The notes below the pieces were generated by a model. That model saw only the letters and a list, made by a program, of their open reading frames with translations, made no database searches and was not told the origin of the DNA. Below, in pieces: positions 1 through 36,456 of a stretch of 36,456 nucleotides of DNA (its first letter is position 1; every line of letters starts with the position of its first letter). The position numbers were made by a program, and so were the translations under genes. This stretch comes from a virus, in the IMG/VR virus record IMGVR_UViG_3300022707_000552, positions 1-36,456 of that record. One strand, given 5' to 3'.

Positions 1-26
1 AGTTCGCCTTTCAATTCTTCAGGCAT
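1..26 (-). CDS. 5' end of a hypothetical protein, cut by the window edge
   Basis: An ATG at 26-24 overlaps the stop codon of the preceding gene (ATGCCTGA) and opens a frame reading MPEELKGEL that runs off the left edge. Only eight complete codons are visible, so nothing can be said of function. The overlap style matches the rest of the operon. Confidence 0.55.
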
Positions 27-162
27 ACACGATATAGGTTAATACTGTTGCGAAAACGAACGACGGTATAAATCTAGGGTAAATCTTGTCACCTTTCTTG
101 AATCCTACGGCAAAAAAGAATGTTGCCACCAGATACGAGAGAATCCAAGTGACCGCAATCAT
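19..162 (-). CDS. Small membrane protein, 47 aa
   Basis: Starts at an ATG that overlaps the TGA of the upstream gene (ATGA). Two hydrophobic stretches, about residues 2-19 (ITVAWILSYLV-like, ending AVGF) and 32-46, flank a short charged loop with KKGDK. This predicts a two-helix hairpin in the inner membrane. Such small proteins are common in phages as holin-like or unknown membrane factors, but there is no lysis gene beside it, so no function is assigned. The overlap implies translational coupling. Confidence 0.65.
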   Translation of the reverse strand: MIAVTWILSYLVATFFFAVGFKKGDKIYPRFIPSFVFATVLTYIVYA

Positions 163-317
163 CGTCCTTTGTACCCTGGACTTTTCTTACGTGTAGATCG
201 TGATGCGCGACCCTGCGCCGCAGCCCTACTTCGCGCCCCTGATCCTGTGAAGCATGTTCCCGACTTGCCCCACTTGAAGCCTGACTTCCCACTTTTTGAA
301 CATGTGACTACTGGCAT
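159..317 (-). CDS. Small basic Gly/Ser/Lys-rich protein, 52 aa
   Basis: Starts one base after the stop of the 319-627 gene. It reads MPVVTCSKSGKSGFKWGKSG and continues with TCFTG, a short-linker motif, then an Ala/Arg/Lys-rich tail ending SPGYKGR. From general familiarity, small proteins with a 'C..GK.G.KWG.SG.CYT' head are frequent in metagenomic phages, with no known role. The two Cys and the basic tail could suit nucleic-acid binding, but that is inference. The tail overlaps the next gene by four bases. Confidence 0.7.
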   Translation of the reverse strand: MPVVTCSKSGKSGFKWGKSGTCFTGSGARSRAAAQGRASRSTRKKSPGYKGR

Positions 318-318
318 A

Positions 319-627
319 CTAATCTCTTTTACCCATTGACTTATTCGTGTCCGGAACGATGTCCATGCCGCCCGTTCGCGCTGTCGGCTTCTTCTTTGGC
401 TCTGGTTCGTCGTTGTTTTCGGACTTGACTACGGCTCGTTTCAGTATCTTAATTGAAGGCTCATCAAACGTGGAGGCATCAAACTCACCCCCCTCTTTAG
501 TAACTCCCTGTGGTTTTATCGTGATGCGGTCGCATCCGTGAATCCAGCGAGTGCGCCCTATCGCGATACCCTTGAAAAGTGTTACCTCGTCCTGCACCAA
601 GTCCCCTAGTTGTATCGGTTTTGCCAT
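319..627 (-). CDS. Conserved phage hypothetical protein with a small beta domain, 102 aa
   Basis: The first 60 residues (LGDLVQDEVTLFKGIAIGRT then WIHGCDRITIKPQ) look like a compact beta-rich domain; similar 'D.VT.F.GIA..R..W.NGC.R..V.P' heads occur in many uncharacterised phage proteins. The last 30 residues are a disordered, charged tail with EPEPKKK. It sits in the replication/recombination end of the window, between a Lys-tailed protein and a small basic protein. No catalytic motif is visible. Confidence 0.75.
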   Translation of the reverse strand: MAKPIQLGDLVQDEVTLFKGIAIGRTRWIHGCDRITIKPQGVTKEGGEFDASTFDEPSIKILKRAVVKSENNDEPEPKKKPTARTGGMDIVPDTNKSMGKRD

Positions 628-637
628 ACGTTTTTGG

Positions 638-1522
638 TTATTCTTTTTTCAGTTCGTCGATCTTTTCCATTGCGATACCGATAATGTCGTCTTTGAAGTC
701 CATGCCCAATTTATCTGATTCGCGTGTCTGTTGTGTCAGCACTTCGACCTCCTCAACTGTTTTGCATTTTTTGATTGCTGTTGCAATCATGTCGCCCAAT
801 TCCTGCTCAGTTGTTGCGACGGGCTTCTCCTTTATTTTAGCAGAAGATTGCAGGTACTCCGATACTGGTTTATCCAATTGCTTCACGTTATCGAGCAACA
901 ATTCCATCATCTTCAGTGCGACAGCTTGCGGGATTAGCTTGCGCTGCGCGTTGCGTTGCGCCTTTGAGAGTGCTTTTTCAACCGCAAACGTATTTTTGTA
1001 TCGTCCCTTTCTTCCAACTTTGTAGTATGGCTCAAACTTGCCTCCCCAATAGCCTTCGCCCGTAAGCATATTCTCGGCGTACACCCATACCTCAAATCCT
1101 TTCTCGCCTTCACGTTCGACTTCGCCTTTTTCTAGATACTGCGGATTAACACGAATCTTGTAGCCCGAATCTTTGCGACGGCTCAACATACGCACAACCT
1201 CGTCAACTCCCTGGACGGTAAGACCGCGCACGGGGTTTCCATCCTGCTTAAATTCGTAAACGAAACTCGGTATGACCGATCCAAGAATCCCTTCCTCAAT
1301 GAGCTTATCGTCGGCCATTTCCTGCGCGATGATGAACTGCATGTCTGGCGAAATTGGACTGACAACTGTGATCGTCCTCGGCTTGCGCCGTTTCGTAACT
1401 TTGCGCTTTTTCTTCCCTTTTAGGGGCTTCTTTGTAGATTTCTTGTTTGAAACGGCCTTAACTGCCTTCTTTTTGGACGTTTTAGGTGTTTTCTTTTTGG
1501 GTGCTTTTTTGGTGGCTGCCAT
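638..1522 (-). CDS. Lys-tailed protein, possible ssDNA-annealing type recombinase
   Basis: Residues 1-52 are a histone H1-like tail of Lys, Ala, Thr and Pro (KKAPKKKTPKTSKKK). The core (about 60-215) has GLTVQGVDEVVRMLSRR, a beta-rich stretch with EVWVYAENMLTGEGYWGGKF, and the helix AVEKALSKAQRNAQRKLIPQ. The 'A.SKAQRNA.R.LIP' helix resembles phage proteins grouped near Rad52/ERF/RecT-type annealing proteins, and the neighbour is a replication protein. That assignment is inference from pattern and context; I see no decisive motif. A structure-based search against ERF, Sak and Rad52 folds would settle it. Confidence 0.6.
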   Translation of the reverse strand: MAATKKAPKKKTPKTSKKKAVKAVSNKKSTKKPLKGKKKRKVTKRRKPRTITVVSPISPDMQFIIAQEMADDKLIEEGILGSVIPSFVYEFKQDGNPVRGLTVQGVDEVVRMLSRRKDSGYKIRVNPQYLEKGEVEREGEKGFEVWVYAENMLTGEGYWGGKFEPYYKVGRKGRYKNTFAVEKALSKAQRNAQRKLIPQAVALKMMELLLDNVKQLDKPVSEYLQSSAKIKEKPVATTEQELGDMIATAIKKCKTVEEVEVLTQQTRESDKLGMDFKDDIIGIAMEKIDELKKE

Positions 1523-1551
1523 TGTATTAGTTTATTTTTTCGTACTATACA

Positions 1552-2055
1552 TTAAATCTTCTTAGTGACAAGACTTACCGTCGTATCCCGTTCGTCCCAA
1601 TGCAGTTCCAACAGGGGCTCATGCACTTCTGGCGGCATAAACGGCTCGTCTGGATTCGCTTTGAAATATAACTCTCCCAATACGATCGCTTCCTCAACTA
1701 CTTTCACTGGCGGGTACTTCTCCTTCAAGTGACTTCGAGTGAACCACCTGAAACTGAAACGACCCATTTCTTTCTCTGAGCGTTCCCGTGGAGAGAGCTT
1801 CAGCATCGCGATCCTATTCTCCGCATCCTCGCGTGCGTACCTTGCAACAGGGTCATCCATTTCAGTGCGTACAGGATCGAGATCAACACCGACAATTTCA
1901 CCGAATGCTCCCGCCCAGTCGCCGAGATCAACCTTTGCGTCATCCGGCGCTTTGGGTACGTCATCAGTACCAAGCCAACGCTCCTTCACCTTTACGGCGC
2001 GATCGTTTGTCATTTCGATTCCTGCGCGTCTGCGCTTCACGTATACTTTTGCCAT
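1552..2055 (-). CDS. Hypothetical protein, 167 aa
   Basis: I chose the ATG at 2055 (MAKVYVKRRRAGIEM). A TTG at 2061 overlapping the previous stop would add two residues. The protein has a basic start, an acidic middle (DDAKVDLGDWAG) and a helical segment with SPRERSEKEMGRFSF. No family is recognised. It lies between the O-like replication protein and the Lys-tailed protein, so a role in replication or recombination is possible but unproven. Confidence 0.7.
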   Translation of the reverse strand: MAKVYVKRRRAGIEMTNDRAVKVKERWLGTDDVPKAPDDAKVDLGDWAGAFGEIVGVDLDPVRTEMDDPVARYAREDAENRIAMLKLSPRERSEKEMGRFSFRWFTRSHLKEKYPPVKVVEEAIVLGELYFKANPDEPFMPPEVHEPLLELHWDERDTTVSLVTKKI

Positions 2056-2057
2056 GC

Positions 2058-2729
2058 TCAAATCTTTTCTACAGTTGCTTTTTTGACTTCAGGCATTTCG
2101 TCATCCCATCGTTCCTGATTCAACCATGTCGCCCCGTGAGGTATAAACTTCGTGCCGTGTTCTGTCCATTGCTCTGATTTCTTCTGCACTTCGAGCGCGG
2201 TAAGGATCTTCTGCAACAGTTCTTGTGTCAGCTTCAGCTTGTCCCACGATCGGCGGGCGTTTTTCTTGCTCGTTTTGCGTGGGTACGCTTTCCAGAAAAT
2301 ATCAAATGCTTCATCCTTTCTTTTCTGTTCTATACTGTTCTTCTCTATTCTAGCGTTACTTCCGTTACTTGTCGCGTTACGCTTGTCCCTGAGTTTCTGT
2401 TGTCTTTCAGCGTTTGTCAAGTTAGTAGCTTGTCGTTTTGCGAAATTTACTACAAGGATTTCACCCCCATTGTCTTCATCGACTTCAATCAAGTTGAGTG
2501 AAGCGAACTTGTCGAGCACGCCATCCAGGGCATCCCAATCGTCGCCGTTCGGCTCCGCTCCGGTCATCACTTTCAACCTACCCTCTGTGAAGAATTTTAT
2601 GCGCCCGTCATCCGTTTGTGACGCAAGGCACAGTAAAACAACAAATGCCGCCTTCTCCACAGGAGTCAGCAACATTATCTTCGGGTCTGTCATCCAGTCT
2701 TGCCCGTAGAACTTGAACCAATGCGACAT
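2058..2729 (-). CDS. Phage replication initiation / helicase-loader type protein (O-like)
   Basis: The N-terminal 100 residues (WFKFYGQDWMTDPKIMLLTP, then KAAFVVLLCLAS) resemble the winged-helix replisome-organiser domain of phage replication proteins. A charged linker follows. The C-terminal part carries the pattern FDIFWKAYPRK, ARRSWDKL, and IPHGATWLNQERWDDE, which is typical of lambda O-like and DnaD-like phage proteins. It would bind the origin or load a helicase in the cytoplasm. It has its own promoter just upstream (2754-2781). No helicase gene is in the window, so the partner is unknown. Confidence 0.8.
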   Translation of the reverse strand: MSHWFKFYGQDWMTDPKIMLLTPVEKAAFVVLLCLASQTDDGRIKFFTEGRLKVMTGAEPNGDDWDALDGVLDKFASLNLIEVDEDNGGEILVVNFAKRQATNLTNAERQQKLRDKRNATSNGSNARIEKNSIEQKRKDEAFDIFWKAYPRKTSKKNARRSWDKLKLTQELLQKILTALEVQKKSEQWTEHGTKFIPHGATWLNQERWDDEMPEVKKATVEKI

Positions 2730-2748
2730 AAGTAACTGTTTAGGTATA

Positions 2749-2781
2749 ATTATAGTTTAGCAAAAAAGTAAGATATGTCAA
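2749..2781 (-). promoter_or_regulatory. Sigma70-type promoter for the replication gene
   Basis: A perfect TTGACA (-35, 2776-2781) is separated by 16 bp from TAAACT (-10, 2754-2759), which has an upstream TG (TGCTAAACT). A second box TATAAT overlaps at 2749-2754 but is 21 bp from the -35. The site lies in the only gap between the lytic transglycosylase gene and the replication gene, about 25 nt before the latter's start. Confidence 0.65.
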
Positions 2782-2793
2782 TGTCTCATCGGA

Positions 2794-3363
2794 TTATTTA
2801 AGGATTTTTCCCGCTTCAATCTCGTCCCCTGAAATGAAAGCATCAGACTCGCTCCAACATGCGTATGTCCCCCAATCAGACTCAGGCGTTCCCCAGTGTG
2901 TAGATCCTTCATTCGCCAACAGCCAAGCTCCCGCCATAGCGTTACACTCTGCATCGAACACTCTACTGAACCCCGTACAACTGGCAACTGGTTCGCCAAG
3001 TACACCCATCTGTCGGATCGTTTCTTCCCATCGTGACGGTATGAATTGATACAGGCCCATCCCCGCATCGCATCCGTACTGCTCATTACATATTCCAGCT
3101 TCAAATTCTGATTCACATTCGACGATCGCAAGAGCGAGAGATACGTTTGCGCCGTATTTCACCGCATATTCCGCCACAAGAGCGTCATTAAGTTTGATTA
3201 CCTCATTTTCAACTACCGGACACGCCGAAATCTCATCATTTAGGCAGTTCTCTCGCACCGTCTGTGATGTTTCTTCAATAGTTGGGGTAATGTATACAAA
3301 TGCCGCGAAAACGCCTGTGCAGGCGATTGTGAGGATCAAAAATGTGAAGAAACTGGCTTTCAT
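2794..3363 (-). CDS. Cys-rich soluble lytic transglycosylase-like muramidase with N-terminal membrane anchor
   Basis: Residues 4-25 form one hydrophobic segment (signal anchor or signal peptide). Residues 60-170 are a lysozyme-like transglycosylase domain: the catalytic Glu is probably E84 in VECESEF, followed by GMGLYQFIPSRW (the 'GLMQ..P' motif) and CNAMAGAWLL (the 'N...G..YL' motif). It would cut peptidoglycan glycan strands outside the cytoplasmic membrane. Eight Cys lie outside the anchor, which suggests disulfides in an oxidising compartment. It is far from the amidase/holin pair (5.2-6.0 kb), so it may serve lysis or DNA entry. Confidence 0.85.
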   Translation of the reverse strand: MKASFFTFLILTIACTGVFAAFVYITPTIEETSQTVRENCLNDEISACPVVENEVIKLNDALVAEYAVKYGANVSLALAIVECESEFEAGICNEQYGCDAGMGLYQFIPSRWEETIRQMGVLGEPVASCTGFSRVFDAECNAMAGAWLLANEGSTHWGTPESDWGTYACWSESDAFISGDEIEAGKILK

Positions 3364-3369
3364 GCGGGT

Positions 3370-3591
3370 TTACCCTTCTTTGAGCTCAATCCCGTAGTGG
3401 AGGCATTGTTCATCTTGCCAAGTTGTCGAGTGGAATCCGTAGTATCCTTCACCCGTTTCCCATGCCTTCCATTTAAGACATTCCATTTCTTCGTACCTAG
3501 ATATTCCGATAAAAAAAGCTGTAAAAATTAGGAGCATGAAAATAAATGCACCCAAAAACATCGCTCCCCATTTTATTGCTTCGCGTAACAT
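3370..3591 (-). CDS. Small membrane protein, 73 aa
   Basis: I chose the ATG at 3591, which follows the upstream stop as TGATATG; longer in-frame extensions would run into the upstream gene. Residues 10-30 (AMFLGAFIFMLLIFTAFFIGI) are one strong transmembrane helix. The rest is a Trp/Tyr-rich tail (WKAWETGEGYYGFHSTTW) with two Cys. It directly precedes the transglycosylase gene and may be a membrane partner; function unknown. Confidence 0.7.
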   Translation of the reverse strand: MLREAIKWGAMFLGAFIFMLLIFTAFFIGISRYEEMECLKWKAWETGEGYYGFHSTTWQDEQCLHYGIELKEG

Positions 3592-3592
3592 A

Positions 3593-3793
3593 TCAGTCGG
3601 CTTCGTGCGCCGCTTCTCGGCGTTCGCGCTCCCCTGCAAGTATATCACCTTCAATGCCCTGCCGGATTTCTTCGTCGCCGTCATTCTGTCCATATATTCC
3701 ATGACCCCCTAAGTTGTCATGCCAACCACAAACATCATTTATCGTGCAGTAGCAAGCCGACTTCGATACGCCATACTTGTCAAAATCGTCCAT
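3593..3793 (-). CDS. Small acidic hypothetical protein, 66 aa
   Basis: Begins at ATG 3793 in a TGATATG junction with the HTH gene upstream and ends one base before the next start. The sequence has three Cys (SACYCTINDVCGWH) near the N-terminus and an acidic C-terminal half (NDGDEEIRQGIEGD). No family is recognised. Both junctions fit tight packing, which supports it over the competing frame across 3593-3702. Confidence 0.6.
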   Translation of the reverse strand: MDDFDKYGVSKSACYCTINDVCGWHDNLGGHGIYGQNDGDEEIRQGIEGDILAGERERREAAHEAD

Positions 3794-3794
3794 A

Positions 3795-4034
3795 TCAGTC
3801 GATTAGTTTTATCCCAATGACAACTTCCGCACCGAGAACATTCGCCCATGATTCTAGCTGTGCGAGGTTCGGGCTACGGGTTCCTGTCTCGAAGTGCGAT
3901 ATCCCCATGTGAGAAATACCTAGCGCGATTGCAACTTCCCTCTGCGTAAATCCTTCCGACAATCTAATCGCTCTAAGAACTTTGGCGTATTCGGGGGCTT
4001 CCTTTTTGATTTCGATGCTGTGATTTACTTTCAT
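3795..4034 (-). CDS. XRE/Cro-type helix-turn-helix DNA-binding protein
   Basis: A 79-residue protein almost entirely made of the HTH_3 fold: EYAKVLRAIRLSEGFTQREV, ALGISHMGISHFETGTRSPN and LAQLESWANVLGAEV match the Cro/CI repressor pattern, with TQREVAIALGIS and SHFETG as the recognition turn. It would bind operator DNA as a dimer. It sits in a run of small genes downstream of the 5071-5098 promoter. No partner repressor or integrase is seen, so it may tune phage transcription rather than control lysogeny. Confidence 0.85.
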   Translation of the reverse strand: MKVNHSIEIKKEAPEYAKVLRAIRLSEGFTQREVAIALGISHMGISHFETGTRSPNLAQLESWANVLGAEVVIGIKLID

Positions 4035-4279
4035 TCGTCTGTCTCTTTATCGTCCATCAGTTGACCCCATTTTGCGTTCTTGTAAAGCCGTCGAAGCGCT
4101 CCCATGGGTGTGCTAGCAAGACCCTCATAAACATCATCGTGACCCTCGATATGCTTCGCTGTTGCACGCCACTGGTAGGGATACGGTGGCACTATATCTC
4201 CTGCGGTACTGAAGGCTTCGAGGCGATCGAACTCTGCACCAATTTCTTTCAGTTTATTCAAATAGTATTTGTAATTCAT
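4031..4279 (-). CDS. Hypothetical protein, 82 aa
   Basis: Overlaps the HTH gene's start by four bases and the upstream gene's stop by four bases, so it belongs to one coupled cluster. It begins MNYKYYLNKLKEIGAEFDRL (a helix) and ends with an acidic tail (MDDKETDE). It contains RATAKHIEGHDDVYEGLAS, TPMGALRRLYKNA. No family recognised. Confidence 0.7.
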   Translation of the reverse strand: MNYKYYLNKLKEIGAEFDRLEAFSTAGDIVPPYPYQWRATAKHIEGHDDVYEGLASTPMGALRRLYKNAKWGQLMDDKETDE

Positions 4280-4488
4280 TTCTTTTTCTCAGTTTCCAGT
4301 CCGAGCCCCAAATCCAATCCCGCAGCCTCAATCAATTTCTTTCCGGCTACGGCGCTTACATGAAAATCGTGCCCAAACTCCCTGACTACGGCCGCGCGGT
4401 ATTCGTGCGGCACGTCTTCCTTTGAATCAAGAATCGTCCACCCGTTCCCAGGATGGTAGTACACGATGTATGTGACTCGGACTCTCAT
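4276..4488 (-). CDS. Hypothetical protein, 70 aa
   Basis: A small alpha/beta-looking protein: VRVTYIVYYHPGNGWTILDS, then EYRAAVVREFGHDF, ending with a Lys/Glu tail. It starts three bases after the stop of the 4492-4650 gene and overlaps the next gene by four bases. No family recognised. Operon context is the only clue. Confidence 0.7.
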   Translation of the reverse strand: MRVRVTYIVYYHPGNGWTILDSKEDVPHEYRAAVVREFGHDFHVSAVAGKKLIEAAGLDLGLGLETEKKK

Positions 4489-4491
4489 GCG

Positions 4492-4650
4492 CTAATCAAA
4501 AACTATCTTCGTTCGATTCTTCTTGTGCGCTTGCGCCCTATGCGTTTCAAATGCCCTTAGCATCAGCAGTAGAACCTGTTTCGCAAATTTCTTCTGAGAG
4601 TCACTACCGTGGCGCATTTCAATCTTGATATTGATTGTTTCGGTTTCCAT
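4492..4650 (-). CDS. Small hypothetical protein, 52 aa
   Basis: The ATG at 4650 opens a 52-residue frame starting METETINIKIEMRHG and ending with a basic stretch (RAQAHKKNRTKIVFD). It fills the gap between its neighbours almost exactly (6 nt and 3 nt to each). Middle helix KKFAKQVLLLMLRAF. Probably a real micro-gene; function unknown. Confidence 0.65.
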   Translation of the reverse strand: METETINIKIEMRHGSDSQKKFAKQVLLLMLRAFETHRAQAHKKNRTKIVFD

Positions 4651-4656
4651 GCCCAA

Positions 4657-5046
4657 TCAACCGAGTATATCCTTCAGAATTGCAAGGTGATCGTGTCCAC
4701 TGTGATCGTTTTGACTGTGATCGCTTTCTTTGAATGTAATCACCCAAGTCTTTTCATCCAATTTCAGTTGCTCCGCCATTGCTCCATTCAAATCTACCTC
4801 CGCGTGTTCTGAGCGAAATCGCGCCCATGCTAAATTTTGCATCGCCCTTCCGTATTCCTGCAACAGAGTCAATTTCTTCTTCTCCTTACCAGTAAGTTCA
4901 TCCAACAAGGGCGTGATATCGTTTTCAGGTCGCTTCAACCATTCGTGGCTCTCTCCTAGAATCTTCGCAATTTTCTCATCTAAAACCTGCCGCTCCTTCC
5001 ACATTTCTACGAACCACTTTGGTGCTTTTACTTGATTGTCCTGCAT
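4657..5046 (-). CDS. Helical hypothetical protein with His-rich C-terminus, 129 aa
   Basis: Mostly charged helices (EMWKERQVLDEKIAKILGE, LTGKEKKKLTLLQEYGRAM). The C-terminal part has DHSQNDHSGHDHLAILKDIL, where four His and Asp could bind metal, though that is only suggested by composition. It is the first gene behind the 5071-5098 promoter and starts a cluster that runs to the HTH and transglycosylase genes. Confidence 0.75.
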   Translation of the reverse strand: MQDNQVKAPKWFVEMWKERQVLDEKIAKILGESHEWLKRPENDITPLLDELTGKEKKKLTLLQEYGRAMQNLAWARFRSEHAEVDLNGAMAEQLKLDEKTWVITFKESDHSQNDHSGHDHLAILKDILG

Positions 5047-5070
5047 AGTATTATTGTTTAATTTACAACA

Positions 5071-5098
5071 ACACTATCAGATATGTGCGGTATGTCAA
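5071..5098 (-). promoter_or_regulatory. Sigma70-type promoter for the 5046-2794 gene cluster
   Basis: TTGACA at 5093-5098, a 16-bp spacer and TAGTGT at 5071-5076, with TG just before the -10 (TGATAGTGT). The spacing and perfect -35 copy those of the 2754-2781 promoter. It lies in a 130-bp non-coding gap after a hairpin, about 25 nt before the 5046 start codon. Confidence 0.6.
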
Positions 5099-5100
5099 TA

Positions 5101-5131
5101 GACAAAACCACCCATAAAGAGTGGTTGTGTC
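5101..5131 (-). terminator. Hairpin downstream of the lysis genes, probable weak terminator
   Basis: Arms GACAAAACCAC and GTGGTTGTGTC pair with one mismatch (10 of 11 bp) around a 9-nt loop. It lies between the end of the holin-like gene and the next promoter, the expected place for a terminator. The downstream U tract is poor, with the T run inside the stem, so efficiency is uncertain. Confidence 0.4.
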
Positions 5132-5176
5132 CCGTGCGGTGCGCAAGTCCGTAGTGGACATACTCACGATAACTGC

Positions 5177-5380
5177 CTAAACAGCGTCACGCAACCGATA
5201 ATTCCTCAATGCCTTCGATCCTTGGTTGAGCAATGCACCCAAGAATACGATCGCGTATGCCGGCAGGGGCAAGAGTGGCAAAAGCTCCGTAAGATCGGCG
5301 ATCACCAACGGTGTACCGAACCATAGAACCTGCCACGCAAGCGACTTACCACGTTTCACTAATTCTGCTTTCCAGTCCAT
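5177..5380 (-). CDS. Holin-like membrane protein, 67 aa
   Basis: I chose the ATG at 5380 because it has the strongest ribosome-binding site seen here (GGGGGTGAG seven bases upstream). Residues 17-34 (AWQVLWFGTPLVIADLTELL) and 36-53 (LPLPAYAIVFLGALL) are hydrophobic, with a basic N-terminus and a basic tail (RNYRLRD). It follows the amidase gene, which fits a holin releasing or activating that enzyme. The open frame extends upstream to an ATG at 5503 adding 41 residues with six Cys; that extension is less likely. No sequence-level holin family is recognised. Confidence 0.65.
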   Translation of the reverse strand: MDWKAELVKRGKSLAWQVLWFGTPLVIADLTELLPLLPLPAYAIVFLGALLNQGSKALRNYRLRDAV

Positions 5381-5507
5381 AAAACTCACCCCCTTTCGTT
5401 TGGGACACACGAAACCACACCCGATCCCGTAGACCCTACATTGCCGCAGCAAATCTAATTGTTCGCCTTCATTCTCACACGCCCATGAGCAGCTATGCAG
5501 CATACAT

Positions 5508-6050
5508 TTAGAGCGTCCTGGCTATCTCACCAGCTTCTTGCAGGAGCGCGATGAGTTTCCTTGCCCGTTCAGGTCTTGTATTCTCGTCGTCTTCGGCCTT
5601 CTCCCTTGCGATTCGCCTCGCGAGCAGACTTTCTGCCCATGTGTCTGGTAAACTCGACCCATAACATGACTTCGGCGCAAATGCGCGGTGTGGGTAGACG
5701 TTTTCCGGCGCGATGCCGTAAACGGTGTGAAGCTGAAACATTAACTTCGTTAGCTGTTCTACCTGTATCTTCGTGGGTTGCTCGTTGTCGAAGTTTCCGG
5801 CGAGGCAGATGCCGACGCTCTTGAAATTCATCCCCTTCTGCTTGGTGTGCGCCCCCCCTTCAGTGTTTAAGCGTCCTTGCGTGATATTCCCGCGACCGGA
5901 AATGAAATACTGATAGCCGATGTAGTACCCTAGCGCACTCTTAAAGTTCCATTTCTTTTTGTGGTATCGGTTGACCGCATCAAACGTGGTTGAATCACGG
6001 GCTGTTGCCGTGTGATGCACGATGATGTTTTCGGGTTTGTTGAGTTTCAT
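5508..6050 (-). CDS. N-acetylmuramoyl-L-alanine amidase (Amidase_2 / T7-lysozyme type endolysin)
   Basis: Zn-dependent endolysin cutting the muramyl-peptide amide bond. Visible motifs: IIVHHTATARD (H12/H13), GGAHTKQKGMNFKSVGICL (H68 region), and YPHRAFAPKSCYG with H121, K127 and C129. The H-H-C ligand set and the Lys two residues before the Cys match the spacing in T7 lysozyme. A helical C-terminal tail of about 40 residues follows. No signal peptide, so it needs the holin-like protein encoded next. Starts at an ATGA overlap with the metallophosphoesterase stop. Confidence 0.92.
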   Translation of the reverse strand: MKLNKPENIIVHHTATARDSTTFDAVNRYHKKKWNFKSALGYYIGYQYFISGRGNITQGRLNTEGGAHTKQKGMNFKSVGICLAGNFDNEQPTKIQVEQLTKLMFQLHTVYGIAPENVYPHRAFAPKSCYGSSLPDTWAESLLARRIAREKAEDDENTRPERARKLIALLQEAGEIARTL

Positions 6051-6808
6051 ATAGAAATAATCGGGTCAAATCTCGTGCCATCGAGCCTAATCTTCGGTGT
6101 TCCGGTCTTCGCTGGTGCAAATCCCTTCATTTCGCCATAGCTCCCCTGGTAATTGAGATACGCCCCCGTAAGTACATAATACCTCTTATGCTCCTTCACT
6201 GTTTTGTTTCGGCTATCAATCTTCAAAACCCTGTCCGATCCGACCCATAGATCATGCACATGTGCCATTAAGAAAATATCAGCGTCCCTGTGGTGTGCGA
6301 GTCTCTGGACTGCGTTGATCTTTCCCGTGAGCGTCGTACCTCCACTTGCCCCGTGCATCGCGAATATCTTGTAATTGATCTTTCCTACTGTGAGGTATGC
6401 GAATATCGAGAATCCGAGATACCTGATGCCGAGAATGTCGCAAATGTTCTTCGTGATGTTGATGCCACTCTCGTTGGCCGTTCGCCATTCGTGATTGCCT
6501 ATGACTGCTCCGAGTATCAGTCCCCGATCCGCGAGTGGTCGCAGCAGTTCGACCGCCTTATCCTGTTGCTCCTGGGGCGACATGATCTGCTCATAGTTGC
6601 CGGAGCCGACGCTGTTCCTCGTCGCGTTTTCTACAATGTCACCGAGCAACATCACCCAAGCGTCATTGTCTAAAGCCCATTGAACTGTACGTTTCGCCTT
6701 CGCGTAGTCGCATGTAGGCGCACCGATATGCACGTCTGAAAGTGGCAACAGATGTTTGTGCTTGCGTTCTGCAATAGCACGGATAAGTCGTGGGCTTCTA
6801 TCTTTCAT
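6047..6808 (-). CDS. Calcineurin-like metallophosphoesterase
   Basis: Carries all core motifs of the family: LSDVHIG (D25, H27), LLGDIVENA (D57), GNHEW (104-108), the His in FAMHGASGG, and MAHVHDLW. These bind two metals and hydrolyse phosphodiesters or phosphomonoesters. The substrate (nucleic acid, nucleotide or other) cannot be told. It lies between tail genes and the amidase and overlaps the latter, an odd place for an SbcD-like nuclease; family members in phage lysis regions are known but unassigned. Confidence 0.88.
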   Translation of the reverse strand: MKDRSPRLIRAIAERKHKHLLPLSDVHIGAPTCDYAKAKRTVQWALDNDAWVMLLGDIVENATRNSVGSGNYEQIMSPQEQQDKAVELLRPLADRGLILGAVIGNHEWRTANESGINITKNICDILGIRYLGFSIFAYLTVGKINYKIFAMHGASGGTTLTGKINAVQRLAHHRDADIFLMAHVHDLWVGSDRVLKIDSRNKTVKEHKRYYVLTGAYLNYQGSYGEMKGFAPAKTGTPKIRLDGTRFDPIISI

Positions 6809-6942
6809 TTGATATTTTTGGCACCGTCCCCTCCCGAACCATCAACACCATAATGGAGCAAACAGTAAGGGAAGTTTGGTATGGACAGTTACAAGGGCGA
6901 AACGCATTAAGCCATTACAGTTGAATGCTTGGGCTTCGACGA

Positions 6943-6972
6943 CCGCCCACCTCCACCCACCGAAATGGGCGG
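6943..6972 (-). other. GC-rich inverted repeat in a 177-bp non-coding gap
   Basis: CCGCCCA (6943-6949) and TGGGCGG (6966-6972) are perfect 7-bp arms around a 16-nt loop that is itself C/G-rich. It lies just after the stop of the 6986-7216 gene, so it may end or pause transcription, but no T run follows on the minus strand. The rest of 6809-6985 holds only frames under 22 codons that I do not trust. Confidence 0.35.
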
Positions 6973-6985
6973 GGGAGGAATGTCC

Positions 6986-7216
6986 TCATTTCATCAATAC
7001 CCGTTCTAGCAAATCAATTATTCTTTCGTTCAATTTAAGATTTGCCTTGTGCGTCACTTCTTGCTTTGCCCACGCTTCAGTATTTCTATCAATCACTCCA
7101 TCAGTGTGTGCATTATGATTCGTTACGACCTTATACAGAACTGCAATGAGAACAAGAACAATTAGCGCGAGAGGCGCGGCTTTCAAAGTGTCTGGTGTGA
7201 ATAGAGCCTCAAACAT
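6986..7216 (-). CDS. Small membrane protein with one N-terminal helix, 76 aa
   Basis: Residues 12-31 (KAAPLALIVLVLIAVLYKVV) form one transmembrane helix; the remaining 45 residues are an amphipathic, probably coiled helix (QEVTHKANLKLNERIIDLL). This layout is seen in phage holin/antiholin and tail-associated membrane proteins. It lies between tail genes and the lysis genes. Starts at a TGATATG junction. Confidence 0.7.
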   Translation of the reverse strand: MFEALFTPDTLKAAPLALIVLVLIAVLYKVVTNHNAHTDGVIDRNTEAWAKQEVTHKANLKLNERIIDLLERVLMK

Positions 7217-7217
7217 A

Positions 7218-7427
7218 TCAGAAGTCCTTTAGTTGAATTACAGATCGTGAGCGCATCACTGCGATCTTCTCGCGTTGCTCGTCTGTGAAGGCCGTGCGTG
7301 TCAGCAAATAATCAAATACCCCGATAACCATATCGAGCGCATCAATGGAGCGTTCATTTCTCGCCGCATCAACCAACTTGTTTGGGCGATTCGGGTCTGC
7401 TCCCTGTGGTGGGGTGTGCCTAGCCAT
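7218..7427 (-). CDS. Hypothetical protein, 69 aa
   Basis: A small soluble protein: a Pro/Asn-rich head (HTPPQGADPNRPNKL) and a helical body (ALDMVIGVFDYLLTRTAF, DEQREKIAVMRSRSVIQL). Two bases separate it from the next gene upstream. No family recognised; it is in the tail-to-lysis transition. Confidence 0.7.
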   Translation of the reverse strand: MARHTPPQGADPNRPNKLVDAARNERSIDALDMVIGVFDYLLTRTAFTDEQREKIAVMRSRSVIQLKDF

Positions 7428-7429
7428 GC

Positions 7430-8005
7430 CTATGTGAGCGTAAATGTGAAGTCCACCGTCAGCGTTTCTGTTACGCCCTGGGTGACAGCGATGAGCGCGT
7501 GAGAGTCGATGATGCCCGAATCTGCCGCGAGTGAGCCATCGCTGAAGATACCAGCCTCCGCATAGGTTCCATCATTCTCCCCTGCTGCGATGAATCCCGT
7601 GGCGAACATCACATTCGCTGCGTTGGTCAATGAGGCGATCGCGTTTCGGAAGACTTCTGTTCCTAGCTTCAGGTCGGCGTTTGCGGGAGCCGTGCCATCG
7701 GTTCCTACAGCGAAGAACTTGACCTCCATTGGATTCGTCGGGAATTCTTCAGCAAAGTTGTTCGCGATCATTTCACGGGCAACGGTTGGGACAAGATTAT
7801 CGTAAATCACCTTCTCTGTGCGACAGATACTATTGAGCAATCGGACAAACGGCATGAAGTCTAGCCCTCGCTCTCGCATGGAGAGAATCTTCGCATGGAG
7901 CGCCCACTGTTCGGGAGTTTCCAAAAACGCTTTAACGATGACATACACGCCATCACTTTTCGCTCCCTCTCGGACTTTTCTTTTGTGGTTTTGTGTCTTT
8001 TTCAT
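7430..8005 (-). CDS. Phage tail-associated structural protein, 191 aa
   Basis: The N-terminal 60 residues are basic and helical; the C-terminal 110 are beta-rich: MEVKFFAVGTDGTAPANADL, KLGTEVFRNAIASLTNAAN, then Gly/Asp-rich turns and VTQGVTETLTVDFTFTLT. The 'GTDGTAPA..D..LGTEV.R' segment is a recurring pattern in phage tail-fibre or tail accessory proteins. Its place after the fibre-like gene supports a distal tail role. Confidence 0.7.
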   Translation of the reverse strand: MKKTQNHKRKVREGAKSDGVYVIVKAFLETPEQWALHAKILSMRERGLDFMPFVRLLNSICRTEKVIYDNLVPTVAREMIANNFAEEFPTNPMEVKFFAVGTDGTAPANADLKLGTEVFRNAIASLTNAANVMFATGFIAAGENDGTYAEAGIFSDGSLAADSGIIDSHALIAVTQGVTETLTVDFTFTLT

Positions 8006-8015
8006 ATTGAGATTA

Positions 8016-8339
8016 TTACACGGTCAAATCGTACAACATCAACCCTGCGTTCTCCGGCACTTCGCCAGCCGATGTTCCGCGTCCTTTGTAGAGGTAGATC
8101 AGTCCGTTTATTAGGACTTGTCCAAAAGTTACGACATCTTGAACTTCAACGGTTTCAACAAAAGCACCGTCAGACTCATCGAATGTTCTGAACTCTGTTG
8201 CGCCTCCTGTCCACCATGTCTGTATCTTGCTGTTGTTGATCGCCATTGACCGCATACTCGCGCCTGGGATTGACGACAACGTGCGGCTGTCAACGAATGT
8301 CGCCGTAGTACCAGAGAAAGAATACTTTTTTGACAACAT
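8016..8339 (-). CDS. C-terminal part of the fibre-like tail protein, in a shifted frame
   Basis: This frame overlaps the end of the 8290-9123 gene and continues its sequence style: KYSFSGTTATFVDSRTLSS, IPGASMRSMAINNSKIQTWW and FGQVLINGLIYLYKGRGT read as further beta blades of the same protein. Its own ATG at 8339 lies inside the upstream gene. The simplest reading is one protein of about 368 residues broken at the A6 run (8326-8331), needing a +1 shift (one A too many). Separate translation from 8339 cannot be excluded. Confidence 0.6.
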   Translation of the reverse strand: MLSKKYSFSGTTATFVDSRTLSSIPGASMRSMAINNSKIQTWWTGGATEFRTFDESDGAFVETVEVQDVVTFGQVLINGLIYLYKGRGTSAGEVPENAGLMLYDLTV

Positions 8340-9123
8340 CGCCCGTTATGCCGACATCTTGAATGTAGATGAACTCCCCGTCGGTTCCCATCGTGCCTTG
8401 ACCTGTGAAGCCCGTACCCGAAATGGTCACTGCAGCATCACCCGTACCGTCGTCGTTGATAACGCGTAGCCCTCCGTTTGCCCTGTAAATAAACTGTGAG
8501 CCGATTCCGATGATGTGCTCAACGTCAGTACCACCACCCGTAAGAAAATTGTTGTCGCGCATGTACGCACCGCCGCCACGTTGTCTGAACACGACCAAGT
8601 TGGTTGAGCTCGGTTGCGCCAACACGGTTCCTGCACCGTTCATACCGACAAATTGTTGCTCTGATTTAATCGCCTCCTGTACTGGGAAGAACGGAAACGA
8701 TGCTCCACCGTTTGCGACAATCTGCCGCTCGTCAGTCTCAATAAAACCATTCGTAGCGTCGTCATCGTTCTTGATAACTGTCTCTGCTGTGGTGTGGCGA
8801 ATCGTCGCAAGCACCAACTTCGTTTGCGTGAAGTTAGGTGCTACAGGCGATGCGTCTTCAATCCCCGTAACTATCGCAACAGCCCCCGAATCATCCAACG
8901 TCACCAAATCAATGCGCGGGTCACTTGAAGGCGCTACCATTGCAGGGCTATTCGTGTCGCTCGTAAGCTCGACTCGTCTGCCATTGATAAACGCAATTCC
9001 AGGGCGAACTCTCACCGTTAAATCGGGTGAGGATTGCGCATCAACTCGCAAGGCTTGGTTTACACCAATCTTGTCGCCTTCTGCCGCGAGTGCTTTCGTG
9101 TTTGCTTCAATCCGTTGAGTCAT
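8290..9123 (-). CDS. Tail fibre / receptor-side structural protein (N-terminal part)
   Basis: The start, MTQRIEANTKALAAEGDKIG, and the segment LRVDAQSSPDLTVRVRPGIA (the 'PGIAFINGRRVE' phage tail pattern) are typical of baseplate or fibre proteins. The second half has propeller-like repeats (GSQFIYRANGGLRVIND, GEFIYIQDVGITGDVVKK). After GDVVKK the frame drifts into VFFLWYYGDIR and stops, while the sensible continuation is in another frame (8016-8339). A -10 box sits 8 bp before the start. Confidence 0.75.
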   Translation of the reverse strand: MTQRIEANTKALAAEGDKIGVNQALRVDAQSSPDLTVRVRPGIAFINGRRVELTSDTNSPAMVAPSSDPRIDLVTLDDSGAVAIVTGIEDASPVAPNFTQTKLVLATIRHTTAETVIKNDDDATNGFIETDERQIVANGGASFPFFPVQEAIKSEQQFVGMNGAGTVLAQPSSTNLVVFRQRGGGAYMRDNNFLTGGGTDVEHIIGIGSQFIYRANGGLRVINDDGTGDAAVTISGTGFTGQGTMGTDGEFIYIQDVGITGDVVKKVFFLWYYGDIR

Positions 9124-9131
9124 ACAATCCC

Positions 9132-9137
9132 ATTATA
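9132..9137 (-). promoter_or_regulatory. -10 box (TGATATAAT) eight bases before a start codon
   Basis: TATAAT with an upstream TG lies directly before the 9123 start codon, with only 8 bp between. Transcription would begin at or next to the ATG, giving a leaderless or near-leaderless message. No good -35 is seen. Confidence 0.5.
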
Positions 9138-10712
9138 TCATTGCCAAAAGAAGCTGTCCCAACGCCCTTCTCGGATTCCTGCCGATGGCGATGGTACCAC
9201 GCCCCAATACCATTCGATTGCGAAGTCTAATCCCTGATTAACTACGGCCTCACCAACCGTGATCGTTTCCGGTATCAGCGCTGCGACTGCCCCAACCGCC
9301 ACGACTTCTTCAACAACGATGCTCTCCTGGACGTCAACAACCTCATGTAGAATCTCGTCAGGATTTATCTCAATATCCTTGTCTTTGTTGATGAGAAGCC
9401 TTTGTAGGAACTCTATCATTCCAAACGTGCGCGTTGTCACAATGATGCAGCTATGCTCGAACTCCCTACCGTTTATCAGGCGTGACGATATCCGACTTAT
9501 AACATAATTGCGATCGACTTCTCGAATGTCCGACTGCACATTGATCTCCTGCCCTGTATCGAGTCCAGGTTCTCGCGTGGTGAATCCTCCCTCGTTAAGT
9601 GTATTCGACCATGCGAACAATTCTGCTCGCCCTCGGTCACGCGCACCGTCCTTCGTATCAATGCTCTTATCTACAATCTTGAACTCTCGTATGCCGAACT
9701 GCGCGATACTTTGGGGTTCGCTTACTTTAACAATGACTGGAAGGTGCGGATCGCCCGTAAGCTCCACCAATTCCCCCAGCGCCGGCTTTGTACTCGCCTT
9801 AAATCGAAGGAACTTTTCTTGGAAATTGTATAGAACATCAAAGCTCGCTGGGTCACTAAGGTTATCGGTACCGACACTCTGCGAAACCGAATCAACCTTT
9901 ACGACAATAATGCCCCCACCTGCGCCGGAGTATCTATTCCCTTGTTTGTAAATAAGTTTGATCCCGTCTGCATCCTCTGACTCCGTTGCTGTCGATCCAA
10001 GAAAGATACCTCCTCGCACAATGATCTGATTCTTGATGTTCTTTGTGGTGCCTCGCAGCTTCAAGCTGTTGTAGTAGTATTTTTCATTTGTATCAGTCAA
10101 CCCGAATGGTGCGCTTTTTGCTGACTTCGAGAAAAAGTGGATGTCCTTTTCTTCGTCAACGTACCAATCGTAATTGATTATCTCGGCGAGTTGCTGAAGG
10201 CACTTTGTTGGATACTCGTAATTGAATTGTACGAATCCGACGACAATCGGCGCGTCCACGTTGTTTATGGTGTAGCCATTTACTTGCAGATGATTTGCAA
10301 AAATGTCGGCAATGATGAAATCAACGGTTTTGTCCTCGAATGAATCAATCACAAGCGTCCTATCCATGTGATAGCTGAAGTCTTTGCAGGTGATTTTGAA
10401 CACCTCTAACTCTGCCGCTTCTATTGTTTCCTCAATATCAACTATCTGCCCACCAAATATCTTCGTGGTGCCTTCAAAGAGCGTTACTACCTCCTCCTCT
10501 GATGGTTTGTAGAACTGCTGTCCCTTCCGGACAACTGTGAAGCTCAACTGATCTATCTGATTCGTAAGGGCGCGTTCGAGCCGGAGGCTTTCGGGAATTA
10601 CCTTCAGTGTCCTATCAACACCGCCGATGATGATTTGTACATCACCCTCCGAGGCTGCGGCGGGTGAGTTAAACTGCTCCTCGTTGAATCCCGCTTCGTC
10701 GAACTGTGCCAT
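9138..10712 (-). CDS. Tail tip / baseplate hub protein (gp27/Tal-like), 524 aa
   Basis: Residues 20-200 show the beta-rich pattern of phage tail hub domains: VQIIIGGVDRTLKVIPESL, VTLFEGTTKIFGGQIVDIEE and FKITCKDFSYHMDRTLV. An adhesin-like beta region follows, then a helical and Val-rich C-terminus (VVDVQESIVVEEVVAVG) ending in WYWGVVPSPSAG. It would cap the tail tube and connect to fibres. Order (tape measure, structural protein, hub, fibre) supports this. No peptidase or lysozyme motif is visible. Confidence 0.75.
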   Translation of the reverse strand: MAQFDEAGFNEEQFNSPAAASEGDVQIIIGGVDRTLKVIPESLRLERALTNQIDQLSFTVVRKGQQFYKPSEEEVVTLFEGTTKIFGGQIVDIEETIEAAELEVFKITCKDFSYHMDRTLVIDSFEDKTVDFIIADIFANHLQVNGYTINNVDAPIVVGFVQFNYEYPTKCLQQLAEIINYDWYVDEEKDIHFFSKSAKSAPFGLTDTNEKYYYNSLKLRGTTKNIKNQIIVRGGIFLGSTATESEDADGIKLIYKQGNRYSGAGGGIIVVKVDSVSQSVGTDNLSDPASFDVLYNFQEKFLRFKASTKPALGELVELTGDPHLPVIVKVSEPQSIAQFGIREFKIVDKSIDTKDGARDRGRAELFAWSNTLNEGGFTTREPGLDTGQEINVQSDIREVDRNYVISRISSRLINGREFEHSCIIVTTRTFGMIEFLQRLLINKDKDIEINPDEILHEVVDVQESIVVEEVVAVGAVAALIPETITVGEAVVNQGLDFAIEWYWGVVPSPSAGIREGRWDSFFWQ

Positions 10713-10719
10713 CTTTATT

Positions 10720-11535
10720 TTAATTATTTAGACCAAATACCAAGCAAGCTGTGGGATTAGCTATTCCAGAAGTCGGGTCGAGAGTTGCTGGCAAAGTTCC
10801 TGCGGTAACTATTTGCGTAAATGACGGCATTTCTCCACCAGACGGGAAAAGGTTTCCATTTACAATCTGTGCTTGATGGAATAGCAGAATGTCGCCCGAA
10901 CCACCATTGATTACGATTCCAATGTAATACATCCCTGCTGGCACGTTTTTTTCTGCACCGAGAACCGTAGTGAAGTTCGCATTTGGTGTTGCCAAACTTG
11001 GCGTAGTAACCTCGAATAATTTAGTTGCTCCATCAAGAGAATATAGGGCTATGTCTGCCGTTGTCGGTACCGTAACAGCAAACTGCGTTCTTATCGTTAT
11101 CGAGTTTACATCAATGTCATAGGGTATCGACACCAGACCAAAGAACGCCAACGTATTATCATTGTGCGATTTAGACGATTGAGCAGAAACGCCACCGTCT
11201 ACGATCGGCTGTATACGAGTAGTGATTGCGCCCCCTGCTGCGTTGATCGCGTCTTCAAGCTCAACAAAGTGTCCGGCGGTGATGAGCATTTCAACGGCAA
11301 TCCCGTCTGCGTGATCTGCGTCTGCCGATCCTTCCTGTCCCCGAACAATAACTGTGAAGTCATCGTCAACGCGCGTCGTCACTAGGATGATTTCTGAACC
11401 AATCGTCACCAAGAAGTTTCCGGTCGGAAATAATGCGCCTTGCCCTGCACCAACTGAAAGAGCCGTCGCCCCTTGCGCGAGACTGCCATCCAGTACCCCT
11501 TCAACTTCGTTTGATTTTTCTAGGAAGACTGCCAT
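10720..11535 (-). CDS. Tail-tip structural protein, 271 aa
   Basis: N-terminal 90 residues (LDGSLAQGATALSVGAGQG, then FTVIVRGQEGSADADHADG) match a domain frequent in phage virion proteins. The rest is beta-rich and could be a carbohydrate-binding or jelly-roll domain (AGMYYIGIVINGGSGDILLF). It lies directly after the tape measure, the usual place of distal tail proteins. Own -10 box six bases before the ATG (11542-11547). Confidence 0.65.
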   Translation of the reverse strand: MAVFLEKSNEVEGVLDGSLAQGATALSVGAGQGALFPTGNFLVTIGSEIILVTTRVDDDFTVIVRGQEGSADADHADGIAVEMLITAGHFVELEDAINAAGGAITTRIQPIVDGGVSAQSSKSHNDNTLAFFGLVSIPYDIDVNSITIRTQFAVTVPTTADIALYSLDGATKLFEVTTPSLATPNANFTTVLGAEKNVPAGMYYIGIVINGGSGDILLFHQAQIVNGNLFPSGGEMPSFTQIVTAGTLPATLDPTSGIANPTACLVFGLNN

Positions 11536-11541
11536 GACTCT

Positions 11542-11547
11542 ATTTTA
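11542..11547 (-). promoter_or_regulatory. Extended -10 box (TGGTAAAAT) six bases before a start codon
   Basis: TAAAAT preceded by TGG, then AGAGTC and the ATG at 11535. The 6-bp gap puts +1 at the A of the start codon. The surrounding sequence (TCTAAGCGTGGTAAAATAG) is nearly identical to that at 17151-17156. Confidence 0.55.
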
Positions 11548-11553
11548 CCACGC

Positions 11554-13281
11554 TTAGACCGCTATCTGCATTCGTAGTTTCTCGATGACCATATCGCCGA
11601 TAGCGAGCGCGGCGTCTTCTGAAAGGAATGTGCCACCGTTGATGTTTACCGTAACAGCGTTTCCGCCCCCGACTGCGCCGAGCTTGGAGAGTGGTACGAC
11701 TGCCTCCGGTCCTGACTCACCAATGACCGCGAGCGTCGGGCTTCTTACTATGCCGCCTTCTGCAAGAAATGGGATCTTGAAGTTTTCCTTGAATGGGTTG
11801 AGGCTGAATCCGCTATTCTTGAACTCATTAAACTTCCTAATCATCTTTCCAATGCCCTCAATGATGTCGTTGATCCATCCGAACATCGTAGCCAATGAAT
11901 CCGTGACAACATCAAGGCCTTTGGCGAATACGTTTACAAGCGCCGTAGAAACATCAACTTGTATCGCCATAAGCCGCGCTAGAACATCAATCACCATTAC
12001 GATTATATTTATTACAGTAATGAACGCCCCGAGTAGTAATGTGCCGAATACTTGTGCGAGCGCCCTGCCGAATGGTGCGAGTGGCTTCAGTGCCTCAATA
12101 AAACGCTTAAAACTCGGCATGAGTCTTTCCGTTATCGTCTTGAACAGTGATTCAAATGCCGGACTGACAGCGATAACTATTGTTTCCCATAACAGTCGCA
12201 GGTTGTCCCTAATGACAATAAGAGAATTGACGAACTCACTGTTTGGCGAAAGCATGGCGCTGATATTCTCGCGAAGTTGCTGAAAAATTAGTATTACTTG
12301 TTTCGTTTTCTCAAACATGAATGTGAATACCTCGATGATTTTATCCACCGATTTCAGCAAGAAATCGCCGATCGCCGATGCAACTGCCTTGATTTGCGGG
12401 TTGAACTCGTTATCTGCTGTGAAAGCCCACTCTCTGAACGCCCTGACAGCATCAAGCGCCCTTCTGGTGAGTTGTGGGAAGCTATCGGTAATAAGGAACC
12501 CCGCAGCCGTATTCACGTCCCTGAAGGCATCCTTGACCGATCCTGATAGCTTTTGAGTGGTTTCCATCGCTGCGTTATACGCCCCGTTGAAAAATTCACC
12601 CTGTCGCATCGTTTCATTGAAGATCGCCATTTGCTTTTGTACCGTCGTCAACTCAGTCGCGACTGCTCCCGTTTGTGCGGCGAACGTCTGGTATGCTTGC
12701 GTCAGTCCGAAGTTGATGCCGACCTGTTTGAGCATCTGCGGATTCAATTGCTGAAAACTCGCTAGGATGATCTGGTTGACCTCGGCAGATGACTTCCCGA
12801 CTGTGGCTCCGATGTTCCGTGCTTTCGTCAACAGGTTGAGCGCATCCACTTGCGACAGGTTTGCAAGAATAATTCCTTGCGTAATCGTGACCGCCTCCTC
12901 GACTGACTTGTTTTCTTCTCGAATGGCGTTGATAAGCTCCTGAATCTCCTCCTCAGTGCGTCCGGTATTCTTTCCAAGAATGTTTATGGATGCCATCAGC
13001 CGCTCAACATTGTTGGCGGCTTTCACACTATCAACGATGAAATCTTTAAGCCCTCGCCCTATGCTTCTGAAAGCATCAGTGGCGAAGTTGGCGATTGTGT
13101 TTCCAATAGCAACCTGTGAAATGAATCCCTTGAAACCTCTTTCAGCGCGTCCGGATGAATCGGCAATGTCGCCGAGCCCCCGTTCCAAATCTCTTGCAGA
13201 TTTTTTGACCCGTAGCAGGGTAGCGGTCGCTTTGTCTTCCGCTTCGATGAGTACCCCTACTCTTATGTCCCTTCCAGCCAT
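11554..13281 (-). CDS. Tape measure protein, 575 aa
   Basis: Sets tail length and is ejected with DNA. Long helical body (LEAEDKATATLLRVKKSARD, NAIREENKSVEEAVTITQG), a hydrophobic stretch in the second half (GTLLLGAFITVINIIVMVID), and the classic C-terminal motif LAEGGIVRSPTLAVIGESG followed by PEAVVPLSKL. It directly follows the G/T chaperone pair. At about 1.5 angstrom per residue the length predicts a tail near 86 nm. No peptidase or lysozyme domain is visible. Confidence 0.93.
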   Translation of the reverse strand: MAGRDIRVGVLIEAEDKATATLLRVKKSARDLERGLGDIADSSGRAERGFKGFISQVAIGNTIANFATDAFRSIGRGLKDFIVDSVKAANNVERLMASINILGKNTGRTEEEIQELINAIREENKSVEEAVTITQGIILANLSQVDALNLLTKARNIGATVGKSSAEVNQIILASFQQLNPQMLKQVGINFGLTQAYQTFAAQTGAVATELTTVQKQMAIFNETMRQGEFFNGAYNAAMETTQKLSGSVKDAFRDVNTAAGFLITDSFPQLTRRALDAVRAFREWAFTADNEFNPQIKAVASAIGDFLLKSVDKIIEVFTFMFEKTKQVILIFQQLRENISAMLSPNSEFVNSLIVIRDNLRLLWETIVIAVSPAFESLFKTITERLMPSFKRFIEALKPLAPFGRALAQVFGTLLLGAFITVINIIVMVIDVLARLMAIQVDVSTALVNVFAKGLDVVTDSLATMFGWINDIIEGIGKMIRKFNEFKNSGFSLNPFKENFKIPFLAEGGIVRSPTLAVIGESGPEAVVPLSKLGAVGGGNAVTVNINGGTFLSEDAALAIGDMVIEKLRMQIAV

Positions 13282-13285
13282 GATC

Positions 13286-13486
13286 CTAATTTCTTATTTT
13301 GGTTGATTCAGCTTTTTCCTTTTGAGCATCAATCTTCATCATGTCGATCGTGGCGTTTATCAACTTGTTCGGTTGATCCAGGTACTCGTCGTAAGTCCAT
13401 CCGTATCGTGTGCATATCGCCGCTATGAGCATCCACCCCTTTATATTGCCGAGAGCGTAGGCGACTTCATCACTTTTTAATCCCCT
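13286..13486 (-). CDS. Tail assembly chaperone T extension, reached by -1 frameshift
   Basis: In the -1 frame after the A7 run, 66 codons stay open: RGLKSDEVAYALGNIKGW, MLIAAICTRYGWTYDEYL, then helices, ending four bases before the tape measure start. It has no start of its own. Fused to the G part it gives about 176 residues. G and G-T proteins in lambda-like phages coat the tape measure during tail assembly; position and slip site match. Confidence 0.85.
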   Translation of the reverse strand, partial: RGLKSDEVAYALGNIKGWMLIAAICTRYGWTYDEYLDQPNKLINATIDMMKIDAQKEKAESTKIRN

Positions 13487-13815
13487 TTTTTTCCCGTCGC
13501 TTTGTCGAGAGCCTTAATCACTTCATTGTATTCCGGTGCGGGCAGATCAAGAACCACGTTCGCAGCGTTTTCTTTTTCACCACCTACAGAGACTATCAGC
13601 AACTCAACCAACTTTTCTTTCGCGTCGATTGCCGCAGTTGCATCAAACGATTCGATCTCCACTTCCTCTGCCTTCACTCCAGCGACTTTATACTTCGCTC
13701 CTGCGATATATATTTTCTGGATCTCGTTTTCTTCGCGTCCCGTGAGGTAGTTGTAGAACTCTACTACTTTCCCTGACGATGTGGTGACTTTTTCTGTGCT
13801 TCTTTTGTCCGACAT
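13477..13815 (-). CDS. Tail assembly chaperone G, 112 aa
   Basis: Small acidic helical protein between the tail tube gene and the tape measure: VEFYNYLTGREENEIQKIYI, ATAAIDAKEKLVELLIVSVG, then PAPEYNEVIKALDKATGKK. Its last codons cross A AAA AAA GGG GAT TAA, a slippery site just before the stop. Order and size match gpG/gp13-like chaperones. Made alone by normal termination and as a G-T fusion by slippage. Confidence 0.88.
   Translation of the reverse strand: MSDKRSTEKVTTSSGKVVEFYNYLTGREENEIQKIYIAGAKYKVAGVKAEEVEIESFDATAAIDAKEKLVELLIVSVGGEKENAANVVLDLPAPEYNEVIKALDKATGKKGD
13486..13492 (-). other. Slippery heptamer A AAA AAA for -1 frameshifting
   Basis: Seven A read in the zero frame as A AAA AAA, followed by GGGGATTAA. 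Both tRNA-Lys can re-pair after slipping one base back. The zero frame stops three codons later; the -1 frame stays open for 66 codons. This is the standard arrangement for tail chaperones. Confidence 0.85.
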
Positions 13816-13832
13816 ATTAGGTGCGGTTAATT

Positions 13833-15017
13833 TTAGTATTCTGAGCCATCAGTGCGATTGACTAGCACAACGTCCATGGCCTGCCCGTCGCCTGCGTCGT
13901 CCAGAACCTCGAACTGCTGATCGTAAAAGATGAACTCACCTATTTCAAGCGGAGTCTCGTTTTCGATAAGTTTGACCCTATTCAGCGTAAGCGTAAACAG
14001 TTCCTTCGTCGAGAAGTCCGACTTGATGAACAAACCGTTCGCTATGATCGTGAGTGCTTGCTTCTCTCGATCAAGCCATGCCTGTCGCTGATCCGAGTCC
14101 TCGAACAGTTGCTTCAACTCAACTTGTGCCTCCTTCGTGCGTGTCAAGATTTGCACTGGGTCTAGGCGGTTCGATCCGTTCTGCGTGAACAAGTTGTTTC
14201 GCAGCGTAATGACAAGGTCGTAAATGGGAGTTGCCGTTGCTCGATCTCCTGCTGCTATTGTCGCCGCAGCTTCATCCGCACCGAATCCGACAAACAGGTT
14301 CCCGAAGTAGAACGGGTCTGTAAGCGTCGCCAGGGTGCTTGTTTGTGGTTTCAGGAACACCGTGGAGCCCAATACCGCCGTGATGCTCTCTGTGTGCGTG
14401 ATCGTGACCCCGTCTGCGTCGATCGTTAGGATCGTGGCGTCATTGCCGTCGATACTCAACACGTCACCTACAACGAGCCCTCGCGTTGGGTTGATGTCGT
14501 ACTTGTCGTCAAGGACTGTAGTGGTTCCGGATGAGAGAGCAATACCGAGCGTTGCAACCGAGAATGATGCAAGCGCCTTCACCGCAACCGTAAGCTGCAT
14601 CTGGTTATCGTTGAACTCGATCTTGAGCTCGTCGATCAGCACTCCGATGTACCGCTCAACGTGTTCGCCTTTCTTGATCTCAAATGTGTATGTCTGTGGA
14701 TCGCCAACAGTGAACGGGTGCGTGAATCCATCACCTGCGTTGCCGGAACTTGCGCCCTTCAGCATGACCATGTTCAAGAAGTGACCAAGCGTATCCGGAT
14801 CGCCAAGAACAACAACTTCGCCCTCGTGCATTCGGTTCCCTCGCAGTAGGTCATTCGCCTTAAATTCGAGCCCCTTCATCCTTCGATCTGGTATGTAGTT
14901 GACGACTGTTCGCAGATTAGTGCTCATCAACGGTACAAACTCTGTAGGAAGAACCGCAACCCCTGGTGCTGTTTCAGGCTTGATTGCGAGGTATTGGTTA
15001 TCAGATAGAAAAGGCAT
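13833..15017 (-). CDS. Major tail (tube) protein, 394 aa
   Basis: Starts MPFLSDNQYLAIKPETAPGV, a common opening of siphophage tail tube proteins ('AIK.E...G...P..F.P'). It is beta-rich, with TYTFEIKKGEHVERYIGVLI and ELKIEFNDNQMQLTVAVKAL in the tube domain, an inserted middle domain (VVGDVLSIDGNDATILTID) that may be surface-exposed, and a C-terminal VKLIENETPLEIGEFIFYDQ. It sits upstream of the chaperones and tape measure as expected. Confidence 0.85.
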   Translation of the reverse strand: MPFLSDNQYLAIKPETAPGVAVLPTEFVPLMSTNLRTVVNYIPDRRMKGLEFKANDLLRGNRMHEGEVVVLGDPDTLGHFLNMVMLKGASSGNAGDGFTHPFTVGDPQTYTFEIKKGEHVERYIGVLIDELKIEFNDNQMQLTVAVKALASFSVATLGIALSSGTTTVLDDKYDINPTRGLVVGDVLSIDGNDATILTIDADGVTITHTESITAVLGSTVFLKPQTSTLATLTDPFYFGNLFVGFGADEAAATIAAGDRATATPIYDLVITLRNNLFTQNGSNRLDPVQILTRTKEAQVELKQLFEDSDQRQAWLDREKQALTIIANGLFIKSDFSTKELFTLTLNRVKLIENETPLEIGEFIFYDQQFEVLDDAGDGQAMDVVLVNRTDGSEY

Positions 15018-15022
15018 AGGCT

Positions 15023-15220
15023 CTAGTTATCTTTTTGTGCGGCTTTGCGCCGTCCCTGACTTTTGCTTTCGCCATTTCCCTCGGATTCGACACGCTCCGA
15101 AGCTGCGACGAAGTTAGAATTACGAAAATCGTCCGGTACTGATATGGTTTTACCTGCTTCAACAACTCCCACGCCTGGAATTGTAATGAGGCGGTTCGAT
15201 ACGTTTCGTACTTTCTTCAT
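15023..15220 (-). CDS. Small hypothetical protein, 65 aa
   Basis: MKKVRNVSNRLITIPGVGVV, then EAGKTISVPDDFRNSNF: a small beta domain with a short polar tail (SKSQGRRKAAQKDN). Such 'V.N.S...I.I.G...L.PG..V.V' proteins are common between tail terminator and tail tube genes; role unknown. Own TATAAT box eight bases before the ATG. Confidence 0.75.
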   Translation of the reverse strand: MKKVRNVSNRLITIPGVGVVEAGKTISVPDDFRNSNFVAASERVESEGNGESKSQGRRKAAQKDN

Positions 15221-15228
15221 ATACTCAC

Positions 15229-15234
15229 ATTATA
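15229..15234 (-). promoter_or_regulatory. -10 box (TGCTATAAT) eight bases before a start codon
   Basis: A consensus TATAAT with extended TG lies 8 bp before the 15220 ATG. No -35 is evident. The layout implies a leaderless or nearly leaderless transcript running into the tail tube gene. Confidence 0.55.
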
Positions 15235-15245
15235 GCATGGTTTTT

Positions 15246-15713
15246 CTACGCAAATCTATTCACAAGGGCAACGGAAGCCACGGTGATTAGAGCACGGTGG
15301 ATTGCAGTCTCTTGATCGTCGGCAGGGAATATCTCGATAGGCACTGCCTTAATCAATTTGACCCTTCCCTCGTCATTTGCTGGATCAATAAATTGCGGGT
15401 CTTCATCAAACGACTTGATAACTTGATCGACGGCATTCAATACAATTGCATCCGCATCCTCGGCATTCTTCGATGCAGTTATCGCTTGGTGGATGATGAC
15501 GCTGAATTGCCATTCTCGCTCATTTCTGTGTGTATCGAGTACCTGCCCTTCACCCGCGGTCTGAATGACGAAAGCGGCGGGATACCCGTCAACATCTGCC
15601 TCGTTGGTTCCTGATACGACAGCGAACAACTTATCCGATGGTGCGTCTTCAAGAGCCGTCAGCTTAACGATGATCGCCTCCTTCAAGTCCGTGTATGAGC
15701 GTAACTGTGCCAT
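15246..15713 (-). CDS. Tail terminator / completion-type protein, 155 aa
   Basis: An alpha/beta protein: an N-terminal helix (YTDLKEAIIVKLTALED), strands (SGTNEADVDGYPAAFVIQTA and REWQFSVIIHQAI), a helix (AIVLNAVDQVIKSFDE), then a closing strand. Size, order (after the gp10-like protein, before the tube) and fold pattern match the gpU/YqbN-like tail terminator group that caps the tail where it meets the head. Assignment is from position and pattern. Confidence 0.7.
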   Translation of the reverse strand: MAQLRSYTDLKEAIIVKLTALEDAPSDKLFAVVSGTNEADVDGYPAAFVIQTAGEGQVLDTHRNEREWQFSVIIHQAITASKNAEDADAIVLNAVDQVIKSFDEDPQFIDPANDEGRVKLIKAVPIEIFPADDQETAIHRALITVASVALVNRFA

Positions 15714-15714
15714 G

Positions 15715-16125
15715 TTATTTCTTCACTAATTCATCACCCAACTCCATCATAGCTTTCTCCATCGTTCGCCTGATGAACGGGAGCGATGCTTTCGCACCTT
15801 TCTCCATGTAGAGCCGTTCACCGACAGTGTGCCGCGAATGTCCCTCATGCACGAAGATCGCGTATACAACATTCGTTCCGATCCCTGCCTTCAGTTTTTT
15901 AATGAATTGATACCCTGGCGTCGCGTCGATATTTCCAACTACTGCTCCGATAGAGCTTTTCAGGAATCCGGTATCGACTGGAGTGCGCTTCTTCGCCTCC
16001 CCCTCAATCTTCGACAGCGCCCTTCCGAACGCTCTTTTCAATACCTTCTCAACCTTACGCTTATCGCCAAAGTTTTTCTGAAGTGGGCTGAAGCCCGTTA
16101 CGTTGATTTTGATTGAGACGGCCAT
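15715..16125 (-). CDS. HK97 gp10-like head-tail / minor tail component, 136 aa
   Basis: I chose ATG 16125 (TGATATG junction). The sequence has AKKRTPVDTGFLKSSIGAVV, the core signature 'A...TPVDTG.L..SI' of the HK97 gp10 family, followed by YAIFVHEGHSRHTVGERL and GAKASLPFIRRTMEKAM. It contributes to the head-to-tail joint. An upstream GTG-like extension would overlap the previous gene and is rejected. Confidence 0.88.
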   Translation of the reverse strand: MAVSIKINVTGFSPLQKNFGDKRKVEKVLKRAFGRALSKIEGEAKKRTPVDTGFLKSSIGAVVGNIDATPGYQFIKKLKAGIGTNVVYAIFVHEGHSRHTVGERLYMEKGAKASLPFIRRTMEKAMMELGDELVKK

Positions 16126-16126
16126 A

Positions 16127-16447
16127 TCAGTTTGTTGAATTGGTGAGAAGCATGTCGATTGAGATATGCTTGTTCCTTCCGAAGTCCATTTCACGCACAC
16201 CCTTCACAATATAGACCTTGCTACCCTCGATTACTTTATCTCCGGTGATTATATCCGTCTTCTCAAACGTCCACATTTCAAATCCTTTGTAGATCGCTTC
16301 CTGAAGAATCTGCTGTTCGCCTGACTGTGGTTGGATTGCACAGCGCAAATTCGTGAGCTTGTCGGCCCACACTTGCCGCTTCGACCCCGCGACATCCTCT
16401 TGCCGTTGAGTGTTCACTGTTCGGTCAAAGCGTCTGTCTATCTTCAT
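16127..16447 (-). CDS. Head-tail joining protein (head closure type), 106 aa
   Basis: I chose ATG 16447, set in a TGATATG junction; the ATG at 16474 would overlap the upstream gene by 26 bp. The small beta protein (TDIITGDKVIEGSKVYIVKG, VREMDFGRNKHISIDML) with SGEQQILQEAIYKGFEMW fits the SPP1 gp16 / phage head-tail joining group by size and position. Sequence similarity is only suggestive. Confidence 0.7.
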   Translation of the reverse strand: MKIDRRFDRTVNTQRQEDVAGSKRQVWADKLTNLRCAIQPQSGEQQILQEAIYKGFEMWTFEKTDIITGDKVIEGSKVYIVKGVREMDFGRNKHISIDMLLTNSTN

Positions 16448-16448
16448 A

Positions 16449-17144
16449 TCAGGATACTTGTACGATGCCTCCAATAACGCCAGTCGCGCCTAGCCCCTTT
16501 ACGGGTGACTTGCCTTCGCGCGTGAATGTTTTGAGCATTTCCGTTACACCAACTCGGTCGGCGATATCCTTAATTTTCACGTAGGTCACTGAGAAGTCGC
16601 CCAGGCGGGACTGCGTGACTTCCTTCACATCTTCGTCCCCGACGTTCTCCTTAATGAATGACGACGCAATCTTGAACGCAGCAACCTTAATGCCGTCGGG
16701 AACCTCTGCCCAATTCCACTTACCATTGATCTCAACCGTCCCTTGCCCTTCCTCGAAGATGAATCGTATACCCGTACCCGTGCGGGGGTTTTGGTTCAGA
16801 ATCTCTGTTTCAGGCTGGATCAATTCAATCCATTCAAACGGCCTGAATTCGGCGAGTGAATTTAATGGGTAGAGCAAGAAATCAAGACCTTCTACCTGCG
16901 CATCACCGTCAACAATCAGACTCGTAACCGATCGAAGGTCATCCACAACGAGCCTCGTTGCGCCATTGCCGTCGTATGTTCGTAATTCGTCAACATCTGG
17001 ATCAGGTGGCTCAAAGAATCGTTCAGTTTCTCGTTCAATGAAGTCTTCTGCTGCCCCTATGAGCGTATTTATGAAAGGTTGCAGCCCTGGACTGATTTGC
17101 AGCCCCATGTATCGCTCTAATTCTGTTCGCGTGATGTATGCCAT
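16449..17144 (-). CDS. Head-tail connector (gp6/gp15-like adaptor), 231 aa
   Basis: Starts MAYITRTELERYMGLQISPG, typical of connector adaptors that begin with a short helix. Helix FINTLIGAAEDFIERETERF and later GIKVAAFKIASSFIKENVGD are characteristic of the family; the middle is beta-rich (RLVVDDLRSVTSLIVDGDAQ). It forms the ring under the portal. It is longer than HK97 gp6 (about 110 residues) because of the beta region. Confidence 0.8.
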   Translation of the reverse strand: MAYITRTELERYMGLQISPGLQPFINTLIGAAEDFIERETERFFEPPDPDVDELRTYDGNGATRLVVDDLRSVTSLIVDGDAQVEGLDFLLYPLNSLAEFRPFEWIELIQPETEILNQNPRTGTGIRFIFEEGQGTVEINGKWNWAEVPDGIKVAAFKIASSFIKENVGDEDVKEVTQSRLGDFSVTYVKIKDIADRVGVTEMLKTFTREGKSPVKGLGATGVIGGIVQVS

Positions 17145-17150
17145 ATACCT

Positions 17151-17156
17151 ATTTTA
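17151..17156 (-). promoter_or_regulatory. Extended -10 box (TGGTAAAAT) six bases before a start codon
   Basis: TAAAAT with upstream TGG, then AGGTAT and the ATG at 17144. It begins right at the TAA stop of the repeat-protein gene. The 19-base context TCTAAGCATGGTAAAATAG differs at one position from the box at 11542-11547. Confidence 0.55.
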
Positions 17157-17162
17157 CCATGC

Positions 17163-18773
17163 TTAGACACGGGTGTACTGGTTCGGCCCTTGCGAATAAA
17201 ACTCCGTCAGCACCTCGTAAGTCAGTGACTTCGGTATCGCCGTAGTCGCTCCCATTACCGCGTATTTCAGCGATTTCGTGATTGCAAGAACTGACAACAC
17301 GTCATAGGTCAACGACTTCGTGAGCGCCGATGGTGTCGCAATGACCGTGTACTTCAAAGACTTCGTTATGGCTGCGCTCGGAGCGACAACCGAATACTTC
17401 AATGATTTGGTTATCGCCGCCGGCGTCACTTCAACAACGTACTTCAGAGACTTGGTGATCGCCGTATCCGTCAGCACTTCATATCGTAGAGATTTCGTTA
17501 TCGCAGCAATTTCGGCGACGACTGTGTATTTCAGTGACTTCGTAATAGCTGCTGCTTCTGCGACGACAGTATATTTCAGCGATTTCGTGAGCGCGACGGC
17601 CGTGGTTACTACCGTGTATTTTAGAGACTTCGTGAGCGGGGCTACAGTTGTAATCACCGTGTACTTCAGAGCCTTTCCAATCGCATTAGGATCTACAATT
17701 GTGTACCTGAGAGACTTGGTAAGCGCAGCCGGAGTCGCTACAACGACATACTTCAGGCTTTTCTGGATTACTGTGGATACGTTCACGCAATAGAACAGCG
17801 TCTTTTGAATCGCGGCGGCTTCTGCGACCACGGTATACTTCAGTGACTTTGTGAGCGCAGCCGGAGTCGCCACTACGGTATATTTGAGAGACTTGGCTAT
17901 CGCGTTTGGATCGACAACCGCATACGTTAGCGATTTCGTCATCGCGGCGGGTACGGTCAACACTGCGTACTTTAGCGCCTTCGTTACAGCACTCGGAGTC
18001 TGCTTGACTGTATATTTGAGCGCTTTACTCAATGACGTGAGAGAGAGAATAGTGTATTTCAATGACTTCGTGAGCGCGGCAGGTGTATCTACAACTGCGT
18101 ACTTCAAAGACTTCGTTAGCTTAATGCTGGCTGGTGCTGGTTCAATCGCAACCGTAACCGCCTGTGAATTGTCGCTTGATGAAATCGTAAAAGCACTTGG
18201 ATTTTGTGATGCAGCATTTACTTCACGCTCTGCTACCGAAATTCCACAGTTTCCTGCGGCATTGGTAAATTGGGCTTGGTCAAAGTTTGTTGGGAATGCT
18301 GTTGCCGTCCTAGCCGAATCACTCGAAACTCCTGCAATCCATAGCGTATCTTGTGCTCCCCATGAAGGCGCGAGGTTCGGCGGGTCGGGCGTAGCCGTAT
18401 CTCCTTGGTCAACGATTGCTGCTTCTGGTGGGTCTGTATCCCAATCTTTAATATCTGCCTTCGCAAACCTCCATACCCTATGTTCCGACTGTTCACCTTG
18501 CCCAGTTGTAATTACGGGGTCGCTCTCGCCTCCCGCAGCTTTCTTGTAGTAGAACGTGCCATTTGCCCAACCTTGACCATTTTCTGCACCTTGAACAAGC
18601 ACATTCCAACCAGTAGTAATTCCGGTCGGTACGGCCGCGCCGTCTTTTGAGAAGAAAAGGAGAAGTCCATCGCCGGCAGATATAGTCCCCAAACCAGCCA
18701 AGCTAATCGTGTGGCTTGTTACGTTCGTTCCTTCGTTAGAACTACCTCGTGCTGCTGGTGTCGGGAAGGCCAT
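17163..18773 (-). CDS. Virion-type protein with 21 tandem 'TKSLKYTV' repeats, 536 aa
   Basis: Residues 1-218 resemble a jelly-roll-like domain found in phage surface proteins (AGDGLLLFFSKDGAAVPTG; TLWIAGVSSDSART; AVTVAIEPAPASIK). Residues 219-525 are 21 tandem repeats of 13-15 residues with the core [LI]-T-K-S-L-K-Y-x-V, then an 11-residue tail. One copy has Cys (IQKTLFYCVN). It lies between a decoration-like gene group and the head-tail connectors, so it may decorate the head or neck. The alternation of Lys and hydrophobics suggests stacked beta strands. Its function is unknown. Confidence 0.8.
   Translation of the reverse strand: MAFPTPAARGSSNEGTNVTSHTISLAGLGTISAGDGLLLFFSKDGAAVPTGITTGWNVLVQGAENGQGWANGTFYYKKAAGGESDPVITTGQGEQSEHRVWRFAKADIKDWDTDPPEAAIVDQGDTATPDPPNLAPSWGAQDTLWIAGVSSDSARTATAFPTNFDQAQFTNAAGNCGISVAEREVNAASQNPSAFTISSSDNSQAVTVAIEPAPASIKLTKSLKYAVVDTPAALTKSLKYTILSLTSLSKALKYTVKQTPSAVTKALKYAVLTVPAAMTKSLTYAVVDPNAIAKSLKYTVVATPAALTKSLKYTVVAEAAAIQKTLFYCVNVSTVIQKSLKYVVVATPAALTKSLRYTIVDPNAIGKALKYTVITTVAPLTKSLKYTVVTTAVALTKSLKYTVVAEAAAITKSLKYTVVAEIAAITKSLRYEVLTDTAITKSLKYVVEVTPAAITKSLKYSVVAPSAAITKSLKYTVIATPSALTKSLTYDVLSVLAITKSLKYAVMGATTAIPKSLTYEVLTEFYSQGPNQYTRV
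17199..18119 (-). repeat. 21 tandem coding repeats of about 42-45 bp
   Basis: Each unit encodes 14-15 residues around TKSLKY; 14 of 21 copies contain SLKY exactly and all keep a Lys or Ala-Lys pair. DNA copies are diverged by synonymous changes, so the array is old or under codon-diversifying selection rather than freshly duplicated. Units of 14 and 15 residues are interspersed. Confidence 0.9.
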
Positions 18774-18779
18774 AATTTA

Positions 18780-19187
18780 TTACATATCTAAACCGAAAAG
18801 GGATAGGTCGATATTGTCTACTGGTGAGGTAACGATCCGATCGTCGGGCAGTACGAAAATGAATGAGTGCTTGCCCTCGAACTTCCAACCGATCATGTAA
18901 ACCTTTATGAACACTTTTGACCATTCCGGTCGGATGTTCCGGTATTTGTGGATCAGGCGCATACCCTTCTGAAACGGAATGTCTATGCGCTTGTGGTCAT
19001 CGTCGGGCTTGTAGAGAGAGAATAGTACGACTTCGTCCTGGTTGATCTCCCCTATTCTATGAAACGTGCCGTTGCCATTCGCCTGTGGCGTTCTATTGAA
19101 TTGGTGAAGCTGTGTACCGTCCCGATAAACGACTCCCCACTGCCACCGCTCCTCTTTTACTTCTTCTCCGTCATAGAACCACTTCAT
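18780..19187 (-). CDS. Hypothetical protein, 135 aa
   Basis: I chose ATG 19187, four bases after a TATAAT box; a GTG at 19208 would overlap the terminator hairpin. The protein is beta-rich and aromatic: MKWFYDGEEVKEERWQWGVV, DEVVLFSLYKPDDDHKRIDI, KGMRLIHKYRNIRPEWSKVF, IKVYMIGWKFEGKHSFIFVL. No family recognised. It precedes the repeat protein and may be a partner in the same structure. Confidence 0.7.
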   Translation of the reverse strand: MKWFYDGEEVKEERWQWGVVYRDGTQLHQFNRTPQANGNGTFHRIGEINQDEVVLFSLYKPDDDHKRIDIPFQKGMRLIHKYRNIRPEWSKVFIKVYMIGWKFEGKHSFIFVLPDDRIVTSPVDNIDLSLFGLDM

Positions 19188-19191
19188 AACT

Positions 19192-19197
19192 ATTATA
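19192..19197 (-). promoter_or_regulatory. TATAAT box right after a terminator hairpin
   Basis: TATAAT four bases before the 19187 ATG, immediately downstream of a GC hairpin with T4. Together they look like a terminator-promoter pair resetting transcription between the decoration genes and the repeat-protein gene. Confidence 0.45.
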
Positions 19198-19198
19198 G

Positions 19199-19222
19199 AA
19201 AACCCCACGCGCTAGGCGGGGG
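19199..19222 (-). terminator. GC hairpin followed by T4, probable intrinsic terminator
   Basis: On the minus strand, CCCCCGC and GCG-T-GGGG pair (seven bp with one bulged base) around loop CTAGC, followed by TTTTC. It lies in a gap with no gene after the 19285-19458 gene. Confidence 0.5.
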
Positions 19223-19284
19223 TCATCCATTGGGTTGAATCCCACACTAAACGCATTGAGTTGCGAGTTAAATTGTACCGAGAA

Positions 19285-19458
19285 CTATTCCTGTCGCGCC
19301 GCGCCTCTTGCAACCGCCGAATCGGAGATTTTAGCGAAGGCAGGGCCGAGGTGCGCGGGATCGGTAGGCTTCTTGCCCGTATCCTCACAGGTATGATTCA
19401 AATACCCGCTCTGAGTCGTCCAGGTCTTCTCACAATTTGAGCAAATTTGCGTAGCCAT
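19285..19458 (-). CDS. Small zinc-finger-like protein, 57 aa
   Basis: ATG 19458 gives MATQICSNCEKTWTTQSGYL then NHTC: CxxC followed after 13 residues by HxC, a plausible C2HC zinc site. The C-terminal half is Ala/Pro-rich (KKPTDPAHLGPAFAKISDS). It follows a decoration-like gene and precedes the terminator. Role unknown; Cys spacing is all that is visible. Confidence 0.65.
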   Translation of the reverse strand: MATQICSNCEKTWTTQSGYLNHTCEDTGKKPTDPAHLGPAFAKISDSAVARGAARQE

Positions 19459-19462
19459 AAGC

Positions 19463-19963
19463 CTAAGCAGTTTCGTCAAACTGGTAATTCAGAGTCGATG
19501 TCGATCCTGCCGTGTCTGCTGCGTCAACCTGAATCTGGTGAACGAGGTAGTCTGATTGACCCGTAGCCGTAAGCTGTCCCGTCAACGAACCTGCAATACC
19601 GAGGTTTGCCCCTGTTGGCTCTGCCACTGGCATTGTCTGTGTCGCCTGTGTTGAATCAGTGACAATCGGCTGAACGAAAGTCTTTTCAACATAGGAAGTT
19701 TCGCGAGCGTTCGTGACATGAACTGCTGCACCTCCGAGCGCACCCGTGCGCCACACTTTCAGGTTATCAATGGCTGAACTTCCACCTAGCGCCGTCACAT
19801 CAAACTTCTGATACTTCTCGAATGTATTGTCATCAGGGATGACCGGATTTGCAACGGGGTCGAGGTTCGCAGAGTCAACGCTTCCCATGTCCGTATCGGA
19901 AATGTTATGCGTGATCGTTTCCGCTCCTCCGTTTGCCTCATCAATTTCTACTGTAGCAGCCAT
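19463..19963 (-). CDS. Putative head decoration / structural protein, 166 aa
   Basis: Beta-rich, Thr/Ala/Asp-rich protein: MAATVEIDEANGGAETITHN, KFDVTALGGSSAIDNLKVWR, then a repeat-like Ala/Thr region, ending STSTLNYQFDETA. Composition and position two genes after the major capsid fit a virion surface protein. No family is recognised. Confidence 0.65.
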   Translation of the reverse strand: MAATVEIDEANGGAETITHNISDTDMGSVDSANLDPVANPVIPDDNTFEKYQKFDVTALGGSSAIDNLKVWRTGALGGAAVHVTNARETSYVEKTFVQPIVTDSTQATQTMPVAEPTGANLGIAGSLTGQLTATGQSDYLVHQIQVDAADTAGSTSTLNYQFDETA

Positions 19964-20000
19964 AATCTTGTGTGCTTAATACTATTCCACTAACCCTCAC

Positions 20001-20432
20001 TTAGTAGGGCTGCAACCCGTTCTTGTTGACGACAAGAGCAAGTATTTCATCTTCGTCGAGTCCATCTGGATTGATACCACACCATCGAGCAATGCTCGGT
20101 AGCGTTCCCACAGGTACATCATCCTCAAATACTACGACTGCGGGGTTATTTGCCAATCGCTCCGGCACTTCATCTACTGAGTAGAATCCTTGCCCGACGC
20201 GCAGCTTGTCATCAAAGTATGCCTTCTTCTTAATCCAAAGATACGGGGGACCAGATGATACGGGAGCCGCATCTTCGTCGCCGTCTTTGTCACTTCCGGC
20301 ATCAACATCAACCAACTCATTATCAACGGCGAGTGATACAAGTTCTTCGAGCGACGTGCGCTTGTTCCAACCTTCGACGTTGTTCTCCTCCAATAGAGCG
20401 CGTAGCTCCTTCTTTCCTAGTGCGTTGCTCAT
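20001..20432 (-). CDS. Hypothetical head-region protein with SAP/HeH-like N-terminus, 143 aa
   Basis: The N-terminal 40 residues (GKKELRALLEENNVEGWNKR, SLEELVSLAVDN) resemble the short helix-extension-helix motif often fused to phage structural or DNA-binding proteins. An acidic linker (DAGSDKDGDEDAAP) precedes an alpha/beta C-terminal part (AVVVFEDDVPVGTLPSIARW). Located directly after the capsid gene. Function unknown. Confidence 0.65.
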   Translation of the reverse strand: MSNALGKKELRALLEENNVEGWNKRTSLEELVSLAVDNELVDVDAGSDKDGDEDAAPVSSGPPYLWIKKKAYFDDKLRVGQGFYSVDEVPERLANNPAVVVFEDDVPVGTLPSIARWCGINPDGLDEDEILALVVNKNGLQPY

Positions 20433-20461
20433 ACAATTACGATTAATGATTTACCAAGTCC

Positions 20462-20467
20462 ATTCTA
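20462..20467 (-). promoter_or_regulatory. Extended -10 box (TGCTAGAAT)
   Basis: TAGAAT with TG at the extended position, about 30 nt upstream of the 20432 start and just after the hairpin at 20476-20492. No -35 match is seen, as expected for an extended -10 promoter. Confidence is limited by the short motif. Confidence 0.4.
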
Positions 20468-20475
20468 GCACACTA

Positions 20476-20492
20476 GGGGGATTGCTCCCCCC
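20476..20492 (-). terminator. G5/C5 hairpin after the capsid gene
   Basis: GGGGG, a six-base loop and CCCCC form a strong stem 15 bp after the extended-frame capsid stop (20508). No T run follows, so it may be a pause, an mRNA-stabilising hairpin or a weak terminator. A -10 box follows directly. Confidence 0.4.
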
Positions 20493-20527
20493 GATGTACT
20501 ACCGAACTTAGGTGGTGAGTCCTGATG

Positions 20528-21661
20528 CTACCGCGTGTGTGCGTCCAAGAGCCTCGACTGCGAGCCCAAAGCTACCTGACAGCAAGTCCTTTCGCTCGCG
20601 CGTGGGTTCACATTTGTAAACGGTGCAAATGAGAGCGTGTCATCCACCTTCCAGCCCTTCGTCAAGAAGCGACTGTTCACAACCGCAACGCGGTCATTCG
20701 GGAAGTCGATGTCAACCACTGCGGGGATTCGTCCAAGTCCATCTGCAATATAGGCATCCAAGACGTGTCCACCTTCACGGACTGCGCGGTCAACCTGAAC
20801 CTGATCTGCGCCTGTGAAGTCATTAAAGATACGCTTGTTCGCAATACTCATCACAATCGCGTTTACTCCACCACCTGCCTCGCGAACGTCGTCAAGCAAG
20901 TCCTGAAGCACTAATTCAGTGTACGCACCGCCTACTGCCGTTTCCAGAACACCTGGGGTGTCCTGAAGGTGAGACAGAAGACCTCGCGTCAGTGAAGGGA
21001 TCGAAGCAGTACCAACTCGTGCCGTGCCAAAGATCGCCGACAGTGCAAGGTCGCGCATAACACGCTCCAAGCCCTCTGCTTTCAAATCAACCTCTGTGCG
21101 TCCGGTCTTTCGTGCCTGTTCACTGTCAGCTTTCGATAGGTCAACGATCTCCTCAACAAGCTGCAAGAAGTTTGTGAGTGTCGCCGTGTCCTCTGCCATC
21201 GCTCGCCCGTCAGCCGTTCCCTCGATGTGAGCGTTACCGATGATCTGTCCATTTCCTGTAACTCCGTGGGTCGCACCAACCGTGTCACCAGCACCTCGCT
21301 CGTACACGTCAACGTCAGTCGTACCATTCGTCGCAGAAACAACCACAATCTCATCGTCTACCAAGAGGATGTCACCAAGAGAGATATTCGAGATATCTGT
21401 AATGGCAAGCGCGGTCGTGTCTGAAGCACTGTCCCATCCGTCGCCAGCACCAGCAGTGTAGGCGAATACAGGTGCAGTATAGGCACGCGTGAGGATCTCA
21501 AACTCCTCTGTCTCGAACGGTGCAGCACGCAATGTGAACAAGTCCCAAACTGCGCCAAACTCAGAAGCCATTAAAGGTGTAATGCGCTCCGCGATCGCAA
21601 TAACCTCGGGGTCGAGGATACTGTCTGGATCGGTAAGCGTTGTGTGTTGTCCTAAATCCAT
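20528..21661 (-). CDS. Major capsid protein (HK97-like), frame broken near its C-terminus
   Basis: Starts with ITPLMASEFGAVWDLFTL, has the E-loop-like and inserted middle region (GDILLVDDEIVVVSATN), and helices LTNFLQLVEEIVDLSKADSE and LERVMRDLALSAIFG. The later FNDFTGADQVQVDRAVREGG and VAVVNSRFLTKGWKVDDTL match HK97-like major capsid proteins ('F....V......V.....FG.I.VV.DR'). After PRASE the zero frame becomes Cys-rich and stops at 20528, while the -1 frame reads KDLLSGSFGLAVEALGRTH and ends at 20508. The latter is the likely true end (about 384 residues), implying a missing A at 20590-20592. Confidence 0.87.
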   Translation of the reverse strand: MDLGQHTTLTDPDSILDPEVIAIAERITPLMASEFGAVWDLFTLRAAPFETEEFEILTRAYTAPVFAYTAGAGDGWDSASDTTALAITDISNISLGDILLVDDEIVVVSATNGTTDVDVYERGAGDTVGATHGVTGNGQIIGNAHIEGTADGRAMAEDTATLTNFLQLVEEIVDLSKADSEQARKTGRTEVDLKAEGLERVMRDLALSAIFGTARVGTASIPSLTRGLLSHLQDTPGVLETAVGGAYTELVLQDLLDDVREAGGGVNAIVMSIANKRIFNDFTGADQVQVDRAVREGGHVLDAYIADGLGRIPAVVDIDFPNDRVAVVNSRFLTKGWKVDDTLSFAPFTNVNPRASERTCCQVALGSQSRLLDAHTR

Positions 21662-21686
21662 GATCTAAAAAATTAACTGCTACTAC

Positions 21687-21893
21687 TTAGTCCGACTTAT
21701 TCTGTCTGGCTTGCCGGAGAGCCTTCAGCTTTTTCGCTTTCTCGTACATAAGCGCATTCTCGGTATGTGTTCTCTCGCCACCTTTCTTCATCAATTCGTC
21801 CACCTCTTTAGCCAGTCGTTCTTCTTCGCCAAGGTCGCCATCGCCGTTCTGAATTATCGAACCGTCGATTGCAACACTCTTAGCGCCCAACAC
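21687..21893 (-). CDS. C-terminal part of the scaffold-like protein, shifted frame
   Basis: Opens with a GTG inside the end of the upstream gene (VLGAKSVAIDGSIIQNGDGD). It continues as a charged coiled coil (LGEEERLAKEVDELMKKGGE) and a basic end. Read as a continuation of the upstream gene with one fewer A at 21904-21906, the join becomes YITKNAKVLGAKSV, which is coherent. Alternatively it is a separate small coiled-coil gene started from GTG. Confidence 0.6.
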   Translation of the reverse strand: MLGAKSVAIDGSIIQNGDGDLGEEERLAKEVDELMKKGGERTHTENALMYEKAKKLKALRQARQNKSD

Positions 21894-22419
21894 CTTCGCA
21901 TTCTTTCGTGATGTATTCCAACTGCTGCCTCGGGCTGTAGTCTTCAGGAATCATCCCTCGATTCTCTTCTGGAATCGTTTTGAGAGTTTCTTCAAGAATC
22001 CTCTTAGTGGAATCCACGTACTTGCCAAGCTGATCGCCCTGCTTTTCGTGTTTATCCTCTAAATCCTTCAGCTTCGTTGCGCGGGTTTCAGCGAGTTCCT
22101 GCCATTCGCCTTGTTTGGCGGCATCGTCCTCTGCTGCTTTCTCTGCCGCGATCCGATCGTCTTCGATCTTCTTGTCGGCTGTCGCTTTCTCCTCCAACAT
22201 CTTGGCGACTTTGGGGTTCACTTTCGCAAGAGCTTCCAGTTCTGCGTCTGCCGCATTCACCTTTGGCTTCTTGTCATCGTCTTTCGGTTTTGGCTTGTCT
22301 TCCTTTCCGTGTTTCTCCGGATCGTAAACAATCTTTTCCTCCCCGTCTAACTTGATCTCCCCTTTGTCATCTGCAAGGTACTCGACGCTATCGACTGTAA
22401 CTGTTTTAGGTTTCGGCAT
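21880..22419 (-). CDS. Scaffold-like coiled-coil protein (capsid assembly), N-terminal part
   Basis: I chose ATG 22419 (MPKPKTVTVDSVEYLADDKG); a TTG 51 bases upstream is less likely. Long charged helical body: DDKKPKVNAADAELEALAKV, EEKATADKKIEDDRIAAEKA, TRATKLKDLEDKHEKQGDQL, typical of phage scaffolding proteins next to the capsid gene. It ends EYITKECEGVGR, probably an artefact of the frame break at 21904-21906; with the downstream frame it would be about 243 residues. Cytoplasmic, acting in prohead assembly. Confidence 0.75.
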   Translation of the reverse strand: MPKPKTVTVDSVEYLADDKGEIKLDGEEKIVYDPEKHGKEDKPKPKDDDKKPKVNAADAELEALAKVNPKVAKMLEEKATADKKIEDDRIAAEKAAEDDAAKQGEWQELAETRATKLKDLEDKHEKQGDQLGKYVDSTKRILEETLKTIPEENRGMIPEDYSPRQQLEYITKECEGVGR

Positions 22420-22498
22420 GGTGAAATTGATTAGTGGCGTGATAGCCGTTTTGCGCGAGTGTTGCGACAATGCGCGGGACTCGCTGCCCGTTATTTAC

Positions 22499-22527
22499 AT
22501 TATAGTATGACCCTGAAATTTGTACAA
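22499..22527 (-). promoter_or_regulatory. Promoter for the scaffold-capsid genes
   Basis: TATAAT (22499-22504), 17-bp spacer, TTGTAC (22522-22527). It lies between the tRNA gene and the scaffold gene, about 80 nt before the chosen ATG. The -35 matches only TTG; the -10 is perfect. Confidence 0.5.
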
Positions 22528-22558
22528 TCGGTCAATTATCCACAGGATCATCTAGCTG

Positions 22559-22593
22559 TGTGAGTGGGCGCATAGACCTATGACACACTCACA
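22559..22593 (-). other. Inverted repeat downstream of tRNA-Ile
   Basis: TGTGAGTG and CACTCACA are perfect 8-bp arms, with an inner ATAG/CTAT pairing. It starts 14 bp past the tRNA 3' end. It could end the RNA-island transcript or mark a processing site; there is no T run. Confidence 0.45.
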
Positions 22594-22606
22594 GAGATAG
22601 ACGATG

Positions 22607-22679
22607 TTGGACGGGAAGGACTCGAACCTTCAACCTTCCGCGCATCAGGCGGATGCTCTGCCAAATGAGCTACCGTCCA
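22607..22679 (-). tRNA. tRNA-Ile, anticodon GAT
   Basis: A 73-nt cloverleaf without encoded CCA. Acceptor TGGACGG/CCGTCCA, D stem GCTC/GAGC, anticodon stem TCCGC/GCGGA with loop CTGATGC (anticodon GAT), variable AGGTT, T stem GAAGG/CCTTC with loop TTCGAGT, discriminator A. All stems are perfect. GAT reads AUC and AUU. The U1-A72 pair is unusual for tRNA-Ile. It stands between the tmRNA and the scaffold gene. Confidence 0.95.
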
Positions 22680-22762
22680 ATCTTGCGCCCCCAAGCGATT
22701 CGAGCGAATGGAATGAGTCCAGACTTTCTACTTGGGAGCTAGTGCGCATTGTCTACGCTTCT

Positions 22763-22876
22763 TTATCGTACCCCATTAAGAACCCTAGCCCAAACACAGT
22801 TCACGCACACTCCCCTACGCTTGTACGGGTGGGAGTTGATATGTGCCATTAACAGCCAATTCTCGAAGTCGCTCAT
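22763..22876 (-). CDS. Micro-protein with CxxC, 37 aa
   Basis: Begins 20 bp after the tmRNA 3' end, six bases behind a TGGTAGAAT box. It reads MSDFENWLLMAHINSHPYKR and continues RGVCVNCVWARVLNGVR. The CxxC could bind metal. The same box-to-start spacing as in three other genes supports it. No homologue is recognised; it may be spurious. Confidence 0.45.
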   Translation of the reverse strand: MSDFENWLLMAHINSHPYKRRGVCVNCVWARVLNGVR

Positions 22877-22882
22877 GTCTCT

Positions 22883-22888
22883 ATTCTA
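22883..22888 (-). promoter_or_regulatory. Extended -10 box (TGGTAGAAT) between tmRNA and micro-gene
   Basis: TAGAAT preceded by TGG, six bases before the 22876 ATG and starting eight bases after the tmRNA discriminator base. It would drive the micro-gene and tRNA separately from the head operon. Confidence 0.5.
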
Positions 22889-22895
22889 CCATGTG

Positions 22896-23289
22896 TGGAC
22901 TTGGCGGGAATCGAACCCGCGTGTAACTACTTCACTCACATAGAGTCTACGCTACATATCCGATGTGACCGGAACTATTGCATGGGGTCGGGCGCTCCTG
23001 ATTTGTGTAACGGTTTGAGCACAAGAGCGTGTTCATGTACCAGCGCATATGAGGTACGTGAACGGGTGGTTCTCCACCAACGTATCTAATTTACCCATCC
23101 AGCCCGATACGCGAGGCTGGCGAGTGGCGTGTTTAGGCGAGTACCAGTTCAGGGGTTTTTACACCCTCGACTGCCTCGTCACACGCGATCAGAAATGCAT
23201 TTGCATTTACAGTTGCCCCTCTTAGCGACGTGGGGCGTGTCGGTAGCGCACTATGAAAGATCGGGAGCTATCGAACCCTGGTCAAGCCC
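22896..23289 (-). ncRNA. ssrA: tmRNA (transfer-messenger RNA), phage-encoded
   Basis: The tRNA-like ends pair perfectly: 5' GGGCTTG (23283-23289) with 3' CAAGTCC (22897-22903), discriminator A, no encoded CCA. The 5' end continues ACCAGGGTTCGATAGC, the conserved tmRNA start; the 3' end has T stem-loop GCGGG-TTCGATT-CCCGC. Helix P2 is visible as CATAG..CGCTAC (23255-23243) against GTAGCG..CTATG (22955-22939). A tag frame of 23 codons lies at 23136-23204. About 394 nt, one piece. It rescues stalled ribosomes with SmpB and tags products for proteolysis. The gene starts 11 bp after the MuF gene's stop and is probably processed from that transcript. Confidence 0.93.
23133..23204 (-). other. tmRNA tag reading frame
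   Basis: From a GCA resume codon the frame reads ANAFLIACDEAVEG, then VKTPELVLA and TAA: 23 residues ending LVLA. The 'GTAAAT-GCA-AAT' context before the resume codon fits tmRNA tags. It is longer than the common 8-15 residues, contains a Cys, and ends Leu-Ala rather than Ala-Ala. The resume codon is inferred from the sequence only; an upstream in-frame GCA cannot be excluded. Confidence 0.75.
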
Positions 23290-23300
23290 ATAAGCCAATT

Positions 23301-24161
23301 CTATTCCAAATCAGGTCGAGGTTCAAGGATGTGCTTGCAGTTCGGATGATAGGTCGGCTCATTGCCGGCGAGCGGCGGGAAGTTCTTGCTGTTGCCACTT
23401 ATGCTGTAAATCTTCCCCTCCTGTGGCTCGCAGAGGTTGTCTGTTGCGCCGTGCGCCGATACCTGAACAATGTCTATGTCAAATTCGTTCATCCGGTTAA
23501 TCACTCCTTCATTGGCTGCTTTTATGATTTGTGTGCGCGTAACCATCTGCGAGTAATTGGCGAGGCTCCATTGCCGCCCCCCTCGGTCAATCAGAACCGT
23601 AAAGCCCCGATCAGCAAACAACGCTTCAACAGTCTTGGCTATCGTGCGAATGTCGCTTCCTTCGAGCCGTCCCAACGCTATCGCGACTCTTATCTGCCGC
23701 CGGAGCCCTTCGTCGATGATCCTCTCTGCCCCCTGTATGAATCCCCGCATCGTGAAAGCGAAATCATTGTATGCCTCCGACAGTAACGTATTCACTGCGG
23801 CAAGGTGCGGCGAAAACTCAGGTGTTGAAAGAACTTGAATCGTGACTTGCCCGAACTCCGATCCGTCTGGCCCCTTGAAGCCGAATGTCGCAAGCTCTCT
23901 ATCTGCAAAGCCGATTCCCTCCACATACCCCGTACTTATGCCCCGAACAAGCCATGCCCGTATCTCTGTATCTGCGTCGATGATATGCGTGTCCAGGTCT
24001 GCGAGTATCGCCGTCTTCTCTGCTGTTGATAGTTGACCGCGAAGCGCCTGAATCAATAACTCCCGTCCCGCATCATCCAAGTCCGTAACAATACTCAGAA
24101 ACTCATCGAGCCCTGCTTCATCAAAGATACTTTCTGTGAATCGTAGTGCGTGTTCAGACAT
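23301..24161 (-). CDS. MuF / SPP1 gp7-like head morphogenesis protein, 286 aa
   Basis: Minor head protein found next to portals. The C-terminal signature is clear: RTQIIKAANEGVINRMNEFD, VQVSAHGATDNLCEPQEGK, then FPPLAGNEPTYHPNCKHIL, matching the 'C..C..L.GK.......PP.HP.CRC' MuF pattern. The N-terminal 150 residues are helical (AGRELLIQALRGQLSTAEK). It may be packaged and injected or bind the portal. Start chosen at 24161 in a TGATATG junction. Confidence 0.88.
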   Translation of the reverse strand: MSEHALRFTESIFDEAGLDEFLSIVTDLDDAGRELLIQALRGQLSTAEKTAILADLDTHIIDADTEIRAWLVRGISTGYVEGIGFADRELATFGFKGPDGSEFGQVTIQVLSTPEFSPHLAAVNTLLSEAYNDFAFTMRGFIQGAERIIDEGLRRQIRVAIALGRLEGSDIRTIAKTVEALFADRGFTVLIDRGGRQWSLANYSQMVTRTQIIKAANEGVINRMNEFDIDIVQVSAHGATDNLCEPQEGKIYSISGNSKNFPPLAGNEPTYHPNCKHILEPRPDLE

Positions 24162-24162
24162 A

Positions 24163-24363
24163 TCAGAATAGTGAGAGAGCGAATGAAACGCTCGCCACTA
24201 TCCCGAATAGGGTAACACATACCATGACGAGCCCAATCGCCCACGCTTTTACAAATACACGAAAATCAATCCTGGCAAGATGCTCCTCCAATAGCTTCGC
24301 GTTACTCCCGAACTTCTCGACGGGTTGCCTCTGCGCGATTTTGTTGTGATCTGGCGTTTCCAT
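24163..24363 (-). CDS. Small C-terminally anchored membrane protein, 66 aa
   Basis: Hydrophilic first 42 residues (QRQPVEKFGSNAKLLEEHLA), then one transmembrane helix (IGLVMVCVTLFGIVASVSFA). Lies between portal and MuF genes with one-base gaps. No family recognised. A membrane protein inside a head operon is odd; it may act at the host membrane during infection. Confidence 0.7.
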   Translation of the reverse strand: METPDHNKIAQRQPVEKFGSNAKLLEEHLARIDFRVFVKAWAIGLVMVCVTLFGIVASVSFALSLF

Positions 24364-24364
24364 A

Positions 24365-25792
24365 TTAAGTCAGTGCTGGTGGCACTACGGGTAGTTGTGG
24401 CGGGTTGGTGATATCTATTCCGGCAACTCGTTCCTCGCTGGCGATCTGTACCATTTCTGCCTCCGCTTCCTGCTCGTCGATACCTTCCAGTCGCATAATA
24501 GATGATCGCTTGGATGAAAGACCTGATCGCACCTTCTCTGCCTCCGCGTCAACGCGCTCCGCCTCATCAACAGGCATAACATCTGTGAACATTACTTCCA
24601 ATTCGCCATCGTGCTCGATACCCGCCATCTTAAATCCAATGCGGAAGATATCATTCAGCCCTTCAACTATACGCGCTCGTTTTGTTGATGCCTTCCGTGT
24701 CGCTCCGAACAACGAAATACGAAGGCTCTCGACTCGCTCCGGTCGATCAGATTTGACAAGTGCAAACATCGGCACTGCCGTCCCGACCGTAATCAACTGA
24801 AGCTGAAGCATGATGTGTTCTCTCGTATCTTCCAGTAGCGCATTGTTATTGGTGAGGTAGTGCGGGTCAACGCCATCGCTATTCTTCAACCCAATCGTAT
24901 CGAAATTCCTTACATTCCCGTCCTCATCGAACATTTCTGCTGGCAGTACCAATTTCGCGTCAAGGTTCTTCAGGAGTTGCGTTGAAACGTGTGTCATGCG
25001 CTCGTTGACCTCCGCAAGCTGCGGGAAGACATCGGCGTAGTCGGACTTCCCGAATCCCCAACTGCTTTTCTTCGTGTTGTCGATCTGTATGATATTCAAC
25101 TCCCCAAGTCCCTTGATCGTTTCCATTTCAACAAGAGGCTGCGTCCTACCTAGAATCTCCGCCATCTTTTCGAGCGATATGGAGTCTTGGATAACGCCCG
25201 TTCCGTCCGTCTTCCATGCGGTTCGCGCGATAATCACATTTTCCTGAGTCTCTATGTCGAGATAATACCAAACGATGAGCACGAACAATTCATTGCTCTC
25301 CGGCGCATCGGGGTCATGCGCGAATGTGGCGACGATAACCGAACCATCAGGCTGCGGGAAATACTGATCTTGTGGGATTCGCTGGATATTGAAATTAGAT
25401 GCCTCGTCGATCCATGCTGTGAGCGGTACGAATCCAAACTCTGACTGCTCCGTTGCCATGTCAACAACCATTTCCACGATGTCATTGAATACCACAGCAT
25501 CCTCAACAAATTTCTTCGCTTCGTCGCTTGCATCCTTCGATGCCTGAATAACGATCCTGTCCAGATCACCAACGACAAAATCCCCGTAGAAGTCCGACAC
25601 CCTCGCCGGAATGGGGTTCGCCAAATACACTAGGTCGCTCTCGTTCTTGTATTGCCGTTTGATGAAGTTGTGCAGCCCGAAAACTGAAAACTGCCGTCCT
25701 TCGTATAGAGAGGCGTATTTTTTTAGCGTGCTGATTCGTTCAATCTCCACTGCTGTAGGGAAGTCACCTGGGCTTGGTACAAAATGTGGCAT
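24365..25792 (-). CDS. Portal protein (SPP1 gp6 / phage_portal type), 475 aa
   Basis: Forms the dodecameric channel for DNA. Recognisable points: ISTLKKYASLYEGRQFSVFG near the start, VYLANPIPARVSDFYGDFVV, then the long TEQSEFGFVPLTAWID strands, SYADVFPQLAEVNERMTHVS-like stem, and the C-terminal helix VKSDRPERVESLRISLFGAT. The acidic, helical C-terminus (VDEAERVDAEAEKVRSGLSS) is typical of gp6-like portals. Follows terminase and precedes MuF. Confidence 0.9.
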   Translation of the reverse strand: MPHFVPSPGDFPTAVEIERISTLKKYASLYEGRQFSVFGLHNFIKRQYKNESDLVYLANPIPARVSDFYGDFVVGDLDRIVIQASKDASDEAKKFVEDAVVFNDIVEMVVDMATEQSEFGFVPLTAWIDEASNFNIQRIPQDQYFPQPDGSVIVATFAHDPDAPESNELFVLIVWYYLDIETQENVIIARTAWKTDGTGVIQDSISLEKMAEILGRTQPLVEMETIKGLGELNIIQIDNTKKSSWGFGKSDYADVFPQLAEVNERMTHVSTQLLKNLDAKLVLPAEMFDEDGNVRNFDTIGLKNSDGVDPHYLTNNNALLEDTREHIMLQLQLITVGTAVPMFALVKSDRPERVESLRISLFGATRKASTKRARIVEGLNDIFRIGFKMAGIEHDGELEVMFTDVMPVDEAERVDAEAEKVRSGLSSKRSSIMRLEGIDEQEAEAEMVQIASEERVAGIDITNPPQLPVVPPALT

Positions 25793-25795
25793 AGA

Positions 25796-26083
25796 TTATT
25801 CCTTACTTGTATTCGTATCCTTCTGAGACTTTTCCGCCACGGCTGCCGCATGAATATCCGCTTCATCCTGTGCTTTCTGCTCCTTCGCTCGTTCCAAAAC
25901 TTCGTTCTTAACCTTTGAGTCTTTCCGGTCGTGACGTATGTGCGCACCCTTCGCTCCATTGAGAACCCGACAGGCTACACAGATTGGACGACCCCCTAAC
26001 ATGTATAATCTCCCGCGAGCCTCTTGCGCCTTGATAATCATCTTCGGGCAGAAGCCACATGGTATCGGTTCCGCTTTAGTCAT
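25796..26083 (-). CDS. Zinc-ribbon-like protein, 95 aa
   Basis: Residues 9-39 hold CGFC and, after a Gly/Arg-rich loop (ARGRLYMLGGRP), CVAC: two CxxC knuckles that could bind one zinc. The C-terminal half is a charged helix (VKNEVLERAKEQKAQDEADI). Between portal and terminase. Function unknown. Confidence 0.7.
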   Translation of the reverse strand: MTKAEPIPCGFCPKMIIKAQEARGRLYMLGGRPICVACRVLNGAKGAHIRHDRKDSKVKNEVLERAKEQKAQDEADIHAAAVAEKSQKDTNTSKE

Positions 26084-26321
26084 TGTGAACCGCCTCTACG
26101 CTCATCATCAGGTCAACAGTCTTCTCGAACGCTTCCTTCATGTCGAGCTCAGTGGACTTCATGGTTTTGATCGGGCTGCCGAATGCGCGTTGCATCTGTG
26201 CCTCCTCATAAATTTCCGCCTTATAAACGGCAAGAATCCCCTTAACGATGATAACAATCTCGGGGAGTAATACGTTGTCCAAAATCTTCCCGTAGATTTC
26301 TCTACGCTCATCTTCGTCCAT
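26076..26321 (-). CDS. Hypothetical helical protein, 81 aa
   Basis: All-helical, amphipathic: MDEDERREIYGKILDNVLLP, EIVIIVKGILAVYKAEIYEE, MKEAFEKTVDLMMSVEAV. It overlaps the zinc-ribbon gene by eight bases and has a TGGTAAAAT box six bases before its ATG. No family recognised. Confidence 0.7.
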   Translation of the reverse strand: MDEDERREIYGKILDNVLLPEIVIIVKGILAVYKAEIYEEAQMQRAFGSPIKTMKSTELDMKEAFEKTVDLMMSVEAVHND

Positions 26322-26327
26322 ATCTAT

Positions 26328-26333
26328 ATTTTA
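26328..26333 (-). promoter_or_regulatory. Extended -10 box (TGGTAAAAT) six bases before a start codon
   Basis: TAAAAT with upstream TGG, then ATAGAT and the ATG at 26321, identical in spacing to boxes at 11542, 17151 and 22883. It lies between terminase and the portal cluster, so it could drive the portal genes. Confidence 0.55.
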
Positions 26334-26355
26334 CCACAGAAGATACGAGACTGCC

Positions 26356-27843
26356 CTACATCGCATCTGCCTTCACTCCTGCGATTGCCCCCGCGCCCTT
26401 CTCGGCGAGTTTCAGAATTAAGTACACAAGCGCATCAACATCGTCATCGTGTTCCTCTATTCCGAAATTCACGAGTCTTTCAATCAAGTCCTCACACCCC
26501 GTTTCTGGAAACATAACCGTCCCATCAATGATGAACGGTGAGGCTGACTGAAGCCGAGCGCGTTTGTCTCTTATCGGGCGCACCCCGATAGTCGGTAATC
26601 CCTCCCTGGACATAATCTGGATCGCTGCCTTCTGATACGCAACATCCTCGACATAGAATACGTGGCCTTCTGGCATCTTTCTGTTAATCATCTTCGCCTT
26701 CGTGATCGTTTTGTGAATGTCCATGCGCTCCACAATCGGATCGGGCAGTATAAAGATGCGAATCCGTTTACTTCCATCTTGCTCGAATGCCCAATTAACT
26801 TTGTATCCTGACACCATCGCCGTGAAGTCGGCTGTCTGTTTCTCGCTGATCGCCAAGTCCACTCCGGTAGCTGCATCCAAGACCGTGAACTCCCGTTCGC
26901 CTTTGTTGCCGTAATTCGTGAGCAATCCGTTCGGGTACGTGCTGATGTCGCTCTCTTTAATTATTTGGTCTTCCTCGGCAATGATCTTCAGCAAATACTC
27001 TCGACTCCACGCCGTCGCGCTTCCGACCTTATCCTTTTCTGCCTGAATCGCCGCTTCGTCGGGATACATGCCCTTCCAGGTGCAGTTGCCATCCTCATCA
27101 ATCAGGGGGATGCGTCGCGTCCTAAACAATGGCGATCCGTCCTTCTTCTTTTTCTTTTCGAGCCGTGCCGCGAGTGCATCCTTATGCAACAGGTTGATGA
27201 CGACAACGATGCGGCTTCCGTGCTTCTCCTGCGCCGGAACTACTTCGCCGTCGAACCATGTGGATGTAGCGTCGCGATTCTCTTTCTTCTTCACCCATTT
27301 AATATCTTCGGGGTCATCAACGATCACCAGTTGCGGTCGGAATTGTCTGTGTCGCAACCCTCGAACTTTCTGCCCCCGCGAGCGTCCCATAATCAAAACC
27401 TTGTTGAGAAGCACAAGCTGTCCCTGTGACCAATTCTGAGACTTTTCAAACATCGTCCCGAAGTCTTTCCGGATCAGTTCATTCTCCTCCAACTCGTATC
27501 TGATGTTTCGTATGTTGATCGCCGTCTGCGTGTCCGTATCTCCAACAATGATGATGAACTGGTGAATGTTCCTCAGCGCGCAGTAGAGCGCATATGCGGT
27601 CGTCACGATCGTGCTTTTCGCGCTTCCTCTAAATCCAATGTATTGCAGGGCTGCTTCGTCACCATCCAGGTCATCAAACATGTCGTAGTGAAAATCTGCT
27701 GGTTCAAGCTGGAAGTAATGCGGGAGGTACAGTAGGCAGAAACCAAGAAACCCACCCTCGTCGAGAATGGATTGCCTCACCATTGGATCGTCTATGTTGA
27801 GCTTCTTGAAAGCCTCTATGTCGAAGCGTCGCGCATTACTCAT
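26356..27843 (-). CDS. Terminase large subunit, 495 aa
   Basis: ATPase-nuclease motor packaging DNA. Walker A FRGSAKST (about residues 71-78), Walker B LVIVDDPED (172-180), followed by the coupling region FDGEVVPAQEKHGSRIVVVI. The RNase H-like nuclease starts LDAATGVDLAISEKQTADF and has FYVEDVAYQKAAIQ; a late DDDVDALVYL acidic motif is probably part of the active site. I chose ATG 27843, which overlaps the upstream stop (ATGA); an upstream TTG is rejected. Confidence 0.95.
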   Translation of the reverse strand: MSNARRFDIEAFKKLNIDDPMVRQSILDEGGFLGFCLLYLPHYFQLEPADFHYDMFDDLDGDEAALQYIGFRGSAKSTIVTTAYALYCALRNIHQFIIIVGDTDTQTAINIRNIRYELEENELIRKDFGTMFEKSQNWSQGQLVLLNKVLIMGRSRGQKVRGLRHRQFRPQLVIVDDPEDIKWVKKKENRDATSTWFDGEVVPAQEKHGSRIVVVINLLHKDALAARLEKKKKKDGSPLFRTRRIPLIDEDGNCTWKGMYPDEAAIQAEKDKVGSATAWSREYLLKIIAEEDQIIKESDISTYPNGLLTNYGNKGEREFTVLDAATGVDLAISEKQTADFTAMVSGYKVNWAFEQDGSKRIRIFILPDPIVERMDIHKTITKAKMINRKMPEGHVFYVEDVAYQKAAIQIMSREGLPTIGVRPIRDKRARLQSASPFIIDGTVMFPETGCEDLIERLVNFGIEEHDDDVDALVYLILKLAEKGAGAIAGVKADAM

Positions 27844-27974
27844 GTGCCTGTCTCTATTGGTTCTCGACAAGGGCAGTCCCAATTACAGAACGGCAACGGT
27901 GCAGGTGTGTTGTTCAGAAATGGCTGGCAAGCATCGCATCCCCCCGTACTCTGGCAATTCGCTGGACACCTCAT
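27840..27974 (-). CDS. Cys-rich micro-protein, 44 aa
   Basis: Overlaps both neighbours as ATGA. Reads MRCPANCQSTGGCDACQPFL and later FCNWDCPCREP: seven Cys, including CDAC and CPC. It could bind one or two zinc ions. The double ATGA overlap strongly supports translation. It sits directly before the large terminase. No family recognised. Confidence 0.65.
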   Translation of the reverse strand: MRCPANCQSTGGCDACQPFLNNTPAPLPFCNWDCPCREPIETGT

Positions 27975-28144
27975 GCGTCAGCTCGTTTCAAAAATGCCTT
28001 TATCTTCCGCTTGCTTACCGTGAACAATCGCGGCTTGTCGCCCTTTCGCCCGTACACCACGAACTCTAGACCCGCGCTAGTTTCGTAGTACCACACATCA
28101 CGGTTGATGTTTATTGGTTTTCCGTTGTTGAGGCTCTTGGTCAT
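27971..28144 (-). CDS. Small basic protein, 57 aa
   Basis: Begins MTKSLNNGKPININRDVWYY, then EFVVYGRKGDKPRLFTVSK and a basic helix (RKIKAFLKRADA). A small beta sheet plus helix is suggested. ATGA overlaps at both ends. Position between the terminase subunits is its only clue. Confidence 0.65.
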   Translation of the reverse strand: MTKSLNNGKPININRDVWYYETSAGLEFVVYGRKGDKPRLFTVSKRKIKAFLKRADA

Positions 28145-28257
28145 GCTTTTTTAGGGAAAACTATCGCCGCTAAGAATCCAAAAGGAAATGCCAACCAGAC
28201 AGGTAGTCCGACTAAAACAACCGCTACCCCAACCGCCATTATAAATACTGTTCTCAT
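28141..28257 (-). CDS. Single-helix membrane micro-protein, 38 aa
   Basis: Almost wholly hydrophobic: VFIMAVGVAVVLVGLPVWLA, then FPFGFLAAIVFPKKA. Two short or one long membrane segment with a KK end. ATGA overlaps with the small terminase and the next gene. A membrane peptide between terminase genes has no obvious assembly role. Confidence 0.65.
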   Translation of the reverse strand: MRTVFIMAVGVAVVLVGLPVWLAFPFGFLAAIVFPKKA

Positions 28258-28856
28258 GCGTCGCCGCCTACTTTGCTGAACACTCCCTGAACCGCAGCTT
28301 TCACATCATCGGACACGACGTGCTTGTTCACGACTTCACCGGAGTGAGCCATTTCCTGTCGGGTGCTGAACTCGCCCTTTCGCTTCCTTTCCAAATACTT
28401 CAAAGCCTTATCGCTATCAGTCGAGACATCTTTCAGGATCGTTCGCCGTGCCAACAATATAGATGCTTCCCGTAACTCCTCAACCCTGTCGGTAAATTCA
28501 GGCTCCTTCTTGATAAATTCGTAATACGTGTCCTTGTTAATACCCGCATAAAAGCACGCTTCCTCTACCGTTGCGTCATATGCAAATGCCTCCTCCAATT
28601 TCCCGACGACTAACTGTGTCACAACGGTCGGTCTGCCTCTTTTTTTCTTTCCCTCTACTGGCTTATCAATAAGGTAGGGATTCGTCTTTGCAGCCTTCGT
28701 CAGTACGTGACTTCCCAGGTTCATCTTCACCGCTTTTACGCTCGGTGCTTTCTTACTCGGCTTCACTGCTTTAACCTCGGTCTTTTTGACCTTCGGTGTT
28801 GCCTTCTTTCGCACTCCCTTGCGGAGAGTGACCTTTATTTTCTTTTTTGCTGGCAT
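28254..28856 (-). CDS. Terminase small subunit with Lys-rich N-terminal tail, 200 aa
   Basis: Residues 1-62 are a histone H1-like tail (KKKIKVTLRKGVRKKATPK). From about 73, RGRPTVVTQLVVGKLEEAFA, then TVEEACFYAGINKDTYYEF gives the helix-turn-helix of small terminases, followed by the oligomerisation helices (VEELREASILLARRTILKD). It recognises packaging DNA and regulates the large subunit. Its start lies 74 bp after the KH gene; a short frame from 28929 overlaps its N-terminus. Confidence 0.87.
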   Translation of the reverse strand: MPAKKKIKVTLRKGVRKKATPKVKKTEVKAVKPSKKAPSVKAVKMNLGSHVLTKAAKTNPYLIDKPVEGKKKRGRPTVVTQLVVGKLEEAFAYDATVEEACFYAGINKDTYYEFIKKEPEFTDRVEELREASILLARRTILKDVSTDSDKALKYLERKRKGEFSTRQEMAHSGEVVNKHVVSDDVKAAVQGVFSKVGGDA

Positions 28857-28929
28857 GAGAGCCTGTGCCTTTCGGCGTTTGCCACGATGGGCATTGATTA
28901 AGTTGTCCGTTTGGGTGAATCGTTTTCAT

Positions 28930-29208
28930 CTAATCCTTATAGAACCTCCGGGGTGGAGCGTTAATCTTCACATACACTCGCCGATCCAATTCCTTGAATC
29001 CAACAAGGCCGATTATCCTTCGCAATGCTTTGGCAGTCTCTCCCCCTTTGCCGATCGCCGCGCCAACATCATCGGGGTGAACCTCTACATTCAAAACGAC
29101 GAGATCGCCTTCATCATCCGAGTCTTCAACTGCGGTCACGTCAATGTCTTCGGGGTAATCTAGGAACCCAGTTAGCATCACAACCAAAAGTTCCGAGACT
29201 TTGTCCAT
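28930..29208 (-). CDS. khpA: KH-domain RNA-binding protein, KhpA-like, 92 aa
   Basis: Matches single-KH proteins of the KhpA/YlqC family: VSELLVVMLTGFLDYPEDID, then LVVLNVEVHPDDVGAAIGK (residues 36-54), the GxxG loop GKGG at 53-56, TAKALRRIIGLVGF and RRVYVKINAPP. KhpA, usually with KhpB, binds many RNAs in Gram-positive and related bacteria. In a phage it may bind phage or host mRNA. It heads the terminase genes. The resemblance to bacterial chromosomal copies suggests capture from a host. The family call is from pattern; RNA targets are unknown. Confidence 0.85.
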   Translation of the reverse strand: MDKVSELLVVMLTGFLDYPEDIDVTAVEDSDDEGDLVVLNVEVHPDDVGAAIGKGGETAKALRRIIGLVGFKELDRRVYVKINAPPRRFYKD

Positions 29209-29250
29209 ACAACATCAGTGACTTAAATTCCGACTGCGCCTTTGACGGTA

Positions 29251-29514
29251 CTAGAATATGTTTTGGATAACCTCAGTCAACTGCGCCTCCCTTTCCGCGG
29301 CAGTTTCCTGAGCCGCAGGTGGTGGCGCACCGCCTAGGTTCTGCTGGCCCGATATCAGTTGACCAGGTATAAGGGAAAACCTCGCCATTTCTTGCGCAGC
29401 TATCGTTGCGGCGATTAGTTTTTCTGGTTCATCTACTGGTGCTTGGTTTACTGGTGGTGGTGAGCCTACTGGCTCTTGAATTTGGGCTATTAGTAAATCT
29501 GCGTGGGCTGACAT
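29251..29514 (-). CDS. Ala/Pro/Gln-rich hypothetical protein, 87 aa
   Basis: Low-complexity, mostly helical: HADLLIAQIQEPVGSPPPVN, KLIAATIAAQEMARFSLIPG, and AAQETAAEREAQLTEVIQNI. Pro-rich linkers separate three helices. It stands behind its own -10 box (29555-29560). No family recognised; could be a small virion or assembly factor. Confidence 0.65.
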   Translation of the reverse strand: MSAHADLLIAQIQEPVGSPPPVNQAPVDEPEKLIAATIAAQEMARFSLIPGQLISGQQNLGGAPPPAAQETAAEREAQLTEVIQNIF

Positions 29515-29554
29515 AAAAAAATTGGGTTAAATATATATTCACTTCGACCCATTC

Positions 29555-29560
29555 ATTATA
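29555..29560 (-). promoter_or_regulatory. Extended -10 box (TGGTATAAT), leadered promoter
   Basis: TATAAT preceded by TGG (TGTGGTATAAT), about 40 bp before the 29514 ATG. This is the best consensus box in the window and could start the KH/terminase transcript. No -35 is evident. Confidence 0.6.
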
Positions 29561-29568
29561 CCACAGCC

Positions 29569-29799
29569 TTAAGAATCAATCTGTCGAGGCTTCCACATGT
29601 GATTACCGTAGAACTTTCCGTACACCGAGCATTCGTATTCGTACCCCTTCCGGCTGATGTCTTTTTTATCAGCGCCACATCGGTAGCACGTTTGTCCTTC
29701 GATGAATGGTGCTTCAACCATTTTGCCCATAGGTTCTCCGATGGTTTCGCCGCTACTGAACTCTGTTTGCTCTAGGTCGCTGCTGTGTTTCTCACTCAT
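29569..29799 (-). CDS. Small Cys-containing protein, 76 aa
   Basis: The first 38 residues are acidic and probably disordered (SSDLEQTEFSSGETIGE). The rest has TCYRCGADKKDISRKGYEYE, then CSVYGKFYGNHMWKPRQ: CxxC plus one Cys and an aromatic-rich end, zinc-ribbon-like but with only three Cys. Overlaps the 29796-30524 start. Function unknown. Confidence 0.65.
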   Translation of the reverse strand: MSEKHSSDLEQTEFSSGETIGEPMGKMVEAPFIEGQTCYRCGADKKDISRKGYEYECSVYGKFYGNHMWKPRQIDS

Positions 29800-30524
29800 G
29801 CGTCTATGGTATTGAATACGATTTCTCGAAGGTTGCGGTGCAGTCTCTTAGAAACAGAGTTTATCTCTATTCTTCCATGAGCATCTATGGCGCTCTTAAC
29901 TGCTCCTCTTACCATTTTATTGAAATCAACTTTTTCCAAAGCCTCCTTAATGCGTTGGCGTTCTGCTATCGTGACGTTCGCGCAATCGTCCTCGCACTTC
30001 TCCATCTGGAAACCCTCTCTCTCCTCCACTATGGCTAGGTACGCATCAACGAAGGTACGATCACTGTCTTTTTCCTTTTCCGATAATGCCGAATAAGGCA
30101 GATCAATTTGCTTGCGCCATCGTTTGATATTCTCATCAGTGAGATTGTCCAGCATGTACCATGTCCAATGCGCCCACTGTTCGTGGATTATTGCTGCAAG
30201 TCTCTCCTTCAATGATGTTGGGGCGAGGTGGCTGACTTGTGTGCATGAGTCGGGATGGCACTTGTGGTTTGCGATGTTCTGCTTTGTGCATATCGGCATT
30301 GCTGGACCATCAACCAATCGGTGACAATCAGGGCATGTATGCACAACAACATTCCCAACGACTGCCGTAGTCCTGTCCTCGTCTGTATGTCCACACCCTT
30401 TTTTTGTTTCTTGTTTGCTCATGTCCAATTTATTATTGCATTTGCAGCACGTTTCCATTCCAGGGCTCCCGCATATTTCGGGCGTGGGGCAGGGACACAA
30501 CTTCTTTTTTTCTTCTTTGCTCAT
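29796..30524 (-). CDS. Cys-rich N-terminus fused to an RyR-domain-like region, 242 aa
   Basis: Residues 1-95 carry about 14 Cys in CxC/CxxC groups (CPCPTPEICGSPGMETCCKC, VVHTCPDCHRLVDG). Residues 105-165 (LKERLAAIIHEQWAHWTWYM, ENIKRWRKQIDLPYSALSEK, DRTFVDAYLAIVE) match a pattern common in phage proteins and resembling the RyR domain. A helical C-terminus follows. Two ancestral genes may be fused, since an internal ATG precedes a second Cys cluster. Role unknown. Confidence 0.7.
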   Translation of the reverse strand: MSKEEKKKLCPCPTPEICGSPGMETCCKCNNKLDMSKQETKKGCGHTDEDRTTAVVGNVVVHTCPDCHRLVDGPAMPICTKQNIANHKCHPDSCTQVSHLAPTSLKERLAAIIHEQWAHWTWYMLDNLTDENIKRWRKQIDLPYSALSEKEKDSDRTFVDAYLAIVEEREGFQMEKCEDDCANVTIAERQRIKEALEKVDFNKMVRGAVKSAIDAHGRIEINSVSKRLHRNLREIVFNTIDA

Positions 30525-31834
30525 AAGTGTAGTTTATTCTCTACCCTGACTGATGCAATCCTTCGCTTCGCTATCTCAACATATTCAGCCTCTCTTTCAA
30601 TACCAATATAGTCAAAACCTAACCCTTTAGCCGCCATTGCTGTTGTGCCGGAACCCAAAAATGGATCGAGAACAGTGCCATCTGGAGGAGTCGCCAACTT
30701 GATGAGGTATTCCATGAGAGCTATGGGCTTTACTGTTGGGTGGTTGTTTTTCATTACATTGTTACGCTCATTGCCCGACCCTGTTTTGAGCGATTTATCT
30801 GCCGTTCCAGCCATACCACCGCCTATCTTGTCGGGCATCCCCTCGCTCTGTTCAAACAAATCAAATCTACCATCCAACCCCTCATTCCTCTCTTTCTTAC
30901 TGGCTTTGGCGCAATAGAAGAATCGGGAAGCACCGCCTTTGTCGTTGAAAGAATTACCGATAACGCCCTTCATCTTTCCATGCGTCTTTTCATTCCCACC
31001 AAACGTATGCCTCTTATGGTGTGGTTCTAAGTCGCCACTCTTTAATTCGCCACTCTGCTCATCCAGCATCCTCCCTGCTTCTTCGTCTAGTATGAGGTTG
31101 GCGGGGAAGCGGCCTATGTTTGGGTCAAGCTCTTTCTCTGCACCGCCTCCATACTCGCCATAAGCATTCTTGGTTTTATTCTTAGAGAGCGAGGCTGGTA
31201 CTTCTCTTGTAGTCCCCACCCTACTAGCATCTATATTCAATCCTCCTGTACCCCATTTAAGTACGTTGGCGGCTACTGTACCCTCACTGAGTGGCTTTCT
31301 CGCCACCACAATAGGCTCATGTGCTGGTTTAAGGGCAGTGCCCCACCCATCCCAACCTTCTAGCTTCTTACCTATGTTCAATGACTTTGGGAACCCTGAA
31401 CCATAAAGCCACATGATCTGATCTCTTATTTCAAAACCAGCGTCTTCGATGCCTGCTGCCATGCGGTGATATGTGCGCGCACCACCGAAGCAGAGTAAAT
31501 GTCCTCCAGGCTTCAATACTCTGAATACCTCCTTCGCCCACGCCTCAGTCCATTCTTGAAATTTCTGATTAGCCGACAGCGTTCTGTCATATCGACCCGC
31601 CTCAAATCCAGCAGAGGCCGTATCGCGAGAATCTGGATTATCGCTTTCTGCCTTTCGACTACTCTTTGTAACCCCTTCCTTCACGGCCGTGGGCTTAAAG
31701 TTGTCCCACTCCTTACCCATAAATCCAATACCGTAGGGCGGGTCGGTAATACAAACATCAATGCTGTTATCCTTAAAGGTTTTCATCACCTCTACGCAGT
31801 CACCTTGTATTATCTTTTGTTCACTTTTGCTCAT
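30521..31834 (-). CDS. DNA methyltransferase with DPPY motif (N4-C or N6-A type), 437 aa
   Basis: Amino-methyltransferase with catalytic motif IV first (ITDPPYGIGFMGKEWDNF), a target-recognition middle, then the AdoMet-binding motif I near the end (GTVLDPFLGSGTTAMAAKG) and PTVKPIALMEYLIKL: the beta-class circular order. The exact base (N4-cytosine or N6-adenine) is not told by the motif. Start M6 (31834) chosen for the ATGA overlap. It would modify phage DNA against restriction or for regulation; no restriction enzyme partner is seen. Confidence 0.9.
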   Translation of the reverse strand: MSKSEQKIIQGDCVEVMKTFKDNSIDVCITDPPYGIGFMGKEWDNFKPTAVKEGVTKSSRKAESDNPDSRDTASAGFEAGRYDRTLSANQKFQEWTEAWAKEVFRVLKPGGHLLCFGGARTYHRMAAGIEDAGFEIRDQIMWLYGSGFPKSLNIGKKLEGWDGWGTALKPAHEPIVVARKPLSEGTVAANVLKWGTGGLNIDASRVGTTREVPASLSKNKTKNAYGEYGGGAEKELDPNIGRFPANLILDEEAGRMLDEQSGELKSGDLEPHHKRHTFGGNEKTHGKMKGVIGNSFNDKGGASRFFYCAKASKKERNEGLDGRFDLFEQSEGMPDKIGGGMAGTADKSLKTGSGNERNNVMKNNHPTVKPIALMEYLIKLATPPDGTVLDPFLGSGTTAMAAKGLGFDYIGIEREAEYVEIAKRRIASVRVENKLHL

Positions 31835-32262
31835 TCGGCCTCCCACCATTTAGGCTTCACCATTCGTATAGGATGAAACCCCTTATGGAACAGAATGGCT
31901 CCGTAGTCCATGCACACTAGCCTCTTGCCAATAAATCCAAAGTTATCATAGTGCAGGTCGGTGAAGAAATTAGGGATGACCTTCGGATAGGTGTCTCGGC
32001 CTCCTATATAAGCACGCTCTTGTATCAGGTACTTTCCCGCCTGCGACAGATCCCGTACCGGAGCGAACCATTTTGCTATTGCAGCCTCATCTTTGATTTC
32101 CTCCCAAATCTCATGCTCCATGATGTTCTGCGCCCGACCGTGTGCGCTATCGTGAGCGATCTTTATAACAAGATCATGGTTTGGCTTGTATATAAAAACC
32201 TTCCGGTGGATACCTTCACCAAGAAACCGACCGCGAAACATTCGTTCTAGTTCGTCATTCAT
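31831..32262 (-). CDS. Protein-kinase-like fold protein, 143 aa
   Basis: Compact kinase-like features: a Gly-rich loop FLGEGIHRKVFIY, VIKIA with K34, helix Glu in MEHEIWEEI (E51), hinge-like IQERAYIGG, catalytic loop DLHYDNFGFIG (D102, N107) and MDYG (D119) in the DFG position. At 143 residues it is about half a normal kinase; the C-lobe ends early. It may be active with few substrates or a pseudokinase. Neighbours are a methyltransferase and small genes. Confidence 0.75.
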   Translation of the reverse strand: MNDELERMFRGRFLGEGIHRKVFIYKPNHDLVIKIAHDSAHGRAQNIMEHEIWEEIKDEAAIAKWFAPVRDLSQAGKYLIQERAYIGGRDTYPKVIPNFFTDLHYDNFGFIGKRLVCMDYGAILFHKGFHPIRMVKPKWWEAE

Positions 32263-32498
32263 AACTCCCTCGGATAAAAAATGTCATCTAGGTAATCTTC
32301 CCTCAATTTCATCCCTCCCAGTTCATTCGGTTTCGGTGGCTTCATCGTTACATCCATCCTCGGACTCCACGCCGGATCGGATTGCTGCATTTCCTTCACT
32401 GCATCCCGAATAATGCCTGGGGCGTATGTGTGTCGCCCGTGCGCGTATCGTGCTGCCATCCATAGCAAATCTTCGATTGTTTTTTGGCTGACTCTCAT
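32259..32498 (-). CDS. Hypothetical protein, 79 aa
   Basis: I chose ATG 32498, which overlaps the upstream stop (ATATGA). Reads MRVSQKTIEDLLWMAARYAH then GRHTYAPGIIRDAVKEMQQ, a helical start with the 'YAHGRHTYAP' pattern that recurs in phage hypothetical proteins, and a polar end with PPKPNELGG. An earlier ATG at 32507 is also possible. Function unknown. Confidence 0.7.
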   Translation of the reverse strand: MRVSQKTIEDLLWMAARYAHGRHTYAPGIIRDAVKEMQQSDPAWSPRMDVTMKPPKPNELGGMKLREDYLDDIFYPREL

Positions 32499-32791
32499 AT
32501 TGTCCATTCCCTCTTTCGGGGCGTTACTACTTGGGGTCTGGTATATTTCTTCCACAATACGAAATGCGGTGCGGCTTTAATCTCCCCAAGTGCCTTCGCT
32601 ATAATTTCGCTCTTTCCGGTTTTGACGATGTGGAGTTTCACCGCAGCCATTGTCGGCCATCCGTGGCTCGTTTCCCAACTAAACCATCGCTTGCAAATCG
32701 GGCATTGAAATTCTGTTGTCACCCATACTTTTTTCCCCGACCACGGGAATTTCTTCCTTCGCGTTCGCTCTTTGAAAAACTTACCGTTCAT
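32495..32791 (-). CDS. Zinc-finger-like small protein, 98 aa
   Basis: Basic head (FKERTRRKKFPWSGKKVW), then CPICKRWFSWETSHGWPTM and VKLHIVKTGKSE: CxxC followed by two His, a C2H2-like arrangement. The tail is basic (RPQVVTPRKREWTI). Probably nucleic-acid binding by composition. No family confirmed. Confidence 0.7.
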   Translation of the reverse strand: MNGKFFKERTRRKKFPWSGKKVWVTTEFQCPICKRWFSWETSHGWPTMAAVKLHIVKTGKSEIIAKALGEIKAAPHFVLWKKYTRPQVVTPRKREWTI

Positions 32792-33054
32792 TTTTTGGGT
32801 GGATACATCTTACAGAAAGCATCTGTGAAGCGTTTGAGCGTCATGGACTTCATTTCTGCTGCGTGGAGCATCAGGATGAGCTCGTTGTTCCTCTGCTCAA
32901 TGGCCTCTCTCTTTACGTTCCGAATAATCCCTTCGATAAACAACCGGACTGTCATAGGTGTCGTGAGCCACGATGCGCTGCCCTTCGATTGTCCTTGATG
33001 AAATGCCTTGAACTGTTCGGGCCACCAAGTGTGGACGGATTTTTCTTCACTCAT
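32788..33054 (-). CDS. Hypothetical protein, 88 aa
   Basis: Helical: VHTWWPEQFKAFHQGQSKG, TVRLFIEGIIRNVKREAIEQ, NELILMLHAAEMKSMTLKRF. Four-base overlaps at both ends put it firmly in the operon. It is directly downstream of the C5 methyltransferase. No family recognised. Confidence 0.7.
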   Translation of the reverse strand: MSEEKSVHTWWPEQFKAFHQGQSKGSASWLTTPMTVRLFIEGIIRNVKREAIEQRNNELILMLHAAEMKSMTLKRFTDAFCKMYPPKK

Positions 33055-34172
33055 TCGATTTCTTTAATTGCTGACATAATTTGATATGCGACCTGCGGCA
33101 CTATGGCGTTGCCAAGCCCTTTGAGGCGTTCCATTCGATGTCTTGGTTTGGTAAGTTGATATCCGTCCAGCCTGGCGGGTAGCCCATCATCCACTCGACA
33201 AAGTTCGGCTGCAACTTCAGCCCAGTTTGCATCCCAGTCGTAGCTGACAAATTCCCTTTCTTGACCCACTTTTCGCCCTTCGAGTCTTGCCCCCCCGACC
33301 TCGGCGTTGGAAGCATCCCCTTTGCTACGAGCGTCCCTAGTGTCCTCCCGCTTTGGCTCGGTGCTTGCGGATCGTACTCCCTGGCTGCGCCTCTCGCCCC
33401 TTCGTTTGCGTCCGGTGTTGGGAGCATCCCCACCTGAGCCGACAAAGCCGTTCCGCCTTGTTGATACTTTCCCTTTCTTCCCGTGTCGCTCGATACTGGC
33501 GTCGTAAGCATCCCCACTTGGCTTGCTAGGTTCGGCTGTTTCTTTGTTCTGCTTCCGTTCCAATCCCAACCCTCCGACGGATTCGTTCGTGGTGTTTGCA
33601 GCATCGCCACTCTCGCTGATAGGTGTGGGGTTCCGTTTCTGTCCCTTGCGTTCGGGCCTCCGTGTTCCGCTTCGCTTGCTTGTATTGTGGGCAACAATCC
33701 AAATTCTATCCCTTCTGTGTGGGGCATTGATTGCACTAGCTGGAACCATAACCGATGCAGTTTCGTACCCCGCATTTTCCAAGTCAGATAGCACTTCGTC
33801 GAATACCATGCCGTCGTTCCAAGTAGTGAAGCCAGAAACATTCTCCCCCACAACCCATGTTGGTTGAACCTCTTTGATAATTCTAAGCATCTCCGGCCAG
33901 AGGTGGCGGTCATCTTCCGTGCCTTCTCGCTTCCCTGCTGCACTGAAAGGTTGGCAGGGGAATCCTCCGGTGATAAGGTCTGCTGAACTTCGTTTTCCTT
34001 TGTAGGTTTTGATGTCGCCATGAATAGGTACGTTAGGGAATCGTAATTTTAACAATGCTTGGCAGTATGAGTCATTATCTACAAATCCTACGGTTTCATA
34101 ATCGTCACCCCAAACCCAACCTGCCGCGAGCGTGAAACCACCAATTCCACTGAATAAATCAAGGTGTTTCAC
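33051..34172 (-). CDS. C5-cytosine DNA methyltransferase, 373 aa
   Basis: Starts with GTG. Motif I DLFSGIGGFTLAAGW, motif IV GGFPCQPFSAAG (catalytic Cys73), motif VI GENVSG (E110-V112), motif VIII APHRRDRIWIVA, and motifs IX-X RLKGLGNAIVPQVA near the C-terminus. A polar, Arg/Lys/Ser/Gly-rich 170-residue stretch replaces the usual target-recognition domain; it overlaps the second frame at 33101-34021 and its odd composition may reflect that constraint. It would make 5-methylcytosine in phage DNA. Confidence 0.9.
   Translation of the reverse strand: MKHLDLFSGIGGFTLAAGWVWGDDYETVGFVDNDSYCQALLKLRFPNVPIHGDIKTYKGKRSSADLITGGFPCQPFSAAGKREGTEDDRHLWPEMLRIIKEVQPTWVVGENVSGFTTWNDGMVFDEVLSDLENAGYETASVMVPASAINAPHRRDRIWIVAHNTSKRSGTRRPERKGQKRNPTPISESGDAANTTNESVGGLGLERKQNKETAEPSKPSGDAYDASIERHGKKGKVSTRRNGFVGSGGDAPNTGRKRRGERRSQGVRSASTEPKREDTRDARSKGDASNAEVGGARLEGRKVGQEREFVSYDWDANWAEVAAELCRVDDGLPARLDGYQLTKPRHRMERLKGLGNAIVPQVAYQIMSAIKEIE
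33101..34021 (-). CDS. Overprinted second frame in the methyltransferase gene, 306 aa
   Basis: An ATG at 34021 opens a 306-codon frame inside the methyltransferase. It shows regular structure: repeated 'ML.TP' units (GLLPTIQASEAEHGG, MLQTPRTNPSEGW, MLTTPVSSDTGRKG, MLPTPDANEGARG, MLPTPRSGGQDSKG) spaced every 30-45 residues, and a final LKLQPNFVEWMMGYPPGW. I associate this 'LPTP...FVEWLMG.P.GW' style with proteins annotated beside phage cytosine methyltransferases. It may be real protein, an accessory target domain, or a by-product of the other frame. Confidence 0.5.
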   Translation of the reverse strand: MATSKPTKENEVQQTLSPEDSPANLSVQQGSEKARKMTATSGRRCLELSKRFNQHGLWGRMFLASLLGTTAWYSTKCYLTWKMRGTKLHRLWFQLVQSMPHTEGIEFGLLPTIQASEAEHGGPNARDRNGTPHLSARVAMLQTPRTNPSEGWDWNGSRTKKQPNLASQVGMLTTPVSSDTGRKGKYQQGGTALSAQVGMLPTPDANEGARGAAREYDPQAPSQSGRTLGTLVAKGMLPTPRSGGQDSKGEKWVKKGNLSATTGMQTGLKLQPNFVEWMMGYPPGWTDINLPNQDIEWNASKGLATP

Positions 34173-34179
34173 TTAATTT

Positions 34180-34335
34180 TCATTCCTTAAAATCTACTGG
34201 CTTCTCTATGATGAACAATGGCGTACTGTGCCGGAGCACCAAGAACCTTTCGCCCTTCGCAACGCGCTTGATGATTTTGGGCATACTGTCTCTAAGTTCT
34301 CTCGTTCCAATAATTGTGAGTTTCCCTTTTGCCAT
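34180..34335 (-). CDS. Phd/YefM-like small protein, 51 aa
   Basis: Reads MAKGKLTIIGTRELRDSMPK, then IIKRVAKGERFLVLRHSTP and LFIIEKP. The 'TRELR...P.IIKRV..GE.F.VLR...P.F.I' pattern is the N-terminal DNA-binding fold of Phd/YefM antitoxins. No toxin is adjacent and the C-terminal toxin-binding tail is short, so it may be an orphan repressor. The next downstream gene is the C5 methyltransferase. Confidence 0.65.
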   Translation of the reverse strand: MAKGKLTIIGTRELRDSMPKIIKRVAKGERFLVLRHSTPLFIIEKPVDFKE

Positions 34336-34402
34336 ACACAGTTTTTACTTCTTTCTCTATTGCCGATTTGGTACACCTCTGGTTCCCAAGCCGATCAACG
34401 GA

Positions 34403-34762
34403 TTATGGATTCTCAAATACGTTCCCCGTAATAACAAACTCGTCTGGAACTGCGTGGTAATTCTCAACGTCATCTTGTTTAATTTTCCATCCACCGAATG
34501 CCCACACGATAGTCCAATTGCTGTAACCCTTCGCGCTCACTCTATCTTTGTCGTAAGCCTCCACGTCGTTACTGTCTTTGAGTCCAGTGAATTGCATGAT
34601 CTTCATATCATCAAGGTAAATTCCATCAGGAATAAAATAGTCTTCGTCAAAAGCATCAAATGAAAACGGTTTTGTCATATATCCCTTGAAGGTAGTTTCC
34701 CCATCAAACTTCTTCTCTTTTTTCTCTGCCCACGCCCTAAATTTTATTTCTCTATCTTGCAT
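34403..34762 (-). CDS. YopX-family protein, 119 aa
   Basis: Starts MQDREIKFRAWAEKKEKKFD and has MQFTGLKDSNDVEAYDKDRV, then WTIVWAFGGWKIKQ and VITGNVFENP. The REIKFRAW head, 'MQ.TGLKD.N..E.Y..D.V' and 'ITGN.FENP' tail are the hallmark of the YopX family found in SPbeta-like and many other phages. Function unknown. It sits just upstream of the Phd-like gene. Confidence 0.9.
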   Translation of the reverse strand: MQDREIKFRAWAEKKEKKFDGETTFKGYMTKPFSFDAFDEDYFIPDGIYLDDMKIMQFTGLKDSNDVEAYDKDRVSAKGYSNWTIVWAFGGWKIKQDDVENYHAVPDEFVITGNVFENP

Positions 34763-34791
34763 TCGCCGTACCGTTTAAGTGTTTAACTGCT

Positions 34792-34917
34792 TCACTCTAT
34801 ATGCTTTTGATGCGCCTGTAAAGCGTCTTTCTCCTTGTCTTTCTTGACTTTTTCAGCCAATCGGTTCGCTCGCGCTTCACGCCGGCGTGCCTTTTTCATT
34901 GCCTTTCTTTTGCTCAT
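34792..34917 (-). CDS. Small basic helical protein, 41 aa
   Basis: ATG 34917 overlaps the nuclease stop (ATGA). Reads MSKRKAMKKARRREARANRL, then AEKVKKDKEKDALQAHQKH. A single highly charged helix with about 16 Lys/Arg. Could bind nucleic acid. The overlap supports it. Confidence 0.6.
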   Translation of the reverse strand: MSKRKAMKKARRREARANRLAEKVKKDKEKDALQAHQKHIE

Positions 34918-35231
34918 AATCCCGCCTTAATAAGATCCAGATGACTGCGAGCTAGGATGTAAATGCTTCCCGCAGCCTCGCACTCCGCTTGAAACTTCTT
35001 TTGCCTTTCAGATTGAACGCCCTTTTCCGATTTCGCCTCGATGTAGTACGGTGTTCCTTTGAATACTAGCGTGAAGTCTGCGACCCCGTACTTACTGAAC
35101 TTCGGCATTCGGCGCATGACCTTCTTCGCCGTATCGTATACTGCGTTATTGTGTGATCGGTAAAAAAAATGCCGCTTCAGCGTAAGATATTCGCCTATCT
35201 CATCAATAACATCTGATTCTGGCGTACTCAT
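34914..35231 (-). CDS. VRR-NUC-like PD-(D/E)XK nuclease, 105 aa
   Basis: Core residues YGVADFTLVFKGTPYYIEAK: D52, then E65 and K67 in the E-x-K motif, followed by VQSERQKKFQAECEAAGS. This is the short VRR-NUC/Holliday-junction-resolvase-like nuclease of phages. It would cut branched or structured DNA for recombination or packaging. Ends in an ATGA overlap; starts in one with the HNH-like gene. Confidence 0.87.
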   Translation of the reverse strand: MSTPESDVIDEIGEYLTLKRHFFYRSHNNAVYDTAKKVMRRMPKFSKYGVADFTLVFKGTPYYIEAKSEKGVQSERQKKFQAECEAAGSIYILARSHLDLIKAGL

Positions 35232-35590
35232 AAATCGTAAACGTGACCGTACACTTTCAAGAACTCAGCATCCCGATCGTCAAATTCGTAATCCATTTCC
35301 TGTAAGGCTCGCATGGTCTTTGCCAAAAGCATCGCCAACTGATCGCCCTTATGCAGCCACCCGTCGCGCCCAATGTGGCAAGACTCATCCCCAATGTCTC
35401 GCCCGTAATTGTGGAGCGGCGCACTATTTAGGACACTTCTGTTGTGATCGCCTTTCTTATAATAGCGAACTGTCGGACTGATGATGTGGTGCAGCACGTT
35501 CCATCCGTTGCGCGTACAGACGTGACATGAGTGCCACCCCTGCCATGCCTCACGCACCTTCAATGGAAATCTATTCTTCAGACCAGCCAT
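35228..35590 (-). CDS. HNH-like endonuclease or zinc protein, 120 aa
   Basis: SCHVCTRNGWNVLHHIISPT (C22, C25, H34, H35) followed by HNRSVLNSAPLHNYGRDIG and CHIGRDGWLHKGDQLA. The CxxC, HH and N residues follow the HNH order (beta-beta-alpha metal finger), but the distal CxxC partner is not clean. It may be a homing or packaging endonuclease. Overlaps the previous gene by 20 bp. Confidence 0.6.
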   Translation of the reverse strand: MAGLKNRFPLKVREAWQGWHSCHVCTRNGWNVLHHIISPTVRYYKKGDHNRSVLNSAPLHNYGRDIGDESCHIGRDGWLHKGDQLAMLLAKTMRALQEMDYEFDDRDAEFLKVYGHVYDL

Positions 35591-35828
35591 CTTTGAATAA
35601 TCTACGGCTCAAAGCTCTTTGAAAAGCGATTGTTCTGTGCGCCAACCCAGTATCATTATGCCCGATATGGAACTTTCTACAAAACTGACATTTGTATTCC
35701 GTCAATTTATCTTTAAGACGCTTAGACTCACTGCGAGCCATTTGCCGTGCAATGCGTTTGTTTTCGTACACCTTCTTATCGACGCAATGTTTACGCCTGT
35801 ATTCTTCCGGTGAGAGTTTCTTACCCAT
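35571..35828 (-). CDS. Hypothetical basic protein with CxxC, 85 aa
   Basis: I chose ATG 35828 (MGKKLSPEEYRRKHCVDKKV), which overlaps the upstream stop; longer frames run inside the upstream gene. Basic helices, then YKCQFCRKFHIGHNDTGLAH, a CxxC followed by His residues that could bind zinc. Nucleic-acid binding is plausible from composition. Confidence 0.65.
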   Translation of the reverse strand: MGKKLSPEEYRRKHCVDKKVYENKRIARQMARSESKRLKDKLTEYKCQFCRKFHIGHNDTGLAHRTIAFQRALSRRLFKDGWSEE

Positions 35829-36345
35829 TGCTATGCGTTCTACTGGACTGGAATCGCTCGTTTTCTTTAACCTTGATTGCCGACTGAGTGCATGAGAGCA
35901 TCCGGTCGCACGCCGTCGTGATGTTCTCCCACATGTTCTTTTCTGCTTCCTTCTCGTTGACGAATTCTCGGAGTGTTGCGACATCCGCGCTCACTTGTGA
36001 CCTCGCCTTCGTAACTTTGTAATCATCGTCCAGGTACTTCAGCATCAACTCCTTTTCGGTTTCACTCAACTTCTGCTCGAAAACATCGCGCTCAGATCGC
36101 GCACGCGCCGACTTCTGCCCTAAATATGAATATGCCCCCGCCAAGCGGCCCGCGATGCGTAGAAGGGTGTCTGGTGTCTGCTTATCGAGCGGCATAGCGA
36201 ATAGGTTGCTTCCGATCTTCAAGACCGCGTCAACAACCTCATCTTCCTTACGAAATTCCTCTATGTCCGGAACTCGTTTCAATGCGGCTTCGGCTTTCGC
36301 TTTGAACATTGCGACTGCGCCGCCCATGTCTGCTGTGTCATTCAT
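35821..36345 (-). CDS. Helical hypothetical protein, 174 aa
   Basis: Predominantly helical and charged: AVAMFKAKAEAALKRVPDIE, TLLRIAGRLAGAYSYLGQKS, RSERDVFEQKLSETEKELML. The 'GRLAG.YSYLGQKSA.AR.ERD..E..L' segment recurs in uncharacterised phage proteins near replication and nuclease genes. ATG start overlaps the upstream stop. Confidence 0.75.
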   Translation of the reverse strand: MNDTADMGGAVAMFKAKAEAALKRVPDIEEFRKEDEVVDAVLKIGSNLFAMPLDKQTPDTLLRIAGRLAGAYSYLGQKSARARSERDVFEQKLSETEKELMLKYLDDDYKVTKARSQVSADVATLREFVNEKEAEKNMWENITTACDRMLSCTQSAIKVKENERFQSSRTHSNG

Positions 36346-36456
36346 AAATCTTGGGGTATCAGAATCCTTATTGTTTCGTTTCCATTTTTAGCGAGCATAA
36401 TTCGCTGCCATATCTCTGAACCATCATCGTGATTGATGATTCGCTCCTGCGCAGTA
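36342..36456 (-). CDS. C-terminal end of a hypothetical protein, cut by the window edge
   Basis: Thirty-seven codons remain: ERIINHDDGSEIWQRIMLAK, then NGNETIRILIPQDL. Its TGA overlaps the start of the next gene. No start is visible and no family is recognised from this end. Confidence 0.6.
   Translation of the reverse strand, partial: TAQERIINHDDGSEIWQRIMLAKNGNETIRILIPQDL

Follow-up and report, generated by a model that had tools for sequence, protein, structure and literature searches.

A one-piece tmRNA gene between the MuF and capsid genes of a probable Patescibacteria phage

The window, by which we mean the whole stretch of DNA analysed here, spans the 36,456 bases of a viral contig in IMG/VR. 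Among its genes are those of the terminase, portal, MuF and SU10-type capsid proteins, a scaffold-like ORF, neck and tail genes, an amidase and two DNA methyltransferases. The following packaging and head genes are all read from the minus strand: the large terminase subunit (26356–27882; phrog_38, E 1.5e-70), an SPP1-type portal protein (24365–25792; PF05133), a MuF-type minor head protein (23301–24161; PF06152, E 2e-18; phrog_4611, E 4e-34), the scaffold-like ORF, which was assigned by position (21880–22470), and the SU10-type major capsid protein (20528–21661; PF17236, E 1e-22). The two DNA methyltransferases, one of the N6/N4 type and one of the C5 type, lie near the packaging genes on the same strand (30521–31849 and 33051–34172). 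Between MuF and the scaffold ORF the window has a gap of 830 nt, compared with 50–180 nt in most relatives. Small ORFs other than those of the window occupy this gap in the related loci L003, L319 and L329. In the close relatives L003 (9228–9450) and L319 (after 3890) such an ORF stands where the window has a tmRNA, and that of L003 is rich in Cys and His and looks HNH-like by eye.

Read along the minus strand, the gap of the window holds a tmRNA gene, a 37-codon ORF found by sequence reading (22763–22876), a tRNA-Ile(GAT) gene (22606–22679; ARAGORN, Rfam 69.1 bits), a long hairpin and a TATAAT-type promoter match, after which the scaffold ORF begins. The initial annotation had described the tmRNA as wedged between MuF, at 11 bp, and tRNA-Ile. 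Its distance to MuF holds, with the tmRNA 11 nt downstream of that gene; the tRNA is 215 nt off, and the 37-codon ORF lies between them. This short ORF contains a CxxC motif (CVNC), and an ORF of 31 codons with two CxxC motifs likewise lies 3' of the tmRNA in the related contig L327 (4561–4656). The tRNA-Ile has a U1-A72 end pair, unusual for this isoacceptor family. Among the Ile codons, the phage uses ATC most often (29 per 1000). A related phage, L013, has a tRNA-Ile with anticodon TAT at 10908–10980, shortly after its terminase gene. Directly 3' of the window tRNA, the hairpin (22547–22605) has 20-nt arms that are 85% complementary (−28 kcal/mol, z −3.4).

As the initial annotation had proposed, ARAGORN and Infernal with Rfam models were run on the locus, and their calls agree. 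Both report a complete, one-piece tmRNA (ssrA) gene, placed by ARAGORN at 22895–23289 on the minus strand, the strand being a point that the annotation had left unstated. The Rfam match (RF00023, 22893–23289) covers the full model, positions 1–374, at 57.8 bits with an E-value of 2.8e-20 against all of Rfam. This exceeds the gathering score of 47 bits, the curated cut-off, and is low compared with most host copies. The predicted fold energy lies below that of shuffled sequences (z −3.6).

Of the parts named in the initial annotation, both acceptor strands, the T arm, helix P2 and an in-frame tag are present, and the helices could be placed with an alignment of three phage tmRNAs. The acceptor stem P1 has seven pairs formed by GGGCUUG (23283–23289) and CAAGUCC (22897–22903), including the G3-U70 pair that alanyl-tRNA synthetase requires. 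The T arm, GCGGG-UUCGAUU-CCCGC (22904–22920), is also part of the Rfam match. The six pairs of P2, CGCUAC (23243–23248) with GUAGCG (22950–22955), close the mRNA-like domain. Of the pseudoknots, PK1 can be read by sequence from its stems GCCCC/GGGGC and CGAC/GUCG; the posterior of the RF00023 alignment is low in its middle, and PK2–PK4 could not be told apart individually. The tag reading frame (23133–23204, positions 86–157 of the gene) runs from the resume codon GCA at 23204 through 23 codons to TAA, and ARAGORN translates it as ANAFLIACDEAVEGVKTPELVLA. Neither the tmRNA gene nor the tRNA-Ile gene encodes its CCA end.

Two sites in the region resemble promoters by their match to the consensus. 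One, TTGAAC-17-TAGAAT (23298–23326), contains the MuF stop codon in its −10 box and ends 8 nt before the tmRNA. Promoter matches in the region are not in excess (7 found, 8.1 expected), so this candidate is suggested by its position alone. The other, TGTACA-16-TATAAT (22499–22526), precedes the scaffold ORF and with it the capsid genes. At the equivalent position a TATAAT site also occurs in L327 and in a second related contig, L325.

These two contigs, which come from metagenomes other than that of the window and were found by a wider capsid search, each have a tmRNA gene in the interval from MuF to the scaffold ORF. In L327 it lies 10 nt after MuF (4145–4523, 66.2 bits; tag AKQSIVSPFYPTKASLDRDFAVV), and in L325 about 1.6 kb after MuF (4703–5071, 61.9 bits; tag ARASMKSPYFATAQDVHAGLVPA). 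The first relatives, L003–L027, had no tmRNA and suggested a gain unique to the window, a view that L325 and L327 overturned. Two further searches for relatives added loci that lack a tmRNA; of 25 lineages, three have the gene and 22 do not. Searching phage records at the nucleotide level matched the T-arm stretch alone, and a pattern search of viral contigs for the 3' end returned three contigs, none with a tmRNA.

The three phage tmRNAs are at most 58% alike, and each of them forms standard pairs at all 18 paired positions of P1, P2 and the T arm. Nine of these pairs have changed on both sides, among them four of the six in P2, and G3-U70 is invariant. None of 500 shuffles reached the observed covariation, and in slid controls it fell to about half. 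By this comparative evidence the helices are under selection, and such complete covariation at high divergence, together with the intact tag frame, points to selection over the long term. Since the gene lies in the same gap in two distant relatives, selection seems to keep the repair RNA in these phages. The concordant calls, the two relatives and the covarying helices together bear out the initial claim of a complete tmRNA in a phage head operon.

The same evidence bears on whether the gene belongs to the phage at all. Because ssrA is a common integration site (PMC11915505), the locus might be an attachment-site remnant of a prophage in a host ssrA gene, or else a chimeric assembly. The gene is complete, however, and sits in the middle of the head operon between the MuF and capsid genes rather than at an end; the arrangement of tmRNA after MuF recurs in two contigs from other metagenomes; and, of the window proteins tested, none was recognised as an integrase. 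L325 and L327 in the main led us to reject this explanation, to which we attach hardly any credence.

A phage gene could still be a neutral passenger if an intergenic gap that tolerates insertions had taken up a host tmRNA and tRNA at no benefit to the phage. Such a history would fit the other small ORFs held by this gap in L003 and L319 and the presence of a tmRNA in only three of the 25 lineages. It is weakened by the complete covariation among such divergent copies and by the intact tag frame, and in a tree of MuF and capsid proteins from the 25 lineages the sisters of every tmRNA carrier lack the gene, so that at least three gains or losses are required. We consider a passenger improbable. 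In a tree of tmRNAs with 149 rows, L325 groups with L327 (SH-aLRT 94) and the window copy is unplaced. Judged from these trees, the history may comprise three gains, or an old gene that has often been lost.

The host is probably an ultra-small member of the Patescibacteria, as judged from relatives of the terminase. Among 84,980 species genomes, nearly all of the 80 genome hits fall in Patescibacteria MAGs, and in the terminase tree the window phage belongs to a starred clade of six that includes one Patescibacteria MAG contig, L061. The exceptions among the matches include two Acidobacteriota MAGs and single MAGs of Pacearchaeota, Nanoarchaeia and Dysgonamonadaceae, which leave the host inferred rather than proven. 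A capsid search of whole genomes matched only G001 among 380 Patescibacteria and none of 297 Acidobacteriota, and thus adds little on the host. In many of the terminase-bearing Patescibacteria contigs (loci L073–L139) tRNA genes lie no more than 9 kb away, which would fit prophages that integrate at such genes. Patescibacteria genomes commonly encode the trans-translation machinery themselves: a tmRNA is found in 249 of 287, so the phage's need for one of its own is not obvious, and SmpB is present in 71 of 78 sampled. The nucleotide identity of the window tmRNA to any sampled host copy does not exceed about 51% over shared columns.

The tag was compared with 121 tags of the host phylum, 117 of them called by ARAGORN and four by hand (loci L141–L290). 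As a set, most Patescibacteria tags are long and many are basic, and their usual ending is a hydrophobic residue and Ala instead of LAA. They measure 8–32 residues (median 21, usually 15–27), and 101 of the 121 end in [LVFYMA]A, meaning an Ala preceded by another Ala or by a hydrophobic residue; LAA is found in four and VLA in six. In an Acidobacteriota panel, 23 of 24 tags have 8–10 residues and end in ALAA or AYAA. With 23 residues and the ending VLA, the window tag is, in this phylum-level comparison, ordinary for Patescibacteria in length and ending and not a phage invention. The initial annotation had suggested that a phage copy could change the tag; because the tag has the length and ending usual in the probable host phylum, this idea is unsupported as such.

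A related explanation takes the tmRNA to be functional and sees the gain for the phage in the tag, a different, acidic sequence that would steer proteins to another protease or spare them during infection. The window tag has a net charge of −3, whereas the median of the long host tags is +2; this places it at the edge of the host range, with four of 73 long host tags at −3 or below. The resume codon GCA and the tag length of 23 are common to all three phages; the middle parts of the three tags differ, a further point in favour of this reading. Against this stand the ordinary length and ending, and the tags of L325 and L327 carry an SPYF-like motif (SPYF or SPFY) as some host tags do. Among host tags the motif occurs in L143, L147, L149, L152, L155, L275 and L280; by count it is mostly found with MAGs that have related terminases, in five of 14 tags as against two of 107 (Fisher p 2e-4, an optimistic value as the MAGs may be kin). 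A gain through the tag seems to us unlikely, if a little less so than a passenger.

As to which protease might read these tags, the ClpX zinc domain was found in three of 49 Patescibacteria genomes, a count that a zinc-less ClpX would escape. Of the same 49 genomes, about 11 have strong Lon matches, 45 have FtsH and 38 have ClpP. A broader scenario, which we offer tentatively and would not expect to hold in full, is that Patescibacteria phages acquired host tmRNAs on several independent occasions, always in a single RNA cargo gap bounded by MuF and the capsid promoter, as ribosome rescue would limit capsid production in tiny cells, with tags tuned to a protease other than ClpXP.

We know of no agreed role for phage tmRNAs, and the window tmRNA is a molecule of an already known kind. 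One survey counted tmRNAs in 402 of 18,146 phage genomes, about 2% (PMC9004378), and the tmRNA database lists 79 unique phage sequences (PMC11915505). Mycobacteriophages Bxz1 and Wildcat, Bacillus phage G and the Streptomyces BE phages are likewise tailed phages with a one-piece tmRNA. The window copy differs from theirs in sitting between the MuF and capsid genes and in its long tag of the Patescibacteria type, in place of a short tag ending in ALAA (ANSNFALAA in Patelgo). A Streptomyces BE phage, moreover, has a genome of about 130 kb with 39–45 tRNAs, compared with 36 kb and a single tRNA in the window record. Methylophage Melnitz is, similarly, a phage of a streamlined bacterium and belongs to a group of which only part carries a tmRNA; its tmRNA is permuted, in two pieces and accompanied by a glutamine riboswitch (PMC9004378), whereas that of the window is in one piece and no riboswitch was found with the Rfam scan. 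The chromosomal tmRNAs of Patescibacteria resemble it in being one-piece with long hydrophobic tags ending in [LVFYMA]A; the window copy departs from them in sequence, as noted above, and in its acidic tag. Our literature search found no earlier description of a tmRNA in a Patescibacteria phage, nor of one that recurs between one and the same pair of head genes.

Mycobacteriophage DS6A encodes a tmRNA relative whose sole domain is the tRNA-like one; in E. coli, tmRNA is inhibited by a similar molecule (PMC4131195, PMC11915505). By analogy, the window RNA might be a decoy or inhibitor and compete for the SmpB or AlaRS of the host or for stalled ribosomes, the role suggested for DS6A. An inhibitor-only RNA of the DS6A type was rejected, as the window gene has a complete mRNA-like domain and tag frame; unlike DS6A, all three phages have kept this domain with a tag of conserved length, which makes any decoy role very improbable.

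We therefore favour, with a probability of roughly 0.7, a working one-piece tmRNA of a Patescibacteria phage that rescues ribosomes in late infection with the help of host factors; rescue on phage mRNAs would be its likeliest role. The gene may be transcribed with the late head operon or from a promoter of its own inside it. Its position shortly before the capsid promoter points to late and high expression by analogy with mycobacteriophage Wildcat, whose tmRNA is the most expressed lytic gene (PMC7474061). Host enzymes would trim the transcript and add CCA, and host AlaRS would charge it with alanine. No SmpB was recognised among the window proteins tested, so the RNA would rely wholly on host SmpB for delivery to ribosomes stalled on mRNAs that are broken or lack a stop codon. 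On these ribosomes it would add Ala and the host-type hydrophobic tag of 23 residues and free them; the tagged, unfinished proteins would be destroyed and the ribosomes returned to capsid protein synthesis. The gain for the phage would be rescue capacity at the peak of late translation, in a very small cell whose ribosomes are few.

The repeated carriage of the gene between the same two head genes, together with strict covariation, indicates that selection keeps tmRNAs in these phages and ties the gene to late capsid expression. As Patescibacteria tags largely depart from the ALAA rule and few genomes of the phylum have a ClpX zinc domain, it becomes possible to test directly which protease reads the SsrA tags of these bacteria.
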